From the NCBI RefSeq assembly GCF_036345255.1, contig NZ_CP107783.1, positions 9,479,001-9,543,000 on the forward strand: 64,000 nt of DNA, given 5' to 3'. The DNA is from Streptomyces sp. NBC_00569. GTDB lineage: Bacteria > Actinomycetota > Actinomycetes > Streptomycetales > Streptomycetaceae. The notes below the pieces were generated by a model that made no database searches, was not told where the DNA came from, and was given only the letters and a program-made list of their open reading frames with translations. Position 1 is the stretch's first letter, and each line of letters begins with the position of its first letter. The position numbers and the translations under genes are program-made. Shown here piece by piece: positions 1 through 64,000 of this stretch.

Positions 1-1347
1 GCGGATCCGCAGCGCCGCCCGGTACAGCGCGAGCGTCGAGTCGGGGTCCTGCTGCTGCGCGGCGACCGTCAGGTGCGACCAGTCGTCCGGCTGTGGCAGC
101 CAGGTGTGGTCGGGCGCCACGGTGCTGAATCCGTACGGGGCGTGCTCACCGGTCCACGGCAGTGGCACACGCGCGCCGTCACGGCCGCGCTCCGTGTGGC
201 CCGAGCGTTCCCACAGCGGGTCGAGGATGCGGTCGACGGGCACCTCGACCTGCGGCAGTCCCAGCTCCTCGCCCTGAAAGAGGTACGCGGAGCCGGGCAG
301 GGCCAGCATCAGCAGCGCGGCCGCACGGGCGCGCGCCGGCGAGCCGTACCGGGTGACCGGGCGGACGGCGTCGTGGCTGGAGAGCAGCCAGGTGACCGGG
401 CTGCCCGGCACGGCGAACGAGCCGTCGATGACCCGGCGCAGCTCCGCCGCCTCCCAAGGTGCTTCCAGGAAGGCGAAGTTGAAGGCCTGGTGCATCTCGT
501 CGGGCCGGATGTAGCGGCTGAGGCGGGACGGGTCGAAGACGGCGGACTCGGCGACCATCACCCGGTCCTGGGGCGCCACCGCGCCGGCGGGTGCGGGATG
601 GGTGTCGAGCAGGGCCCGCCATTCGCGGTAGAGCGGGTGCAGCTCTTCCTGGTCGTAGTACGGCATCAGGTGGTTGCGCAGCGGGTCCCTGTGCTGGCCG
701 GGGCCCGCGTCGGGCAGCCCTTCCGCCTTGAACAGGGCGTGGGCGACGTCCACGCGGAAGCCGTCCACACCGCGGTCGAGCCAGTACCGCAGTACCTCGG
801 TGAAGGCGCTCCGCACCTTGGGGTTGTGCCAGTTGAGGTCGGGCTGCTCGGCGGCGTGGAGGTGGCAGTACCACTCGCCGTCCGTGACCCGGGTCCAGGC
901 GGAGCCGCCGAACGCCGACTGCCAGTCGTTGGGGGGCAGTTCGCCGTCCGCGCCCCGGCCGGGCCGGAACAGGTACATCTCCCGCTCCGTCGACCCGGGC
1001 CCCGCGGCCAGAGCCTCCTGGAACCAGGGGTGCTGGTCGGAGGTGTGGTTCGGCACCAGGTCGATGATGAATTTGAGGCCCAACTCATGTGCGCGCACGA
1101 TGAGTTGGATGGCGTCGTCGTCCGTTCCCAGGTCCGCGGCCACGCCGGTGTGGTCGGCGATGTCGTAGCCGCCGTCGGCCAGCGGCGACGGGTAGAACGG
1201 GGTGCACCACACGGCGTCCGCGCCCAGATCCTTGATGTGCTCGAGGCGTGCGGCCAGGCCCGGCAGATCGCCGATCCCGTCGCCGTCCGAGTCGGCGAAG
1301 GCGCGCGGGTACACCTCGTAGCAGACCATGTCCTGCCACCAGCTCAT
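1..1347 (-). CDS. GH13 alpha-glucosidase/alpha-amylase-type hydrolase, C-terminus cut by window edge
   Basis: The visible 449 N-terminal residues form a GH13 TIM barrel. The conserved regions are DLVPNH near residue 96, QPDLNW near 168, GFRVD with nucleophile Asp200, the acid/base Glu267 in VAES, and the third acid Asp326 in SSHD. The QPDLNW signature is typical of the oligo-1,6-glucosidase and alpha-glucosidase subfamilies, so the likely role is release of glucose from short alpha-glucosides. There is no signal peptide, so it should act on imported sugar in the cytoplasm. The ATG at 1347 overlaps the stop of the upstream oxidoreductase gene by 4 nt, so it is the last visible gene of the LacI-ABC-GH130 operon. 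The family assignment is firm and the exact substrate is not. Confidence 0.92.
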   Translation of the reverse strand, partial: MSWWQDMVCYEVYPRAFADSDGDGIGDLPGLAARLEHIKDLGADAVWCTPFYPSPLADGGYDIADHTGVAADLGTDDDAIQLIVRAHELGLKFIIDLVPNHTSDQHPWFQEALAAGPGSTEREMYLFRPGRGADGELPPNDWQSAFGGSAWTRVTDGEWYCHLHAAEQPDLNWHNPKVRSAFTEVLRYWLDRGVDGFRVDVAHALFKAEGLPDAGPGQHRDPLRNHLMPYYDQEELHPLYREWRALLDTHPAPAGAVAPQDRVMVAESAVFDPSRLSRYIRPDEMHQAFNFAFLEAPWEAAELRRVIDGSFAVPGSPVTWLLSSHDAVRPVTRYGSPARARAAALLMLALPGSAYLFQGEELGLPQVEVPVDRILDPLWERSGHTERGRDGARVPLPWTGEHAPYGFSTVAPDHTWLPQPDDWSHLTVAAQQQDPDSTLALYRAALRIR

Positions 1348-2573
1348 GTGGAGGCTCCCTCGGAGACGGCCGGGCCGGGCGAGGGGACGCGCTGCTCGGT
1401 GCCGGTGGAGGCGGCGAGGGTGGCCGCCTCGGCGACGGCGACCGCGGCGAGACCGCTGACGGCGTCCGCGACCGGAGGCGTGCCCTCGCGGACGGCCCGG
1501 ACCAGATCGGCCGCAGCGGCGCGCACGCTCTGCGCGTACACGTACGGCTTGCGGGCCTCGCCGCCCAGGTCGATGACAGCGGTGACGTGGTGCGGGACCG
1601 TGCGCTGCTCACCGCGCCCGCGGGCCGGGGCTGTGGAGCCGGCGTCCCGTTCGACGCGGACGGTGATCCGCTCGTCGCCGTGCGTCCGGAAGCCGTCGAC
1701 GGACAACAACGTGTCTACCTCGTCCGGTAGTTGCTCCCAACGGCGGGCGCCCGCCTCGTCGGTCCACGCCGAGATCTCGGCCTGCACGGGGATCCAGCCG
1801 CTGATCCGCGTCTCCGCGAACCCGTGGTCCAGACGCATGAGTTGACGCTCGGCACGGTGGGCGTGCGTGAAGGAGTGCAGGTGGGAGGCGAGGACGCCGC
1901 CGGGGTGGACGACGTCGGCGCTCACCATGTCGACCGGGCCTCCGGGCCGCGCCACGGCGGTCGCTCGCACGCTGACCGGGTCCGACCCCAGGAGGGCGCG
2001 GGCGGCGTCGAAGAAGTGGACGCCGTGCTCGACGAAGATGCCGCCGCTGTGTGCCGGGTCCCAGAACCAGTGGTCGGGGCCCAGGTCCTCGTCGGAGGCG
2101 TCGTTCTCGAACAGGAACCGGCGCGGGGGCGCGAGCAGCCCCCGCTCGGTGAGGTGCCGCACGGCCCGCAGCAGCGGGTTGTACCGAAGCACGTGGTCCA
2201 CGACCAGGACGCGCCTGGCGAGCCGCGCCTCGTGGGCGACCGCCGAGGCGTCCTCGGTCGTGGTGGCGAGAGGCTTCTCGCAGAAGACGTGGCGCCCCGC
2301 ACGCAGCGCGGTGACGGCCATCTCGGCATGGGTTGCGGGCGGCGTGGCGATCAGCACGGCCGCCACGTCGTCCCGTTCGAGGAGCTCGTCGAGGGAGGCG
2401 AGCGCCGGGACGCCGTGCCGCGCGCCGAGCCTCTCGGCGCGGTCGCGCGAGGGGTCGGCGACGGCCACGAGGCGCAGGCCGGGCAGACCCGCGACGGCGT
2501 CCAGGACGAACTCGGCGAACCCGCCGCAGCCGACCAGGCCGACTCCGAGAGGTGCGAGGGCGCCGCCGGTCAC
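1344..2573 (-). CDS. Gfo/Idh/MocA family NAD(P)-dependent sugar oxidoreductase
   Basis: A 409-aa protein. It has an N-terminal Rossmann fold with GLVGCGGFAE at about residues 13-22 and the family hallmark CEKPLA, followed by the alpha/beta C-terminal domain with HWFWDPAHSGG and a HxxH-like EHGVHFFD stretch. Family members oxidise or epimerise sugars and inositols. The start is a GTG at 2573 that overlaps the GH130 stop codon (GTGA). Longer upstream starts would run into the GH130 gene. Its place between a GH130 gene and a GH13 gene suggests it processes the sugar released from an imported oligosaccharide. The substrate cannot be read from the sequence. Confidence 0.9.
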   Translation of the reverse strand: MTGGALAPLGVGLVGCGGFAEFVLDAVAGLPGLRLVAVADPSRDRAERLGARHGVPALASLDELLERDDVAAVLIATPPATHAEMAVTALRAGRHVFCEKPLATTTEDASAVAHEARLARRVLVVDHVLRYNPLLRAVRHLTERGLLAPPRRFLFENDASDEDLGPDHWFWDPAHSGGIFVEHGVHFFDAARALLGSDPVSVRATAVARPGGPVDMVSADVVHPGGVLASHLHSFTHAHRAERQLMRLDHGFAETRISGWIPVQAEISAWTDEAGARRWEQLPDEVDTLLSVDGFRTHGDERITVRVERDAGSTAPARGRGEQRTVPHHVTAVIDLGGEARKPYVYAQSVRAAAADLVRAVREGTPPVADAVSGLAAVAVAEAATLAASTGTEQRVPSPGPAVSEGAST

Positions 2574-3649
2574 GCCGTGCGCTCCAGGAGGGCGACGCCG
2601 ATGTGCGCGTCGGCCATGCCGTAGAAGACGTAGAGCCGGCCGTCGATTTCCTCGATGGCCGTCGGGAAGACGACGTTCGGGACGGTGCCCGAGATCTCCT
2701 CCTCGGTCTCCGGGGCCATGAGCGGCTCGGCGGAGCGCGCGAGCACCTTCGACGGGTCGGCCGGGTCGAGGATCATCGCGCCGGCGGCGTACGACACCTT
2801 CTGGTTCTGCGCCCACGGGTCCTCGATGGATCCGGAGACACCGTGGTGGATGAGCAGCCAGCCCTCGGCCACGCGGATGGGGGCCGGGCCGCCGCCGATC
2901 TTCAGGGACTCCCACGGGAACTCGGACAGAGCCAGCAGACGGTGGTCGCGCGGGCGGGTCAGGGCGCGGATGTCGGCCTCGACCTCGGCGACCGGAACGT
3001 ACGAGATCCAGATGCCGGGACGCTCGTCGGTGACACCGGCGGGCAGGTGTACCCCCTCGCCCGGACGGAACCAGCCGAGGTCCCACATCGGGCGGTGCAG
3101 CATCGCGTACGCCATCTCGCCGTCCGGGCCCGGGACGGGCTCGGGGAAGTGGACGACGTCCTTGTTGGGGAAGAGGTTGAGGTCGGTGTCCAGGTCGGCC
3201 TGGTACTGGAACTGGATCGGGCCGAGGCGCTCCCAGTCGGTGAGGTTCTCGGACACGGCGAGAGCCGGCTTCGGGCCGAGCGGGCCGTAGGCGACGTAAC
3301 TCATGACGTGCTTGCCGAGCGAGGGGACCCAGGTGATGCGGGGGTCCTCGACGCCGGCGTTGTTCTTGCCGCGCTCCCAGCCCTCGTCGGGGGAGAGGAC
3401 GACGCCGCGGCGCTCGACGGCGCTGGGCGCGCCCGTCTCGTCGAAGGTGACCTCGGCGAGGCCGACACGGGAGACGTTGCCCTCGGCGACCAGGCGCGGC
3501 AGCAGGTGCAGCGTGCCGTCCGGGGTGCGGCCGGAGGCGGGGTTCAGGACTCCCTCGACCTCGTTCGCCTCACCGGCCAGCGGGGACATGACCACGCCCT
3601 TGCGCACCATGCGGTAGGGGATGTCGGTGGCGACGGTGGTGTTGCTCAT
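2570..3649 (-). CDS. GH130 family beta-mannoside/oligosaccharide phosphorylase or hydrolase
   Basis: A 359-aa protein with the five-bladed beta-propeller signature of GH130. It contains the GVEDPRIT motif, whose Asp is the proton donor in GH130 phosphorylases, repeated blade motifs, and a C-terminal YGMADAHIGVA stretch typical of the family. Known GH130 enzymes phosphorolyse or hydrolyse beta-1,4- or beta-1,2-mannosides. There is no signal peptide, which suits intracellular cleavage of an imported oligosaccharide. The ATG at 3649 lies 5 nt after the stop of the upstream permease, so translation is probably coupled. The family is secure. Phosphorylase versus hydrolase, and the linkage, are not resolved. 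Confidence 0.88.
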   Translation of the reverse strand: MSNTTVATDIPYRMVRKGVVMSPLAGEANEVEGVLNPASGRTPDGTLHLLPRLVAEGNVSRVGLAEVTFDETGAPSAVERRGVVLSPDEGWERGKNNAGVEDPRITWVPSLGKHVMSYVAYGPLGPKPALAVSENLTDWERLGPIQFQYQADLDTDLNLFPNKDVVHFPEPVPGPDGEMAYAMLHRPMWDLGWFRPGEGVHLPAGVTDERPGIWISYVPVAEVEADIRALTRPRDHRLLALSEFPWESLKIGGGPAPIRVAEGWLLIHHGVSGSIEDPWAQNQKVSYAAGAMILDPADPSKVLARSAEPLMAPETEEEISGTVPNVVFPTAIEEIDGRLYVFYGMADAHIGVALLERTA

Positions 3650-3654
3650 GGCGA

Positions 3655-4503
3655 TTAGCCCTTTACTCCGGAGTCGATGTCGGTAGAGGTGAAGTGGCGC
3701 TGGAACAGGAGGAACAGGGCCACAGCGGGGACGGCCAGCACACATGCGCCGGCCAGCAGGGCACCGGCCGGGTTGGCGACCGTGCCCTGGAGGTTGGAGA
3801 GGAAGCTGGCCAGCGAGACGGCCAGCGGCTGCATGTCGGCGTTCTTGGTGACGAGGAACGGCCACAGGAACTCGTTCCACGGCCCGATGAACGTCAGCAG
3901 CAGCGCGGTCAGCACCGCCGGACGTGCCATCGGCAGCGCGATCTGCCACAGGATCCGCAGCTCGCTCGCCCCGTCGATCCGCGCCGCCTCGAAGAGGGAC
4001 TGCGGCAGCTGGGAGAAGAACTGGCGGAAGAGGAACACCGCCGTCGAGTTGATCGCGAACGGCAGGATCATGCCGAGGTAGTTGTCGCCGAGCCCGTAGT
4101 CGCGGACGACGAGCACGTACAGCGGCAGTGTGAGCAGCTGGAACGGGATCATCTGTACGAGGAGCAGTGCGGCGAAGACGGCGCCCTTGCCGCGGAAGCG
4201 CAGCTGGGCGAGCGCGTATCCGGCGAGTACGCCGAAGACGAGCGTGCAGACCAGGACGCCGATGGTCATGATCCCCGAGTTGAGCAGGGAACGGCCCAGC
4301 GAGATCGCGCCGTTGACGGCCGTGTAGTTGGCGCCGGTCAGCCCGGACGGGACCGCGGCGGACAGATCACCGACCGTCGTCCCGCGCAATGAGCCGACGA
4401 CCATGTAGTAGAAGGGGAACAGGAAGGCGACCGCACCGAGTGACAGCAGGATGTGGCGGACCGCGCTCCCGCCGCGGTGGCGGGTCTCCAGGGTGTCACT
4501 CAT
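3655..4503 (-). CDS. Carbohydrate ABC transporter permease (MalG type)
   Basis: A 282-aa inner-membrane permease with about six hydrophobic segments. The EAA loop reads EAARIDGASELRI followed by ALPMARP in the C-terminal half, the docking site for the ATPase. The N-terminus is short and basic, as in the MalG half of CUT1 sugar importers. It starts one nucleotide after the stop of the partner permease (TGACATG), so the pair is translationally coupled. No ATPase gene is in the operon. CUT1 importers of Streptomyces usually share the MsiK-type ATPase encoded elsewhere, which probably applies here. Confidence 0.94.
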   Translation of the reverse strand: MSDTLETRHRGGSAVRHILLSLGAVAFLFPFYYMVVGSLRGTTVGDLSAAVPSGLTGANYTAVNGAISLGRSLLNSGIMTIGVLVCTLVFGVLAGYALAQLRFRGKGAVFAALLLVQMIPFQLLTLPLYVLVVRDYGLGDNYLGMILPFAINSTAVFLFRQFFSQLPQSLFEAARIDGASELRILWQIALPMARPAVLTALLLTFIGPWNEFLWPFLVTKNADMQPLAVSLASFLSNLQGTVANPAGALLAGACVLAVPAVALFLLFQRHFTSTDIDSGVKG

Positions 4504-4504
4504 G

Positions 4505-5449
4505 TCAGTTTCCCCTCTCGGTGAGCTTGCGGGCGGCGAGCGAGACGACCATGACGAACGCGACGAGGACGACACCGAGCGCGGCCGCGAAGTCGGGGTG
4601 TCCCTGCTCGATGCCCTTCTGGTACATCAGCAGCACCGGCGAGGTGGAGGAGTGGTCGGGACCGCCGCCCCCGGTCAGCAGGTAGGGCTCGCTGAACAGA
4701 TTGGCGCCGGTGATGATCGCGTAGATCACGACGAGCGTCGTCGCGGGGCGCACCCCGGGCACGGTCACCGAGAAGAACTGCCGCACGCGGCCCGCGCCGT
4801 CCATGGCGGACGCCTCGTACAGCTCCTTGCCGACGTTCTGCAGCGACGCCAGGTACAGCATCACGAAGAAGCCGAGCTGCTTCCAGGTCACGAAGACGGC
4901 GATCATCGGCATCGCGAGATGCGAGTTCACCAGCCACGACGGGTCGGGAGCGTGCGATCCCAGCAGGTGGTTGACGAACCCGTCCGAGCCGAACAGGAAC
5001 TGCCACACCGCGACCAGCGCGACGCTCGCGGTCACGTAAGGGAGGTAGAACGCGGCGCGGAAGAACGCGCGGCCCCGGATCTTCGCGTTCAGCGCCGTGG
5101 CCAGGACCAGCGAGAGGCCCACGGTGAGCGGCACGTTGATGACCAGGAAGATCACGATGTTGAGGAACGCCCGGCCGACCACGGGATCGGTGAAGACGTC
5201 CTTGTAGTTCGACAGGCCCACCCACGGTGAGTCGACGTCGGTGCCCGGAGCCGTGAAGTAGAAGCGGTGGAAGGAGATCCACACCGTGTAGACCAGCGGG
5301 ACGGCGAAGACCACCACGAGGAACAGCACGTACGGCGACACGAACAGCGCGCCGACACGGGACAGGCCGCGGGCCCTGCGCGGGCCCTCCCGCCGGGCGG
5401 GAGCGCTGTCCCTGACGGCGGCGGGCGCTGACTGGAGATTCACGCTCAT
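4505..5449 (-). CDS. Sugar ABC transporter permease (MalF type)
   Basis: A 314-aa membrane protein with a basic cytoplasmic N-terminus, a first transmembrane segment around residues 35-57 and five further hydrophobic segments. Its EAA-type loop (YEASAMDGAGRVRQF followed by VTVPGVRP) sits in the last third. It pairs with the MalG-type permease downstream. Its ATG overlaps the stop of the solute-binding protein gene (ATGA), a typical coupled arrangement for a CUT1 sugar importer. Confidence 0.94.
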   Translation of the reverse strand: MSVNLQSAPAAVRDSAPARREGPRRARGLSRVGALFVSPYVLFLVVVFAVPLVYTVWISFHRFYFTAPGTDVDSPWVGLSNYKDVFTDPVVGRAFLNIVIFLVINVPLTVGLSLVLATALNAKIRGRAFFRAAFYLPYVTASVALVAVWQFLFGSDGFVNHLLGSHAPDPSWLVNSHLAMPMIAVFVTWKQLGFFVMLYLASLQNVGKELYEASAMDGAGRVRQFFSVTVPGVRPATTLVVIYAIITGANLFSEPYLLTGGGGPDHSSTSPVLLMYQKGIEQGHPDFAAALGVVLVAFVMVVSLAARKLTERGN

Positions 5450-6738
5450 GACGGGTCCCCGTACTCGTTCAGCAGGTCGGTGATCTCGGACGAGGCGTTG
5501 CGCAGACCCGTCGGCGTGGACTCCCGGCCGAAGACGACCGCCTTCGTCCACTCGTCGCGGAAGGTCTGCCAGATGTCGATGGAGCCCGGCACGTTCGGCA
5601 CCTCGACGACGCGCTCCGCCTGGTCGGCGAAGGCCTTGTACGTCGGATGCGCCTTGAAGTAGGCGGCGTACTTCTCGGTCAGGTGCTCGCGCATCGGCAT
5701 CTGGCCGGTCGTCCCGAGGAACTTCCCGTCCTGGCCGGCGGAGCTCGCGAACTTGAGCACGTCCCAGGCCGTGGCCCGGTTCTTGCAGGAGCTGAACATC
5801 GCAGCGGACTTCTCGTCGCTGAACGAGTGCTTGTCCGCGCCGCCGTCCGCGGTCGGCACCGGCGCGACACCGATGTCCACGCTGTTCTTGTACGCGGCCA
5901 GCGCCCAGGGACCGACCGTGGCCATCGCGGCCTTGCCGTCGTTGAGCGAATCTCCCGGGTAGGCCTCCTGCGGAGCCAGCTTCTCGGCGTAGAGCCTGCG
6001 CCAGAACGCCGCGACCTGGAGGCCCGCGGGCGAGTCGAACTGCGGCTTGCCGTCCTCGATCAGCTGCTTGCCGCCGCTCTGCGCGGCGAAGGCCGGGTAG
6101 AAGTCGTACCAGGGCTGGAAGAAGTCGCTGCTGGGAGACGGCCAGATCGCCGCCTTCGCGGCGCCGCTGTGCACGAGCTTGCGCGACGTGTCGAGGAACT
6201 CCTTGTACGTCGCGAGCTTCGGGTGCTCCGGATCCAGACCGGCCTTTTCGAAGAGCTTCTTGTTGTAGAGGATCATGACGGGGTTGCTCTTCCAGGGCAG
6301 CTGGTAGAACTTGCCGTCCGTCGAGCGGTACTGGTCCGTGAGGGCGCCACCGCGCTCGGTGATGTACTTCTCGCCGTCCGGGAAGTCACTGAGGGGCACG
6401 AGCCCGTTCTGCTTCTGGAACGTCGGCACCGCCGCGGGCGAGGTGTTGAAGGCGAGACAGGCCGTCGTCCCGGCGATGATCGAGGCGCTGATGGCCTCCT
6501 CGGACGTCTTGCCGGCCGGGATCTGCTGCGCCGTCACGTGCTGGTCGGGATGGCGCTCGTTCCACGAGGCGACCATGGCCTTGCCCCACTGGACCTCTTG
6601 CGCGTTGTTGGAAAGCCAGACCGTGATCGGTCCGCGCGCGTCAGCGGCGGTGGCCGGATCGGGGGCCGACCGGCCGCAGGCTGTCGCCGTGCCCGCGACT
6701 GCGAGCACGAGCAGCGCGTACGCCGTTCTCCTCAGCAT
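5446..6738 (-). CDS. Extracellular sugar-binding lipoprotein of ABC importer
   Basis: A 430-aa family-1 solute-binding protein. The N-terminus MLRRTAYALLVLAVAG ends in the lipobox-like TATAC, giving a lipidated Cys at about residue 21. The mature part has the periplasmic-binding fold, with ITVWLSNNAQEVQWGK at the start and a conserved aromatic-rich YNKKLFEKAGLD segment. It captures the oligosaccharide and passes it to the two permeases encoded next. The gene begins 108 nt after the LacI stop. No copy of the LacI operator lies in that gap, so it is probably transcribed together with the regulator. Confidence 0.93.
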   Translation of the reverse strand: MLRRTAYALLVLAVAGTATACGRSAPDPATAADARGPITVWLSNNAQEVQWGKAMVASWNERHPDQHVTAQQIPAGKTSEEAISASIIAGTTACLAFNTSPAAVPTFQKQNGLVPLSDFPDGEKYITERGGALTDQYRSTDGKFYQLPWKSNPVMILYNKKLFEKAGLDPEHPKLATYKEFLDTSRKLVHSGAAKAAIWPSPSSDFFQPWYDFYPAFAAQSGGKQLIEDGKPQFDSPAGLQVAAFWRRLYAEKLAPQEAYPGDSLNDGKAAMATVGPWALAAYKNSVDIGVAPVPTADGGADKHSFSDEKSAAMFSSCKNRATAWDVLKFASSAGQDGKFLGTTGQMPMREHLTEKYAAYFKAHPTYKAFADQAERVVEVPNVPGSIDIWQTFRDEWTKAVVFGRESTPTGLRNASSEITDLLNEYGDPS

Positions 6739-6846
6739 GATTGATCTCCGAACTGTTCACGCGCGGCCTCGTCGCCGAGCGGAATTTCCGGTCGGCGCCA
6801 GCGCGACCGGTGCTTGGTCCCTGCGTGCGGGGGTGCGGTCCCCGCG

Positions 6847-7866
6847 TCACCCGCGGGGCGCGGGCCCGATCGACGCGCGGGGCACGAACTGGGCGGGCGG
6901 CAGCTCCACGTGCGCCGCGGTGCCGAGGGCGATCACCGCGTCCAGGGCGCGGGCCGCCGCCTCTCCCCAGCCGCGGGCGTCCGCGCGGGCGGAGGCGAGC
7001 GGCGGGTAGCTGTATCGCGTCAGAGGGGCGTCGTCGTACCCGACCACCGACAGCTGGTCGGGTACGCGGACGCCCAGCTCCTGGGCGACCGAGAGCCCGG
7101 CCATCGCGGCGAGATCGTTGCCGTAGACGATGGCGGTCGGGGGCTCGGGAAGCGTGAGCAGCTCCCGTGTTGCCCGGGCGCCGCCTTCGGGGCTGAACCC
7201 GCCGGGCAGCACCGGGCCCTCGGGCAGACCGAGCGTGTGCAGGGTCTGTTCCCAGGCCGTCCGGCGCCGGTGGGCGTGCCGCAGTTCCTGGGGGCCCTCG
7301 ACGTGGGCGATGCGCCGGTGTCCGAGGTCCGCGAGCCGGCGGATCGCGTCGGCGTAGGCGGGTTCGTCGTCCAGGCTCACCGCCGTCAGGCCGCCGCCCC
7401 ACTCGGGCTGGCCCACCACGACGGCGGGCAGACCGAGTTCGCGCATGAGCGGGGGGCGCGGGTCGTCGCGGCGCAGGTCGGTCAGGAGGACGCCGTCCAC
7501 TTGCCGCTGTGCGGCAAGGCGTTCGTACACGCCCTGCTCCTGCCCGGGGGTGGTCAGATGCACCATGAGTCCGTCGCCGCGCTGCCCGATGACAGCCTCG
7601 ACGCCCGCGATGAACGCCGGGAAGAACGGGTCCGCCCCGATCTGCTCCGCCTCGCGGGCCAGGACCAGGCCGAAGGCTCCGGCCTTGCCCAGCGAGAGGC
7701 CGCGCGCCTGATGGCTCGGCGTCCAGCCGAGGTCGGCGGCGGCCGCGAGAACCCGGGTCTTGGTCTCCTCCGCGATGCCGGGCCGGTCGTTGAGCGCGAA
7801 GGAGACGGTGGCGCGCGAGACGCCCGCACGCTGTGCGACATCCGCGATGGTGGGCTTGCGTGCCAT
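6847..7866 (-). CDS. LacI family transcriptional regulator of the GH130/GH13 operon
   Basis: A 339-aa repressor. The N-terminal helix-turn-helix has TIADVAQRAGVSRATVS at residues 6-22 and the hinge region follows at about 45-60. The remainder is the type-1 periplasmic-binding fold that senses a sugar. The ATG at 7866 is chosen because it gives the standard MARKPTIADVA start. An in-frame start 22 codons upstream would add a non-homologous leader. Two palindromic AAACCGGTTT sites lie 91 and 123 nt upstream of the start, so autoregulation and control of the whole downstream sugar operon is the natural reading. Confidence 0.93.
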   Translation of the reverse strand: MARKPTIADVAQRAGVSRATVSFALNDRPGIAEETKTRVLAAAADLGWTPSHQARGLSLGKAGAFGLVLAREAEQIGADPFFPAFIAGVEAVIGQRGDGLMVHLTTPGQEQGVYERLAAQRQVDGVLLTDLRRDDPRPPLMRELGLPAVVVGQPEWGGGLTAVSLDDEPAYADAIRRLADLGHRRIAHVEGPQELRHAHRRRTAWEQTLHTLGLPEGPVLPGGFSPEGGARATRELLTLPEPPTAIVYGNDLAAMAGLSVAQELGVRVPDQLSVVGYDDAPLTRYSYPPLASARADARGWGEAAARALDAVIALGTAAHVELPPAQFVPRASIGPAPRG

Positions 7867-7956
7867 GATGCTGGACTCCCTGGGTACGGCCTTGGACGAG
7901 CCGGAGCGCGCGACGAACCGTCCAGCCGGCACGGAACGAAGGTCCGCAACCAGTCC

Positions 7957-7970
7957 TTAAACCGGTTTGA
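7957..7970. promoter_or_regulatory. LacI operator, copy proximal to the regulator
   Basis: TTAAACCGGTTTGA contains the perfect 10-bp palindrome AAACCGGTTT with the central CG typical of LacI-family operators. An identical core recurs 32 bp away, about three helical turns, so two dimers could bind the same DNA face. Confidence 0.75.
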
Positions 7971-7988
7971 GTGGCCGAACGACGCCGA

Positions 7989-8002
7989 CTAAACCGGTTT
8001 GA
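7989..8002. promoter_or_regulatory. LacI operator, copy distal to the regulator
   Basis: CTAAACCGGTTTGA is the second copy of the palindrome AAACCGGTTT upstream of the LacI gene. Flanking TTTGA is also shared between the two copies. I did not find the core elsewhere in the window, which suggests local control of the single LacI-to-GH13 transcript. Confidence 0.75.
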
Positions 8003-8119
8003 ACGTCAGAGGTCAAGGGGTCGGCGGGTGTGATCTGTGTCGTCGCTCCGGGCTCTCGCGCCGCCTCTGGAGCGGGAGCCGTCCCGCCGGGCGGCCTCGC
8101 GCACGCGTCCCTCGCCGGG

Positions 8120-9004
8120 CTACGTTCCGCGGAACGCCCCCGGCGTCATGCCCGTCCGCAGCCGGAAGAACTTCGTGAAGTCGCTCGCGTCCGTGAACCC
8201 GAGCCGGACGGTGACCTCCTTCGCTGTCAGGCCACTGTGCTGCAACAGGCGCTTGGCCTCCAGAAGGACCCGGTCGTCGACGTACTGCTTGGCCGTACGT
8301 CCCGTCGCGGCGAGCGTGGCCCGGGTCAGCGTGCGCGGGCTGTAGCCGAGCGCCGCCGCGTAGTCCTCGACGCGACGGGTCACCGCGTGGTCCCGCTCGA
8401 CGGCCGCGTGGAAGCGGCGGAACGTCTCCGACGCGGCGGCCGGCCGCGGCGCCGGGCCACGCGCCTGCGCGAGCCGCACCACGAGCACGGACAGCAGCGC
8501 GCGCAGCACCTCGGTGTGTGCCCGGAGGGGGAGCGAGGCCATCGCCCCGTACTCGTGGACGAGATGGTCGAGTGCCAGGCGAACGCCTTCCGCGTCCGAG
8601 CCCTCCAGGACCGACGGGCGCTGTTCGTACGGCGGATCCATGTGTGCCAGCGAAACCGTCGCCGGCGGCAGGAAACCGGGCTGGAACAGCACGATCACCC
8701 CGTCCGCCGCCACCAGGTCGGGGCCGAACCGCTGCACCTGCCCCGGCCGGATCCACAGCCACGACCCGGGCCTCAGCTCGTGCTCGACGAAGTCGACCCA
8801 CATGTGCAGCGGCCGTTCGCGGGCGCCGATCAGCTGGTGGAACGCGGGGCGCAAGGGCGCGTACGGGTCATTGCCGTGGCGCCGCGAGCGTTCGAGCAGG
8901 TCGGCGAGTTCCATCACCTCGACTCCGGCCGGTGCGCCCACGGCCGGGGTGTACTCCAGGTCCCTGACATCGGGGCGCCCTGCAGGGTGTCCGTTTTTCC
9001 CCAT
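8120..9004 (-). CDS. AraC family transcriptional regulator, divergent from the decarboxylase operon
   Basis: A 294-aa regulator. The N-terminal half resembles an AraC effector-binding cupin (SWLWIRPGQVQRFG). The C-terminal 100 residues carry two helix-turn-helix units, with AAALGYSPRTLTRATLAATG and the AraC signature VTVRLGFTDASDFTKFFRLRTGMTPGAFR. The ATG at 9004 gives MGKNGHPAG and leaves an 84-bp divergent gap to the UbiX gene. A longer frame would overlap that gene. It is the obvious candidate regulator of the vdcBCD-like operon, probably sensing the aromatic acid substrate. That link is inferred from position only. Confidence 0.88.
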   Translation of the reverse strand: MGKNGHPAGRPDVRDLEYTPAVGAPAGVEVMELADLLERSRRHGNDPYAPLRPAFHQLIGARERPLHMWVDFVEHELRPGSWLWIRPGQVQRFGPDLVAADGVIVLFQPGFLPPATVSLAHMDPPYEQRPSVLEGSDAEGVRLALDHLVHEYGAMASLPLRAHTEVLRALLSVLVVRLAQARGPAPRPAAASETFRRFHAAVERDHAVTRRVEDYAAALGYSPRTLTRATLAATGRTAKQYVDDRVLLEAKRLLQHSGLTAKEVTVRLGFTDASDFTKFFRLRTGMTPGAFRGT

Positions 9005-9088
9005 CGATGGTCCCGAGGGTACCGCTGCCGGGTCCAGATCGCTCCGTAGCGTGAAAGCACAGGTCAGCGACGTGTTTGAGGTGGTCCA

Positions 9089-9691
9089 ATGCGGTTGGTC
9101 GTGGGAATGACCGGGGCGACGGGTGCCCCGTTCGGTGTCCGTCTGCTGGAGAATCTGCGCGAGCTGCCGGGCGTGGAGACGCACCTGGTCCTGTCCCGCT
9201 GGGCGCGCACCACCATCGAGCTGGAGACGGGCCTGTCAGTGGCCGAGGTGTCCGCCCTCGCGGACGTCACGCACCATCCCGAGGACCAGGGCGCCACCAT
9301 CTCCTCCGGTTCGTTCCGCACCGACGGCATGGTGATTGTGCCGTGCTCCATGAAGACCCTCGCCGGGATCAGGACCGGATACGCCGAAGGGCTCGTCGCC
9401 CGGGCCGCGGACGTGGTTCTCAAGGAGCGACGCAGGCTCGTCCTCGTCCCGCGCGAGACACCGCTGAACGAGATCCACCTCCAGAACATGCTCGAACTCG
9501 CCCGCATGGGCGTGCAACTGGTGCCACCCATGCCCGCCTTCTACAACAACCCGCAGACCGTCGACGACATCGTCGACCACGTGGTGGCCCGCATCCTCGA
9601 CCAGTTCGACCTGCCCGCGCCCGCCGCCCGGCGCTGGGCCGGGATGCGCGCCGCCCGTGCCGCTTCCCGCTCCTTCGGCGACGCCGCCTGA
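9089..9691 (+). CDS. vdcB: UbiX-like flavin prenyltransferase, subunit B of hydroxyarylate decarboxylase
   Basis: A 200-aa flavoprotein. It carries the flavin-binding GMTGATGAPFGVRLLE near the N-terminus, SGSFRTDGMVIVPCSMKTL, and the C-terminal LVPRETPLNEIHLQNMLELARMG and PAFYNNPQ stretches diagnostic of UbiX/Pad1. The family prenylates FMN to make the cofactor of UbiD decarboxylases. Length and gene order (UbiX, UbiD, small zinc-ribbon protein) match the vdcBCD vanillate decarboxylase set of Streptomyces. A GAGGTGG ribosome site sits 5 nt before the ATG. Confidence 0.9.
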   Translation: MRLVVGMTGATGAPFGVRLLENLRELPGVETHLVLSRWARTTIELETGLSVAEVSALADVTHHPEDQGATISSGSFRTDGMVIVPCSMKTLAGIRTGYAEGLVARAADVVLKERRRLVLVPRETPLNEIHLQNMLELARMGVQLVPPMPAFYNNPQTVDDIVDHVVARILDQFDLPAPAARRWAGMRAARAASRSFGDAA

Positions 9692-9719
9692 AGTCCCCTG
9701 CCCCGTAAAGGAATGCACC

Positions 9720-11147
9720 ATGGCCTATGACGACTTGCGCAGTTTCCTCGACACCTTGGAGAAGGAGGGGCAGCTGTTGCGCATCACCGACGAGGTGCTG
9801 CCCGAGCCGGATATCGCGGCCGCCGCCAACGCGACGGGCCGCATCGGCGAGAACGCCCCCGCCCTCCACTTCGACAACGTCAAGGGCTTCACCGACGCCC
9901 GGATCGCGATGAACGTCCACGGCTCCTGGGCCAACCACGCACTCGCGCTCGGGTTGCCGAAGAACACGCCGGTCAAGGAGCAGGTAGAGGAGTTCGCGCG
10001 GCGCTGGGACGCCTTCCCCGTGGCGCCGGAGCGCCGCGAGGACGCCCCCTGGCGCGAGAACACCCAGGAGGGCGAGGACGTCGATCTGTTCTCGGTGCTT
10101 CCCCTCTTCCGCCTGAACGACGGAGACGGTGGCTTCTATCTCGACAAGGCCGCCGTCGTCTCCCGCGACCCGGAGGACCCGGACGACTTCGGCAAGCAGA
10201 ACGTCGGCACGTACCGCATCCAGGTCATCGGCACCGACCGGCTCGCCTTCCAGCCCGTGCCCATGCACGACGTGGCCCAGCATCTGCGCAAGGCCGAGGA
10301 GAAGGGTGAGGACCTGCCCATCGCCATCACCCTCGGCAACGACCCCGTGATGGCGATCGTGGCCGGTATGCCGATGGCGTACGACCAGAGCGAGTACGAG
10401 ATGGCGGGCGCCCTGCGCGGCGCGCCCGCGCCGATCGCCACCGCACCGCTCACCGGCTTCGACGTGCCCTGGGGGAGCGAGGTCGTCATCGAGGGCGTCA
10501 TCGAGTCCCGAAAGCGCCAGATCGAGGGCCCCTTCGGCGAGTTCACCGGTCACTACTCGGGCGGCCGCCGCATGCCCGTCATCCGCGTGGACCGCGTCTC
10601 GTACCGCACGAACCCGGTCTTCGAGTCGCTCTACCTCGGCATGCCGTGGACCGAGTGCGACTACCTCGTCGGACCCAACACGTGCGTGCCGCTGCTCAAG
10701 CAGCTGCGCGCCGAGTTCCCCGAGGTGCAGGCCGTCAACGCCATGTACACGCACGGCCTGATGGTGATCATCTCCACGGCCAAGCGGTACGGCGGCTTCG
10801 CCAAGGCCGTCGGCATGCGCGCCATGACGACGCCGCACGGGCTCGGCTACGTGGCCCAGGTGATCCTCGTCGACGAGGACGTCGACCCGTTCAACCTGCC
10901 GCAGGTCATGTGGGCGATGTCCGCCAAGGTCAACCCGAAGGACGACGTCGTCGTCATCCCCAACCTGTCGGTCCTGGAACTCGCGCCCGCCGCGCAGCCC
11001 GCCGGCATCAGCAGCAAGATGATCATCGATGCGACGACGCCGGTCGCCCCGGACGTCCGCGGCAACTTCTCCACTCCGGCCAAGGACCTGCCCGAGACCG
11101 CCGAGTGGGCCGCCCGCCTGCAGCGCCTCATCGCGGCCCGCGGCTGA
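9720..11147 (+). CDS. vdcC: UbiD family non-oxidative hydroxyarylic acid decarboxylase, subunit C
   Basis: A 475-aa UbiD-type enzyme using prenylated FMN, the same length as VdcC. The catalytic Arg-Glu-Glu set is visible as Arg166 in YRIQV and Glu269 and Glu274 in EGPFGEFTGHY, with the same five-residue spacing as in characterised UbiD/Fdc1 proteins. The expected reaction is removal of the carboxyl group from a para-hydroxybenzoate-type acid such as vanillate (to guaiacol) or 4-hydroxybenzoate. It is in the cytoplasm. It follows the UbiX gene by 28 nt with an AAAGGA ribosome site, so the two are one operon. Which aromatic acid is preferred cannot be told from sequence. Confidence 0.92.
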   Translation: MAYDDLRSFLDTLEKEGQLLRITDEVLPEPDIAAAANATGRIGENAPALHFDNVKGFTDARIAMNVHGSWANHALALGLPKNTPVKEQVEEFARRWDAFPVAPERREDAPWRENTQEGEDVDLFSVLPLFRLNDGDGGFYLDKAAVVSRDPEDPDDFGKQNVGTYRIQVIGTDRLAFQPVPMHDVAQHLRKAEEKGEDLPIAITLGNDPVMAIVAGMPMAYDQSEYEMAGALRGAPAPIATAPLTGFDVPWGSEVVIEGVIESRKRQIEGPFGEFTGHYSGGRRMPVIRVDRVSYRTNPVFESLYLGMPWTECDYLVGPNTCVPLLKQLRAEFPEVQAVNAMYTHGLMVIISTAKRYGGFAKAVGMRAMTTPHGLGYVAQVILVDEDVDPFNLPQVMWAMSAKVNPKDDVVVIPNLSVLELAPAAQPAGISSKMIIDATTPVAPDVRGNFSTPAKDLPETAEWAARLQRLIAARG

Positions 11148-11181
11148 CGCCCACCGATACTCGTCGAAAGGGACAACTCCC

Positions 11182-11421
11182 GTGAACCACCTGCCCGTTG
11201 AATGCCCCCGCTGCGCCTTTGAAGAGATCTCCCTGCTTGCCACGTCCCCCGTCCCGGGCGTGTGGGACGTGGTCCAGTGCGGCCGCTGCCTCTACACCTG
11301 GCGCACCATCGAACCCGCCCGCCGCACCCGGCGTGACGCCTACCCGGACAGCTTCAAGCTGACGGCGCAGGACATCGAGAACGCCATCGAGGTGCCCGCG
11401 GTGCCGCCCCTGCTCAAGTGA
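11182..11421 (+). CDS. vdcD: Small zinc-ribbon subunit D of hydroxyarylate decarboxylase
   Basis: A 79-aa protein starting with GTG at 11182, preceded by AAAGGGA at a good distance. It has two CxxC knuckles, CPRC at residues 9-12 and CGRC about 25 residues later, forming a likely zinc ribbon. Its C-terminus has a conserved acidic segment with QDIENAIEVP. This matches the third gene of vdcBCD-type operons, whose products are needed for or accompany decarboxylase activity. It is the last gene, followed at once by a hairpin. Confidence 0.85.
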   Translation: MNHLPVECPRCAFEEISLLATSPVPGVWDVVQCGRCLYTWRTIEPARRTRRDAYPDSFKLTAQDIENAIEVPAVPPLLK

Positions 11422-11424
11422 CCT

Positions 11425-11457
11425 TCCTGGCACGCCCGAAGGGCGCGTCCGCCAGGA
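11425..11457 (+). terminator. Candidate terminator after the vdcBCD-like operon
   Basis: Starts 4 nt after the vdcD stop codon. Outer arms TCCTGGC and GCCAGGA enclose an inner stem CGCCC-GAA-GGGCG. There is no T-run, as is usual for Streptomyces terminators. Confidence 0.55.
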
Positions 11458-11754
11458 CCCGAACGGAAGCCGGGGCGCGGCCGGACCATGTCCCGGCGTC
11501 GAGGTCCCGTCGTGGGAGTGAGATCGGGGTGCCCAACTTCCTCTCATATGCACATAGTTGATCGCTCGCTCGCACTCAATCTCGCGCGGTGAACGTAGAA
11601 AATATCCGGTAGTAGGTAGTGCAACGGAACTCATTAACGCGCTACCTTTCGCCTGCCCCGTCACGGCAGGCACACCAACGGTGTTGGGCCCCATCCGCTG
11701 ACCGGGCCGAAGGCGCACAGTCCTGTCCAACCCAGAGACTGAATCTGGAGTGCC
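11458..11754 (+). promoter_or_regulatory. Intergenic region with probable promoter of the DUF1906 gene
   Basis: No gene is seen. The part around 11540-11645 is clearly more A/T-rich than its surroundings (ATATGCACATAG, GAAAATATCC), so it is the likely promoter of the secreted-protein gene at 11755. A small hairpin with arms GCCTGCC and GGCAGGC lies at 11651-11671, inside the probable leader. Confidence 0.4.
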
Positions 11755-13512
11755 ATGACACCGCTCCGTTCCTCGCGTGCGCGACTGCGCGGCGCAACCA
11801 CCGTTCTGGCAGTGCTGGCGACGCTGGGCACCTCGGCCGTGGCCGCCGCCGCGTCGCCCGCCGCCGCCAAGGACGTCTCGTTTCGCGGTTATCACGTACG
11901 CGTGCCCGGCAGTTGGCCGGTCGTCGACCTGGCCGCGAACCCCGACACCTGCGTGCGCTTCGACCGGCACGCGGTCTATGTCGGTCATCCCTCCGATGCC
12001 GGTCAGGCCACCTGCCCGCCCGGCATCGTCGGCCGTACCGAGGCGTTGGTCATCGAACCCCTCGACGCCAAGAGCCGTCAGAAGATGGACAGTTCGACAC
12101 GCAGGGCGCCCAAGGGCTCCGCGACGGCTGCTGCCGACGGGGCGAAGAGAGAGTCCCCCGGGCGCATACGTGAGGCGGTCCCCGCCGCAGGAGTACTCGT
12201 GACCGCCTCCGTCGGCGCTCACGAGGCCACCGTGCAGGGCATTCTGGACAGTGCCCGCCTGGACGAAGACGCGAAGGCGACGGCCACGACGCCGGGCACC
12301 GCCGAATCGGGCCAGGAGGCAACCCCGGCGGCGGCAGCTGTGGCGGCACAGCCCGGTACATACACGGGGCTGGGCTTCGACCCCTGCGCCGCGCCCTCCT
12401 CCTCGCAGATGTCCGCATGGTCCGCCTCGCCCTTCCGGGCCGTCGGGGTGTACATCAGCGGCATCAGCGCGGCGTGCGACCAGCCGAACCTGACGGCGTC
12501 GTGGGTCCAGACACAGACGTCGGCGGGCTGGCACATCATCCCCATCCACGTGGGTCTCCAGGCGCCGTGCAACAACTTCAGCCACAAGGTGTCGTCCACC
12601 CTGTCCACCGCCGCTGCTCAGGGACGCAGCGAGGCCCAGGAGTCCATGGGAGCCGCCGCGGCGCTGGGGCTGCCCGAGGGCAGTGTGCTCTACAACGACA
12701 TGGAGGCCTACGACCAGAACAACACCGCATGCAGTGACGCGGTGATGACGTTCCTCAGCGCGTGGACCGAGGAACTGCACGCGGGCGGTTATCTGTCCGG
12801 CGTGTACTCGTCCGCCGCGTCCGGGATGGTCGACCTGGCCGGGGAGTACACGGCCGGTACGTACACCAGCCCCGACCACATCTGGTTCGCCCGCTGGAAC
12901 GGCGCCGCCGACACCGACGCCACACCCTACGTGCCCGACGCGTACTGGGCCGACCACCAGCGCATCCACCAGCTCTCCGGGGACACCGACGAGACCTGGG
13001 GCGGCGTGACCATCAACATCGACCGGGACTACCTGGACGTGGACACGGGGCCGTTCGCCGGATCCTGCTCGGCGAACCTCGACTTCTCGCAGTACACGTC
13101 GGTCTCGGCCGGCTCCTCCGGCGGCCTGGTCAGCGCGGCGCAGTGCCTGCTGCTGCGTCAGGGACGCTACAACGGCGCCGTGGACGGCGCGTTCGGTTCG
13201 GGTACCACGACCGCCGTGCAGTCGTTCCAGGGATCCGTGTCCCTCCCGGTCACCGGCACGGTGGACTCCCACACCTGGACCGCGCTGCTGTCGGCCGGCA
13301 CCAAGCCGACTCTCCAGTCCGGCTCCGCCGGTACCGACGTCAAGCGGCTGCAGCGGGCGCTGATCGCGGCCCGAGGACAGAGCCTCACCATCGACGGCGA
13401 CTTCGGTCCCGCGACCACCTCGGCCGTCAAGGCCTACCAGACCGCCCAGGGCCTCACCTCCGACGGAATCGTCGGGAACGCGACCTGGTCGGCCCTGCAA
13501 GCCGGCAAGTGA
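11755..13512 (+). CDS. Secreted DUF1906-type glycoside-hydrolase-like protein with two peptidoglycan-binding domains
   Basis: A 585-aa exported protein. Residues 1 to about 38 are a Sec signal peptide ending in AAASPAAA. An uncharacterised region follows to about residue 200. A TIM-barrel domain of the DUF1906/Rv2525c-like type spans about 200-430, beginning with TYTGLGFDPCAAPS and containing VLYNDMEAYD, where the acidic residues sit at the expected strand end, and IHQLSGD. Two PG_binding_1 domains follow, at about 457-515 and 521-585 (TIDGDFGPATTSAVKAYQ). Such proteins bind the cell wall and probably cleave glycan or related polymers. No enzymatic activity is proven for the family. It precedes an NlpC/P60 gene by 31 nt. 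Confidence 0.85.
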   Translation: MTPLRSSRARLRGATTVLAVLATLGTSAVAAAASPAAAKDVSFRGYHVRVPGSWPVVDLAANPDTCVRFDRHAVYVGHPSDAGQATCPPGIVGRTEALVIEPLDAKSRQKMDSSTRRAPKGSATAAADGAKRESPGRIREAVPAAGVLVTASVGAHEATVQGILDSARLDEDAKATATTPGTAESGQEATPAAAAVAAQPGTYTGLGFDPCAAPSSSQMSAWSASPFRAVGVYISGISAACDQPNLTASWVQTQTSAGWHIIPIHVGLQAPCNNFSHKVSSTLSTAAAQGRSEAQESMGAAAALGLPEGSVLYNDMEAYDQNNTACSDAVMTFLSAWTEELHAGGYLSGVYSSAASGMVDLAGEYTAGTYTSPDHIWFARWNGAADTDATPYVPDAYWADHQRIHQLSGDTDETWGGVTINIDRDYLDVDTGPFAGSCSANLDFSQYTSVSAGSSGGLVSAAQCLLLRQGRYNGAVDGAFGSGTTTAVQSFQGSVSLPVTGTVDSHTWTALLSAGTKPTLQSGSAGTDVKRLQRALIAARGQSLTIDGDFGPATTSAVKAYQTAQGLTSDGIVGNATWSALQAGK

Positions 13513-13543
13513 CCCCCGGTCCACGACGAACCAAGGGAGAACC

Positions 13544-14677
13544 ATGCCTGTGCACTACAGACGTCGCCGCGCCGCCCGCGGCCTGGGAGTCGCCCTGGCG
13601 GCGGGACTGCTCGCGATGGGCACGCTCGTGCCCGCTGCCGCCGCGACCGCGCCCGCGCGCATCATTCTGGTCTCGTCCGACTGCCCCAACACCATCCAGC
13701 AGGGGCAGGCGAGCGGATGTGTCACGGAACTGCAGACTCTGCTGAACGCCAACGGCGCCTCGCTGACGGTCGACGGCGACTTCGGGTCGGCCACCACCAC
13801 GGCCGTCAAGGCGTACCAGACCTCCCAGGGGCTCACCGCGGACGGCCTGGTCGGGCCCGCCACCAAGTCCGCGCTGTACTACGAGGACCCCTCCGTGCCG
13901 ATCGACCTGCGGTCACTGCGCTGTCCCGTGCAGCTGGAGACGGACGAGAACGACGGCTGCGTCACCGAGCTGCAGAACAAGCTCAACTCCAACGGGGCCG
14001 GCCTGACCGTGGACCATGATCTGGGCGCGGCCACCGTCACCGCGGTGCGCAACTACCAGACCTCGCACGGCCTGACGGCCACCGGGCTGGTGGATCCGCC
14101 GACCAAGGCCGAGCTGTACGGCGATGCGGCGCCGCAGCAGCCGGCCGACCTCGGCTCGGGACGCTACGCCGCGGTCGTCAGCTACGCGCAGCAGGCCACC
14201 GGCCAGAACATCCAGTACGTCTGGGGCGGCGGTCATGAGGACGGGGCGTTCTCGTTCGGCCCGTCGATCGGCATCTGCGACGACTACGGCGGCTCGATCC
14301 AGCCGTGCCCGGCAGACAAGGAAGTGGGTCTGGACTGCTCGGGCTTCACGCGGTGGCTGTACTGGCGCGCGGGGGCCGGCGACATCGGCCAGACCACACG
14401 CGACCAGGTGGTCAACCCGAAACTGGCGCAGGTCAGCGCGGCCGGTGCGATCCCGGGCGACCTGGTGTACTTCGGTGGCTCGGCGTCGACGGTGCATCAT
14501 GTCGGGGTCTACATCGGCAACGGGTTGATGATCAACGCTTCGCACACCGGAACCTACGTACGGCAGGACACCGTCGCCTCGCACAGCGACCTGCTCGGCT
14601 ACTACCACGTCACCGGTGTCACCTCGGCGGCCCTTGCCGACTCGCTGGCCGGTCCGGCGCCGCACGAGGCGGGCTGA
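13544..14677 (+). CDS. Secreted NlpC/P60 peptidoglycan endopeptidase with two peptidoglycan-binding domains
   Basis: A 377-aa exported enzyme. The signal peptide spans about 1-34 with a basic start (YRRRRAAR) and ends AAAATA. Two PG_binding_1 domains follow at about 45-112 and 126-192. The C-terminal NlpC/P60 domain has catalytic Cys265 in GLDCSGFTRW, His319 in VHHVGVYIG and a polar third position in MINASHTG. The family cleaves D-gamma-glutamyl-diaminopimelate or related stem-peptide bonds. Its repeats resemble those of the preceding gene, so the two proteins probably act together on the wall. A clear terminator follows. Confidence 0.9.
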   Translation: MPVHYRRRRAARGLGVALAAGLLAMGTLVPAAAATAPARIILVSSDCPNTIQQGQASGCVTELQTLLNANGASLTVDGDFGSATTTAVKAYQTSQGLTADGLVGPATKSALYYEDPSVPIDLRSLRCPVQLETDENDGCVTELQNKLNSNGAGLTVDHDLGAATVTAVRNYQTSHGLTATGLVDPPTKAELYGDAAPQQPADLGSGRYAAVVSYAQQATGQNIQYVWGGGHEDGAFSFGPSIGICDDYGGSIQPCPADKEVGLDCSGFTRWLYWRAGAGDIGQTTRDQVVNPKLAQVSAAGAIPGDLVYFGGSASTVHHVGVYIGNGLMINASHTGTYVRQDTVASHSDLLGYYHVTGVTSAALADSLAGPAPHEAG

Positions 14678-14698
14678 TCGTCAGCGCGTGAAACGAAC

Positions 14699-14732
14699 GG
14701 ATGCCGGAGCCGCGACAGGGGCTCCGGCATCC
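14699..14732. terminator. Bidirectional terminator between converging genes
   Basis: Perfect 13-bp arms GGATGCCGGAGCC and GGCTCCGGCATCC around an 8-nt loop. It lies between the NlpC/P60 gene (plus) and the ABC transporter ATPase gene (minus), so it can serve both. Confidence 0.85.
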
Positions 14733-14762
14733 GCATGTGGTACCTGCATCACCGAGAGGTCG

Positions 14763-15779
14763 TCAGACGCCCGCCGGCTCGATCTCCACACCGACCACGC
14801 GTCGCGGTGTGGGGTGGAAGCAGGCGTGGTGCTGCCCCGCGTCACCGAGTTGTTCGAGGACCGGCCGGGCGGCGGTGCACCGCTCATCGGCGAAGGGGCA
14901 GCGAGGAGCGAAGAGGCAGCCGTCCGCCTGTGCCTTCTCGTCCAGCGGGGCGAGCGGCTCCAGCCGGTCGGGTCCGGGCTCCTCCCGTCCGCGCATGATG
15001 GGGACGGCGGACAGCAGACACTGGGTGTAGGGGTGCACGGGCGCCTGGATGATGTCGTCCGTCGGTCCCCGTTCGATCACCTGCCCCCGGTAGATGACGT
15101 GCAGTTCGCCCCCTGCGCCGATGTAGCGCGCGGTGGCCACGTCGTGGGTGATGAAGACCAGGGAGATCCCCAGCCGGGTGCGCAGATCGTGCAGCAGGGC
15201 GAGGATGCCGAGCCGCAACGACACATCGATCATCGAAACGGCTTCGTCGGCGATGAGCACTTCCGGGTCCACGGTCAGCGCACGGGCGATGACGACGCGC
15301 TGGCGCTGGCCGCCGGACAGCTGGTGGGGATACTTGGGCAGGACGCCGTCGGGTTCGAGGCCCACCAGTTCCAGCAGCTCCGCGGCCCGCCCGGGGACCC
15401 CCGAGGACGCGGCACCGGTCACTCTCGTGCGCATCCGCAGGGGGTCGCCGAGGATCTGGTCGATGGTGCGCGTGGGGTTGAGGGCGGAGTACGGATCCTG
15501 GTGGATCATCTGGATGCGGCGGAAGTACGGGGCGCGTTTGCGGGGCGGGAGTTTCGACATCTCCGTTCCGTCGATGAGGAGTTCACCGCCGTCGAATGTC
15601 TCGATCCCGGTGAGGATCTTGCCGAGCGTGGTCTTTCCGCATCCCGACTCGCCGATGAAGGAGACGGCTCCGCCCTTGGGCAGGGCGAAGTCCACGGAAC
15701 GCAGGGCGTGCACGGTGCGCTCGCCGGTGAAGGCGCCGCGGGTGCGGTAGGTGCGGGTGAGGCCGCGTGCCTCGATCAC
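14763..15779 (-). CDS. Oligopeptide-type ABC transporter ATPase (DppF/OppF)
   Basis: A 338-aa ATPase with Walker A GESGCGKTT, ABC signature LSGGQRQR, Walker B VLIADEAVSMID and switch His in FITHD. The C-terminal oligopeptide-type extension has the Cys-containing CLFAPRCPFADERC motif, which marks the DppD/DppF family. Walker B contains ADEA rather than the usual ADEP, a mild deviation. The start is GTG at 15779, overlapping the stop of the preceding ATPase gene (GTGA). It is the last gene of the five-gene importer next to murQ and probably energises muropeptide uptake. Confidence 0.93.
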   Translation of the reverse strand: MIEARGLTRTYRTRGAFTGERTVHALRSVDFALPKGGAVSFIGESGCGKTTLGKILTGIETFDGGELLIDGTEMSKLPPRKRAPYFRRIQMIHQDPYSALNPTRTIDQILGDPLRMRTRVTGAASSGVPGRAAELLELVGLEPDGVLPKYPHQLSGGQRQRVVIARALTVDPEVLIADEAVSMIDVSLRLGILALLHDLRTRLGISLVFITHDVATARYIGAGGELHVIYRGQVIERGPTDDIIQAPVHPYTQCLLSAVPIMRGREEPGPDRLEPLAPLDEKAQADGCLFAPRCPFADERCTAARPVLEQLGDAGQHHACFHPTPRRVVGVEIEPAGV

Positions 15780-16813
15780 GACGCGTCTCCCTTCGGGGTG
15801 GCGGGGGATGAGCGGACGAGGGCCGCGTCGGCATGGCAGGCCCGACGATGGCCGGGCCGGAACTCGTCCAGCTGCGGTTCCGAGCTGGTGCAGACCTCCG
15901 TGGCGAACGCGCAGCGCTCACGGAACACACAGCCTGTCTTCGGGATGGTCGTCAAGTCCGGCGGCCGGCCGGGCAGCGCCCGGGCGCTCGCGATGTCGCC
16001 GGTGATCCGGGCCGTGGCACGGATGAGGGCTTTCGTGTACGGGTGGGAGGGGGCGCGCAGGAGTTCCAGTGCCGGGCCGTGCTCGACGACGCGGCCGCCG
16101 TACATCACGGCGAGGTTGTCCGCGATCTCCGACACGACGCCCATGTCATGGGTGACGATCAGGGTGCTGAGGTGATTCTCCTCGTGCACCTCGCGGATGA
16201 TCTTCAGGACCGCGGCCTGGGAGAGCACGTCGAGGGCCGTGGTCGGCTCGTCGAGGATGAGCACCTTCGCGTTGAGGACGAGCGCGAACACGATGCCCAG
16301 GCGCTGGCGCATGCCGCCGGAGAGTTCGTGCTGGTAGGAGTCGAGGACACGCTTGCCGTCCAGGCCCATGCGCTCGGCCAGTTCGCGGGCGCGGTGGAGG
16401 AGGCCGGGGAGGTCCTTGACGTCGTGTGAGCGGCCGAGGTCCAGAATCTGACGGCCGATGGTGCGCAGCGGGTTCATGGAGTTCTGGGACGCCTGGAACA
16501 CGTAGCCCAGTGCCGAGCCGCGTACGGCGCGAAGCTGCTTGGCCGAGAGGGCGGTGACCTCGCCCACGCCGTCGACGTGGACGGTGCCGCCGCTCACGCG
16601 GCCCGGTTCGGGGATGGCGTTCATCAGGGCGAGGGCGAGTGTGGACTTGCCGGAGCCGGACTCACCGACGAGGCCGGTGATCCGGCCGCGGGGCAGGTCG
16701 AGCGTGACGCCCGCGATGGCCGGATACTCGGTCCCCTCGATGCGGTAGTGGACGGTCAGGTCGCGTACCCGGACCTCCGCCTCGGCGGTCGCCGTGGGGG
16801 TGTTCAGCGTCAT
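15776..16813 (-). CDS. Oligopeptide-type ABC transporter ATPase (DppD/OppD)
   Basis: A 345-aa ATPase with Walker A GESGSGKST, signature LSGGMRQR, Walker B VLILDEPTTALD and IVTHD. The C-terminal Cys-rich extension CVFRERCAFATEVC is typical of Opp/Dpp ATPases. The ATG at 16813 shares one base with the stop codon of the upstream permease (TGATG). It forms a heterodimer with the next ATPase. Longer in-frame extensions run into the permease gene and are rejected. Confidence 0.93.
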   Translation of the reverse strand: MTLNTPTATAEAEVRVRDLTVHYRIEGTEYPAIAGVTLDLPRGRITGLVGESGSGKSTLALALMNAIPEPGRVSGGTVHVDGVGEVTALSAKQLRAVRGSALGYVFQASQNSMNPLRTIGRQILDLGRSHDVKDLPGLLHRARELAERMGLDGKRVLDSYQHELSGGMRQRLGIVFALVLNAKVLILDEPTTALDVLSQAAVLKIIREVHEENHLSTLIVTHDMGVVSEIADNLAVMYGGRVVEHGPALELLRAPSHPYTKALIRATARITGDIASARALPGRPPDLTTIPKTGCVFRERCAFATEVCTSSEPQLDEFRPGHRRACHADAALVRSSPATPKGDAS

Positions 16814-17721
16814 CAGCGCTCCCTCAAACGCGGGTTGAACAGTTCGTCGATCGCATCGAGGAACAGCACGACGCCGGTGATCAGCAGCAGGATGCAGACC
16901 AGCGGGGCCAGGAGGTACATCAGCGCCTCCGGGCTCTGCAGCGCGCCGCCGGAGAACACCGCCTGGTTGATCATCACTCCCCAGTTGGTGGACGTGAACG
17001 GCACGATGCCCAGGAAGAACAGGCCGACCTGGGCCTCGACGAAGCTGACGACGGCCAGCAGCAGGTTCATCGCCACGTAGGGGGCGAGGTTGGGCAGGAG
17101 TTCCTTGACGAGGATGTGACGGTTGGACAGGCCAAGGCTCCGGGCCGCTTCGAGGAAGCCTCGCTCGCGCAGGCTGAGCGTCTGGGAGCGCACGGCGCGG
17201 GCGATGCCGCCCCAGCCGACGATGCCGAGTACCAGGCCCATCTCCAGCGGGCTGCCGAAGGCCCACACGGTGGAGAGCACGACCAGCACCGGGAGGCCGG
17301 GAATGGTGAGGATGAAGTCGGTGGCGCGCATCAGCAGCGAGTCGGCCAGGCCGCGGTGGAAGCCGGCCAGCAGGCCGACGGCGGTGCCGATGCCGACGGC
17401 GAACAGTCCGGCGATTGCACAGGTCATCAGGACGTAGCGGGAGCCGACGACCAGGGCCTGGAAGACGTCGGAGCCGGCGAAGTCGGTACCCAGCCAGTGC
17501 TCGGCGCTGGGCGGCGCGTAGACCGCGTTCGGGTCGACGGCGAGGTTGTCGGAGTAGAGCATCGGGCCGAAGGTGCCCATCAGCGTGAAGAACACCAGGA
17601 TGGCCAGACCGGCGACCCGGCCCGGCTTGCGCGTGAGCACCCGCCGGATGCCGGCCCAGTAGCGGCGGCGCGGCGTGACGACGGCGGGGCGCGGCTCGGC
17701 GGTGAGGGGTGCGATGGTCAT
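16813..17721 (-). CDS. Oligopeptide-type ABC transporter permease (DppC/OppC)
   Basis: A 302-aa membrane protein. It has an N-terminal OppC-type domain with a transmembrane segment around 36-55 and a periplasmic HWLGTDFAGSDVFQ motif typical of OppC. The BPD permease core has the EAA loop ERGFLEAARSLGLSNRHIL. It begins 4 nt after the stop of the DppB-type permease. It is part of the importer transcribed away from murQ. Confidence 0.93.
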   Translation of the reverse strand: MTIAPLTAEPRPAVVTPRRRYWAGIRRVLTRKPGRVAGLAILVFFTLMGTFGPMLYSDNLAVDPNAVYAPPSAEHWLGTDFAGSDVFQALVVGSRYVLMTCAIAGLFAVGIGTAVGLLAGFHRGLADSLLMRATDFILTIPGLPVLVVLSTVWAFGSPLEMGLVLGIVGWGGIARAVRSQTLSLRERGFLEAARSLGLSNRHILVKELLPNLAPYVAMNLLLAVVSFVEAQVGLFFLGIVPFTSTNWGVMINQAVFSGGALQSPEALMYLLAPLVCILLLITGVVLFLDAIDELFNPRLRER

Positions 17722-17725
17722 CGTC

Positions 17726-18718
17726 TCAGCGCCTCACTCGGGGGTCGATCACGGAGTAGAGCAGGTCCGCGATGATATTGGCGAGCACGACGGCGATGGT
17801 GATGATGAGGAACGCGCCGGTCATCAGCGGGTAGTCGCGGGAGCCGATGCTCTGCAGCAACAGCCGTCCCAGACCGGGGTAGTTGAAGGCGTTCTCGATC
17901 AGGATCGCGCCGCCGAAGAGATAGCCGCAGGCGATCGCCAGGGTGGTGAACAGCGGCAGGACGGCGTTGCGGCCGATGTAACGCAGCCGTGTGCCGGGGG
18001 TGATGCCGCGCAGTTCGGAGGCGAGGATGAAGTCGTCGCCGAGGACGGAGGCGACCGAGGAGCGCATGGAGAGCATCCAGCCGCCGTAGGAGATGAGTAC
18101 GTAGGTGGCGACGGGAAGGATCGCGTAGTAGGCGACGGAGCCGATGTACGCGGCGCTCCAGCCGGACTCCACCCAGGGGTCGTTGGTCTCGCCGTACGGC
18201 AACCAGCCCAGCTGGGTGTGGAAGACGGTGGTGAGCAGGATCGCGAGGACGAAGGACGGGATGCCGGCGATCAGCGAGGCGGACAGGCTGAGCGCGCCGC
18301 CCCAGCGGGAGGAGCGTTTGACCGCCGCCACCACACCGGCGGTGGTGCCGATGGCGAAGCTGATCAGCAGGCCGCTGAGGATGGGGATCAGCGTCCACGG
18401 CAGGGCGTTGCCGATCACTTGGGAGACCGGCACGCCGCTGTAGGAGATCGAGAGTCCGAGGTTGCCGTGCAGCAGGTCGGACACGTAGTTCACGTACTGG
18501 GTGGCCAGCGGGTCCTGCGAGGTGTAGCCGTAGATCACGGCGACCTTGGCCATGGCCTCGTCGGGGGACATGCCCTGGCTGAGGTAGCTCTCGTAGGCCA
18601 CCTTGCCCGGGCTGCCCGGCAGCGCGTGGACGAGGAAGAACGTGAACGAGGCCACGACCCAGACCATCACCGCGCCGCCGGCCAGCTTGGTCAGGACGGC
18701 GCGGACGAGTCCCTTCAC
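17726..18718 (-). CDS. Oligopeptide-type ABC transporter permease (DppB/OppB)
   Basis: A 330-aa permease with the OppB-type N-terminus, a long first transmembrane segment and a periplasmic region containing DPLATQYVNYVSDLLHGNLGLS. The core has a DDFILASELRGITPGTRLRY cytoplasmic loop. The GTG at 18718 is chosen over the ATG at 18724. The strong AAAGGAGG site lies only 2 nt from the ATG but 8 nt from the GTG, and the two starts differ by just two residues. It lies about 100 nt downstream of the binding-protein gene. Confidence 0.9.
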   Translation of the reverse strand: MKGLVRAVLTKLAGGAVMVWVVASFTFFLVHALPGSPGKVAYESYLSQGMSPDEAMAKVAVIYGYTSQDPLATQYVNYVSDLLHGNLGLSISYSGVPVSQVIGNALPWTLIPILSGLLISFAIGTTAGVVAAVKRSSRWGGALSLSASLIAGIPSFVLAILLTTVFHTQLGWLPYGETNDPWVESGWSAAYIGSVAYYAILPVATYVLISYGGWMLSMRSSVASVLGDDFILASELRGITPGTRLRYIGRNAVLPLFTTLAIACGYLFGGAILIENAFNYPGLGRLLLQSIGSRDYPLMTGAFLIITIAVVLANIIADLLYSVIDPRVRR

Positions 18719-18818
18719 GTTCATCACCTCCTTTCCGGGTGTGTGGTGCGGTGGGTGGGATGACACAGGCGGACAGGGCGGCGGCTGTGCGGCTGCCGCC
18801 CTGTCCTAGTGGGATCGC

Positions 18819-20645
18819 TTACTTCTTGGGCTGGATGTAGCCCTGCGCCATCCACATGCCGGGGAAGTTGCCCAGCAGGTCGTCCTGCCCGTTCTTGGGG
18901 AACTTGGTGAAGTTCTTCTCGTTGTAGAACTTCACGTTGGTGTAGTCCCAGATCGGGATGACCGGCACCTCCTGCGCGGTGACCTGGGCGAGCTGGTCGA
19001 TGATCGGCTTGGCCGACTCGTTGTCCAGGCCGGCGAGCTGCGCGGTCAGGTTCCCGGGGTTGACGCGCTTGCCGCCCACGGTGACGTCGACCGGGCCGTG
19101 CATCCAGTTGCCCGAGCCCTTCTTGTCCGTGTGGGAGGCCTTGTCACCGTTGGCGGTGAACCCGTCGGACTCGCCGTACAGGCGCTGGAAGTCGCCGCGC
19201 GCGGTGGAACCGACGGCGGTGAGCCACCAGCCCACGTCGAACTTCTCCGCGGCCATGTCCTCCTGGTACTTGCCGAAGTCGGCGGACAGCTGCGGCTTGG
19301 TGTCGATGCCGGCCGAGGTGAGCTGGTTGGCGATGACGGTGGAGGCGGAGATCCAGTCACTGAAGCCGTTGACGGTCTGCAGCGTCATCTTCCACTGCTT
19401 GCCGTTGGCCAGGTACCACTTGCCGCCCTTCTTGGTCAGGCCGGCCTTCCTGAACAGCGCCTCGGCCTTGGCCGCGTCGTGGGCGTAGGGCTCCAGAGCC
19501 GAGGACTGGTCCTTGGTCAGCCAGGCCTGGGTCATCTTGTCGACCATGCCGGTCGGCGCGGCGGCGGTCTCGCCGCCCACCGGCTGGCCCACCTTGGTGG
19601 CCGCCTCGCGGTCGAGCAGGTACGCCAGCCCCTGGCGCACCTCCTTCTTGTCGTACGGGGCGCGGCTCTGGTTGAAGGCCAGCGACGCCTGGACGTAGCT
19701 GACGCTCTCGGTGCGCTGGTAGCCCTTGCTCTCGATCTGCTTGAGCACGTTCTCGGGAATGGCGGTGAAGGGCGCGGCGTCCAGCTCGCCGTTCTTCATG
19801 AAGCCCCAGATCTGCTCGTTGCCCGAGTAGTGGCGGACGACGACCTGGCTGGGGCCCACCTTGTCGGCGGCGTAGAAGTTCTTGTTCTTGTCGAGGATGA
19901 CCGAGCCGGGGTTGAGCTTGCGCACCACGAACGGACCCGCCGAGATGTCTTTCTGGGGGGCGAAGGCCGCGACCTGCTTGCCTATCCCGGTCAGTTTGGC
20001 GGTCGCGGCCTTTGCCCCCTTCGCCTTGGCCGGATCGGCCTGCTGGCTCGCGTGGATGACGTCCCACATGTCGGCGGGGACCAAGTGGCCGTAGACCTTG
20101 GCGTTGACGATGACCTGGCCGAGGACCTGCTTGGTGAAGGTCAGGTTCTTGGTGCCGGGAGCCTGCTTGAACTCGAAGGCGCCTGCGCCGGCCGACTCCA
20201 CCGACGACACGTTGAGACCCTCGGTGAGACCACGGGCGCCGACCGCGGCGGCGCTCTGGGTGTAGCCGAGGGCCATCGACAGCCTGAGGTCGTCGAGGCT
20301 CACCGGGGTGCCGTCGGACCACTTCGCGCCGTCCTGGAGGTGGACGATCAGGGAGTCGCCCTGCATCTCCCAACTCTTCGCCAGGCCGGGGAAGTTGTCA
20401 TTGGGGTTGAGCGGGTTCTTCTTGTCCCAGCCGAGGCGCATGGTGTTGAAGCTGACGAAGCTGTTGCCGTTGGCGTTGTACGGGTTCATCGGCGCGCCGG
20501 GCGTGATCGGGTTGTTGGCGTCGACCGTGGTGAAGACACCGCCCCTGGCGCCGTTCTCGGCACCGGAGTCCGGTGCGCAAGCGGCGAGCGTTCCGAGCGT
20601 CGCCAGTGCGGCGGAGGCTGCGACGAAGTGCTTGAACCGGACCAT
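18819..20645 (-). CDS. Family 5 extracellular solute-binding lipoprotein, probable muropeptide/oligopeptide binder
   Basis: A 608-aa binding protein of the DppA/OppA family. The N-terminal signal MVRFKHFVAASAALATLG ends in the lipobox LAAC (lipidated Cys near residue 24). The mature chain has the SBP_bac_5 pattern, including WSDGTPVSLDDLRLSMALG and AYLLDREAATKV. It feeds the two permeases and two ATPases encoded downstream. It is transcribed divergently from murQ with a gap of about 280 nt, so the cargo is probably a muropeptide rather than a plain peptide. That substrate is inferred from context. Its large size and insertions are within the range for cluster C binding proteins. Confidence 0.92.
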   Translation of the reverse strand: MVRFKHFVAASAALATLGTLAACAPDSGAENGARGGVFTTVDANNPITPGAPMNPYNANGNSFVSFNTMRLGWDKKNPLNPNDNFPGLAKSWEMQGDSLIVHLQDGAKWSDGTPVSLDDLRLSMALGYTQSAAAVGARGLTEGLNVSSVESAGAGAFEFKQAPGTKNLTFTKQVLGQVIVNAKVYGHLVPADMWDVIHASQQADPAKAKGAKAATAKLTGIGKQVAAFAPQKDISAGPFVVRKLNPGSVILDKNKNFYAADKVGPSQVVVRHYSGNEQIWGFMKNGELDAAPFTAIPENVLKQIESKGYQRTESVSYVQASLAFNQSRAPYDKKEVRQGLAYLLDREAATKVGQPVGGETAAAPTGMVDKMTQAWLTKDQSSALEPYAHDAAKAEALFRKAGLTKKGGKWYLANGKQWKMTLQTVNGFSDWISASTVIANQLTSAGIDTKPQLSADFGKYQEDMAAEKFDVGWWLTAVGSTARGDFQRLYGESDGFTANGDKASHTDKKGSGNWMHGPVDVTVGGKRVNPGNLTAQLAGLDNESAKPIIDQLAQVTAQEVPVIPIWDYTNVKFYNEKNFTKFPKNGQDDLLGNFPGMWMAQGYIQPKK

Positions 20646-20763
20646 ACGCGTGGTCTCCGATCGGGTGACGGAACAAGGCGGAAGGAAGAGGCCCTGAAGG
20701 TGAGCAGACCGTAGGAGCGACCCTGTGGGCATGTCAATAATTTGCGTTGGCCGAATCCTGTTC

Positions 20764-20852
20764 GTAACTTCCCGCCCTCGGGCCCGTGCCGACAGGCCAT
20801 CGGGAGCGACGACCGAGGCTGATGGGCGATGCGGTCTACGTGAAAAAGTTAC
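20764..20852. promoter_or_regulatory. Divergent promoter region with inverted GTAACTT motifs, candidate RpiR/MurR sites
   Basis: Between the binding-protein gene and murQ, CGTAACTTCCC occurs at 20763-20773. Its inverted relative GAAAAAGTTACG is at 20842-20853. A weaker copy, GCAAAGTTGCG, follows near 20874. A related GTAATTTTTCG lies in the other divergent promoter of the locus near 24081. RpiR-family sites often combine A/T tracts with such half-sites. The assignment is tentative. Confidence 0.35.
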
Positions 20853-20923
20853 GTACAACCGGCAACCCCTGTGGCAAAGTTGCGCCGCGCTGATCCCCGC
20901 TCGCTGACCGAGAGGACTCCACG

Positions 20924-21832
20924 ATGCGCCCGCCGCGTGCCGAACGTGTCAACGCTCCTACAGAGACCCGCAATCCCCGCACCCGCGAGATCGACGACAT
21001 CCCCACTCTGGAGGCGTTGCGCCTGCTCAACGCCGAGGACCGGATCCCGGCCGACGCCGTCGCCGCCGTGCTGCCCGACCTGGCGCGGCTGGTCGACGAG
21101 ACGGCACAGCGGATCAGGGCAGGCGGCCGGTTGCACTATTTCGGCGCGGGGACGTCGGGCCGGCTCGCCGTGATGGACGCGGCCGAGCTGATCCCCACGT
21201 TCGGCATGCCGCCCGGCATCGTCGTGGCCCATCATGCGGGCGGGCCCCGCGCGTTGATCGAGCCCGTCGAGGGCGTGGAGGACAGCGCGGACGCCGGCGC
21301 GAGCGATGCGGCGGGGGTGGGATCCCGGGACGTCGCGATCGGTGTGGCCGCCAGCGGCCGCACCCCCTACGTCGGCGGGGCCCTGCGCGCCGCCCGGGCG
21401 GCCGGTGCCTTCACGGCTCTGGTGAGTGCCAACCCCGCGGCCGAACTCGCCGATGAGGTGGACGTTCACCTGGGCGTGGACACCGGACCCGAGGCCATCG
21501 CGGGCTCCACCCGCCTCAAGGCGGCCACCGCGCACAAGCTGGTCCTCAACAGCCTGTCCACGATGGTGATGGTCGCGCTGGGCCGGACGTACTCGAACCT
21601 GATGGTCGATGTGACGGCCACCAACGGCAAGTTGCGCGGTCGCCTCATCACCATCCTCGTGGAGGCCACCGGACTCGACGAGGAGACGTGCGCCGCCGCG
21701 CTGGCCGCCTCGGGCGGGGAACTGAAGACCGCTCTGGTCGGCCTGCTCGCCGCGTGTTCACCGCAGCAGGCGCGAGCGGCGCTGGCGGACAGCGGCGGAC
21801 GCGTCCGTGCGGCGCTGCGTCTCCTGGACTGA
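20924..21832 (+). CDS. murQ: N-acetylmuramic acid 6-phosphate etherase
   Basis: A 302-aa SIS-domain enzyme that cleaves the lactyl ether of MurNAc-6-phosphate to give GlcNAc-6-phosphate and D-lactate. Diagnostic stretches are the N-terminal IDDIPTLEALRLLNAED, YFGAGTSGRLAVMDAAELIPTFG at about 72-94 with Glu88 at the position of the catalytic Glu, and VEGVEDS at 115-121 with the second catalytic Glu. STRLKAATAHKLVLN is also present. The length matches MurQ. It acts in the cytoplasm at the end of the salvage pathway whose other parts (importer, RpiR regulator, hydrolase, NagZ) flank it. An AGAGGA ribosome site precedes the ATG. Confidence 0.95.
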   Translation: MRPPRAERVNAPTETRNPRTREIDDIPTLEALRLLNAEDRIPADAVAAVLPDLARLVDETAQRIRAGGRLHYFGAGTSGRLAVMDAAELIPTFGMPPGIVVAHHAGGPRALIEPVEGVEDSADAGASDAAGVGSRDVAIGVAASGRTPYVGGALRAARAAGAFTALVSANPAAELADEVDVHLGVDTGPEAIAGSTRLKAATAHKLVLNSLSTMVMVALGRTYSNLMVDVTATNGKLRGRLITILVEATGLDEETCAAALAASGGELKTALVGLLAACSPQQARAALADSGGRVRAALRLLD

Positions 21833-21851
21833 GGGCCGCGCGTCACTGCGG

Positions 21852-21883
21852 ACATTCCCGCCGGTCCGGACCGGCGGGAATGT
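21852..21883. terminator. Bidirectional terminator between murQ and the RpiR regulator gene
   Basis: A perfect 32-bp palindrome, ACATTCCCGCCGGTCC followed directly by its reverse complement, between two converging genes. The stem would fold with a small central loop. A DNA-binding site is possible, but the position favours termination. Confidence 0.8.
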
Positions 21884-21888
21884 TCCGG

Positions 21889-22830
21889 TCACCCCTTCGA
21901 GCGCCGCCGGTGCACCGCGCTGTACGTGCGTTCCAGCGCGCGCGTCGTGCGGCTGCTGTTGTGCTGGGCCACGCCGACGAACAGGCAGTCCACCAGCGTC
22001 AGCGCGGCGATCCTGCTGGACATCGCGCCGGTCCTGAAGGTGGTCTCGCGCGCGGCGGTGACGAGGACGTGATCGGCTACCTGGGCGATCTCGGAGCGCG
22101 GGAAGTTGGTGATCGCGATGGTGGTGGCGCCGTTGTCCGAGGCCTCCCGCATGGCCGTGACGGTGTCGGCGGACTCGCCGGTGTGCGAGATGCCGATCGC
22201 CAGGTCGCCCCGGCCGAGCAGGGCGGCCGACGTGACGGCGCCGTCCCGGTCCGGCCACGCGGTCGCGCGGTGCCCGATGCGGTGCAGCTTCTGCTGGAGG
22301 TCCAGCGCGATCAGCGCGCTCGCGCCGACCCCGTACAGGTCCAGGGCGCTGGCGCTGACGACGGCGTCGATCGCCCGCTCCAGGACGTCCAGGTCGATCT
22401 GGGCGATGGTCTCCTCCACCGCCCGGGCGTCGGCGAAGCCCAGCTTGCTCACCACGTTGGCCAAGGAGTCGCCGGGCTCGATCTCGCTGCCGGCACTCGA
22501 CCAGACCCGAGCGCCCTCCTTGCTCCCCGCGGCTGTGGCCAGCGCGATCCGCAGATCGGGGTACCCCTTGAGACCCACGGCCCGGCAGAACCGGATGACC
22601 GTCGTCTCGGATGTCCGGCATTCCGCGGCGAGTTCGCTGATGGTCCGCCCGGCCACTCCCACCGGATCGGCGATCGCCGCCTCGGCGACGCGCTGCTCCG
22701 ACGGCGGCAGCGAGGGCAGGAGCGCACGGATCTGCACCAGCACGGACGGTGCCGGTGCGGTGCGTTCCGCGCTGGGGACACGACGAGGGGTGTCGCCTCG
22801 TACGTTGTTCCGGTGACGTGAAGCAGTCAT
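21889..22830 (-). CDS. murR: RpiR/MurR family transcriptional regulator
   Basis: A 313-aa regulator. The N-terminal RpiR helix-turn-helix spans about residues 27-105 (ISELAAECRTSETTVIRFCRAVGLKGYPDLR). The C-terminal SIS sugar-phosphate-binding domain spans about 125-285, with LYGVGASALIALDLQQKL and ISHTGESADTV. In Bacillus and enterobacteria MurR senses MurNAc-6-phosphate and controls murQ and uptake genes. The equivalent role here follows from its position convergent to murQ. It lies 112 nt downstream of the beta-lactamase-fold hydrolase gene and may be co-transcribed with it. The first 25 residues are basic and not conserved, so the true start could be slightly downstream. Confidence 0.9.
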   Translation of the reverse strand: MTASRHRNNVRGDTPRRVPSAERTAPAPSVLVQIRALLPSLPPSEQRVAEAAIADPVGVAGRTISELAAECRTSETTVIRFCRAVGLKGYPDLRIALATAAGSKEGARVWSSAGSEIEPGDSLANVVSKLGFADARAVEETIAQIDLDVLERAIDAVVSASALDLYGVGASALIALDLQQKLHRIGHRATAWPDRDGAVTSAALLGRGDLAIGISHTGESADTVTAMREASDNGATTIAITNFPRSEIAQVADHVLVTAARETTFRTGAMSSRIAALTLVDCLFVGVAQHNSSRTTRALERTYSAVHRRRSKG

Positions 22831-22942
22831 GTGGGAATCCTACGGTTTCGGTGGGGGACGGGGAGCGGGCCGAGGGATTCGTCTGTCGCAGTCGGATTCG
22901 TCCGTGGCGTGCGCGGTCGGCGTGACGGAGGCGGCATGGTGG

Positions 22943-24028
22943 TCAACTGCCGTGGGAAAGGGCCGACTCGGTCCGGGCGACCGCCGCGTGCACCACGCGG
23001 CGCAATGTCTTCGCCCGCGCACCGCGCCCGTAGTGCACGGCGTTGGTCAGCAGCACCACCCAGATGCCGCTGACCGGGTCGAGTGCCAGGCTGGTCCCGG
23101 TGAAGCCGGTGTGCCCGGCACCGGACGAGGGCCAGTGCGGGGACATGTGGTCCCACTGGTCACCGGGCAGCGTCCAGCCCAGTCCCCGGGCGCCGTTCAG
23201 GCCGTGGGTCTGCAGGTTCAGCGCCTCGGTGCGCATCTGGCGGGAGAGCACCGATTCCTCGGAGAGCCAGCAGGCTCTCAGGTAGTGCGCCAGGTCGGGA
23301 GCGGTGCCGAACAGGCCCGCGTGCCCGGCGACACCTCCCAGACTCTCGGCGTTCTCGTCGTGGACGACGCCCCGCTTGGGCTCGCCGTCGGACGCGGCCT
23401 CGGTCGCGGCGGTGTGCGCACGCCACTCGGCGGGCGGCAGGTAGCGGACGGTTCCCAGGCCGAGCGGGTCGAGCACCAGGTCCCGAACGGCGTCGTCGAG
23501 CGGCGCATCGGCGACTCGGGCGACGATCTCACCGAGCAGGATGAACCCCACGTCGGAATACTGCACGACCCGGCCCGGCGCGTGTTCGAGGGGCTCGCGC
23601 AGCACGGCGGTCAACCGGTCGGCCGGGTCGCCGGGAAGCTGCCAGAAGTCCCGGTGCGGGGGCAACCCCGAAGTGTGCGACAGCAGATGACGAATCGTCA
23701 CCTGCTCCCTGCCCTTCCCGCGGAAGCGTGGAAGGTGACGGCTGACCGGGTCGTCGAGGCCCAGGTCTCCGCGATCGGCGAGCCGCAACACGGCCGGCAG
23801 GGTGGCCACGACCTTGGTCAGCGAGGCCAGGTCGAAGACGGTACCGGCGGTGACCGGACGGCCCGAGGGCCCCGAGGCGGTGACGCCGTAGGAGGAGGTG
23901 TGCACCTCACCCGCGGTCCCCCGTCCCGTGATCAGGACGGCGCCGGGCACCGTACCGTCCTCCACCGCACGCCGCACGAGGTCCGACGGATCGGTGATAT
24001 CTGCGACGCCTTCGGCTGCGGGCATCAT
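22943..24028 (-). CDS. Serine beta-lactamase-fold hydrolase, AmiE/YbbE-like candidate muramyl-peptide amidase
   Basis: A 361-aa PF00144 protein. The active site is visible as Ser69-x-x-Lys72 in SLTK, the YxN equivalent Tyr157-Ser-Asp in YSDVG, and HTG at 306-308 in place of KTG. The GGVAGHAGLFGTAPDLA stretch is typical of the AmpC/EstB-like group that includes YbbE of the B. subtilis muropeptide cluster, an N-acetylmuramyl-L-alanine amidase. No signal peptide is present, so it should act in the cytoplasm on imported muropeptide. The start has two adjacent ATGs and the first is used. It is divergent from the GNAT-NagZ pair. A generic esterase or D-aminopeptidase is the alternative. Confidence 0.85.
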   Translation of the reverse strand: MMPAAEGVADITDPSDLVRRAVEDGTVPGAVLITGRGTAGEVHTSSYGVTASGPSGRPVTAGTVFDLASLTKVVATLPAVLRLADRGDLGLDDPVSRHLPRFRGKGREQVTIRHLLSHTSGLPPHRDFWQLPGDPADRLTAVLREPLEHAPGRVVQYSDVGFILLGEIVARVADAPLDDAVRDLVLDPLGLGTVRYLPPAEWRAHTAATEAASDGEPKRGVVHDENAESLGGVAGHAGLFGTAPDLAHYLRACWLSEESVLSRQMRTEALNLQTHGLNGARGLGWTLPGDQWDHMSPHWPSSGAGHTGFTGTSLALDPVSGIWVVLLTNAVHYGRGARAKTLRRVVHAAVARTESALSHGS

Positions 24029-24080
24029 GGTCCTGCCTTCCGGTTGGGTACGGGGGGCTGACAGGCCGATCATCCCGCTG

Positions 24081-24091
24081 GTAATTTTTCG
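24081..24091. promoter_or_regulatory. GTAATTTTTCG element in the hydrolase/GNAT divergent promoter
   Basis: GTAATTTTTCG in an A/T-rich patch between the two divergent genes resembles the GTAACTTTTTC element (reverse strand) upstream of murQ. It may be a second RpiR site, but the two differ by a one-base gap, so confidence is low. Confidence 0.3.
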
Positions 24092-24160
24092 CCGCAACAA
24101 CGAACTCAAACGTTATTGATTTACGTGCGGTGTCTCCACCGACCCCCGAGGTGAGCAGCG

Positions 24161-25081
24161 ATGACGACCCCTCACTCCATCAGGACCGCGAACGAGAGCG
24201 ACCTTCCGGCCCTGCGCACCCTCGTCCAGGCAGCGCTCGTGCACGATCGGGACGCCGCTGATGTCCTCGACCTTCTGTGGACGCAGGCCGCGTCCCGCCC
24301 CCGGCTCCGGCTCCTGGCCGAGACCGACGGACACCCCGTGGGTCTCGTCGTCGGCGCGCTGGGACCGGCAACCGAGGACGCCCCCGCCACCGGCCACATC
24401 GACCTGATCGCCGTACACCCCCAGGCGCAGAGCCGGGGCATCGGACGGACCCTGCTCACCCGCGCCGAGGAACTCATCACCGCCGCCGGTGCCACCCGGT
24501 TGATGATGCGGGGCAGACCGCCGTACTACGCCTGGCCCGGCATCGACATCCGCTACACCCGAGCCGTCTGCCTCGCCGAGTCCAGCGGCTACACCCGCGG
24601 ACGCGAGGGCCTCAACATGAGCGTCGACCTGCCCACCGCGCCACTGGACACGGCAGCCGACGAAGCGCGTCTGGCCGCCGCCGGAGTGCAGGTCCGCCGC
24701 CTGACCGCGCAGGACGAGAAGCCGTTCCTCGCGTGGATGGCCCGGTGGGGCGGCACCTGGGACGGCGAGGCCGCACGCGCCCTCGCCTATGATCCGCCGC
24801 GCGGCCATGTCGCCGTCCGCGAGGGTGCAGACGCAGTCGAATACGTGGGATTCGCCTGTCACGGCGTCAACCGCCGCTCCTGGTTCGGCCCGATGGGCAC
24901 CGACTCCGCCCTGCGTGGCATGGGTGTCGGAACCGTACTGCTGCGGCGCTGCCTCGCCGACCAGCTCGCGGCCGGGCTCGACGAGGCCGAGATCGGCTGG
25001 ACCGGGCCCGTCCACTTCTACGCCCGTGGTGTGGAAGCGCGGCTCGGCCGGGTCTTCTGGACGTACTCCAAAGACATCTGA
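24161..25081 (+). CDS. GNAT family acetyltransferase with two GNAT-like domains
   Basis: A 306-aa protein. The first GNAT domain (about 1-150) has the acetyl-CoA loop VHPQAQSRGIGRTLL. The second (about 185-300) has a looser pyrophosphate loop, GTDSALRGMGVGTVLL. The B. subtilis muropeptide cluster also has an acetyltransferase-like gene (ybbJ) next to murQ, so the association may be functional. Possible targets are an amino sugar or muramyl intermediate, but nothing in the sequence fixes this. Its stop is 30 nt before nagZ, so they form one transcript. Confidence 0.88.
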   Translation: MTTPHSIRTANESDLPALRTLVQAALVHDRDAADVLDLLWTQAASRPRLRLLAETDGHPVGLVVGALGPATEDAPATGHIDLIAVHPQAQSRGIGRTLLTRAEELITAAGATRLMMRGRPPYYAWPGIDIRYTRAVCLAESSGYTRGREGLNMSVDLPTAPLDTAADEARLAAAGVQVRRLTAQDEKPFLAWMARWGGTWDGEAARALAYDPPRGHVAVREGADAVEYVGFACHGVNRRSWFGPMGTDSALRGMGVGTVLLRRCLADQLAAGLDEAEIGWTGPVHFYARGVEARLGRVFWTYSKDI

Positions 25082-25111
25082 GCCCCACGACCAGACTTGA
25101 GAGGATCCGTC

Positions 25112-26635
25112 ATGCCGTCCGTCCGCACCGGCCAGCCCTCCAGCGTGCTGCTGACCCTCGCCGACCAGGTGCTGCAGCCCGGCTTCCACGGCACCGTCGC
25201 CCCCGACTGGATCCGCCGCCGGCTCGGCGACGGGCTGCGCTCGCTCCTCCTCTTCGGCCCCAACATCCGAGATCGCGCGCAGACCGCCGCGCTCACCGAT
25301 GCCCTGCGCGCCGAGAACCCTGACGTACTGATCGCCGTCGACGAGGAAGGCGGCGACATCACCCGCCTCGAGGCGACGACCGGCTCCTCCTATCCCGGCA
25401 ACCTCGCCCTCGGCACCATCGACGACACCGCGGTGACCACTGCCGTCGCCCGCTCGATCGGCGCCGAGCTGCGTGCCGTCGGCATCGACCTCGACTACGC
25501 ACCCGACGCCGACGTCAACTCCAACCCCGACAACCCGGTCATCGGCACCCGCTCCTTCGGCGCGGACCCGGCACTGGCCGCCCGGCACACCGCTGCCTGG
25601 ATCCGCGGACTGCAGAGCGCGGGAACCGCCGCGTGCGCGAAACACTTTCCCGGCCACGGAGACACCGACAAGGACTCCCACACCGACCTGCCCGTTGTCG
25701 CCATGGACGCCGACCGGATCGCCGAACTGGCCCTGCCGCCCTTCCGCGCCGCCCTGGCCGCCGGCGCCCGAGCGGTGATGACCGCTCACCTCCTCATCCC
25801 CGCCCACGACGCCGAACACCCGGCCACCGTGAGCCCGCGCCTGGTCACGGGACTGCTCCGGGAAGAGCTGGGATTCGACGGACTCGTCGTCAGCGACGCC
25901 GTCGAAATGCGGGCCGTCCGCGCCCGCTACGGACTGACCGGGGCCGCCGTCCGCGCGCTGGCCGCGGGCGTGGACCTCGTCTGCCTCGGCAACACATCGG
26001 GCGAGGCCGAGTTCACCGCCCTGCGCACCGCCATCGCGCAGGCGGTGGAGCGCGGCGAGCTCCCGGAGGAGCGGCTGGCCGAAGCCGCCCACCGCACGGC
26101 CGGCTTCACCGCCTGGCAACGCGACCTGGCCAAGACCGCTGCCGTCGCGCCGCCGGACCGGGAGCTGGGACTAACGGCCGCCCGCCGTGCCCTTCGCCTC
26201 ACCCCACCCGGCGCACCCGCACTGCCTCTGAAGAAGGCCCCCGTCCTGGTCGAGTTCGGCATCCCCGGCACCGTCGTCCAAGGAGACGGCGTTCCGTGGG
26301 GCCTGGGCTCCGCCCTCTCCTCGCTCCTGCCCGGGACGGTGCGTGTCGCCCTGCCCGCAGTCGCCCCCTACGACGACGCCCGGACCCATTCGATCGTGGC
26401 CCAGGCCGCAGGCCGACCGCTGGTCATCGCCGTTCGCGACGCACACCGCCGTCCCGCCGTGGGCGACTGGCTTCGCGCGCTGCTCACCCGCCGTCCCGAC
26501 GCGATCATCGTGGAACTCGGCTTCCCACGCCCCGGCGTGGGCGGAGCCGTCCGCATCGACACACACGGAGCCGCCAGGGTCTGCGGACAGGCCGCCGCGG
26601 AGGCCCTCGCCGGACGGACACTGCCCCACACCTGA
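25112..26635 (+). CDS. nagZ: Glycoside hydrolase family 3 beta-N-acetylglucosaminidase, NagZ type
   Basis: A 507-aa GH3 enzyme. It carries the NagZ signature KHFPGHGDTDKDSHTDLP at 177-194, containing the Asp188/His190 pair that acts as acid/base in NagZ enzymes, and the nucleophile Asp262 in VVSDAVEM. It also has a C-terminal second domain, as in Gram-positive NagZ. There is no signal peptide, so it should cleave GlcNAc from imported GlcNAc-MurNAc muropeptides in the cytoplasm. The ATG at 25112 has a GAGGA ribosome site 6 nt upstream. A TTG-initiated frame 5 codons earlier would overlap that site. Confidence 0.93.
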   Translation: MPSVRTGQPSSVLLTLADQVLQPGFHGTVAPDWIRRRLGDGLRSLLLFGPNIRDRAQTAALTDALRAENPDVLIAVDEEGGDITRLEATTGSSYPGNLALGTIDDTAVTTAVARSIGAELRAVGIDLDYAPDADVNSNPDNPVIGTRSFGADPALAARHTAAWIRGLQSAGTAACAKHFPGHGDTDKDSHTDLPVVAMDADRIAELALPPFRAALAAGARAVMTAHLLIPAHDAEHPATVSPRLVTGLLREELGFDGLVVSDAVEMRAVRARYGLTGAAVRALAAGVDLVCLGNTSGEAEFTALRTAIAQAVERGELPEERLAEAAHRTAGFTAWQRDLAKTAAVAPPDRELGLTAARRALRLTPPGAPALPLKKAPVLVEFGIPGTVVQGDGVPWGLGSALSSLLPGTVRVALPAVAPYDDARTHSIVAQAAGRPLVIAVRDAHRRPAVGDWLRALLTRRPDAIIVELGFPRPGVGGAVRIDTHGAARVCGQAAAEALAGRTLPHT

Positions 26636-26823
26636 TCGGCCGACGGTGCGGCGACCGGGTCGCGCCTCATCGGCCGACTGCCCGGACCCGTCAGTGAAGA
26701 GCTTCCACCAAGAGCCCCGCTGCCGACGGACCCTCAGGGAACTGACGGTCCAGCGGTGCCGTGCCATCCATGGACACCGCGCCGTCATCGACCCGACCTC
26801 GGGTCGTGGCTAGCATCACGACC

Positions 26824-28053
26824 ATGCCATCCGACAGGGATCCGTCGATCATCAACCCGCTCGAACAGCTGACGATCGACCAGTTGCGGGCCCGGACCAG
26901 CATGAAGTGGACCACCTTTCCCGCCGACGTCCTGCCCCTCTGGGTGGCCGAGATGGACGTGCCGCTCGCCGAGCCGGTCGCGGCCCGGCTGCACGAGGCC
27001 GTCGAAGCCGGCGACACCGGCTATCCCAGCGGCCGTGCCTACGCCCGTGCCCTCCAGTCGTTCGCCGCGGACCGCTGGGGATGGCGGGGCTTCGAGGCCG
27101 AGCAGACCGCCATCGTCCCCGACGTGATGATGGGCATCGTCGAGGCGCTACGGCTGATCACGTCTTCGGGCGACGCCGTGGTGGTGTGCCCGCCCGTCTA
27201 CCCACCGTTCTACGCCTTCGTCACCCACGCCGACAGAAGAGTGATCGAGGCGCCGCTCGGACCCGACGGCCGACTCGACATGGAGACGCTCAGGGCGGCG
27301 TTCGCCTCGGCCCAGCGCGTCTCGGCGCGAACCGTCCTGCTGCTGGCCAATCCGCACAACCCCACCGGAACGGTCCACACGAGGGCCGAACTCGTCGCGG
27401 TCGCCGCTCTGGCCAGGTCCTTCGGAGTGCGAGTCGTCTCGGACGAGATCCACGCACCCGTGGTCCTGCCCGGCGCGGAGTTCGTCCCCTACCTGACCGT
27501 CCCCGGCGCCGAGGACGCGTTCGCCCTGCACTCCGCGTCGAAGGCCTGGAATCTCGCCGGCCTGAAGGCGGCGCTGCTGGTGGCCGGACCGCACGCCGTC
27601 GACGACCTGCACCGACTTCCGGAGGAGGTCAGCCACGGGCCCAGCCATGTCGGCATCCTCGCCCACACCGCCGCCTTCGAGAAGGGGCGGCCCTGGCTGG
27701 ACGCGCTGCTGCGTGGTCTCGACACCAACCGTGCGCTACTCGCCGACCTCGTGGCCGAGCGCCTTCCCGGGCTCGCCCTGATGTGGCCGGAGGCGACGTA
27801 TCTCGCCTGGCTCGACTGCCGCGCCCTCGGCCTCCACACGACGTCCCCGACGGCTGCAGCTCCCGTGGTCAGTGACATCGCCGGCCCCGCCCGGCTGTTC
27901 CTCGACCGGGCGCGGGTCGCGCTGAGCTCGGGGCACGTGTTCGGCAGCGGCGGCGCCGGGTTCGTACGGATCAACTACGCCACCTCTTCGGCGATGCTCC
28001 GCGAAGCGGTGGACCGCATGGCCGCCGCGGTGTCCGCCCTCGAAGCGCCCTGA
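26824..28053 (+). CDS. MalY/PatB-type PLP-dependent aminotransferase or C-S lyase
   Basis: A 409-aa fold-type I PLP enzyme. Features include the opening [24 protein letters not shown] of MalY/PatB proteins, [10 protein letters not shown], the NPHNPTG pyrophosphate-side loop, SDEIHAPVV and the Schiff-base Lys in [12 protein letters not shown]. MalY/PatB enzymes cleave cystathionine or cysteine S-conjugates. Transamination is the other possibility. A TAGCAT box 10 nt upstream of the ATG suggests a leaderless transcript. It is not obviously part of the muropeptide locus. No terminator is seen in the 86 nt before the converging GH3 gene. Confidence 0.9.
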
Positions 28054-28139
28054 GCAGCGGAGAAGAGCACCACATGTCCAGGTCCGTGACCAACTGCGAG
28101 AAGTCGGCCACGGCGCCGGCCTGAAGACCGTACTGTCCG

Positions 28140-30296
28140 TCAGAGAATGCGCAGTGTGCAGCGGGCCCGCGCCGTCGAGCTCGTCCCCGCGTAGACGTCG
28201 ATGCGGCCGCTCTCCACGACGTACGTCCCTGCCGGGTCGTTCGTCCAGAAGCCGAGGTCCTCGGCGCCGAGCCGGAAGCGGACCGTGGTGCTCTCGCCCG
28301 GCTCCAGCGTCACCCGCTCGAAGCCGCGCAGCCGGCGCACCGGCTGGGCCACGCTCGCCGCGACGTCGTGGATGTAGAGCTGGACCACCTCGTCGCCGAC
28401 ACGGTCGCCGGTGTTGGTGACCGTCACCGTGACCTCGAGCGTCTCGCCCGCCGCCAGCTCGTCGCGGGTGATCTCGTCGCGCAGCAGCTCCGGGGCACCG
28501 GTGGTGAACGTCGTGTAGCTCAGGCCGTACCCGAACGGGAGCTGCGGGCTCTCGTCAAGGTCCAGGTACTTCGAGACGAACTTCGGGTCGGCGCCCGGGA
28601 CATGGGCGGGGCGGCCGGTGTTCTCGTGGTTGTAGTAGACCGGGATCTGGCCCACCGAACGCGGGAAGGTCACGGGCAGCTTGCCGCCGGGGTTGACCGT
28701 GCCGAACAGCACGTCCGCCACGGCGTGCCCCGCCTCGATGCCCGGGTGCCACGCCTCGAGGACCGCGGGCGCGGTGTCCAGCCAGCCGCCGATCGTCAGA
28801 GGCCTGCCGTTCAGAAGCACCACGGCGTACGGCTTGCCGGTCGCGGCGACGGCGGCGATCAGCTCCTCCTGCCCGCGGGGCAGCGCGATGTCGCTGCGCA
28901 CGGCCGCCTCGCCGCTGAGCGCGGGGGGTTCACCGACCACGACGACGGTGACCTCCGCCCCCTGCGCCGCGGCGACCGCGGCCGCGATGTCGTCACCGGC
29001 GTGGGTGACGCGGGCGCCGGGCGCCGCCGTGCGCACCGCGTCCAGGATGCTCACGGACGGGAGCCGGAAGCCGCCGGGACCGGCCCAGGTGCCGTGCAGG
29101 TCCGTGGAGTTCGCGAGCGGCCCGACGACCGCGATCGAGGGTGTGGTGCGCTCCAGGGGGAGGACACCGTCGTCGTTCTTGAGCAGCACCGTCGACCGGG
29201 CACCCGCGGCGCGCGCCGCCTCACGCGCGGCCGGCGTCGGACCGGCGATCTCGGCGGCCTCGTCGGTGTACGGCTGGTCGAACAGGCCGAGGGCGAACTT
29301 GAGGCGCAGGATGCGCGTGACCGCGTCGTCGAGGCGGGACTCGCCGATCAGGCCGTCGGCCACGAGCCGCTCGCCGTGCTCGGTCACGTTGGTGGAGACC
29401 ATCTCCATGTCGAGCCCGGCGCCGAAGGCGAGGCGAGCCGCGTCGGCACCGTCCTCGGCGAAGCCGTGCGCGACGAGTTCCTCGACACCCGTGTAGTCGC
29501 TGACGACGAACCCGTCGAAGCCCCACTCCTCCTTGAGGATCGTGTTCATGGTGTGCGGGTTGCCGTGTGCCGGTACGCCCGCCACCGTGTTGAACGCTGC
29601 CATCACCGTGGCCACGCCCGCGTCCACGGCGGCCTTGAAGGGGGGCAGGTAGTGGTTGCGCAGCCGCTGCTCGGAGACATCGACCGTGTTGTAGTCGCGG
29701 CCGCCCTCCGCACCGCCGTAGGCGACGAAGTGCTTGGCACACGCCGCGATGCGCTCTCCCTCCGTCAACTCGCCGCCGTCGTCGGCGCCTTGGTAGCCGC
29801 GGACCTTGGCCACCGCGAAGGCGGCGTTGACGTAAGGATCCTCGCCGCAGCCCTCGGCGATGCGGCCCCAGCGCGGCTCATGGGTGACGTCCATCATCGG
29901 CGAGAACGTCCAGCGCACTCCGTTCGAGCGGGTCTCCGCCGCGGACACCTCGGCGTCCCTGCGGGCCACCTCCGGGTCGAAGGACGCCGCCTGGGCCAGC
30001 GGGATCGGGAACGTGGTCCAGAAGCCGTGGATGACGTCGAGGCCGAACAGCAGCGGGATGCCGAGCCGGGACTCCTCGACGGCCATCCGCTGCAGCGCGT
30101 TGGTGTGCGCCGCGCCATGGATGTTGAGCACCGAGCCGAGCAGACCGGCGCGCGCCGCCGCCTCGATGTGCGCGGTCTGGCCGCCACCGGGCCCCGTCTC
30201 ACCGGTCCAGGTCAGCTGCTGCAGCTGACCCAGCTTCTCGGCGGTCGTCATCTGGTCGAGAAGTACCTTGACCTGGTCCTCATACCGTCGAAGCAT
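28140..30296 (-). CDS. Glycoside hydrolase family 3 beta-glucosidase (BglX type)
   Basis: A 718-aa GH3 protein with the N-terminal barrel (KHFVAYGGAEGGRDYNTVD near 188-206), nucleophile Asp267 in GFVVSDYTG, the alpha/beta sandwich with VLLNGRPL, and a C-terminal fibronectin-III-like domain (ELAAGETLEVTVTVTNTGDR). It releases terminal beta-linked glucose or xylose. No signal peptide is present, so it acts on imported oligosaccharides. It is divergent from the EEP-family/GH13 pair, and the shared 107-bp promoter region carries two LacI-type operators. Confidence 0.93.
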   Translation of the reverse strand: MLRRYEDQVKVLLDQMTTAEKLGQLQQLTWTGETGPGGGQTAHIEAAARAGLLGSVLNIHGAAHTNALQRMAVEESRLGIPLLFGLDVIHGFWTTFPIPLAQAASFDPEVARRDAEVSAAETRSNGVRWTFSPMMDVTHEPRWGRIAEGCGEDPYVNAAFAVAKVRGYQGADDGGELTEGERIAACAKHFVAYGGAEGGRDYNTVDVSEQRLRNHYLPPFKAAVDAGVATVMAAFNTVAGVPAHGNPHTMNTILKEEWGFDGFVVSDYTGVEELVAHGFAEDGADAARLAFGAGLDMEMVSTNVTEHGERLVADGLIGESRLDDAVTRILRLKFALGLFDQPYTDEAAEIAGPTPAAREAARAAGARSTVLLKNDDGVLPLERTTPSIAVVGPLANSTDLHGTWAGPGGFRLPSVSILDAVRTAAPGARVTHAGDDIAAAVAAAQGAEVTVVVVGEPPALSGEAAVRSDIALPRGQEELIAAVAATGKPYAVVLLNGRPLTIGGWLDTAPAVLEAWHPGIEAGHAVADVLFGTVNPGGKLPVTFPRSVGQIPVYYNHENTGRPAHVPGADPKFVSKYLDLDESPQLPFGYGLSYTTFTTGAPELLRDEITRDELAAGETLEVTVTVTNTGDRVGDEVVQLYIHDVAASVAQPVRRLRGFERVTLEPGESTTVRFRLGAEDLGFWTNDPAGTYVVESGRIDVYAGTSSTARARCTLRIL

Positions 30297-30358
30297 GCGA
30301 GCCCCCTCACCGCTCTATTGCCGCATCGCCCATGCGAAGTTAACGTGTGCGCCAGTCA

Positions 30359-30385
30359 TGTAAGCGCATTCAGGAAGCGCATACA
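30359..30385. promoter_or_regulatory. Two overlapping LacI operators in the GH3/EEP divergent promoter
   Basis: TGTAAGCGCATTCA (30359-30372) and AGGAAGCGCATACA (30372-30385) match the consensus TGtAwGCGCATwCA found at the other promoters of this module. They are direct repeats sharing a single base, so their centres are 13 bp apart. The binder is probably the LacI protein encoded at 40170-41225. Confidence 0.72.
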
Positions 30386-30403
30386 AGTAGGTGGAGGTTT
30401 CTG

Positions 30404-31255
30404 ATGGCCGACCTCGGGATTCCGACGGCCGGGGACGGACTGCACGTCATGAGCCTCAACCTGCAGGTCCACTGGGACAACCCGCCCCACACCTGGCCCG
30501 AACGCAGACAGACGGTCGCCGACCTGCTGCGCCGCGCACGTCCCCACCTCATCGGCACCCAGGAGGGCCTGCGGCACCAAGTCCTCGACGTCGAGGCCGC
30601 CTTGGGCGAGTACGGTGGCGGCCACGGCTGGATCGGCGAGGGCCGGGAGGGAGGTGACGACGGCGAGTTCATGGCCATCTTCTACGACCGCCGGCGCCTG
30701 ACCCCCCTGACACACGGTCACTTCTGGCTCTCCGGCACACCGGACATCCCGGCCTCCAACACCTGGGGCGGCGGCTGCCCCCGCATGGTCACCTGGGTCC
30801 ACTTCCGCGACCTGGCCACGGGCGGAGAGCTGTTCGCCGCCAACACCCACTTCGACCACGCGAGCGCCCACGCCCGAGAACGCTCCGCGGCCCTGCTCGC
30901 CGAGCGGCTCAGCGCTCTCGCGCCGGACCTCCCGACCATCGTCACCGGCGACTTCAACACCCCGGCGGGACCGAACAGCCCGCCCTACACCCGCCTGCTC
31001 GCCGACACGGGTCTGACGGACGCCTGGGACACGGCCGAGGAACGCGGCCCGGACCTGGGCACCTTCCACGACTACCGGCCCCCGGTCCCTGGCGGCGAGC
31101 GCATCGACTGGATCCTCGTCTCGCGCGGCGTCCGGGTCCGCTCGGCACACGCCAACACCTTCGCGCCCGGCGGCCGCTTCCCGAGCGACCACCTGCCGAT
31201 CGAGGCTGTTCTGCACACCGCACCCCGACCGTCCCCGGAGGACCACACCCCATGA
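30404..31255 (+). CDS. Endonuclease/exonuclease/phosphatase (EEP) family protein
   Basis: A 283-aa EEP-fold protein. It has SLNLQVHW at the first strand, TQEG with the metal-binding Glu, the TGDFNTPAG motif (GDFN) and the terminal SDHLPIEAVL with catalytic Asp-His. The wider family includes nucleases and phosphodiesterases. Copies inside sugar-use operons are common and their substrate is unknown. There is no signal peptide. A GGAGG ribosome site precedes the ATG. It overlaps the next GH13 gene by 4 nt (ATGA) and sits behind two LacI operators, so it belongs to the polysaccharide regulon. Confidence 0.88.
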   Translation: MADLGIPTAGDGLHVMSLNLQVHWDNPPHTWPERRQTVADLLRRARPHLIGTQEGLRHQVLDVEAALGEYGGGHGWIGEGREGGDDGEFMAIFYDRRRLTPLTHGHFWLSGTPDIPASNTWGGGCPRMVTWVHFRDLATGGELFAANTHFDHASAHARERSAALLAERLSALAPDLPTIVTGDFNTPAGPNSPPYTRLLADTGLTDAWDTAEERGPDLGTFHDYRPPVPGGERIDWILVSRGVRVRSAHANTFAPGGRFPSDHLPIEAVLHTAPRPSPEDHTP

Positions 31256-32835
31256 CCCCTCGCCGCCCCGCCACCGAGTGGCTCACCGACGCCGTCCTCT
31301 ACCAGATCTACCCGCAGTCCTTCGCCGACTCCGACGGCGACGGCATCGGCGACTTCGCCGGTGCCGAGGCCAGGCTGGACCACCTGGCCTGGCTCGGCGT
31401 GAACACCGTCTGGTTCAACCCGTGCTTCGCCTCGCCGTTCCGGGACGCCGGCTACGACGTCAGCGACTACCTCACCGTCGCCCCGCGCTACGGCACCAAC
31501 GACGACCTGGTCAGGCTCGTCGACGCCGCCCGCAGCCGCGGCATCCGCGTCCTGCTCGACCTGGTCGCGGGCCACACCTCCGACGAACACGCCTGGTTCA
31601 AGGCGTCGGCGGACGACCCCTCCGACCAGCGCTACATCTGGGCCGACACCGAAACGGCGCCCCCCGGCTTCGTCGCCTCGCCCGGCACCCGCCCCGGCTT
31701 CTACCAGCCCAACTTCTTCGAGTCGCAGCCCGCGCTCAACTTCGGTCACGCCCGCACGAACACGGACGAACCCTGGCGCCTGCCCGTCGACGCCGAAGGA
31801 CCCCGCGCCAACCGCCGAGCCCTGCGCGACATCATGGACCACTGGCTCTCCCTCGGCCTGTCCGGCTTCCGCGTCGACATGGCCGCATCGCTGGTCAAGG
31901 ACGACCCGGGCCACGTCGAGACCGCCAAACTGTGGCGGGAACTGCGCGGCTGGCTCGACGACAGCCACCCGCACGCGGCACTCCTGTCCGAATGGGGCGA
32001 CCCGGCGATCTCCGTCCCGGCAGGCTTCCACGCCGACTTCTTCCTCCAGTTCGGCTCCGCGAACGACGGCCTGTACCTGCGCTCCCTGTGGAACAACTTC
32101 GCCGGCACGGTCAGCGACCCCTGGACGCCGCAGACCCCGTACTTCGACGCGTCGGGCGAAGGCTCCGCGCGGACCTTCATCGACGGCTGGCGCGAGGCCC
32201 GCGACGCCGTCGGCGACGCCGGCTTCATCGCCCTGCCCACCGCCAACCACGACTTCTCCCGCCTGGCCTGCGGGCCGCGCGCCGCCGAGCAGCTGCCCGC
32301 CGCCTTCGCGTTCCAGCTCACCTGGCCCACGCTGCCCGCGATCTACTACGGCGACGAGATCGGCATGCGCTACGTCCCCGGCCTGCCCGACCACGAGGGC
32401 AGCCGCCTCGGCCCCCGCTACAACCGGGCCGGCTCACGCACTCCCATGCAATGGGACGACACCCCCAACGCGGGCTTCTCCACCGCCCCCGCCGACCGGC
32501 TCTACCTGCCCGTCGATCCCGACGCGAACCGGCCCACCGTGGCAGCCCAGCAGGCCGATCCCGACTCCCTGCTGAACCTGGTCCGCCGCCTCATCGCGCT
32601 GCGCCGCGCCACCCCGGATCTCGGCCCCGCGGGCAGCACCGAGGTCCTGCACGACGGCTACCCACTGGCCTACGTCCGCGGCGGCCGCTACCTCGTCGTC
32701 GTCAACCCGAGCGGCCAACACGCGGACACAGCCGCCCCCAAGGACACCGCCACCCCCGTGGTGGCCTCCGGGGTCACGGTGAGCGGGGGCAGGATCAGCG
32801 CCGACGGCTTCGGCTACGGCATCTTCGAGCTGTAA
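31252..32835 (+). CDS. GH13 family alpha-amylase/alpha-glucosidase-type protein
   Basis: A 527-aa GH13 protein with DLVAGHTS near 103-110 (Ala where most members have Pro-Asn), QPALNF, nucleophile Asp209 in GFRVD, acid/base Glu247 in LLSEWG, and Asp334 in TANHD. It ends with a short beta-sandwich domain. The variant second region suggests an uncommon subfamily. The role is cleavage of an alpha-glucoside or a sugar with an alpha-linked branch inside the cell. It is translated in a coupled fashion with the EEP gene and followed by a strong hairpin. Confidence 0.9.
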   Translation: MTPRRPATEWLTDAVLYQIYPQSFADSDGDGIGDFAGAEARLDHLAWLGVNTVWFNPCFASPFRDAGYDVSDYLTVAPRYGTNDDLVRLVDAARSRGIRVLLDLVAGHTSDEHAWFKASADDPSDQRYIWADTETAPPGFVASPGTRPGFYQPNFFESQPALNFGHARTNTDEPWRLPVDAEGPRANRRALRDIMDHWLSLGLSGFRVDMAASLVKDDPGHVETAKLWRELRGWLDDSHPHAALLSEWGDPAISVPAGFHADFFLQFGSANDGLYLRSLWNNFAGTVSDPWTPQTPYFDASGEGSARTFIDGWREARDAVGDAGFIALPTANHDFSRLACGPRAAEQLPAAFAFQLTWPTLPAIYYGDEIGMRYVPGLPDHEGSRLGPRYNRAGSRTPMQWDDTPNAGFSTAPADRLYLPVDPDANRPTVAAQQADPDSLLNLVRRLIALRRATPDLGPAGSTEVLHDGYPLAYVRGGRYLVVVNPSGQHADTAAPKDTATPVVASGVTVSGGRISADGFGYGIFEL

Positions 32836-32865
32836 CCCGACCTGAGAAGGCCGCGACCCACATCA

Positions 32866-32901
32866 GAGGGGCCGCACCGCCGTCCGGCGGTGCGGCCCCT
32901 C
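32866..32901. terminator. Strong terminator hairpin after the GH13 gene
   Basis: Perfect 16-bp arms GAGGGGCCGCACCGCC and GGCGGTGCGGCCCCTC around a GTCC loop, 31 nt after the GH13 stop and facing the converging sulfatase operon. Confidence 0.88.
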
Positions 32902-32915
32902 GAACGCCGACGGCG

Positions 32916-33113
32916 TCAGCCGGCGTCGGCGCTGATGAGGATCCGCTTGTCGTGATACGTGACCGAGGCACGGCAGCCGTCGCCCGACGACGAGGCCTTA
33001 CCGGCCGCCGCCGCGGTGTTCAGCGCCCCGGAGGCCGGCGCCGGGGCCGCCCCCGCGCCCAAGCCGCCGAGGACGGTTCTGGGGCGCGGAGCGGATGCGG
33101 CGGTGACCGGCAC
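32916..33113 (-). pseudogene. Short frame downstream of the sulfatase, possible gene remnant
   Basis: A GTG-initiated frame of 65 codons begins 12 nt after the sulfatase stop. Its first two thirds are low-complexity Ala/Gly/Pro. Its last 20 or so residues (GCRASVTYHDKRILISADAG) look like the beta-strand end of a larger secreted domain. I do not recognise a family and see no ribosome site. It may be the eroded C-terminus of a lost gene or chance coding. Confidence 0.25.
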
Positions 33114-33125
33114 GGACTTGCCGCG

Positions 33126-34583
33126 TCATCGCGGCTCCTCGGCGCTCACGTGCTCCGGTGTGTCCAGGTACGCCAGTTGCAGCGCGGTGAGCCGCGCCGT
33201 GAGGTCCTCGACGACCTGCGCGTACCCGGGGTCGTCGTACCGGTTGTGCAACTCGTCCGGATCCCGCTCCAGATCGAACAGCTCCCACTGCGGCGCACGG
33301 GTCCGCGGCGACGCCCCGACCTGCCCCGAACCGTGGCCCGGGTAATGGATCAACTTGTGCGTCCGGGTGCGGATCCCGTAATTGGCCTGCACGCCATGAC
33401 ACACGTCCAGATGCTCGAAGTAGCGGTAGTAGACGGCGTCACGCCAGTCGTCCGGCCGCTCGCCTCGCAGGAGCGGCAGCAGACTCCTGCCCTGCATCCG
33501 CTCGTGCGCGGGCACATGGGCCAGGTCGAGGATGGTCTGCGCGTAGTCGACGTTCGCCACCAGCTCGTCGCACGACGACCCCGGCTCCACCACGCCCGGC
33601 CAGCGCACGACCAACGGGATGCGCAGTGACGGCTCGTACATGAACCGCTTGTCGAACCAGCCGTGTTCACCCAGATAGAAACCGTGGTCGGAGGTGTACG
33701 CGACCACGGTGTCGTCCGCCAGCCCGCCGACATCGAGATGGTGCAGGACACGGCCCACGTTCTCGTCGAGCCCGGCGATCACCCGCAGATACTCCTTGAT
33801 GTAGCGCTGATAGCGCCACTCCCGCTCCTCCCGCTCCGAAAGCCCCTCGGGCACCGGCATCTTGAGGTCCTGCGGCAGCAGGTCTGACATCCGCATACGC
33901 CCCTCGGCCGCTGCCCCGGCCCGGTTCGCGTAGTCGTCGTGGAGCGTGGCCGGGGCGGGAATCTCCTCGTGCTCGTACAGGTGACGATGGCGCTCGGCCG
34001 GCTCGAAGGCGCGGTGCGGCGCCTTGTGCTGGATCAGCAGCGCGAACGGCCGCTCCGGATCCCGCCGGTCCAGCCAGTTCAGGGCCAGGTCGGTGATGAT
34101 GTCGGTGACGTAGCCGCGGTACTCGTTCTCACCGTCGGCGGTCAGGAACGTGGGGTCGTGGTACTGCCCGTGCTCCGGGAGGATCTCCCAGTGGTCGAAG
34201 CCGCACGGGTCACTGACGCCACCGTGCCCCAGATGCCACTTGCCGACGATCGCCGTCTGATAGCCCGCCGCCTGCAACATCTCGGGGAACGACGGCTGAC
34301 GCGCGTCGAACTTCTGCCCCGGCTGCTCCAGCGTCGTCATGCCGTGCACATGGCTGTACGCGCCGGTGAGGAGCGTCGCCCGGGCGGGCGAGCAGATCGA
34401 GTTCGTACAAAAAGCGTTGTCGAACCGCATGCCTTCGGCCGCGAGCCGGTCCACCGCCGGGGTCCGGTTGATGACACTGCCGTACGCGCCGATGGCCGGC
34501 ACCGCATGGTCGTCGGTCATCATCAGGATGATGTTGGGGCGCCGGACGGGGCGGCGGCCCTGCACGTGCATCGGGTCCGTCAT
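33126..34583 (-). CDS. Type I sulfatase (formylglycine dependent)
   Basis: A 485-aa sulfatase with the metal-binding NIILMMTDDHA start, the maturation motif Cys64-Ser-Pro-Ala-Arg68 (CxPxR, where Cys becomes formylglycine), the GKWHLG motif and TSDHGFYLGEHG. It hydrolyses sulfate esters, here probably on a sulfated carbohydrate because its neighbours are glycoside hydrolases. No signal peptide is visible, which points to desulfation after import. Its ATG overlaps the stop of the GH144-like gene (ATGA). A formylglycine-generating enzyme is not in the window. Confidence 0.93.
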   Translation of the reverse strand: MTDPMHVQGRRPVRRPNIILMMTDDHAVPAIGAYGSVINRTPAVDRLAAEGMRFDNAFCTNSICSPARATLLTGAYSHVHGMTTLEQPGQKFDARQPSFPEMLQAAGYQTAIVGKWHLGHGGVSDPCGFDHWEILPEHGQYHDPTFLTADGENEYRGYVTDIITDLALNWLDRRDPERPFALLIQHKAPHRAFEPAERHRHLYEHEEIPAPATLHDDYANRAGAAAEGRMRMSDLLPQDLKMPVPEGLSEREEREWRYQRYIKEYLRVIAGLDENVGRVLHHLDVGGLADDTVVAYTSDHGFYLGEHGWFDKRFMYEPSLRIPLVVRWPGVVEPGSSCDELVANVDYAQTILDLAHVPAHERMQGRSLLPLLRGERPDDWRDAVYYRYFEHLDVCHGVQANYGIRTRTHKLIHYPGHGSGQVGASPRTRAPQWELFDLERDPDELHNRYDDPGYAQVVEDLTARLTALQLAYLDTPEHVSAEEPR

Positions 34584-35968
34584 GTTCCGAAGTTCTCCTT
34601 CGCCAGCAGCGGCCGCACGCGTCGCGCGAACCCTCCGCTGCGGAACGGGCCTTGCAGCAGCCCCGGCTTGAGCACCTGGGCGAGCGCCGCCGCGATCATG
34701 CCCTGGTCCAGCGCGAGCACGTGGTCGCTGACCCGGCCCGTGTTCACGTCGACCGAGTCGCGGAAGCCCAGCCCGTCCTCGTACGCCCCGAAGTCCCGGG
34801 CGATGCGCTGCAGGTTGGTGACCGCCTCGTCGCGCGCGAACGGCATCGCGAGGAAGGAAGCGTGCGGAGTGACGACGCCGCCGGAGGTGTAGCCGTCGAC
34901 CGCCATGCCGAGGGCGTCCACGCCGTAGGTGGCATAGCCGCCCGCGGGGACGTCGGCAGGGGAGAAGCCCCAGTAGCCGTAGGCCTCCTCGACCATGCCG
35001 TGCTCGATCTGACTGCGGACGTAGCGCTGGTGGTTGAGCCCCCACGCGCCCGGTGACCACGCGGCCTCCGGTACGAACAGCGGCACCATCAGGGCCTCGA
35101 ACATCGATCCGCCCCAGGAGGGGACGATCTTGCGGCCCCGATACGTGTAGTGCCCGCGCCACAGCCGCACACCGTCGACCGTGACCCACTCACCCTCGGG
35201 CTGCTGGTCCTGCTCGGCGCCCGGCTCCAGGGTGCGGAAGGTGTGCCAGTAGTGCTCGCCGGGCAGCGAGCCGTCGGCGATACCGAGGTAACTGGCCATG
35301 CGTGGCTCGGTGTTGAGCGCGCCGTACCAGTGTGGGGTGAAGGTCTCGGTGGCCGTGGAGTACCCGCCGTGCAGCTGGCCGGGGTTGGCCGCCGGATCCG
35401 CGGCGTCGTACGGCGTGTAGTAGAACGACCAGTCGGCGTCCGCGAGCAGCCGTGCCACGCGTGGGCGCAGCTCCGCGTCGGCGTCGGCGGCAAGCCTCAG
35501 GCCCGTGACCAGCCACGCGTTGTCGACGGATGACAGGAACGGGTCGACCGGGTCGCCGCTGCCCGGCCACGAAGTGAGGGTCTCGCCGGTGTAGGCGTCG
35601 TACCAGTTGAGCCAGAATCCGTGGGCGCGCTCAAGCCGTTCGACGGCGCCGACCGTGCGGGCGAGGCGGCGGTGCATCGTCGTGGCGTCGATGACCCCGA
35701 GCCCGCCGGCCGCGACCGTTGCCCACAGCCCGCAACCGATGTTGGTCGGTGAGGTGTTGACGGACGGCGTGAGCCTGCTCGCGGTGACGTCCATCGTGTC
35801 GGCGGTCAGGCCGAAGTCGGTGGTCAGGGCTTCGATGGAGCGGTACGTGTCGCGGAACCAGCGGCGCAGCAGGGCGTCGGTGTCGGCGCCGGCGGCCGTG
35901 CCGGTGGCGCCGAGAGCGAGGGCGGTGGACGCGCCTGCTGCGGTGGCGAGGAAGGTGCGGCGTTTCAT
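34580..35968 (-). CDS. Exported glucoamylase-like (PF10091, GH144-type) glycoside hydrolase
   Basis: A 462-aa protein with a twin-arginine-type signal (MKRRTFLATAAGASTALALG). It carries the glycoamylase-like domain marked by TSPTNIGCGLWATVAAGGLG near 72-91, a WYDAYTGE segment, and GGSMFEALMVPLFVPE near 286-301. Characterised relatives of this fold in GH144 are endo-beta-1,2-glucanases. This would be the extracellular depolymerase feeding the ABC importer upstream. The fold is secure and the beta-1,2-glucan specificity is only a family-level guess. It lies 27 nt after the FN3 protein gene and overlaps the sulfatase gene. Confidence 0.82.
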   Translation of the reverse strand: MKRRTFLATAAGASTALALGATGTAAGADTDALLRRWFRDTYRSIEALTTDFGLTADTMDVTASRLTPSVNTSPTNIGCGLWATVAAGGLGVIDATTMHRRLARTVGAVERLERAHGFWLNWYDAYTGETLTSWPGSGDPVDPFLSSVDNAWLVTGLRLAADADAELRPRVARLLADADWSFYYTPYDAADPAANPGQLHGGYSTATETFTPHWYGALNTEPRMASYLGIADGSLPGEHYWHTFRTLEPGAEQDQQPEGEWVTVDGVRLWRGHYTYRGRKIVPSWGGSMFEALMVPLFVPEAAWSPGAWGLNHQRYVRSQIEHGMVEEAYGYWGFSPADVPAGGYATYGVDALGMAVDGYTSGGVVTPHASFLAMPFARDEAVTNLQRIARDFGAYEDGLGFRDSVDVNTGRVSDHVLALDQGMIAAALAQVLKPGLLQGPFRSGGFARRVRPLLAKENFGT

Positions 35969-35995
35969 CCGTTCTCTCCTGTGAGGGGGGCGTGG

Positions 35996-36796
35996 TCAGA
36001 CACGGGACAGGTGGAGCGAGCGCAGGCCCGGCAGCGGGACGTCGAGCGACAGGGACGCGGTGCCGTCCGGTGTCGAGGTCAGCGGCGGGAGTGGCTCGTG
36101 GGGCAGGGGGGTGCCGAATACGCCGCGGGCCGTGAGCCGGGTGTCGCCCAGTGCGCCGCAAGCCGTCGGGGCATCGGTGGGAAGGGTGTCCGAGCAGTGC
36201 AGTGAGGCCGCGTATGAGGCATCCGGGGCGAGGCCGGTCACCCGCACGACGGCCGTGCGGTCGAGTGCCGGCGATCCCGATGACATACCGGTGCGGTCGG
36301 CGGCCGTGTTCCACACCACGACGTGCACGTGCGAGCCGTCGTCCGTGTGACTCGCCACGGCGCGGACCAGGGCCTGGGCGCCGTCGCCGGTGACGTGCGG
36401 GAGTGCGGTGCCGGTGGCGTCGACCGTGACCGTCACGGTCGCGAGGGCGATACCCCGTGCCTTGACGCACCCGGGAACGGGCGTCGGGGTCGGCGCGCCG
36501 GGGCCGTCGTCGCTCAGGGCCGCGACCTTGTACCAGTAGCCCCGTCCGGGTTCGGCCCAGGTGTCGGCGTACGCAGGGTGAGGGAGTGGTGGCCCGGTCA
36601 GGGGCTCGTAGGGGCCCTCCGCGAACGGCGAGCGGTGCACCGTGTAATCACGGGCGCCCGGCACCGGCTCCCAGGTCAGGAGCACATGGCCGGTGCGGTC
36701 CTCGGCGCGCAGCCCGGCGGGTGGTGGCAGGGCGACGACCTGCGGAGAGTGCGAGGTCCGGCGGGGGGCGCGCTGTGTTGCGATCCTCGGTGACAT
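35996..36796 (-). CDS. Fibronectin type III protein resembling the C-terminal part of GH39 enzymes
   Basis: A 266-aa protein. After a basic N-terminus, an FN3 domain spans about 28-100 (HVLLTWEPVPGARDYTVHRS). A beta-sandwich follows, with HVHVVVWNTAAD and LDRTAVVRVTGLAPDASY, resembling the accessory domain found after the catalytic barrel in some GH39 proteins. No catalytic barrel is present and no clear signal peptide is seen. It may be a carbohydrate-binding accessory or a fragment of a once longer enzyme. It has its own operator-bearing promoter region and heads the sulfatase transcript. Confidence 0.7.
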   Translation of the reverse strand: MSPRIATQRAPRRTSHSPQVVALPPPAGLRAEDRTGHVLLTWEPVPGARDYTVHRSPFAEGPYEPLTGPPLPHPAYADTWAEPGRGYWYKVAALSDDGPGAPTPTPVPGCVKARGIALATVTVTVDATGTALPHVTGDGAQALVRAVASHTDDGSHVHVVVWNTAADRTGMSSGSPALDRTAVVRVTGLAPDASYAASLHCSDTLPTDAPTACGALGDTRLTARGVFGTPLPHEPLPPLTSTPDGTASLSLDVPLPGLRSLHLSRV

Positions 36797-36814
36797 GGTG
36801 GTCCGCCTTTCGAA

Positions 36815-36828
36815 TGGATGCGCATACA
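36815..36828. promoter_or_regulatory. LacI operator upstream of the FN3-GH144-sulfatase genes
   Basis: TGGATGCGCATACA matches TGtAwGCGCATwCA, 18 nt upstream of the FN3 protein start. It gives the downstream depolymerase genes a LacI-controlled promoter separate from the importer promoter. Confidence 0.65.
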
Positions 36829-36897
36829 TTCTCGGCGTACGGATTCACCGACTCCCGCCCCCTGTGGCACGGGACGGGAACCGGCCGATGAGAAGGG

Positions 36898-37785
36898 CTA
36901 CTTCAGCCCGGCGGTGGCGATGCCCTGGGTGAAGAAGCGTTGGAGCAGGACGAAGACGAGCAGCACCGGCAGCACCACGAGGAACGCTCCTGCCATCAGG
37001 ACGCCGTTGGAACCGTCCGCCTGGGTCGGGTCCGTGGCGAACGTGGCGAGGGCGACCGGGAGCGTGTACTTGGCCGGGTCGTTGGTGGCGACCAGCGGCC
37101 ACAGGAAGTTGTTCCAGGAACCGAGGAACACGAAGATCGACAGTGTTGCCAGGGCCGGCTTGACCAGCGGCAGCACGATCCGCCAGAAGATGTACCACTC
37201 GCGGGCGCCGTCCATCCGTGCCGCCTCGAGCAGTTCGTCCGGGATGGCCTGGATGAACTGCCGCATGAGGAAGACACCGAAGGCCCCGGCCGCGAACGGC
37301 AGGATCAGTGCGGCGTAGCTGTCGATCAGGCCCATCGCGCTCATCATCACGAACATGGGCAGCAGCATGAGGTTGCCGGGCACCATCAGTGCGCCCAGCA
37401 CGATGCCGAAGATCGGCCGCTTCCCGGCGAAGTTCAGCTTCGCCAGGGCATAGCCGAGCATCGAGCAGAACAGCAGGTTGCAGACGGTCACGAACACGGC
37501 CACGAGCAGGGAGTTGAAGAGCGCCTGCCCCACGTCCATGCGGTCGAGCAGTTCCCGGAAGTTGTCCAGCGTCCACTCGGACGGCCACCACACCGGCGGG
37601 CTCGCGCCCAGCTCCCGCTGCGTCTTGAACGACGACAGCGCCATCCACAGGAACGGCGCGACCGTCACGATCAGCCCGACGGTGAGCAGGACGTAGACGA
37701 GTGTCCGACGGGCCCGGGCCGCGGGATCCCGCCGCGCCTTGCTCGCCGGGGCCGCGAGCGGGGCCCGGGTCTCAGTCGTGCTCAT
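36898..37785 (-). CDS. Carbohydrate ABC transporter permease (MalG type)
   Basis: A 295-aa membrane permease with about six hydrophobic segments and the EAA loop LLEAARMDGAREWYIFWRIVLPLVKP. It is the MalG half of a CUT1 sugar importer and overlaps its MalF partner by 4 nt (ATGA). As in the first sugar operon, no ATPase gene is linked, so a shared MsiK-type ATPase is likely. Confidence 0.94.
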   Translation of the reverse strand: MSTTETRAPLAAPASKARRDPAARARRTLVYVLLTVGLIVTVAPFLWMALSSFKTQRELGASPPVWWPSEWTLDNFRELLDRMDVGQALFNSLLVAVFVTVCNLLFCSMLGYALAKLNFAGKRPIFGIVLGALMVPGNLMLLPMFVMMSAMGLIDSYAALILPFAAGAFGVFLMRQFIQAIPDELLEAARMDGAREWYIFWRIVLPLVKPALATLSIFVFLGSWNNFLWPLVATNDPAKYTLPVALATFATDPTQADGSNGVLMAGAFLVVLPVLLVFVLLQRFFTQGIATAGLK

Positions 37786-38768
37786 GACGTCTTGTCCTTC
37801 AGGAGGCGGAGCTGGAGCGTGGTGATCGCGAGGACGATCACGAACAGGACGTACGCCATGGCGCTGGCGTAGCCCATGTGGAAGAAGTCGAAGCCCTCGC
37901 GGTACATGTGCAGCGAGATCGTCAGGGTGCTGTCCGACGGGCCGCCGTCGGTCATCACGAACGGCTCCTCGAAGACGTTGAGGAAGCCGATCGTGGTCAT
38001 GACGGCGACGTAGAGCATGGTGGGCCGCAGCAGCGGCACCGTGATCCTGCGGAACTCCTGGAAGATCCCCGCGCCGTCGATCCGTGCCGCCTCCCGAACC
38101 TCCGTCGGAATGGCCTGCAGACCGGCGAGGAAGAGCACCATCGCCGAGCCCATGTTGCGCCAGACGGCCATCATGATCAGGGAGGGCATCGCGAGTGTCT
38201 CGGAGCCGAGGAAATCCGGTGTCTGGATGCCGAGTTGGTGGCCGAGGCCCGCGATCAGGCCCTCGCTGGGGTCGAGGACGAAGCGCCAGATGACGGCGAC
38301 GGCCACGATGGCGGTGACGACCGGCGCGTAGAAGCCGACCCGGAAGAAGGTGCGCAGCCGGTCGATGCCCGAGTTGAGCAGCACGGCGGCCGCCAGACCG
38401 CTGCCGATGGTGAGCGGCACGCCGAGGATCACGAAGTACCCGGTGTTGAACAGTGCCTTGACGAACTTGTCGTCCTGGAACAGCTTCGTGTAGTTGTCCA
38501 GGCCCACGAACTGCGCCGACAGCGGATCGGTGACGTTGCGCAGACCGAAGTCGGTGAAGCTCATCAAGAGCGTGGCCACGATCGGGAACGCCATGAAGGT
38601 GAGGAACAGGACCAGGAACGGCGTGGAGAACAGCCAGCCGGACAGATTGTGGCGGGACAGCCGGTCCCGACGGCGCCCGTCGGGACCGGCGCCGTCACCC
38701 TGGGCCTTCGGCACCACTGCGTCCTGCCCGGCACCAGGCGTACCGGCCTGTGCGGTGGTGGTGCTCAT
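37782..38768 (-). CDS. Sugar ABC transporter permease (MalF type)
   Basis: A 328-aa permease with a roughly 45-residue hydrophilic cytoplasmic N-terminus, six hydrophobic segments and the EAA-like loop VREAARIDGAGIFQEFRRITVPLLRP. It follows the binding-protein gene by 4 nt and overlaps the MalG-type gene, which makes a tight three-gene importer operon. Confidence 0.94.
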   Translation of the reverse strand: MSTTTAQAGTPGAGQDAVVPKAQGDGAGPDGRRRDRLSRHNLSGWLFSTPFLVLFLTFMAFPIVATLLMSFTDFGLRNVTDPLSAQFVGLDNYTKLFQDDKFVKALFNTGYFVILGVPLTIGSGLAAAVLLNSGIDRLRTFFRVGFYAPVVTAIVAVAVIWRFVLDPSEGLIAGLGHQLGIQTPDFLGSETLAMPSLIMMAVWRNMGSAMVLFLAGLQAIPTEVREAARIDGAGIFQEFRRITVPLLRPTMLYVAVMTTIGFLNVFEEPFVMTDGGPSDSTLTISLHMYREGFDFFHMGYASAMAYVLFVIVLAITTLQLRLLKDKTS

Positions 38769-38772
38769 GGGG

Positions 38773-40014
38773 TCAGCCCACCAGCCCCTCGGCCGTCTTC
38801 TGCAGCGCCTTCGCGGTCGCCGCCGGGTCCGCGCCCTGCGAGATCTTCGCCAGGGCGCCCTCGACGGCCGCGGCGTACTCGTTCCACTTCTCCAGCGGCG
38901 GGATCGCCTTCGCCGTGTCGAGCGAGGTCTTGAAGGTGGTGAGCGAATCGCCGCCGCCCTTCAGGGCGGGCTCGTCCCAGGCGGCCTTGTTGGCGGGCAG
39001 CGCCTTGTCCGCCTCGTACCACTCGGCCTGCACCTTCGGCGTGGTGAGGTACTGGGTCAGCTCCTCGGCCGCCGCCTTGTGCGCGCTGTTCTTGAACGTG
39101 ACGAGGGACGCGCCGCCGACCCAGGAGGTCGAGGTCTTGTCCGCCGGGACGGGCACGACCTTGTACTTGTTCTTGATCTGCGGCTGCTGGTCGTCGATGT
39201 TGCGCACCATCCACGGGCCGGACTGGAACATCGGGCGCTTGCCGGAGCCGAAGTCCTTGGTGACGTCGTACCCGGGCGTGAAGGTCTTCTTGGCCAGACC
39301 CTTCTTGAAGTAGCCGGCCCACTCGGTGAACGCCCGTATCGCCGCGGGGGAGTCGAGGGCCGGCTTGCCGTCCTCGCCGATCAGTTCGCCGCCGGCCGAG
39401 TACAGGTACTGCACCCAGCTCTGCCAGGCGCCGGTGCTGCTGGGCTGCAGGTCCGTGCCCCACTCGGCGCCCGCCTTCTGGTAGGCGGCGGCCAGGGCCT
39501 GCTGCTCCTTCCATGTGGTGGGGGCCTTGTCGATGCCGGCCTTCTTGGCGAGGTCGGTGCGGTAGTAGAGCGCGCGGGTGTCGGCGTACCAGGGAACGCC
39601 GTACGCCGTTCCGTCCTTGACGTTGCTGTCCCAGGTGGCGGGGAAGAAGTCGGACTTCTTGAACGTCTTGGTGTCCACCGGCTCCAGGGCGTCCAGGGCG
39701 ATGAACTCGCCCATCATCGTGGAGCCCATCTGGGCCATGTCCGGCGTCTTCTTGGCGGCGATCGCCGACACCAGCTTCTGGTGCACGACGTCCCAGCCCA
39801 CCGGGGTCACCTTGACGGTGATGTTCGGGTGCTGCTCGGTGAACTCGTCGGTGACTGCCTTGAGGCGGGTGCCCTCCTCGCCCATGGCCCACACCGTGAG
39901 CGTCTGCTTCTTGTCCGCTGCCACCTGCTCGCCCCCGCCGCTTCCGCAGGAGGTCAGGGCGAGCGCCGTCACCACCACGGTCGCGGCGACGCTGACGGAC
40001 TTGGTGCGTGTCAT
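38773..40014 (-). CDS. Sugar-binding lipoprotein of the second ABC importer
   Basis: A 413-aa family-1 solute-binding protein. The signal sequence ends in LTSC, giving a lipidated Cys near residue 23. The mature chain has TLTVWAMGEEGTRLKAV and ALYYRTDLAKKAGI. The ATG at 40014 is preceded by GGAGGG at proper spacing. An in-frame start 26 codons upstream would include operator DNA and is rejected. The promoter carries two abutting LacI operators, so uptake is probably induced by the imported sugar. Confidence 0.93.
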   Translation of the reverse strand: MTRTKSVSVAATVVVTALALTSCGSGGGEQVAADKKQTLTVWAMGEEGTRLKAVTDEFTEQHPNITVKVTPVGWDVVHQKLVSAIAAKKTPDMAQMGSTMMGEFIALDALEPVDTKTFKKSDFFPATWDSNVKDGTAYGVPWYADTRALYYRTDLAKKAGIDKAPTTWKEQQALAAAYQKAGAEWGTDLQPSSTGAWQSWVQYLYSAGGELIGEDGKPALDSPAAIRAFTEWAGYFKKGLAKKTFTPGYDVTKDFGSGKRPMFQSGPWMVRNIDDQQPQIKNKYKVVPVPADKTSTSWVGGASLVTFKNSAHKAAAEELTQYLTTPKVQAEWYEADKALPANKAAWDEPALKGGGDSLTTFKTSLDTAKAIPPLEKWNEYAAAVEGALAKISQGADPAATAKALQKTAEGLVG

Positions 40015-40032
40015 GGGGCCCTCCAACACATT

Positions 40033-40063
40033 CATGTATGCGCTGTACGTAAGCGCATACATG
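40033..40063. promoter_or_regulatory. Inverted pair of LacI operators at the importer promoter
   Basis: CATGTATGCGCT and AGCGCATACATG form perfect 12-nt inverted arms around a 7-nt spacer. Read as 14-mers, a site on the minus strand (40035-40048) and one on the plus strand (40048-40061) share one base, with centres 13 bp apart as in the pair at 30359-30385. Confidence 0.78.
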
Positions 40064-40169
40064 ACCTTGTAGTACGAGGAGGGCCGACTCAAGGGGTCTG
40101 GAGGTAACGCTTCCGTAAACGTGCGGAAATCCGCGAACGCGTAGCCGGCGAAGGGCGGTTACGCCCCGC

Positions 40170-41225
40170 TCAAACCGCGCGTTCGTCTGCGCATCCGCAG
40201 CTCGCCCGGCGCGTCACGGTCACTGGCAGCACGCGTACCTCGGCCGCCCGTTCGCGCTCGTGGAGCCGGGCGATCAGCAGCTCCACGGCCACCTCGCCCA
40301 GGAGCCCGGTCGGCTGCCGTACGGTCGTCAGCGTCGGCCGCACCAGACGGCTCAGCGGGATCCCGTCGAAGCCGGTCACGGCGATGTCGTCCGGGACGGC
40401 GACACCGCGCGCCTCCAGGACGTGCAGCGCGCCCACCGCCATCTGGTCATTGGCGAACACCAGGCCGTCGGGCATGGCCTCGTCCCGGTCGAGGAGCTCC
40501 AGCGCGGCCTTGCGGCCCGCGGCCTGGGTGAGATCGCCTCTGGTTTCGGGCGCTTTCGGCAACGGCAGTCCGGCCTCCAGATGGGCGGCCTGGAAGCCAC
40601 GGAAGCGCGCCTCGCCGTCAGGCGAGTCGGCCGGGCCGCCGGCGAAGGCGAGACGGCGCAGCCCGTGGTCGACGATCAGGTGCCGCGTCAGCTCCAACTG
40701 GCCGTCGAAGTTGGCCACTTCGGCATGGTCGTAGCCGGCGTGCCGTTCCCCGGCCAGCAGGACGACGGGCTGCCGTCGCCCCACGACGTCGAGGTCCTCT
40801 TCGGTCAGCGACTGCGCGAGCACGGCCAGACCGTCCACGCGCCCCGCCACCTCGGCGAGTTGCCGGCCGGCCTGGTCGGCGTGCGCGGCCGAGATCAGCA
40901 ACGCGTAGCCCTGGCGCCGCGCCGCACGCTCCATGCCGCGGATGACCTGGTCCGAGTAGAGCACCAGCTCGGCGTCCTCGGCGCCCGGCGCGTGCTCCGC
41001 CTCGGTGTCGTGGAAGTCAGGGAAGCAGAGCCCCAGCACTCCGGTCGCGCGGCTGGCGAGCCCGCGGGCGCTGCCGCTCGGCACATAGCCGAGCTCGCGT
41101 GCCGCGGCCAGGACCTTGTCGCGGGTCGCCGCCCGGACCGCGTCGGGGTTGCGGTAGACGCGCGACACGGTCGCGATGGAGACGCCCGCCTGTTCGGCCA
41201 CGTCGTACACCGTGGGAGTGGTCAT
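40170..41225 (-). CDS. LacI family regulator of the GH3/GH144/sulfatase regulon
   Basis: A 351-aa regulator with helix-turn-helix TVYDVAEQAGVSIATVSRVYR at residues 5-25, hinge SGSARGLASRATG, and the periplasmic-binding-like effector domain with FANDQMAVGALHVLE. The ATG at 41225 gives the normal family start. A longer frame reaching into the GGTGCT repeat would add a His/Gln run and is rejected. A quasi-palindromic operator of the shared consensus lies 65 nt upstream, so the protein probably autoregulates and controls the importer and hydrolase promoters. Confidence 0.93.
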   Translation of the reverse strand: MTTPTVYDVAEQAGVSIATVSRVYRNPDAVRAATRDKVLAAARELGYVPSGSARGLASRATGVLGLCFPDFHDTEAEHAPGAEDAELVLYSDQVIRGMERAARRQGYALLISAAHADQAGRQLAEVAGRVDGLAVLAQSLTEEDLDVVGRRQPVVLLAGERHAGYDHAEVANFDGQLELTRHLIVDHGLRRLAFAGGPADSPDGEARFRGFQAAHLEAGLPLPKAPETRGDLTQAAGRKAALELLDRDEAMPDGLVFANDQMAVGALHVLEARGVAVPDDIAVTGFDGIPLSRLVRPTLTTVRQPTGLLGEVAVELLIARLHERERAAEVRVLPVTVTRRASCGCADERAV

Positions 41226-41290
41226 CCTGCTGTCTCGCCTCGCCCCTTCGCCCGGCACCCTGTGGCGTGCCCGGCTGCCCGCCGTCGTTG

Positions 41291-41306
41291 CTGAAAGCGC
41301 ATTCAG
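41291..41306. promoter_or_regulatory. LacI operator upstream of its own regulator gene
   Basis: CTGAAAGCGCATTCAG is a near-palindrome (one mismatch) containing TGAAAGCGCATTCA of the regulon consensus. Confidence 0.7.
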
Positions 41307-41341
41307 CCTACGGTCGGGTCGGGTGCCGGGGCAACATACCA

Positions 41342-41371
41342 GGTGCTGGTGCTGGTGCTGGTGCTGGTGCT
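41342..41371. repeat. GGTGCT hexanucleotide repeat, five copies
   Basis: Five perfect tandem copies of GGTGCT followed by a GGTGGC-like tail, in the gap between the LacI gene and the dioxygenase gene. The copy number may vary among strains. No coding use is supported. Confidence 0.8.
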
Positions 41372-41448
41372 GATGGCGGTGGCGGTGGCAGATGGCCACC
41401 GGCCGCAGGCGACGGCCGTCGGCCCGGGGTCCTGCGGGAGCGGTGCCG

Positions 41449-42282
41449 TCAGTGGCGCGCGTCGTACAGCACGGGGTTGAGCGGAGTGTCCGGGACCTGG
41501 CCGATCGCCGTGCCGGGCATCCAGCCGCGGTCCGCGGCCTGGTGGTCGTTCGTGGGCTCGGCGACGCGGATGTCGGCGTCCATGTAGATCACCGTCATGA
41601 CGCGGCGCGCGACGGCGGCGCGGTTGGGCCCCGCGTGATGGAAGGTCCACCCCCGGTGGAAGCTCGCGTCGCCGAGCGCGAACGGTTCCACGACGTCCTC
41701 GAAGTTCTGCTCCCGGACGGTCTCCTTGAGGCGGGCCTCGGACTGGTCGGATATGGGCAGGTCGCGGCCGTACGCGAAGAGGTGGCTGCCGCGGGCGAAG
41801 GCGAGCGGGCCCATCTCCACGGGGGTTTCCTGCAGCGGCAGCCAGACGGTCAGGCAGCGGTCGGAGGACAGGGGCCAGTAGTACTGGTCCGCGTGCCAGG
41901 GCGTGATGCCGCCGGACGGCTCCTTGTACAGCGCCTGGTCGTGGTAGAGCCGCACCGCGCGCACGCCGAGCAGCTCGGCGGCGATCCGCGCGAGACGCCG
42001 GGAGAACACCAGCTCCTTCACCTTCTCGTTGTGTTCCCACAGGTTCGTCACCTGAAGGAACGCCTTGCCGTAGGTGTCTCGCTCCGCCAGCGGCAGGTCC
42101 TGGGTGTTGAGCCGGATCACCTCCGAGGTGATCGTCGGCTCGTACGCGGCGATGGTCTCGGGCGTGAGCACGTTCCGCAGGTGCGCGAACCCGTCCCGGT
42201 CGAAGTCCGCCACGGCGTTCGACGGCAGGCCGTCGTAGGGGCGGTCGAGCTCCGGCATGGGCGACGTCGCCGTAACGGTCAT
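41449..42282 (-). CDS. Phytanoyl-CoA dioxygenase-like Fe(II)/2-oxoglutarate oxygenase
   Basis: A 277-aa oxygenase with the facial triad visible: His130-x-Asp132 in WHADQYYWP and the distal His in FHHAGPN near 215-220. An Arg a few residues later can bind 2-oxoglutarate. DQALYKEPSGG precedes the HxD, as in PhyH proteins. It hydroxylates or oxidises a small molecule, but the substrate is not evident. It is divergent from an AraC regulator with 158 nt between, so that regulator likely controls it. Confidence 0.88.
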   Translation of the reverse strand: MTVTATSPMPELDRPYDGLPSNAVADFDRDGFAHLRNVLTPETIAAYEPTITSEVIRLNTQDLPLAERDTYGKAFLQVTNLWEHNEKVKELVFSRRLARIAAELLGVRAVRLYHDQALYKEPSGGITPWHADQYYWPLSSDRCLTVWLPLQETPVEMGPLAFARGSHLFAYGRDLPISDQSEARLKETVREQNFEDVVEPFALGDASFHRGWTFHHAGPNRAAVARRVMTVIYMDADIRVAEPTNDHQAADRGWMPGTAIGQVPDTPLNPVLYDARH

Positions 42283-42440
42283 GGCGGACTTCTCCTCGCT
42301 GTATCGGCGTGGTGCTGGTCCTGCGGGAGGCAGGTCTCCACCGTCGCAGCGGACGCACGCGGGTGCTACGCCGCCAATGACCCGTTCCGGTACTCATTTG
42401 CCCCGTAAGCGGCCGGCCCGCCTGCGCTAGCCTGCACGCC

Positions 42441-43298
42441 GTGAAACCGCGCCACGAGCATTGGAGTCTCCCCGAGGACACCACCTTCAAGAGCTTCATC
42501 CGGCGGGAGAGCGCCTTCGAATTCGGCTGGCATTACCACGCCGAGTACGAACTCGTGCTGATGACCGAGGGGGCGGGCACGCGGTACGTGGGTACCACCG
42601 TCGAGCCGTATGCGCCCGGGGACCTGATGCTGATCGGCCCCGACGTGCCGCACACCTTCGTGTCCCGGCCGCACCCCGACGGCGTCGCCGAGGCCGCCGT
42701 CGCCCAGTTCCGCTACGACTTCCTGGGCCGCGACTTCTTCGCGCTGCCACAGTTCCGTGCCGTACGCGCGCTGCTGGAGCGATCCGCCTGTGGCCTCCTG
42801 TTCGGCCGGACCTCCGACGCCCTGCGCGCCCGGCTCACCGGCCTGCCGGAACAGCGTGACAGCGCGGCGGCCACGGTCGCCCTGCTCGACGTCCTGGGCC
42901 GTCTCGCCCACCAGGCGGACGACACCGCTCCGTTGACCAGGCAGGGATACGCACCCGCCCCCGACACCCAGGCGCGCCGCCGCGTCGACGACGTCTGCCG
43001 CCACCTCCAGCGGGCACACACCCGACCGGTCGAGCTCGTCGAGATCGCCGCGATCGCGCACATGGCACCGACCTCGTTCAGCCGCTTCTTCCGCCGCACC
43101 ATGGGCCGCACTCTCACCGACTATGTCAACCAGCTGCGCACGGAGACCGCTTGCCGGCTGCTGGCGACGACCGAGCTGCCTGTCACGGAGGTGGCTGCCC
43201 GCAGCGGATACCAGAACCTCTCCAACTTCAACCGCCGGTTCCTGGAGCTTCAACGCATGCGTCCCAGCGAGTACCGGGCAGCGCATCTGCCCAGGTGA
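42441..43298 (+). CDS. AraC family regulator with N-terminal cupin
   Basis: A 285-aa regulator. The N-terminal cupin (about 20-90) has WHYHAEYELVLMTEG and APGDLMLIGPDVPHTF. The C-terminal double helix-turn-helix has IAAIAHMAPTSFSRFFRRTMG and VAARSGYQNLSNFNRRFLELQRMRPSEYR. The GTG start at 42441 lies directly after a TAGCCT box, which suggests a leaderless transcript. It is transcribed away from the dioxygenase gene and is the likely local regulator of it, responding to a small ligand such as a sugar or the oxygenase substrate. Confidence 0.9.
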   Translation: MKPRHEHWSLPEDTTFKSFIRRESAFEFGWHYHAEYELVLMTEGAGTRYVGTTVEPYAPGDLMLIGPDVPHTFVSRPHPDGVAEAAVAQFRYDFLGRDFFALPQFRAVRALLERSACGLLFGRTSDALRARLTGLPEQRDSAAATVALLDVLGRLAHQADDTAPLTRQGYAPAPDTQARRRVDDVCRHLQRAHTRPVELVEIAAIAHMAPTSFSRFFRRTMGRTLTDYVNQLRTETACRLLATTELPVTEVAARSGYQNLSNFNRRFLELQRMRPSEYRAAHLPR

Positions 43299-43524
43299 GC
43301 CTCGGGCCGACCGTCATGAATCCCACGGTCCCGAGCCTCGTCCTGCAGCCAACACGCATGGAAGCGGAGTCCGGGTGATGTCCCGTCCTGGGGCTGGTTC
43401 TTGGGGCTGGGACGGGGGATGGGGGATGCGGTCCGGGGATGGGCCTGAGGCCGGCGGAGACCGCCCCGCATCGCGGACCGGGTAGACGGGGAAGACCGGC
43501 TAGACCGGGCAGACCGGAGAGAGG

Positions 43525-44151
43525 TCAGACGCCTTCCCTCAGCGTGGCGACGCCGGGCCCGCGGAGGTCGTCGAGTGCTACTCGGCGCCCCGTCACAGCC
43601 AGGAGCAGAGACAGCGCAGGCCCGTTGACCTCCGGCCCGGTTCCGATCGTCAAGTCGGCATCTGTTGACGCGAGTCGAATGCGGGTCAGCAGCTCCTTGG
43701 CACCGCCGAAGGACGCCGGTGTGCGGGTCTGCAGGCGGAGTGATCTGACGACTGCCTGCGCGGGGTAGGTGCGGGTGAGGCCGAGGGGCCGGCGGATGTC
43801 CTCGCCGTGGACGATTTCTTCGACGAGCCGGCTGTCGAGGGGTGCCGGGGGTGTCGATGTGCGCGATGCCGCCTGACGGAACCGCTCCAGGGTCTCCTGC
43901 GGTGTGCTCCGGCGTTCGCGTTCCACACCACGGGTGTTCTGGCGATCGAAGTCGAACCGTGCGAGGGCCAGGTCCTTGACGAAACCGAGGCGTGTCGTGC
44001 GGGCCGTGTCGACCAGATGGGCGAGCACGTCGTGCACGGTCCACCCGTCGCAGAGCGACGGTTTCAGCCACTGATCGTCCTCCAGGTGCGTGAGGTCGTC
44101 GATGAGCGCCGCACGCTCGGCGTGCACGATGGCCCAGACATCGTCCGTCAC
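43525..44151 (-). CDS. Maleylpyruvate isomerase family (mycothiol-dependent, DinB-like) protein
   Basis: A 208-aa protein with the N-terminal DinB-like four-helix bundle of the TIGR03083 group. It has the SLCDGWTVHDVLAHLVDTAR motif, with metal-binding His in HDVLAH, and a later EIVHGEDIRRPLG with the third His. Members use mycothiol or detoxify small electrophiles. Many are uncharacterised. It is divergent from the MarR-GNAT gene, with a gap of about 165 nt. The 226 nt on its 3' side up to the AraC gene hold only low-complexity GACCGG-rich sequence. Confidence 0.85.
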   Translation of the reverse strand: MTDDVWAIVHAERAALIDDLTHLEDDQWLKPSLCDGWTVHDVLAHLVDTARTTRLGFVKDLALARFDFDRQNTRGVERERRSTPQETLERFRQAASRTSTPPAPLDSRLVEEIVHGEDIRRPLGLTRTYPAQAVVRSLRLQTRTPASFGGAKELLTRIRLASTDADLTIGTGPEVNGPALSLLLAVTGRRVALDDLRGPGVATLREGV

Positions 44152-44298
44152 AGCTTCTCCTTCATCGGCTCAGCGTCTGCCGGCTAGGACTTCGGGGACA
44201 GCGAGAACTCATCGTCCGGCGCGCAGGGGATCCGTTCCGCGACGAGCACCCTGCGGTGTGTCCCGCCTGCGCGCAGAGGCTGGCCCGACCACAAGTCC

Positions 44299-44312
44299 CT
44301 GACTAAAGTCAG
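44299..44312. promoter_or_regulatory. Palindromic operator at the MarR-GNAT start
   Basis: CTGACTAAAGTCAG has perfect 6-bp arms around AA and ends 4 nt before the start codon. MarR proteins bind such short palindromes, so this is a likely autoregulatory site. Confidence 0.6.
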
Positions 44313-44316
44313 AGAT

Positions 44317-45216
44317 GTGGATGGAATGCAGATCGACGCGGTGCGGCGGTTCAACCGCACAGTCAGTGAACGTGTGGGCGTGCTGCACGACCATTACCTG
44401 GGCCTCGACCGGCCCGTAGCCGAGGCGCGGCTGCTCTGGGAGATCGGCGCGCAAGGCCGGGACGTACGGTGGCTGCGCGAGCGCCTCGGGCTCGACTCCG
44501 GATACGTCAGCCGGCTGCTGCGCTCCTTGGAGACGGACGGCCTGGTGACGGTGGAGCCGCAGCCGCAGGACAGGCGGGTGCGCACCGTACGTCTCACCGA
44601 TGCGGGCCGCGCGGAGTTCGCCGTGCTCGACCGGCGCAGCGACGAACTGGCCGGCTCTCTCCTGGAGCCGCTCAACACCGACCAGCGCGCCCGGCTGGTC
44701 GCGGCCATGGCCGAGGTCGACCGGTTGCTGACGGCCGCGACGGTCACGCTGGACGTGGTCGCCCCGGACCGCCCGGACGCCGAGCACTGTCTGCGGTCCT
44801 ACTTCGCAGAGATGCGGGAACGCTTCGAGGCCGGATTCGACCCCGCGCGGAGCCTGCTGCCCGACGCGGGCGAACTCCGGCCGCCGCACGGCGTGTTCCT
44901 GGTCGCCAGGCTGCACGGCGAACCCGTCGGCTGCGCAGGTCTGAAGCTGCCGGCCGGCGCACCGGCCGAGATCAAACGCATGTGGGTCGATCCCCGCACC
45001 CGGGGCCTCGGCCTCGGCCGGCGGTTCCTGGCCGAGTTGGAGAGGAGGGCCGCCCAGCACGGCTGCGATGTACTGCGCCTGGACACCAACAAGGCGCTCA
45101 CCGCCGCGATCGGCCTGTACCACTCGTGCGGCTTCCAGGAGGTCGCCGCCTTCAACGACGAGCCGTACGCCCACCACTGGTTCGAGAAGCGAATCAGCGC
45201 ATCGCCATCGGGTTGA
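44317..45216 (+). CDS. MarR-type helix-turn-helix fused to a GNAT acetyltransferase domain
   Basis: A 299-aa fusion. Residues 1 to about 145 form a winged-helix MarR domain (LRERLGLDSGYVSRLLRSLETDGLVTVEPQPQDRRV). Residues about 155-297 form a GNAT domain with the acetyl-CoA loop VDPRTRGLGLGRRFL and LDTNKALTAAIGLYHSCGF. The GTG at 44317 is used. An ATG three codons later is an equally good start. Such fusions occur across actinobacteria and presumably acetylate or sense a small molecule while controlling genes. A palindrome overlaps the promoter. Confidence 0.9.
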   Translation: MDGMQIDAVRRFNRTVSERVGVLHDHYLGLDRPVAEARLLWEIGAQGRDVRWLRERLGLDSGYVSRLLRSLETDGLVTVEPQPQDRRVRTVRLTDAGRAEFAVLDRRSDELAGSLLEPLNTDQRARLVAAMAEVDRLLTAATVTLDVVAPDRPDAEHCLRSYFAEMRERFEAGFDPARSLLPDAGELRPPHGVFLVARLHGEPVGCAGLKLPAGAPAEIKRMWVDPRTRGLGLGRRFLAELERRAAQHGCDVLRLDTNKALTAAIGLYHSCGFQEVAAFNDEPYAHHWFEKRISASPSG

Positions 45217-45337
45217 GGGCTCTGGCGGGCCGGCGGGTTGCGTGCCGGATGTCGAACAGCCTGGTGCGTGCGAGTAACCGCGCCGTGTGGACCCGTGGGG
45301 GACCACCCGCGCGTCGGCCGGTTGTAGCCTCGCTCCC

Positions 45338-45835
45338 ATGAGCTGGCTCCCGGATGACTTCGTCCACCCCGTCCATGTGCCCGTGCCCCGCACCGCGCTG
45401 CACCTGCGGCCGATCCGCGAGGCGGACACCGCGCTCGACTACCCGGCTGTGATGGGCTCCCAGAAGCGGCTGTGGGAGATCTTCGGTCCGGCCTGGGCAT
45501 GGCCGAACGAGTCGATGACCTATGAAGAAGACCGCATCGATCTGCTGCGCCACGAGAAAGAGATAGCCGCGCATCAGTCGTTCAACTACGCGCTGCTGGA
45601 CGAGGAAGAGACGGCGGTCCTCGGCTGCGTCTACATCGATCCGCCCGAGCGCACCGGCTCCGACGGCGAGATCTCCTGGTGGGTGGTGGACGACCTCGTC
45701 GGCAGCGAGGCGGAGCGCGCGCTCGACGCGCTCGTTCCCGAGTGGATCGCCGCCGACTGGCCCTTCCGCAAGCCCCGCTGCCTGGGGCGGGACATCACCT
45801 GGCAGGAGTGGCTGTCGCTGCCGCCCACCACGTGA
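45338..45835 (+). CDS. Small GNAT-like N-acetyltransferase
   Basis: A 165-aa protein with LHLRPIREADTALDYPAVMGS at the start, a feature of GNAT-type proteins, and a central strand ALLDEEETAVLGCVYIDPPERTG. The usual acetyl-CoA loop (RxxGxG/A) is not clear, and SWWVVDDLVGSEAERALDALV replaces it, so activity may be altered. A TGTAGCCT box 7 nt before the ATG suggests a leaderless message. No partner is evident. Confidence 0.75.
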   Translation: MSWLPDDFVHPVHVPVPRTALHLRPIREADTALDYPAVMGSQKRLWEIFGPAWAWPNESMTYEEDRIDLLRHEKEIAAHQSFNYALLDEEETAVLGCVYIDPPERTGSDGEISWWVVDDLVGSEAERALDALVPEWIAADWPFRKPRCLGRDITWQEWLSLPPTT

Positions 45836-45984
45836 CCGACCTGACGGTCCAACGCGGCCCGGACCGGCGGGGGAACCGCTCCGAGGAGGCCGGCCAGGGA
45901 ACCGGACAGCCGCGTACGGGTGCGAGCCACCCGACGCGGCCAGGGTGTCGACCAGGCGGGCGAGAGAGCGGATGTGGCAGCGAG

Positions 45985-46470
45985 TCAGGAGTGGGACGAC
46001 TGTTGTGCCAGGCGTCGGTGCAACTCCTTGATGGCGGGCACGAGTTCGTCGACGGGGCCCTCCACCTCGACCGAGGGAGCGACCTCCTGGACGGTCAGGC
46101 TGCGCACCGGTGCCTGAGGACGGCCCCATTCGGCGAGCCACCCGGACAACTGGGCCGAGGACGCCACGTACACGATGCGGCCCAGCCCGACCCAGGCGTG
46201 CGCGGCCGAGCACATCGGACAGTGCTCACCCGAGGTGTAGACGGTGGCGGCGGCGCGCTCCTGGGGCGAGAGGTTCCCGGCTGCCCAGCGGGCGAGTTCG
46301 AACTCGGGGTGGCGGGTGGCGTCGCCGTCCGCCACCCGGTTGCGGTCCTCGGCGCGAACGCTTCCGGCGCCGTCCACGAGCACCGAGCCGAAAGGCTCGT
46401 CCCCGGCTTCCAGCGCCTCGGCAGCCAGCTCGACGCACCGGCGCAAATGGTCCAGCTCACGTGTGTCCAT
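45985..46470 (-). CDS. Cytidine/guanine-deaminase-type zinc hydrolase
   Basis: A 161-aa CDA-fold protein. Zinc ligands are His54 in HPEF (with Glu56 as the proton shuttle), Cys84 and Cys87 in EHCPMCSAAH. The PEFELARW segment matches nucleoside or guanine deaminases rather than tRNA deaminases. It deaminates a nucleobase or similar amidine. It stands alone between converging and tandem unrelated genes. Confidence 0.87.
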   Translation of the reverse strand: MDTRELDHLRRCVELAAEALEAGDEPFGSVLVDGAGSVRAEDRNRVADGDATRHPEFELARWAAGNLSPQERAAATVYTSGEHCPMCSAAHAWVGLGRIVYVASSAQLSGWLAEWGRPQAPVRSLTVQEVAPSVEVEGPVDELVPAIKELHRRLAQQSSHS

Positions 46471-46794
46471 CAAAGCCCTTCCGGCGCTCGACACCGATAT
46501 GCGCACGCCATGCTCACACAGACCCCGGGGCGAGGCCCGCACCGGACTTGCACTCGGCGGGTCCGCGGCTGCGCGACGGGCCACCGAGTGACAGGTGCGG
46601 CGCGATCGCCGGCACCGCAACGACGGGGCCGGAAGTCGGTCAGGAAAGGGCCGTTGCGGGCGATGACCTGGTGGAGTTGTGCGCGGGTCGAGTACGGAAC
46701 GGGCCGGGGCGGACGTCAGGCACCACGGCGTGGAGTTGGCAGTGCCTGACAGCCCATCATCAGCAGTGAGCATGCGCGCTGTTGAGTGCCAGCA
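46471..46794. other. Intergenic region without a recognised gene
   Basis: Between the deaminase start and the MFS gene stop. Frames crossing it have no coherent protein pattern and no ribosome sites. Only the upstream region of the deaminase is expected here. Confidence 0.5.
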
Positions 46795-48411
46795 TCAGGC
46801 GGAGACGGCCCCGGCGGTGGCCTCCGACTCGTCCACGGGCGAGGTGGCACGAGCTGAGGTCCTCGGGCCGCGGGTGAGGACGTAGACGAACAGGGCGCCC
46901 ATGACGGCGACGCCCGCCCACATGGCCTGCTGCCAGCCGTCGACGAAGGACTGCCGTGCGGCACGGACCACTTGGTGCGCGTGCGTGCCGGCGCTGCCCG
47001 CTGCTTCGACGGCGTTGGCCAGGCCTTCCCGCGCGCTGTCCGCCGTCTTCAGGGGGACGCCGTGCAGCCTGTCGTCGATGGAGCTCTGGTAACCGTCGGA
47101 CACGAGTGCGCCGAGCATGGCGACACCCAGCGCTGTGCCCAGTTCGCGGGTGACGTCGTTGAGGGCGGAGGCGACGCCCTGCTTCCCGGACGGCAGGGAG
47201 CTGGTGATGGCTTCGGTGGAGGGGGTCATGGCCAGGCCCATGCCGGTGCCCATGGCCAGCATGCCGGGCAGGACGGACAGGTAGCCGCCGTCAGCGGAGA
47301 CGAAGACGGCCATGAGGGCCAGACCGGTGCCCCCGAGCGCGATTCCCGCGGTCATGGTCGAGCGGGCGCCGATGCGGGCGGCCAGCTTGGGAGCCAGACC
47401 CGACATCGCCATCATCGTCACGGCCATGGGCATCAGCGCCAGCGTGGACAGCAGTCCCGACCAGCCGAGCACGGCCTGGAGGAACGGGTAGAGGACCAGG
47501 GCGATCCCCGCCTGGACACCGAAGACCACCAGCAGGGTGACCGAGCCGCCGGCGAGGCCGCGCTCACGGAAGAGGCGCACGTCCAGCAGTGCGGCGTCGC
47601 GTCGGTGCAGTTCCCAGGCCGCGAAGCCGGCCGTGGCGATGACACCGACGGCGAGGCTGATCAGGGTCACAGGCGCCGTCCAACCGCGTTCCGGGCCTTC
47701 CTGCAGTACGAAGATGAGCCCGACCACGGCGACGGTCGATACCAGCGCGCCGACGGTGTCGAAAGGGTGAGGGGATTTCTCGCGCGAGTCGGGAACCGCC
47801 TTCACCGTCACGGCGAGGGCCAGGACGACCAGCACCACGGGCAGGACGAACAGCCAGCGCCAGCTGGCGACATCGACCAGGAGCGCGGACAGGAACATGC
47901 CCAGGACGCCGCCACCGCCGGCGACACCGGTCCACACGCCGATCGCCTTTCCGCGCTCCTGCTCCGGGAACGTGGAGGTAATCACGGCAAGGGTGATGGG
48001 CATGATCATCGCGGCGCCTATACCGCCGGCCACGCGCGCGGCGAGCATCACCTCGGCCGACGGGGCCAGGCCCGCCGCGGCGCTCGCGACGCCGAAGACG
48101 CCCAGGCCGGCGATCAACATGGGCTTGCGTCCCAGGCGGTCACCGATGGTGCCGAGCGGCAGCAGCAGGGCGGCCAGGGCGAGGGTGTAGATGTTGATGA
48201 TCCACAGGACCGTGTTCTGCGAGGCGCCGAACTCGACGGCCAGGTGGGTCTGGGCGACGTTCAGCCCGGACACCGAGGCGATGACGGCCATCAGGGCGAT
48301 CGAGACTGCGATCAGGATCGCGCGCAGCTGACGTGCGTCGGGCGCGCCGTGGTCGCGGGCGGCGCCGCTCCCCTCGGCGACTGCCATCCGGGGAGGCTGG
48401 TTCGCACTCAT
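46795..48411 (-). CDS. MFS exporter, DHA2 (EmrB/QacA) family, 14 TM
   Basis: A 538-aa proton-coupled exporter. Motif A appears as LGTIGDRLGRKPML after the second transmembrane segment. Motif C-like glycine/proline patterning, GVAGGGGVLGMFLSALLV, follows. The length and hydrophobic profile fit 14 segments. A GAGAGGA ribosome site precedes the ATG. It lies downstream of an FAD oxidoreductase gene in the same direction (144 nt gap), with an XRE regulator divergent, so the three may form a redox-stress or toxin-efflux unit. Confidence 0.92.
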   Translation of the reverse strand: MSANQPPRMAVAEGSGAARDHGAPDARQLRAILIAVSIALMAVIASVSGLNVAQTHLAVEFGASQNTVLWIINIYTLALAALLLPLGTIGDRLGRKPMLIAGLGVFGVASAAAGLAPSAEVMLAARVAGGIGAAMIMPITLAVITSTFPEQERGKAIGVWTGVAGGGGVLGMFLSALLVDVASWRWLFVLPVVLVVLALAVTVKAVPDSREKSPHPFDTVGALVSTVAVVGLIFVLQEGPERGWTAPVTLISLAVGVIATAGFAAWELHRRDAALLDVRLFRERGLAGGSVTLLVVFGVQAGIALVLYPFLQAVLGWSGLLSTLALMPMAVTMMAMSGLAPKLAARIGARSTMTAGIALGGTGLALMAVFVSADGGYLSVLPGMLAMGTGMGLAMTPSTEAITSSLPSGKQGVASALNDVTRELGTALGVAMLGALVSDGYQSSIDDRLHGVPLKTADSAREGLANAVEAAGSAGTHAHQVVRAARQSFVDGWQQAMWAGVAVMGALFVYVLTRGPRTSARATSPVDESEATAGAVSA

Positions 48412-48555
48412 GAATTCCTCTCAAAAGGGCATAGCGGGTCGGGGAATGGGAGGTGGAGCCGGCGCCGGGCATGGTCGGTCGCCGGGTGTTCAGGGCGGGC
48501 GCGCGGCTGCCGGCGCCCCCCTCGATGTGCGGTGGGCCCGTGCGGGCCCCGGGTG

Positions 48556-49572
48556 TCAGGCGGGGATGGTGGTGCCGCCCTGTGCTGCGGCGAGGGCCGC
48601 GTCGGTGTCGGCGGTGGCCAGGTGGGCGTTGATGTGGGCGCCGGCCAGGGCGCCTGCCGCGGCGGCGGCGCCGACCTTGGCGGTCGGGTCGGTGGCGTTG
48701 CCGGCCACCCACACGCCGGGCACTTCGGTGGTGCCGGCCGTGCCGGAGGAGAAGCGGCGGCCCATGTTGTCGGGCAGGTCCTCCATCGGCAGTCTCAGGC
48801 CGTCCAGGCCCTCGGTGCGGGCCTGCATCCTGGTGGCGACAGCGAGGATGCGGCGGGCCGCGAACGTGCCGTCGGTCAGACGCACCCCGGCGATGCCGCC
48901 GTCCTCGCTCTTCACGACCTCCTGCACCGGGGTGTCGACGATGCGGACGGCTCGGGCGGCGAAGCGCGCGCGGGTGGCCTCGTCCAGCTCGCTGCCGCGG
49001 GTGAAGTAGACCAGGTCGTCGGTCAGTTGACGGAACAGCAGCGCTTGGTGCACCGAGACGGGGCCGGTGGCAAGGACGCCGATGGGCTCGTCGCGCACCT
49101 CCCAGCCGTGGCAGTACGGGCAGTGCACCACGCTGTGCCCCCAGTGCTCGGCCAGGCCGGGCACGTCGGGCAGTACGTCCCGCAACCCGGTGGACACCAG
49201 GACGCGACGCGCCGTCAGGGTGCGGCCGTCGGCCAGGGTGAGCGTGAAACGCGGATCGCCCCCGCCATCGGGGGCGGCAGGTTCGGCGGAGGCCACCTCG
49301 CCGAAGACGACCCGCCCGCCGTAGTGGCGCACCTGCTCCCGGCCCTGCGCGAGCAGCTCGCCCGGCGGGGTGCCGTCGAGCACGATGAAGCCGTGCATGG
49401 CCTCTGCGGGCGCGTTGCGGGGTGTGCCGCTGTCGATCACGACGACCGAGCGGCGGGAGCGGGCGAGCGTCAGCGCACCGTTCAGCCCCGCGGCACCGCC
49501 GCCGATCACCACGGTGTCCACAGTCGTCCGGGGCAGTGCGTCGGTCGCGTATGCGGAAGCCGTCGCTGTCAT
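48556..49572 (-). CDS. Thioredoxin-reductase-like FAD/NAD(P) oxidoreductase
   Basis: A 338-aa flavoprotein. The N-terminal FAD-binding motif is VVIGGGAAGLNGALTLARS. A CPYC redox pair occurs in VVHCPYCHGWEVRDEPIGVLATG. The C-terminal FAD motif is GVWVAGNATDPTAKVGAAAAAG. It has the two-domain TrxR layout but is a single-gene, low-molecular-weight form whose electron acceptor is unknown. It is divergent from the XRE-cupin regulator, with 99 nt between. An AAAGGG ribosome site precedes the ATG. Confidence 0.9.
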   Translation of the reverse strand: MTATASAYATDALPRTTVDTVVIGGGAAGLNGALTLARSRRSVVVIDSGTPRNAPAEAMHGFIVLDGTPPGELLAQGREQVRHYGGRVVFGEVASAEPAAPDGGGDPRFTLTLADGRTLTARRVLVSTGLRDVLPDVPGLAEHWGHSVVHCPYCHGWEVRDEPIGVLATGPVSVHQALLFRQLTDDLVYFTRGSELDEATRARFAARAVRIVDTPVQEVVKSEDGGIAGVRLTDGTFAARRILAVATRMQARTEGLDGLRLPMEDLPDNMGRRFSSGTAGTTEVPGVWVAGNATDPTAKVGAAAAAGALAGAHINAHLATADTDAALAAAQGGTTIPA

Positions 49573-49671
49573 GTCTTCGCACCCTTTCGCTCAGGCGTGA
49601 CCTCACCTTTTCCGGGTCACCACATGCGTGAACGTAACCCTTGCTTGCATCACAGGCATACGATGTTGCCT

Positions 49672-50319
49672 ATGACGCAAAATGATGGCGAGCTGGACAG
49701 CCTCGTACGCAAACGGATCCGCGCCCTGCGCGTGGCACAGGGCTGGTCCCTGGAGGAGCTGGCCACCCGGGCCAACGTCAGCCAGTCCACGCTCTCCCGC
49801 ATCGAGAACGGCCAGCGCCGCCTCGCCCTGGACCAGCTGGTCACTCTCGCCCGCGTGCTCGACACGTCCTTGGACCAGCTCGTCGAGACCGCGTCCGACG
49901 ACGTCATCATCAGCCCGAGGATCGACGCGGCCCACGGCCTGATGCGCTGGCCCGTCAAAGGCGACCCGGGAATAAGCGTCATGCGTCAGCGGATGACCGA
50001 ACCGCCCCCGGACAACCCCTCACGCATGCGCGCACACCCAGGCCGGGAATGGCTCGTCGTGCTGTCCGGCACCGCGACCCTCATGCTGGGCCATCGCCGC
50101 TTCCGGATCGAGACCAACCAGGCCGCGGAGTTCCCCACCATGCTCCCGCACGCCATCGGCGCGGAAGGCGGCCCCTGCGAGATCCTGGGCATCTTCGACC
50201 GTGACGCCCGCCGCGGTCACCAGCGCGACAGCGACAGCGACGGCAGCAGCGACAGGGGCAGTGGCAGCGGCGGCAAAGGCGTAGGCGGCGACTGCGGACC
50301 TGGTGGCCCCTGCCCCTGA
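49672..50319 (+). CDS. XRE family regulator with C-terminal cupin
   Basis: A 215-aa regulator. The helix-turn-helix spans about residues 12-66 (LRVAQGWSLEELATRANVSQSTLSRIENGQRR). The cupin spans about 95-175, with HPGREWLVVLSGTATLMLGHRRFRI and TMLPHAIGAEGGP. A TACGAT box 7 nt before the ATG suggests a leaderless transcript, which is why this start is preferred over one three codons upstream. The last 35 residues are a Gly/Ser/Asp low-complexity tail. It is the likely repressor of the divergent FAD oxidoreductase. Confidence 0.9.
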   Translation: MTQNDGELDSLVRKRIRALRVAQGWSLEELATRANVSQSTLSRIENGQRRLALDQLVTLARVLDTSLDQLVETASDDVIISPRIDAAHGLMRWPVKGDPGISVMRQRMTEPPPDNPSRMRAHPGREWLVVLSGTATLMLGHRRFRIETNQAAEFPTMLPHAIGAEGGPCEILGIFDRDARRGHQRDSDSDGSSDRGSGSGGKGVGGDCGPGGPCP

Positions 50320-50828
50320 CCTCGCGCCGCGGCAGGAGATTCGCTGCACCTTCGCCGGCGATCGTGAGCGACTGCGGCGGCCAGCCGGACCCCCCCGAAA
50401 CGGACGCGGAAGTCCCCGTCGGTCCGCTGACGTGAGGGTGTGCCAGTCATGGCGGCCGGAGCATCCGGTGGATGTGCAGAAGGCCGCGCCACCAGTGCAT
50501 TTGCGGGTCCGTGAGGCGCCGAGCCAGGGTCCGGAACCGAGCCCGGTGGCTTCTCGAGATGACGTGTGGCGGATCTGGAGTAGCGTTAACCAGAGAGCCG
50601 CAACCCGGGGCGCGCCACATTGGCGAAGTCTTCTCGCGGTGGGCAGCGCGACTGCTGCTGCGGGGCTCGCGTGTGGAGCCGGACACGGCCGGCACGGCCG
50701 GTGAATGGCCGAGGCGCGTTTCTCAATTTCCAAAGCGGTGTCATATCGACCGCGCGCCCTGTGCGTCTGGCGTGCGCGGCCATCCACCTCGCGCTCGGGT
50801 GCGCGAGACATGGAAGGGAGAAGGTCTC
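50320..50828 (+). promoter_or_regulatory. Long upstream region of the Gly/Tyr-rich protein gene
   Basis: No convincing gene is seen on either strand. The end holds the ribosome site GGGAGAAGG for the gene at 50829. A frame on the minus strand with aromatic residues (LTDPQMHWWRGLLHIHR) caught my eye but lacks a start with a ribosome site. A promoter for the secreted protein must lie here, but I cannot place it. Confidence 0.35.
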
Positions 50829-51239
50829 ATGCGGGCACTTCGCGTGAAGCGTATCTTCGCCGTGACTGCCACCAGCGTTCTGATGGCCGGTGGTGCCGCG
50901 ATCGGCGCGGCCGGGACGGCGTCAGCGAACACGGGCAGCCACTCGAACCACGGCTCCGGCTACAGCGACTGCTACAAGCGCGGCTGGGGCTGGGGCTGGC
51001 ACAACGACGGCTGCCGCTACAACGGCCACCACCGACACGGTGGCTACAACCGCGGCTACTACAACGACTACGGTCGCGGCTACTACAACGACTACGGTCG
51101 CGGCTACGGCGGCTACGGCGGCTACGGCGGCTACGGCGGCTACGGCGGCTACGGCGGCTACGGCGGTGGCTACGGTGGCTACGGCGGTGGCTACGGCGGT
51201 GGCTACGGCGGTGGCTACGGTGGCTACGGCGGACGGTGA
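50829..51239 (+). CDS. Small secreted Gly/Tyr-rich repeat protein
   Basis: A 136-aa exported protein. A Sec signal peptide spans 1-33 (MRALRVKRIFAVTATSVL, ending TASA). The mature chain starts with a Ser/His/Gly segment containing Cys48 and Cys62, then a Trp-rich RGWGWGWHND stretch. It then turns into YNDYGRGY and GGYGGY repeats to the end. Such Gly/Tyr-rich chains are unstructured, sticky and can be oxidatively cross-linked, so a surface, spore-coat or matrix role is plausible. No homologous family of known function is recognised. A good ribosome site (GGGAGAAGG) is 5 nt upstream and a hairpin follows. Confidence 0.75.
   Translation: MRALRVKRIFAVTATSVLMAGGAAIGAAGTASANTGSHSNHGSGYSDCYKRGWGWGWHNDGCRYNGHHRHGGYNRGYYNDYGRGYYNDYGRGYGGYGGYGGYGGYGGYGGYGGGYGGYGGGYGGGYGGGYGGYGGR
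51051..51232 (+). repeat. In-frame tandem repeats inside the Gly/Tyr-rich gene
   Basis: Two perfect 24-bp copies beginning cgcggctactac at 51051 and 51075 are followed by many 9-bp GGCTACGGC-type units to about 51232. The repeats preserve frame and encode GGY units, so length variation between strains is likely. Confidence 0.85.
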
Positions 51240-51262
51240 CTGTCTGCCTGCCTGAGAACGCG

Positions 51263-51296
51263 GTGTGCGGGCCCGGCCAGCGCCGGGGCCGCACAC
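51263..51296. terminator. Terminator between the Gly/Tyr-rich gene and the lipoprotein gene
   Basis: Arms GTGTGCGGGCCCGGC and GCCGGGGCCGCACAC pair with a single mismatch around a CAGC loop, between converging genes. Confidence 0.75.
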
Positions 51297-51350
51297 TGCG
51301 TTACTCCCCAATTCGCCCACACAGCGAGGCTGCGGCATCCCCGCGCGAGG

Positions 51351-52277
51351 CTAGCGTTCCCCCTTCTCCCACGGTCTGACCCCGAGCTTTCCGGTTGTTC
51401 CGAGGTCGAGGTGCGGGGTCACGGTCACGGGGTCGGCACCGGCCTTCGCCCTGACCCGCACATGGGGAACATTCACTGCCGTACCGGCCTCGGTCGTGTT
51501 GCGCCATACCAGGCCGGCGGTCGCCGATTCGCCGGGCTTGAGCGTGACGGGCCGTGGCGGCTCGTCAGGACCGGCGCCGGTGGTGATGTCACCGCTGCCG
51601 TCGAGGATCTCGATGCCGTCCACCGGGTCGAGGTCGTCGTCAAGAAGTTCCAGCAGCGGGTAGCCGTCGACGGTGTAGTCGCGTGTGCCGCAGTTGTCGA
51701 GATGCAGGCCCACGACGCGTAGTCCCATGGCCGCGTCGCCCTTGTCGGCGCTGACCCGGATGCCGGAGGCGGGGCACGTGCCCGGATCGGCCGGGGCCTC
51801 GCCTGCGGGGACGGTGCTCACTTCGAGGACCTTGGCCTGCGTCACCCGCGGGGCGGCGGGCGGCAGTTCTCCGGCCCGGACCGTGCCCCGCGCGGTCTTC
51901 CCCGGGCGGACGTCGCGCACCGTCATGGTCTGGTTGGTCACGGCTCCGCCGTCACTGCTCATGAACGTGAACACGACTGAGTAAGTCAGGTTCTTGGTGC
52001 CGTTGTTGGTGACCTCGTAGGTCGCAAGTACCCCCGAGTCCGCGGGGAGGCTGTCGGCGGAGACGGACGTGCTGCGCGTGGGCGAGGGGGAGGCCGACGG
52101 GAGCGTCAGCGATGTGATGCGTACGCCGTTCATGCCCGGGTCGTCGACCTGCGTGCGGGACGGCGGATCGGTCGCGCCGGCGCCGGTGTCACCGGGGCCG
52201 GGGTGCTCCGTCCCGCAGGCCGTGAGGAGCAGGGCGGTGGCGGCCGCAACAGGCAGAAGGGAAGCGGGTCTTCGCAT
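51351..52277 (-). CDS. DUF4232-type secreted lipoprotein
   Basis: A 308-aa lipoprotein. The signal MRRPASLLPVAAATAL is followed by the lipobox LTAC, giving lipidated Cys21. A Pro/Ser/Thr linker region extends to about residue 75. An immunoglobulin-like segment follows (LATYEVTNNGTKNLTYSVVFTF). The C-terminal half has GLRVVGLHLDNCGTRDYTVDGYPLLELLD and LKPGESATAGLVWRNT, as in DUF4232 proteins. These are cell-surface proteins of unknown function in actinobacteria. It is convergent with the Gly/Tyr-rich gene. The 119 nt to the next gene hold no clear signal. Confidence 0.82.
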   Translation of the reverse strand: MRRPASLLPVAAATALLLTACGTEHPGPGDTGAGATDPPSRTQVDDPGMNGVRITSLTLPSASPSPTRSTSVSADSLPADSGVLATYEVTNNGTKNLTYSVVFTFMSSDGGAVTNQTMTVRDVRPGKTARGTVRAGELPPAAPRVTQAKVLEVSTVPAGEAPADPGTCPASGIRVSADKGDAAMGLRVVGLHLDNCGTRDYTVDGYPLLELLDDDLDPVDGIEILDGSGDITTGAGPDEPPRPVTLKPGESATAGLVWRNTTEAGTAVNVPHVRVRAKAGADPVTVTPHLDLGTTGKLGVRPWEKGER

Positions 52278-52396
52278 CTGATCACCTCAGCAGGACGTGG
52301 GCCATGCGCGTGTGACGGAGGCCATAATTCCAGTCACGAAAGTGCTACAAGGGCGCTCCTGCAGAAGCGTCGCTCTACGGCGTTGAGCGCCGCCGT

Positions 52397-53809
52397 TCAG
52401 CCGGTGACGGGGCGGTGCGCCCGCCGCGGGATGCAGAAGAGCGCAAGGGCAGCGGCCGTCAGGTACGCGGCAGCGCCCACGGCCATGCTGCTCCGCAGCC
52501 CGGTGGTGAAGTTGCCTGCGGCGGCCAGCAGGGAGCCTCCCAGCGCGACGCCGACGGCACTGCCGATCTGACGGGTGGTGTTGAACAGGGCGGAGGCGGT
52601 GCCGGAGTACTCGTCCGGGGCAGCTGCCATCACGGTGGTGGTCGCCCCGGTGAGGGCGAAGGACGTGCCGAAGCCCGCCGCCATCATCGGCGCCACGAGC
52701 AACGCGTAGTCCGGGTTCGGGCCGGCCGCGGCCCAGCCGGCCAGCCCCGCCGCACCAATGAGCAAGCCGGTGACCACGAGAGGGCGGTGCCCGGTGCGGC
52801 GAGCGAGTCGCCCGGACAGGACGGAGGCGAACATCGTCATGGCCACCGCCGGGAAGAGGGCGAACCCGGTGCGCAGTGCGGTCAGTCCGCGCTGATGCTG
52901 GAAGTACAGGCTGGCGGTGAAGATCATGCCGTAGAAGGCGAAGTTGAACAGCAGGCCGATGGCCGCTCCGCCGCTCATCGGGCGGGAGCGCAGCAGTCGC
53001 AGGGGGAGCACGGGGGTGCGGGCCAGGTGCTCGCGCAGGACGAACGCGGCGGCTGTCAGCAGGCACAGGCCGGCCCCGGCCAGAATCAGCGGGTCCGTCC
53101 ACCCACGCCGTCCGGCCTCGTTCAGCACGGCGGTCAGCAGGGCCACCGTCGCGATGATCGCGCACTGGGCCGGCCAGTCCACGGGGCGGTCCGTGCGCCG
53201 GGCCGAAGCGGGCACGCGGCGCAGCGTGAGCAGCAGGCAGACGCATCCGACGGGCAGGTTGATGAAGAACACCCAGCGCCAGCCCACGGTCGTGACCAGG
53301 AGGCCGCCCAGGAGGGGGCCGGCAGAGGCGGCGATACCTGCCATGGAACCCCACAGTCCGAAGGCCCGGGAGCGCTCGGCGGGGGAGGGGTACGCCTGTT
53401 GGAGGAGAGCGAGGGAGGCGGGCACGATCAGCGCCGCGCCGAGTCCTTCCACCAGCCGGGCAGTGATCAGGGTCCCGGTGCTCCGGGCCAGTCCGCAGCC
53501 GGCCGATGCGGCGGTGAACACCACCACACCGGTGCAGAAGATCCGGCGGTTGCCCAGCCGGTCGCCCAGCGCGCCGCCGGTGAGCAGCAGGCCGGCGAAG
53601 ATCAGGGTGTAGCTGTTGGTGATCCACTGGATCCCGGTCAGTGAGGCCGACAGCTCCCGCCCCATCACCGGAACGGCGACGTTGATGATGGTCACGTCCA
53701 GGATGACCATGAAGTAGCCCGCACAGACCGCGAGCAGCGGGGCCAGGGACCGGCCCGAAGCCGCAGACCTGTCCGAACCACAGGCCTCGGGACCACCGTC
53801 ACGCACCAT
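52397..53809 (-). CDS. MFS exporter, DHA2 family
   Basis: A 470-aa exporter. The start of the first transmembrane segment has VCAGYFMVILDVTIINVAVPVMG, whose Asp is typical of DHA2 drug exporters. Motif A-like GGALGDRLGNRRIF and motif C-like GIAASAGPLLGGLLV follow. Family members expel toxic compounds or secondary metabolites. No dedicated regulator lies beside it in the window. It differs in sequence from the MFS gene at 46795, so they are not recent duplicates. Confidence 0.92.
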   Translation of the reverse strand: MVRDGGPEACGSDRSAASGRSLAPLLAVCAGYFMVILDVTIINVAVPVMGRELSASLTGIQWITNSYTLIFAGLLLTGGALGDRLGNRRIFCTGVVVFTAASAGCGLARSTGTLITARLVEGLGAALIVPASLALLQQAYPSPAERSRAFGLWGSMAGIAASAGPLLGGLLVTTVGWRWVFFINLPVGCVCLLLTLRRVPASARRTDRPVDWPAQCAIIATVALLTAVLNEAGRRGWTDPLILAGAGLCLLTAAAFVLREHLARTPVLPLRLLRSRPMSGGAAIGLLFNFAFYGMIFTASLYFQHQRGLTALRTGFALFPAVAMTMFASVLSGRLARRTGHRPLVVTGLLIGAAGLAGWAAAGPNPDYALLVAPMMAAGFGTSFALTGATTTVMAAAPDEYSGTASALFNTTRQIGSAVGVALGGSLLAAAGNFTTGLRSSMAVGAAAYLTAAALALFCIPRRAHRPVTG

Positions 53810-54382
53810 GGCAACACGTTAGTTCAGGAACACGCCGCCCTCGGGAGCCCGGCGCCGTGTCAGGCGCACACGCTGAACCGCGGCCCCGCATCGGACCACT
53901 ACGGCACCTGACGCGGCGCGCGGACGGACCGCAGGCCGAGTCGCGCCATGACGTTTCGGAGCCCAAGTTCCATCACGCGGGCTTGTTCCCACAGGGCCCT
54001 TGACGCACCGGGCCGCAGGCCCCAAAGTCGGGCAGTGGCTCCGCCCGGACGCAGCGACGCCAGGATCCCCGGCGTCCCGGGCCGGGCCGTGTGACGCCCG
54101 CGTCGAAGCGTCCCCCACCGGTACACAGCACGCCGCCGGGGCCTTCGACCTGCCGGCACCGACCCCATCCGTGAGCGCCGGTTCCGTCCGGCCTGCGCGC
54201 ATGGGACCTCACCACCGATCCGCGCAGCCCGCGGACCTGCGACGGCTGACGCCGTTCTGCGCGCCCTCCGTGGGCCGGTCACCCGTTCCTGACCGTGGAG
54301 CACCGCCTCCATGCCTGGCGACGCGCGTACTCCTCATTCCCCGTTCCGCTCATTCCCCCTGGAGAAAAGGTGGTAGCAGGGC
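53810..54382. other. Intergenic region without a recognised gene
   Basis: 573 nt between divergent MFS genes. It should hold both promoters. All frames are either antisense-like or of ordinary high-GC composition without recognisable domains. The last 50 nt are less G/C-rich and include GGAGAAAAGGTGG, the ribosome-binding area of the gene at 54383. Confidence 0.5.
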
Positions 54383-55753
54383 ATGGCCGGTCAACAACCC
54401 GCCCCCTTCACCGCACACCTGGACCCGCAGCACCGTGACCGCGTCTTCCGGCGTGTCGTCCTGCGAACCGTCCCGTTCATCACCGTCGTGTACGTCATCG
54501 CGTGGATGGACCGAGTCAACGTCGGATTCGCGAAGCTGACCATGCTGGACGACCTCTCGTGGAGCGAGACGGTCTACGGCGCAGGCGCCGGAATCTTCTT
54601 CCTCGGCTACTTCCTGTTCGAGGTGCCGAGCAACCTCCTTCTGGAGAGGATCGGCGCGCGCAGGACCATCTTGAGGATCGCCGTGGGCTGGGGTGTGGTC
54701 TCCGTGCTCATGGCCTGGGTCTCCCAGCCGTGGCACTTCTACGCCCTGCGCTTCCTGCAGGGCGCGTTCGAGGCCGGACTGCACCCCGGCATCATCCTGT
54801 ACCTGACGTACTGGCTCCCGGCGCACCGCCGGGGCAAGGCCGTGGCCATCTGCATGTCCGCGTCGCCGCTGGCCATGCTGGTCGGCAGCCCTCTGGCCGG
54901 ATTTCTCATGAAGCACACCGACGGTCTGCTCGGAAAGGCCGACTGGCAGTGGCTGTTCATCATCGAGGGGATCCCGTCCGTCGTCCTGGGCCTTCTCGCG
55001 TTCTTCCTCCTGACCGACCGGCCGCGGGACGCGACGTGGCTGAGCGCGGAGGAACGGGCCTACGTGGAAGCAGAGTTGAGCCGGGAAACCGCCCGGCTCA
55101 GCGGCCGTGAACACTCCCTTCGGGCCATCCTGCGGCTACGGACGACATGGGTCCTCATCCTGAGCTTGTACTGCATCATCACCGGGAACGCGACGCTCTC
55201 CTTCTACGGGCCCAGCCTCGTCGCCGACGCGGGCTTCACCGACCTCGCCGATCTCGGCTGGGTCATGTCGGGCATCTTCGCGCTCGGCTGGACCGGCATG
55301 CTCGTCAACGGCTGGTGGTCCGATCGCCGGCGCGAAGCACGTCGGCACACGGCGTGGGCCGCGGCGGTCGGGGCGCTGGGCCTGATTCTGGCCGCCGTCG
55401 CGCAGCAGACGGGCAGCTCCCTCGGTCTCCTCGCGGCCCTGGCCCTCTCGGCCGCCGGAACCATGGGATCGATCCCCGTGTTCTGGAGCCTCCCGCCGCG
55501 CTTCATGTCGGGAACGGCGCTCGCCGCGGGCGTCGCACTCATCAACTCCTGTGCGAACCTTGCCGGTTATTTCGCACCGCAGTTCCTCGGCGGCATGAAG
55601 GCGAACACGGGCTCCTATGCCCTGGGTCTGTTCGTCATCGCCGGGGTGGAACTCATCGGCGTGGTCCTCATCTTCGTGTTCATCCGGAAGGAGCCGCCGG
55701 CGGTCACCGCAACTGCGCCGGACTCCGCGAAGGCCGATGCGGAGCTGTCCTGA
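54383..55753 (+). CDS. MFS transporter of the anion:cation symporter (ACS/phthalate permease-like) family
   Basis: A 456-aa permease. The ACS pattern includes VIAWMDRVNVGFAKLTM in the first segment, GYFLFEVPSNLLLERIGARRTI (motif A region), and GAFEAGLHPGIILYLTYWLPAHRRGKAVA, whose FEAGLxPG and RGKA motifs mark organic-anion importers such as those for tartrate, phthalate or glucarate. It is 297 nt upstream of a second MFS gene. It probably imports the same organic acid that the downstream enzymes use, though it may be an independent transcript. Confidence 0.9.
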   Translation: MAGQQPAPFTAHLDPQHRDRVFRRVVLRTVPFITVVYVIAWMDRVNVGFAKLTMLDDLSWSETVYGAGAGIFFLGYFLFEVPSNLLLERIGARRTILRIAVGWGVVSVLMAWVSQPWHFYALRFLQGAFEAGLHPGIILYLTYWLPAHRRGKAVAICMSASPLAMLVGSPLAGFLMKHTDGLLGKADWQWLFIIEGIPSVVLGLLAFFLLTDRPRDATWLSAEERAYVEAELSRETARLSGREHSLRAILRLRTTWVLILSLYCIITGNATLSFYGPSLVADAGFTDLADLGWVMSGIFALGWTGMLVNGWWSDRRREARRHTAWAAAVGALGLILAAVAQQTGSSLGLLAALALSAAGTMGSIPVFWSLPPRFMSGTALAAGVALINSCANLAGYFAPQFLGGMKANTGSYALGLFVIAGVELIGVVLIFVFIRKEPPAVTATAPDSAKADAELS

Positions 55754-55800
55754 AGTGCCTTACACAGGGCGGTTGTTGAAGCAACCGAAGCACCCGGCGG

Positions 55801-55867
55801 CGGTATACCGAAAATGGGATCCCAAGTATTGACCCTCGCGTTCCCGCCGGAGCAAGATGGGATCCCA
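55801..55867 (+). promoter_or_regulatory. Promoter with three palindromes upstream of the second MFS gene
   Basis: CGGTATACCG (55801-55810) and two copies of TGGGATCCCA (55815-55824 and 55858-55867) are perfect 10-bp palindromes. They flank a possible -35 box TTGACC at 55829. GntR/FCD regulators bind short palindromes of this size, and one is encoded at the end of the operon, so these are candidate operators. Confidence 0.55.
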
Positions 55868-56050
55868 AGCGGGATTGGAATGCTGCTTCCAGACCGCGGA
55901 ACGGTTGTGTTCAGCGAGCCGGGCAACCCCTGGCCGCTCCACACCAGGACCACCCTCGACGGCTCCGGGCCCTCGGCATCGCCGAACAGGCCGCCCGGAG
56001 CCCAAGGTTCGCGACACACGACTCGTGCCCGGCGCTCAAAGGAGTCCGCC

Positions 56051-57562
56051 ATGACGCACTTCCGCTCGGAACCAGAACCACCCGTGGGTATCACCCCCGT
56101 CGAGCACACCGGCTCGGCGACGACCCGGGAGGCTCCCGCGCCTCCCACCGGCCACGCACCGGTGAACGACCAGCGCAGGGCGCAGCTTCTCCTGGCCTCG
56201 GTCATGGACCGCATCGGCACCAACCGGTGTCACAAGGTGATTCTCGCGATCGTCGTCTTCGGTGCGTTCTTCGACGTCATCGAGCAGAACACCGTGGGGA
56301 TCGTCGGCCCCTTCCTCAAGGAGCAGTGGGGGGTCTCCTCGACCGGCATCGGCTTCCTCGCGTCGGCCACCTTCGGGTCGATGTACGTGGGCGCCGCACT
56401 CGCGGGATGGCTCAGCGACCTCAAGGGCCGCAAGACCATGTTCAACTTCAACCTCGCGCTGTACAGCCTGGGTGCCCTGGTCTGTGCCCTCGCCCCGAAC
56501 TTCGAGGTGCTCGTCACGGGACGCGTCATCGTCGGACTCGGGCTGGGCGGTGAGTTCGTCGTCGGTCTGACCCTGCTCGCGGAGATGACCTCGACGCAGT
56601 TCCGTGGCACCGCGATCTCTCTCCTCCAGGTGGGGGCCGGCGGCCTCGGTAATCCTGCCGCCTACCTGTTCGGCTGGGTGACCGTGGGGATGGTCGGCCC
56701 GCATCTGCCGCAGTTCCTGGGCGGTCCGGACACCGGCTGGCGATGGGTCTTCGTCCTGCTGTGCCTGCCGGCCCTGCTCGTCCTCTACACGCGCCGCCAT
56801 ATGCCGGAGACCCCGCGATACCTCGTGTCCAAGGCGCGTACGGCGGACGCCAACCGGTCGCTCAGCGTCCTCGCGTCCGGCCGGATGAACCCGCGCGGCC
56901 TGGTGGTGACCGACTACCTGCCCGACGGCCTGCGGCTGACCGAGGAGAAGGCCCGCTGGACCGAGATCCTCAAAGGCCGGCTCGGGCGCAACTCGGCCGT
57001 GCTCGGCTCCTGCACCGCCGCGCTCTTCGGCGCCCAGTTCGTGCTGCTGACCTTCTGGCCGACGATCCTCGTGGACCGGGGCTACCCGGTCGCCACCAGC
57101 CTCGCCTTCACCATGATCATCTTCACCGGCGCCGTCACCGGAACCCTCTTCGCGACGTTCCTGAACACCAGGTGCCGCCGCCGGCCGACGATCGCCGTGG
57201 CCGCCGCGCTGTCCTGCGCCTCCGCCCTGGCCTTCCCCTTCCTGGCCAACGGGGCGACGGCCATCCTCGTCCTCGGCTTCCTCTTCGAGTTCTTCTCCTG
57301 GTGGGCCAACTGCTCGATCTCCACCTGGTGCCCCGAGCTGTACCCGACGCGCGTACGCGCCTTCGGTATCGGCGTCATCTCGAACCTCGGCATGATCGGC
57401 GGCGCGCTCCTGCCGCCGGTGGCGGGCGCCCTCCTCGGCTCCATGGGGTCCACCGCCCTGCTGAGCCTCGTGGCCGTCATGTGCGCGGTCGTCCTCGTGG
57501 CGGTCCCCTTCGGACCCGAGACCTTCGGCCGCTCACTGGAGGAGCTGCACGACGAGAACTGA
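56051..57562 (+). CDS. MFS transporter, sugar/aromatic-acid symporter type
   Basis: A 503-aa permease with a 70-residue hydrophilic N-terminus, then about 12 transmembrane segments. It has AGWLSDLKGRKTMF (motif A), VGLGLGGEFVVGLTLLAEM and RGTAISLLQVGAG, the PETPR motif (MPETPRYLVSKAR), and a late ELYPTRVRAFGIG typical of the sugar-porter and aromatic-acid groups. The first segment has FFDVIEQNTVG in place of the usual GYD motif of aromatic-acid symporters. The ATG at 56051 has an AAAGGAG site upstream. It heads the putative catabolic operon. Confidence 0.9.
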   Translation: MTHFRSEPEPPVGITPVEHTGSATTREAPAPPTGHAPVNDQRRAQLLLASVMDRIGTNRCHKVILAIVVFGAFFDVIEQNTVGIVGPFLKEQWGVSSTGIGFLASATFGSMYVGAALAGWLSDLKGRKTMFNFNLALYSLGALVCALAPNFEVLVTGRVIVGLGLGGEFVVGLTLLAEMTSTQFRGTAISLLQVGAGGLGNPAAYLFGWVTVGMVGPHLPQFLGGPDTGWRWVFVLLCLPALLVLYTRRHMPETPRYLVSKARTADANRSLSVLASGRMNPRGLVVTDYLPDGLRLTEEKARWTEILKGRLGRNSAVLGSCTAALFGAQFVLLTFWPTILVDRGYPVATSLAFTMIIFTGAVTGTLFATFLNTRCRRRPTIAVAAALSCASALAFPFLANGATAILVLGFLFEFFSWWANCSISTWCPELYPTRVRAFGIGVISNLGMIGGALLPPVAGALLGSMGSTALLSLVAVMCAVVLVAVPFGPETFGRSLEELHDEN

Positions 57563-57633
57563 CCGACACGCGGCCACGTTCCCGGCAACGCGGCCCGGCG
57601 CATCCATCGACGACAACCGGATTGGACGGGACT

Positions 57634-58719
57634 GTGCGCATAGGAATTGACGGACTGAAGATTCCGGAGTCCGCGAAGCGGGGCCCCGGCGGCACCCTCG
57701 CCCACGCCAGGGAACTGGGCCTGGAAGGTGTCTTCTTCCGCTCCGTCCTCGGCCTGAGCCCCACCCTCGACCCGGTCGAGCTCCGCACCGTGCGGGCTCA
57801 GGCCGACGACATGGGCATGTACCTGGAGACCGGCCTGGGCAAAGTCAACCCCTTCGCCATCCCGGAGGCTCCCGAGCTGCGGGCCGTGGGGGACGGCGAC
57901 ACCCTCCTCGGGTTCCGGCGGATGATGGAGGCGTGCGCGGCGATCGACTGCCGCGAACTGTGGGCCTCGACGGCGATGGTCAAGCCGATGTTCGCGGGCC
58001 GGCTCGCCTGGGACCGCTTCCGGACCGACGTCACCTGGGAGGAACAGCTCGTCGCCATCGAGCGGTTCCTCGCCAGGCTGGCACCGTACGCCCGCGACCT
58101 CGGCATCCACATCAACCTCGAAACCCACGAGGAGATCACCTCCTTCGAGCTGGTGCGCCTGGTCGAAGCCGTCGGCCCCGACGTCATCGGGATCGTCTAC
58201 GACACGGCCAACGCCCTGCACCGCGTCGAACACCCCGTGTGGACAGCCCGTCGCGTGGCCCCCTACGTCCGCCAGACCCACATCAAGGACGCTCATGTCG
58301 CACACGGCGAGGGTGGGCTGTACTACCAGCTGAGGCCGTGCGGCACCGGCGTCGTCGACTTCACCGAGGTCATCCCGATCATCACCGGGACGAACCCAGG
58401 GGTGAACCTGACCCTGGAGACCTACGAGTCGTACGAGGACCGCCCCCGCAACCCCGAGAAGTGGCTCCTGGAGATCTACGACGAGGAGTTCCTCCGGGCC
58501 CACCCCGACCTGAGCACCGCCGAGTTCGCCGCCTATCTCAAAACGGTCCGTGACTACGAGCAGCGCATCGCCTCCGGTGAGCTGCCGGACCTGGACACCT
58601 ACGCGCGAGCGCCCTTCGGGTACGCCGAAGCGGTCCGCTACATCAAGGACAGCGCCGCCCACATCCGTGAGATCTGCGCGGCGGAGCCGGCCAGCTCGCC
58701 GCAGCGGCACGACAACTGA
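57634..58719 (+). CDS. Sugar phosphate isomerase/epimerase-like TIM-barrel protein
   Basis: A 361-aa AP_endonuc_2-fold protein. Metal-site stretches are INLETHEEITSFELVRL, VYDTANALHRVEHP, VRQTHIKDAHVA and LTLETYESYEDRP, which place Glu, Asp, His and Glu ligands on successive strands, as in xylose-isomerase-like epimerases. The C-terminal 70 residues extend beyond the usual domain. It starts with GTG, preceded by GGACGGG. It probably isomerises or epimerises the imported compound. The substrate is unknown. Confidence 0.85.
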   Translation: MRIGIDGLKIPESAKRGPGGTLAHARELGLEGVFFRSVLGLSPTLDPVELRTVRAQADDMGMYLETGLGKVNPFAIPEAPELRAVGDGDTLLGFRRMMEACAAIDCRELWASTAMVKPMFAGRLAWDRFRTDVTWEEQLVAIERFLARLAPYARDLGIHINLETHEEITSFELVRLVEAVGPDVIGIVYDTANALHRVEHPVWTARRVAPYVRQTHIKDAHVAHGEGGLYYQLRPCGTGVVDFTEVIPIITGTNPGVNLTLETYESYEDRPRNPEKWLLEIYDEEFLRAHPDLSTAEFAAYLKTVRDYEQRIASGELPDLDTYARAPFGYAEAVRYIKDSAAHIREICAAEPASSPQRHDN

Positions 58720-58775
58720 CTGTTCCTCACACAGTCCTTCCCTCGCCCCTCTCCACACGACAAGGAGTCATCCAA

Positions 58776-59795
58776 GTGACCACTCTGTACGAGACGTCCG
58801 ACGACAGGTCGATGCAACTGCCCGACGAGCTGCTCCGTGGGACGAGTGACGTGCACGTCCACAGCGGACCCTGGCTCAAGTCGTGCCCCGGCCGCCTGGA
58901 CCCGTTCCAGATCGCCGAGCAGGCCAAGGCGGCGGGCATGAAGTCCCTCGTCTACTACGACCACACCATGGGCATCAGCAACGGCACATCGATGCTCGTG
59001 AGCCGGCAGGTCCCCGGCATTCAGATCTTCGGCGGCATCATCATGACCTCCGTCCTCGGCGGCCTTAACCCACGCGCCGTCAAGACCGCGCTGCACTACG
59101 GGGCCGGGGCCAAGTTCGTGCACTTCGGCGCGCACTGCACCCACTTCATGGCCAGCCACGAGGGCAGTTACGTCGACGGCAAGCCGGTTCCGTTCAAGGA
59201 CCAGTACCCGAAGTTCGCCGAGCAGGAGCTGTCGCGTTCCATCCGGATCCCGCTGGACGGCCAGGTTCCCGACGCCCTCGCGGAGATCCTGGGACTCATC
59301 GCCGAGCGGCCCGACGTCCACCTCAACACCGGACACCTCTCGGTCGAGGAGGCCTTCAGGCTCGTGGACCTCGCCATCGACGCCGGCATCAGGAAGATCG
59401 TCGTCGCGCACCCCTGCCGGGGACGCATGACGACCGAGCAGCAGAAGCAGCTCGCGGGCAAGGGCGTGCTCCTCGAGGGTGCGGTCTCCGACTGGATGTT
59501 CCACCGCGGTCTGCCGAGGACCAATTACTACGTCGAGCGCGAGTGGGCGGACGAGATCGCAGGCATCGCCAACTCGCCCGAGTTCAGTGGCATCATGCCG
59601 TGGGCCAGGCAGATCCGGGAGATCGGCATCGAGCACTTCATCCTGGGCACTGACTACGGCATCCGGTCCGGCCCGACGCCGGTCGAGGGGATGCGCACCC
59701 TCATCAGCTCACTCCTCGATCTGGAGTTCAAGCCCGAGGAGATCACCACCATGATCAAGGGAAACCCGGGACGCCTGCTCGACCTCGAGTCGTAA
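58776..59795 (+). CDS. DUF6282-like metal-dependent hydrolase (amidohydrolase-fold)
   Basis: A 339-aa protein with the N-terminal metal motif SDVHVHSGP (His27 and His29), YYDHTMG, VHFGAHCTHFMASHEG, the strand LNTGHLSVEEAF, VAHPCRG and C-terminal GTDYGIRSGPTPVEGM with a late Asp. This is the order of ligands of the amidohydrolase TIM barrel. It may hydrolyse a ring amide, lactone or decarboxylate an acid. The start is GTG with AAGGAG 8 nt upstream. It follows the epimerase-like gene by 56 nt. Confidence 0.8.
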   Translation: MTTLYETSDDRSMQLPDELLRGTSDVHVHSGPWLKSCPGRLDPFQIAEQAKAAGMKSLVYYDHTMGISNGTSMLVSRQVPGIQIFGGIIMTSVLGGLNPRAVKTALHYGAGAKFVHFGAHCTHFMASHEGSYVDGKPVPFKDQYPKFAEQELSRSIRIPLDGQVPDALAEILGLIAERPDVHLNTGHLSVEEAFRLVDLAIDAGIRKIVVAHPCRGRMTTEQQKQLAGKGVLLEGAVSDWMFHRGLPRTNYYVEREWADEIAGIANSPEFSGIMPWARQIREIGIEHFILGTDYGIRSGPTPVEGMRTLISSLLDLEFKPEEITTMIKGNPGRLLDLES

Positions 59796-59935
59796 CCCGC
59801 GCCGCGCCCCGGAGGCCGGACCGGGCTCCTCGCCCGTGCCAGGCCCGGCCTCCCTGCCCCGCGGCTGCCATCATGGAACGCGCACGACCACAGACGCCTG
59901 AGCACGCTCAGGCACGCAACGAAAGGGCCCAGCTG

Positions 59936-60655
59936 GTGCCCCAGCCTTTGCCGAACACGGGAACCCGGACCGTCGTCCTCGTCAACCCCAACACGAACCG
60001 GGGCACGACAGCGATGATGGTCGAGCTGGCGCGGAAGCACCTGACGCCTGCGGGACTGACAGTCGAGAGCCACACCGTCAGGCAAGGCCCCTCGATGATC
60101 GTCGACCCCGTCACACTCAAAGAATCCGCGCAGCACGTAGTCGACGTCGTGCGACGGCGACTCGCCGACCGGTGCGCAACGCCCGTCGCCGCGGTGGTCA
60201 TCGCCGCCATAGGAGATCCGGCGCGCGAACAGCTCGCCGCCGAACTGGACATCCCCGTCATCGGCATCGGCCAGGCGGCGATCGTCACGGCCGCCGCCAA
60301 AGGTCGCCGCTTCGGGATGGCCACCAGCACCCCCCACCTCGTCGACTCGCTGACGGAACTCGTCGAGCAGCACGGAGCTTCCGCCACGTTCACCGGGGTA
60401 CGGCTCACCCCCTCGGACCCGCTCGTCCTCGCAGCCTCGGCCGAACGGCAGTACCGGGAACTGGCCGCGGCGGTACGGGCCTGCGTCGACAGGGACGGGG
60501 CCGAAGCCGTCATCATCGCGGGCGGCCCGCTCAGCCGGACCGCCCGACGGCTCGCCGCGCTCGATCTGGTCGAGATCGTCGAACCCGTCCCCAGCGCGGC
60601 CACACTCGTCATCGATGCTCTCCATGAGGCCGCACCGCAAGACCCGCCCGGCTGA
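59936..60655 (+). CDS. Asp/Glu/hydantoin racemase-fold protein lacking both catalytic cysteines
   Basis: A 239-aa protein of the racemase superfamily, with VVLVNPNTNRGTTAMMVELA at the start and VIAAIGDPAREQLAAELDIPVIGIGQAA in the middle. The positions that carry the two catalytic Cys in hydantoin racemases are Ala91 and Gly197 here. Its two Cys (80 and 183) lie elsewhere. It is therefore unlikely to be a two-base Cys racemase and may bind or isomerise a related acid. The GTG at 59936 is preferred to an ATG 21 codons upstream. AAAGGG lies 8 nt before it and the length then fits the family. Confidence 0.78.
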   Translation: MPQPLPNTGTRTVVLVNPNTNRGTTAMMVELARKHLTPAGLTVESHTVRQGPSMIVDPVTLKESAQHVVDVVRRRLADRCATPVAAVVIAAIGDPAREQLAAELDIPVIGIGQAAIVTAAAKGRRFGMATSTPHLVDSLTELVEQHGASATFTGVRLTPSDPLVLAASAERQYRELAAAVRACVDRDGAEAVIIAGGPLSRTARRLAALDLVEIVEPVPSAATLVIDALHEAAPQDPPG

Positions 60656-60743
60656 CCTCCGGTCGCGGCCTGGCGAAGAGGTGCCCGTCAGGCCCAGACT
60701 GGCACTTCCACCCGGTCCGACGAACGAGCGTGAGCAGAGACCC

Positions 60744-61400
60744 GTGACGACATCGTCCTCCAGGCTGTACCGCAACAAGAAGCCCCTGCGAGACATCGTC
60801 GGCGAGCACCTTCGCAACAGCATCTACGACGGCACGCTCCCGCCCGGTACCCGCCTCGTCGAGCAGGAACTCGCCCAGCAGTACTCGGTGTCCCGGCTGC
60901 CGGTCCGCGAAGCCCTCCGCATCCTGCACAACGAGGGCCTCGTCGAGCACCTGCCCACCCGCGGGGTGGTCGTGCGCACGCTGGACCGCCGACAGGTGTC
61001 CGAGCTGTACGACCTACGAGAGGCGCTCGAAGTCCTTGCCGCCCGGCAGGCCGCGGCCCGAGTCGCCGACGGCGCGGAGAGCCACCTCGGCGCCACGATG
61101 AAACGAGCCGGCGAGGCCGCCGGTGCCGGCGACGCGGCGGCCGCGCACGCGGCCAACTCCAGCCTGCACGACGAGATCACCGCGCTCTCAGGCAACCTGC
61201 TGCTCGCCGAGACATTGGAACCCATCGTGGGCCGGGTCGACTGGCTGCGCCGCAAGATCGAGGACTTCACCCTCATCCACGCGGAACACGAGGCCCTGGC
61301 CGAGGCGATCACCAACGGAGACCCCGACGCAGCCGCCACCGCGGCCCGCCATCACGTACGCGCTTCCCGGGGGCGGACGCTCAGCGGGCTCTTCGAGTGA
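60744..61400 (+). CDS. GntR family regulator, FCD (FadR C-terminal-like) subfamily
   Basis: A 218-aa regulator. The N-terminal winged helix spans about 15-80 (GTRLVEQELAQQYSVSRLPVREALRILHNEGLVEHLPTRGV). The C-terminal FCD helical domain has LYDLREALEVLAARQAAARV and His ligands at LHDEI, HAEHEAL and RHHVRAS for a metal that binds carboxylates. FCD regulators sense organic acids such as lactate, gluconate or vanillate, which fits a catabolic operon. The GTG at 60744 is used because upstream codons are not conserved-looking. It probably acts at the palindromes near 55801-55867. Confidence 0.9.
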   Translation: MTTSSSRLYRNKKPLRDIVGEHLRNSIYDGTLPPGTRLVEQELAQQYSVSRLPVREALRILHNEGLVEHLPTRGVVVRTLDRRQVSELYDLREALEVLAARQAAARVADGAESHLGATMKRAGEAAGAGDAAAAHAANSSLHDEITALSGNLLLAETLEPIVGRVDWLRRKIEDFTLIHAEHEALAEAITNGDPDAAATAARHHVRASRGRTLSGLFE

Positions 61401-61657
61401 GAGGGGCCGTGGCGTACGACTCTCGGCAGCTGTGAGCGTCGGCGCGAGGACGATGAGGCCGGGTTCACCGCGCCGCGGCGGACGGCAACCGAGCTGTGTG
61501 CACCGGCCGACGGCGCGGTCATGAACAGTCCGAGCGACACGTGCCCGGCGCGGAACGCGAACGACCGCGTCACCGCCGCGAAACTCTTGCGGACCACTCG
61601 GTTAAGGGCGCTCGATCTTGGCTCTGATCTGACGAATTCTGATTAGTCTCCGCTGCT

Positions 61658-64000
61658 ATGAAACATATACGCGCAGCGGGCGGGCTCTGCCTCGCACTGC
61701 TGTTCCTCGTGCTGGGCGCCGGCGCCCAGCCTGCCGTGGCGCATGTCTCGCGAGAGCATGCCGAACTCGTCGTCTCCACCGGTGTCAACGTGACCAGCGG
61801 CCGTCTCATCGTGCACCGGGATGTGGTGTCCGCCGCCGCTGCCGGGGCCTGGGCATCCAAGGTGCTGCCCGCCAAGTGTCCGGCCACCGGCTCGGGTGTG
61901 CCCGGGGACGACGGTGGGGTTCCCGGCGGTGTCGTGATCGAAATGGCGTGGAGCTGCCGTCTCGACGCGCTCGACCTGAGCACTCTGCTGAAGAAGGGCG
62001 GACTGAGCCAGGTCGTCGTCGAATTCGACGGCACCGCGGTCGACGGCTCCGCGGCCACACCCCTCGTGGACGCCAAGGGCGCACACGCCCCTCCGGAGTT
62101 CCCCTGGCTCGCGGTCGCACTCATGGCGACGGGCGGTGTAGCGCTCGTACTCGCCGCCCGCTCACTGCCGTCACTGTTCCGTGGCCTGCGTACAGGCCGC
62201 CGTCTCCGCATCGTGACCGCCGCAGCCGTGTCCCTGTCCTGTCTCGCGCCCCAGGCCGCGTTCGCCGACGACGCGGCACTGCCCACCGTCACCGTGAAGG
62301 GCACCGTTTTCAGGGACGGCAACGCCAACGGCAAGCGGGACAAGGGCGAGCGGGTCATGCCCGGCGTCGATGTCACCGACGGTGCCGCGTGGACGACGAC
62401 CCGCGCCGACGGCTCGTACACCCTGGAAATCGATCCGTCGCGACGCGAGACGGATCTGGTCAGCATCGTCTCGCCCGACGGATACACCCCGGCCCTGCGC
62501 AAGGACTACATCCCGCAGTTCTTCCACAAGGTCCCCGAGACCGGTGGCAGTGGCGTCGACTTCGCGCTCGTACCGGACCGCAACGCGTCTCGGCCCACCG
62601 AGAAGTGGGTGATGAACTCCGACCCCGAGGTGGGCAACCGGACCGATGCCGAGGCCCGTACGGCACTGCCCCAGTGGACCGGACAGGTGCGGGCGATGTC
62701 GGAGGTCGACGGCGCGACGATGCAGATCGCGACCGGAGACCTGACCGTCACGGACTACGCGGAGGAGCCGCGTCGTCAGGGTGCGTACGACCTGTTCAGC
62801 AAGGGACTTGAGGAGGGGCGGCTCGGGCACCCCTTCTACCCCGTGATGGGCAACCACGACGTCGGCGGCACGGCCACGTCCAAGGGCTATGCGGGCAGTC
62901 TGGAGTACTACCGTCGCAACCTCGCACCCGAGTGGTACAGCTTCGACCGGAACGGTCGCCACGTCGTGGTGCTGGAGGACAACTACGACGCGAGCGGGCT
63001 CGCACCTCAGCTGGAATGGCTGCGCAGGGACCTGGCCCAGCACGCGGTCGGCAAGCAGGTGTTGGTCTTCGCGCACCGCTCGCTGTTCACCCAGTGGGGC
63101 CCCGGCGCGGGCATGCAGCCGACCGTCGACGAGTTGGCCAAATACGACGTGCGGATGGTCGCGGCCGGGCACAACCAGCAGGCGGAGTTCCGGCGCGGCG
63201 CCTTCAAGCGGGCGGTCGAGATCAACAATCAGGGCACGTACGGCATCGACGGAGCCCACCCCGACTACAAGGTGCTCGACTTCAGCGGGATCACCGACGA
63301 TCCGCGCACGAGCCGGAACGAGGACACCGGTCATGTGAGCGGCATCCACCGGCAGTTCGACATCGATGACGACTCCGCTCTGGTGAGCCCCGGGCAGGGC
63401 AGCGTCCACGGCACGACGGCCGGGGTGCCCGTCGAGGTGTACGCGGAGGACGACGGCCGCACCCCCGCGAAGGCCGCGCTGACCGTGCGGGACGGCCGGG
63501 GCCATGTCGTGAGGCGGGCGAACGAGCGATTCGGCACGGGTGCCGCCGAGCCCGGCATCCGGAACTGCTACATACCGCCCGGTGGCGAGGCCGAGCCCTG
63601 CCCCGCCGAACGTGGGGCGTGGACCCGAGCGAGCGGCACGCCGCTGCGCGGGCTGCGGCCCGGCACCTACACCGCCGAGGCGACGGCGTACGACACCAAG
63701 GGCAAGGCGTTCCCGGTGCAGAAGAGCACCTTCGACGTCGTCCCCGACTCCGAGCTGCCCAAGCCGAAGACCGGGCAGGACTGGCTGAGGCAGGGTGGTG
63801 ATGAGGCAGGACGTTCCGCGAGCGGCGACAATCCGGGCGGCCGGCTCGACCTCAAGTGGACCCGGCACACCGGCGAGCAGTTCAATCTGAACGGCTCGGT
63901 GATCGCGGACGGCAGACTGATCGTCTCCTCCCGCGCCTTCGACTCGCCGTACAGCATGATGCTCGCGTACGACATCGCGTCCGGCCGGGAACTGTGGCGT
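61658..64000 (+). CDS. Large exported calcineurin-like metallophosphoesterase with unusual N-terminal extension, partial
   Basis: At least 781 residues in one open frame, cut by the window edge. Residues 1-28 are a signal peptide (MKHIRAAGGLCLALLF, cut before AHVSRE). Residues about 29-145 are an unrecognised domain, and 149-171 a transmembrane segment. Residues 185-205 look like a second signal sequence, ending QAAFADDA. A MetallophosN domain follows at about 211-300 (GTVFRDGNANGKRDKGE). The phosphoesterase core has NSDPEVG, ATGDLTVTD (Asp361), GNHD at 398-401 and VFAHRS. Its final motif is AGHNQ instead of GHxH. A beta-propeller-like LKWTRHTGEQFNLNGS region begins at the end. A surface phosphodiesterase is likely. 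Confidence 0.85.
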   Translation, partial: MKHIRAAGGLCLALLFLVLGAGAQPAVAHVSREHAELVVSTGVNVTSGRLIVHRDVVSAAAAGAWASKVLPAKCPATGSGVPGDDGGVPGGVVIEMAWSCRLDALDLSTLLKKGGLSQVVVEFDGTAVDGSAATPLVDAKGAHAPPEFPWLAVALMATGGVALVLAARSLPSLFRGLRTGRRLRIVTAAAVSLSCLAPQAAFADDAALPTVTVKGTVFRDGNANGKRDKGERVMPGVDVTDGAAWTTTRADGSYTLEIDPSRRETDLVSIVSPDGYTPALRKDYIPQFFHKVPETGGSGVDFALVPDRNASRPTEKWVMNSDPEVGNRTDAEARTALPQWTGQVRAMSEVDGATMQIATGDLTVTDYAEEPRRQGAYDLFSKGLEEGRLGHPFYPVMGNHDVGGTATSKGYAGSLEYYRRNLAPEWYSFDRNGRHVVVLEDNYDASGLAPQLEWLRRDLAQHAVGKQVLVFAHRSLFTQWGPGAGMQPTVDELAKYDVRMVAAGHNQQAEFRRGAFKRAVEINNQGTYGIDGAHPDYKVLDFSGITDDPRTSRNEDTGHVSGIHRQFDIDDDSALVSPGQGSVHGTTAGVPVEVYAEDDGRTPAKAALTVRDGRGHVVRRANERFGTGAAEPGIRNCYIPPGGEAEPCPAERGAWTRASGTPLRGLRPGTYTAEATAYDTKGKAFPVQKSTFDVVPDSELPKPKTGQDWLRQGGDEAGRSASGDNPGGRLDLKWTRHTGEQFNLNGSVIADGRLIVSSRAFDSPYSMMLAYDIASGRELWR

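Follow-up and report, generated by a model that had tools for sequence, protein, structure and literature searches.

This locus bears on how muropeptides and MurNAc enter the actinomycete cell. In streptomycetes, peptidoglycan fragments also serve as signals in development and in the production of antibiotics. According to the accessible text of the sources, an S. coelicolor murQ mutant accumulates MurNAc-6-phosphate although a MurP orthologue is missing (PMC5061867), and how mycobacteria take up MurNAc has no explanation so far (PMC13041923). The window analyzed here, a 64-kb stretch of the Streptomyces sp. NBC_00569 genome, holds a locus that offers an importer that is named and testable, an operator that can likewise be tested and a candidate kinase, all in easily cultured strains. 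We consider it probable that this is a MurR-controlled muropeptide salvage locus fed by a Dpp/Opp-type ABC importer.

The ten genes at 14763-26635 are all real and correctly placed, as judged by Pfam and NCBIfam profiles. Five of them, on the minus strand, encode the importer. These are two ABC ATPases with ABC_tran and oligo_HPY domains that overlap by 4 bp, dppF-like (14763..15779) and dppD-like (15776..16813), a dppC-like permease with BPD_transp_1 and OppC_N domains (16813..17721), a dppB-like permease with BPD_transp_1 (17726..18724), and a substrate-binding lipoprotein (SBP) with an SBP_bac_5 domain and the lipobox LAAC (18819..20645), which is the family marker of the system. The SBP, two permeases and two ATPases make up a Dpp/Opp-type set in one operon, with intergenic gaps of -4, -1, 4 and 94 bp. 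The codon-usage caller placed the dppB start more likely at 18724, while the longest frame extends to 18766. The dppF-like ATPase is 70-87% identical to the syntenic gene in annotated f1 and Catenulisporales loci.

A divergent region of 278 bp separates the importer, transcribed leftward, from murQ1, the gene for MurNAc-6-phosphate etherase (20924..21832, plus strand). Tail to tail with murQ1 lies murR1, which encodes an RpiR/MurR-type regulator (21889..22830, minus strand). Upstream of murR1 and on the same strand is a gene for a serine beta-lactamase-family hydrolase of the AmiE/YfeW-like kind (22943..24028). The plus strand then carries genes for a 306 aa GNAT acetyltransferase with an Acetyltransf_1 domain (24161..25081) and for NagZ, a GH3 N-acetylglucosaminidase (25097..26635, with a likely start at 25112).

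The initial annotation had named MurQ, the regulator, the hydrolase, the GNAT protein and NagZ from the letters alone, and the Pfam and NCBIfam profiles agree. MurQ1 scored 305.4 bits against TIGR00274 (cut-off 302) and is 44% identical to E. coli MurQ. MurR1 has the RpiR architecture of HTH_6 plus SIS and reached 130 of 408 bits with the MurR-specific NCBIfam model, which is under the cut-off. The hydrolase matched the Beta-lactamase domain at 1e-65. Its top NCBIfam match was PBP4B/YfeW, under cut-off, and its alignment with E. coli YfeW shows 33% identity across 309 columns. The SxxK motif is invariant in 11 aligned orthologues, and the pattern fits 21/24 hydrolase gene calls. A ribosome-binding-site-like stretch upstream makes 24028 a likelier start than 24109. 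NagZ scored 197 bits with PRK05337, slightly under the cut-off of 207, matched its Glyco_hydro_3 profile, and matched B. subtilis YbbD/NagZ (3bmx) at E 2.3e-63. The Asp-His motif KHFPGHGDTDKDSH stands at residue 182 of the focal protein and was found in 15/19 of the relatives' NagZ calls. Hydrophobicity and inspection by eye revealed no signal-peptide-like N terminus on NagZ or the hydrolase, as claimed earlier, and by this heuristic both look cytoplasmic.

A shared regulatory site would join the importer to these enzymes. A 13-bp palindrome in the importer/murQ region (20733..20745, putative MurR operator 1) is conserved across loci. A position weight matrix (PWM) was learned from importer/murQ promoter regions, with training sites picked by eye. 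Operator 1 is the top PWM match in the 64 kb and remains so with its own site withheld from the training set. The second-best match (20.2; next 14.3), outside the training set, is putative operator 2 in the hydrolase/GNAT divergent region (24112..24124). In f17 loci the best or second-best match lies upstream of SBP in 16/16. The operator is weak in 3/4 f19 loci, and in the hydrolase/GNAT region of the Kitasatospora-group and Catenulispora loci. Equally strong matches occur in four clusters that lack this importer (L081, L082, L083 and L085). An IUPAC pattern searched genome-wide gave no excess over the reversed control (6 rows each). A third strong palindrome in the genome lies at 7.72 Mb (L101), where the neighbouring genes look unrelated by eye.

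The association of the importer with murQ and nagZ was examined at two levels. A family-level sample of 150 genomes contained five SBP positives besides the focal genome, and murQ lies beside the importer in 5/5. A class-level profile search of 394 genomes gave 21 SBP matches, the focal one included, spread over 18 genomes. The other 20 places fall in two further actinobacterial families, and in 20/20 of them SBP-dppBCDF is accompanied by murQ (16) or by nagZ without murQ (4). Starting from murQ, the importer adjoins the gene in 10/12 loci at least 64% identical; of the other two, one has no upstream sequence and one has a different ABC importer. Four murQ loci at 42-49% identity (L025-L028) were left out of annotation; the gene caller was trained on the window's codon usage. 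Relatives' genes were named using this caller plus blastp comparison with proteins of the window and a few others, and their starts are approximate. A murQ1-type gene without the importer was found in 3/9 family genomes (murQ at E<=1e-90, no SBP at E<=1e-100), one of which has BadF-murQ-nagZ. Among 392 Streptomyces genomes sampled, the focal one alone carries the importer locus. Proteins 41-43% identical to SBP occur in a few Bacillota.

The neighbourhoods in relatives also contain AnmK, LdcA, NamZ, an M55 D-aminopeptidase, an S9 peptidase and a BadF kinase, and judged by their sequences they together hold enzymes for every muropeptide bond. In three Catenulispora loci (L016, L020 and L024) anmK overlaps dppF by 4 bp, which points to (anhydro)muropeptides as cargo. 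Since distant relatives carry the same gene set, it probably represents a genuine route of recycling. Synteny of the importer with murQ, murR and nagZ, and the shared palindrome, support the view that the importer belongs with these genes, and with it the earlier reading of a muropeptide salvage locus.

An AlphaFold2 model of SBP built from 88 sequences had a pLDDT of 89 and replaced an earlier model from 14 sequences (pLDDT 61). Its nearest solved folds are chitin-oligosaccharide-binding proteins, the closest being Vibrio VcCBP/VhCBP (PMC8449061, as far as its accessible text describes them), to which SBP is about 19-20% identical. The term "oligopeptide-type" used in the initial annotation holds for the transporter family but not for the nearest solved relatives of SBP, which bind chitin oligosaccharides or mannans. 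An FxD motif (aromatic-x-Asp) in SBP aligns with Vibrio Trp363/Asp365. Vibrio N409 and F411 are not conserved (L475 and A477 in SBP), and the counterpart of Trp513 was not placed. Alignment with E. coli MppA and DppA gave 20-21% identity, too divergent for pocket comparison. Because the model is closest to chitin-oligosaccharide-binding proteins, SBP may grip the sugar part of its cargo.

We infer that the cargo is a disaccharide-peptide. We lean, by a modest margin over even chances, toward a dedicated actinobacterial muropeptide importer and functional AmpG replacement. It would be defined by a distinct SBP family with a chitobiose-type sugar site. This family would be conserved across five or more actinobacterial groups, would never lack NagZ, MurQ or AnmK as a partner and, f19 excepted, would mostly go with a single MurR-type operator. 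The importer would carry whole GlcNAc-(anhydro)MurNAc-peptides across the monoderm membrane. It is unlikely that the importer takes only free murein peptides, as E. coli Opp does with MppA or as B. subtilis DppE does, with murQ and nagZ co-regulated for sugars entering by MurP or another route. The transporter family is a peptide one, peptide binders also rank high in the SBP fold list, and in Kitasatospora-group loci the cluster has genes for LdcA and for M55 and S9 peptidases at its flanks. Slightly less probable still is the uptake of peptide-free amino-sugar oligosaccharides (chitobiose or GlcNAc-MurNAc), with the hydrolase and peptidases serving other substrates. The SBP fold and FxD motif would suit such a role, as would the f19 loci, where the importer is accompanied by nagZ only, but most clusters keep murQ and the amidase-like hydrolase along with the importer, and both would be superfluous for chitobiose uptake. 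A chance placement of the importer was rejected, given the adjacency of murQ or nagZ in relatives.

In the reading we favour, the system is an ABC-based equivalent, in actinobacteria, of AmpG/YejBEF-YepA that supplies NagZ and MurQ in the cytoplasm. Fragments of the (anhydro)GlcNAc-MurNAc type, probably still carrying peptide, would enter the cell through the ABC importer, whose lipoprotein belongs to a distinct actinobacterial family. In the cytoplasm NagZ would cleave off GlcNAc and the hydrolase would take off the peptide. MurNAc-6-phosphate would be formed by a sugar kinase, which in relatives would be AnmK and/or a BadF/MurK-type enzyme, and MurQ would convert this phosphate to GlcNAc-6-phosphate and D-lactate. 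With one palindrome per divergent promoter region, MurR could control all four transcription units. The analysis itself establishes the gene identities, the synteny, the shared palindromes, the lack of AnmK in the focal genome and a second MurP-like PTS locus; the cargo, operator binding, enzyme activities and kinase identity are the parts of this salvage model that we infer.

Neither MurP nor a MurNAc kinase is among the ten genes. The claim that the importer stands in place of MurP holds at the locus but not genome-wide. At 5.60 Mb, a further murR-murQ-PTS locus encodes a MurP-like EIIBC protein 37% identical to E. coli MurP, so a genome without MurP was rejected, and the ABC importer is an addition to MurP, not a substitute for it. 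The initial annotation had also argued that a sugar kinase is required and that none is in the window. The gene content bears this out, and tblastn with a relative's AnmK found no anmK remnant in the 64 kb (best E 1.6). AnmK is present in 19/23 importer-bearing genomes tested. The possibility that it merely lies outside the window was rejected, as the focal genome has no PF03702 match; this absence counts against the salvage model. The genome search proposed earlier for AnmK or MurK therefore failed for the former, while two BadF-family kinases, at L010:9467-10519 and L009:9171-10133, exceeded the PF01869 cut-off. The L010 BadF kinase shares 41-45% identity with kinases that relatives encode next to murQ or murR, and it matched the MurNAc/GlcNAc kinase 8zo3 at 1.3e-13, a probable GlcNAc kinase matching slightly better. 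In the focal genome the kinase step would probably fall to a BadF kinase encoded at 8.56 Mb, unlinked to the locus.

The cluster is not described in the titles and abstracts of the open-licence literature searched, a scope that mostly excludes subscription papers. The nearest known systems share parts of it. MurQ, a MurR-type regulator, a beta-lactamase-family hydrolase and NagZ are common to the B. subtilis murQ-murR-murP-amiE-nagZ-ybbC cluster (accessible text of PMC5061867), and NamZ, the YbbC family, is present in several relatives of the focal locus. The B. subtilis cluster has the MurP PTS, whereas the focal locus has a five-gene ABC importer, and in relatives anmK or BadF kinases join the focal-type loci, unlike in B. 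subtilis. Muropeptides are degraded outside the B. subtilis cell, as described in the same text, whereas the focal NagZ and hydrolase look cytoplasmic. E. coli murR / murQ-murP-yfeW shares MurQ, a YfeW-like hydrolase and an RpiR-type regulator, but imports by PTS.

Agrobacterium tumefaciens YejBEF-YepA is likewise an Opp-family ABC importer for muropeptides, used instead of AmpG; the likeness is by description in the available part of PMC9790009. There the peptidoglycan-specific binding protein is encoded apart from the transporter genes and the MurNAc route is AnmK/MupP/AmgK/MurU, whereas the focal importer, murQ, murR and nagZ form one cluster. The importer is rare in Streptomyces, so the S. 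coelicolor case is not directly answered. Tannerella forsythia murT-murK-murQ also combines PTS-independent uptake with a BadF-family MurNAc kinase and then MurQ, but its transporter is of the sodium-symporter type rather than an ABC importer (PMC5790795, accessible portion). Symporter clusters that look similar to that of T. forsythia occur in Kitasatospora-like relatives (L081-L083), the symporter being named by eye.

All ten genes that the initial annotation had placed in the locus (14763..26635) were recovered in place by Pfam and NCBIfam matches in the window. Gene strands and gaps define four transcription units: the binding protein followed by dppBCDF (leftward), murQ (rightward), the hydrolase followed by murR (leftward), and GNAT followed by nagZ (rightward). 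The importer and murQ units share a divergent region of 278 bp, and the hydrolase/murR and GNAT/nagZ units share a shorter one. With NCBIfam models MurQ scored above its curated cut-off and NagZ slightly under its own; the regulator, hydrolase and importer subunits had broader-family matches only, under the equivalog cut-offs. The nearest solved proteins to NagZ are GH3 N-acetylglucosaminidases, and the top matches include B. subtilis NagZ (YbbD). The hydrolase shares 33% identity with E. coli YfeW, whose gene adjoins murP. Two + strand genes convergent with dppF occupy the place held by anmK in several relatives. One (11755-13512) encodes an Rv2525c-like glycoside-hydrolase domain plus peptidoglycan-binding domains, the other (13544-14677) peptidoglycan-binding domains plus NlpC/P60, and their products could release cell-wall fragments.

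Binding-protein orthologues (E<=1e-100) were identified in 6/150 genomes of the focal family, the focal genome included. In 5/5 non-focal positives the importer is divergent from murQ, and murR and the hydrolase gene follow. A class-level profile search of 394 genomes generated 21 places in 18 genomes, and all 20 non-focal places were fetched for neighbourhood reading. In one further actinobacterial family (f17) murQ lies within about 6 kb of the importer at 16/16 places, with nagZ and BadF also present at 6/16. In another (f19) nagZ immediately follows dppF, with no murQ, at 4/4 places. The search from the murQ side returned 16 loci, 12 of them at at least 64% identity. The importer is present in 10/12, a count with some overlap, since two of these loci, L015 and L022, come from organisms already counted in the family set as L038 and L039. 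Of the other two loci, L018 lacks upstream sequence, and in L021 the ABC importer is a different one, of sugar type. A strict importer-murQ rule is contradicted by 3/9 family genomes with a murQ1-type gene (E<=1e-90) but no binding protein; one of these (L078) carries BadF-murQ-nagZ in place of the importer. The importer is rare in Streptomyces, where scoring the three best candidates per genome identified it in 1/392 genomes, namely the focal one. Binding protein P0023, annotated as 'unclassified Streptomyces', is 96% identical to the focal one. Binding proteins with 41-43% identity occur in Camelliibacillus, Alicyclobacillus and Sulfobacillus (P0077, P0100, P0106), and judging by these sequences the family may reach into Bacillota.

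A symmetric operator matrix was built from 14 sites chosen by eye in importer/murQ intergenic regions; the sites follow the pattern GTCAATnAkTTrC, and 7 of them are distinct. Its two top matches in the 64-kb window start at 20733 (20733..20745) and 24112 (24112..24124). With the focal site omitted from training these scored 20.6 and 20.2, the next match scored 14.3, and the best score among 20 simulated windows was 17.4. The 24112 site lies in the hydrolase/GNAT divergent region, outside the training set. In 975 kb of other loci, 19/19 matrix rows scoring at least as high as the 24112 site fell in murQ/murR loci, many of these rows being training sites or one site repeated in overlapping loci. 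They include L081, L082, L083 and L085, which are murR plus AnmK clusters without this importer. In the f17 loci, which were outside operator training, the locus-best match precedes the binding-protein gene by 53-105 bp in 14/16 and the second-best does so in the other 2, with scores (9.9-17.4) each individually inside the simulated range. A best or second-best match is placed in this way in 1/4 f19 loci. Among the other clusters used, the hydrolase/GNAT match ranks second in L013 and L014 and is weak in Kitasatospora-group and Catenulispora loci. Genome-wide, the IUPAC pattern identified 5 distinct places (6 rows), two of them the 20733 and 24112 sites, and the reversed control gave an equal row count. 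We infer that MurR would bind both palindromes.

By their predicted functions, the relatives' neighbour genes jointly cover each bond of an anhydro-muropeptide. AnmK is encoded in neighbourhoods L013, L014, L015/L038, L016, L020, L024 and L039, LdcA in L016, L020 and L024 (also in L035-L037 at 43-45%), NamZ in L016, L018, L022/L039 and several f17 loci, D-aminopeptidase M55 plus S9 peptidase in L035-L037, and BadF kinase in L015/L038 and six f17 loci. The anmK gene overlaps dppF by 4 bp in L016, L020 and L024, and the gap is 81 bp in L013 and 78 bp in L014. AnmK is encoded by 19/23 importer-bearing genomes tested, the four without it being the focal genome, G057, G084 and G400. In the family sample the association is modest, because AnmK is found in 3/6 importer-bearing genomes versus a long match in 29/150 overall; matches of any kind (E<=0.001) occur in 55/150, most beyond the 29 being short. 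A PLP-dependent Orn/DAP-decarboxylase-fold gene lies near or between GNAT and nagZ in L036 (17441-18814), L015, L022, L035 and L037-L039, and may be there for the imported peptide's diaminopimelate or one of its D-amino acids.

The reported absence of MurP holds for the locus and not for the genome, because a second salvage locus at 5.60 Mb of the complete 10.3-Mb focal chromosome (L008 8290-11837) contains murR2, murQ2 and a MurP-like PTS EIIBC. The second murQ has 49-50% identity to the first. The PTS protein shares 37% identity with E. coli MurP, and its top NCBIfam model is the MurNAc transporter, under cut-off (339 of 516 bits). A gene resembling groEL by eye lies nearby. The genome search for AnmK/MurK homologues proposed in the initial annotation did not find AnmK anywhere in the focal genome by profile, and it identified two BadF-family kinases. 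The L010 kinase is 41-45% identical to BadF kinases adjoining murQ or murR in L078 and L081-L083, and the other is 28-30% identical to the same proteins. Unlinked to the locus, the focal genome encodes a NamZ-family protein (L102) whose N terminus is secretion-like and, at 2.67 Mb, a row of LdcA-S9-M20-M55 peptidase genes (L103 7192-12382) with 44-55% identity to importer-flanking genes of Kitasatospora-group loci or to Catenulispora LdcA.

In the proposed mechanism, muropeptides would be released by autolysis or predation, gripped by the lipoprotein at the GlcNAc-MurNAc part, imported through dppBCDF, and dismantled by NagZ, the hydrolase, a kinase and MurQ. MurR would sense a product, probably MurNAc-6-phosphate, which would open both divergent promoter regions. 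Behind this mechanism stand the observed gene families, synteny and palindromes; we infer the cargo, the sensing, the activities and the choice of kinase in the focal genome.

Muropeptide import by an ABC transporter is already known from YejBEF-YepA, as described in PMC9790009, as are MurNAc operons in E. coli and B. subtilis (PMC5061867). At the level of titles and abstracts, no description was found of an ABC importer joined with MurNAc salvage genes in Actinomycetota. Three Kitasatospora-like loci (L081, L082, L083) contain murQ, murR, a BadF kinase, a putative sodium/solute symporter (named by eye) and AnmK, and carry the same palindrome type; the putative symporter is a third transport solution under this operator type. 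In Microtetraspora niveoalba (L021 9971-14954) murQ is followed by sugar-type ABC importer genes, a type judged by eye, and then murR, which is a fourth.
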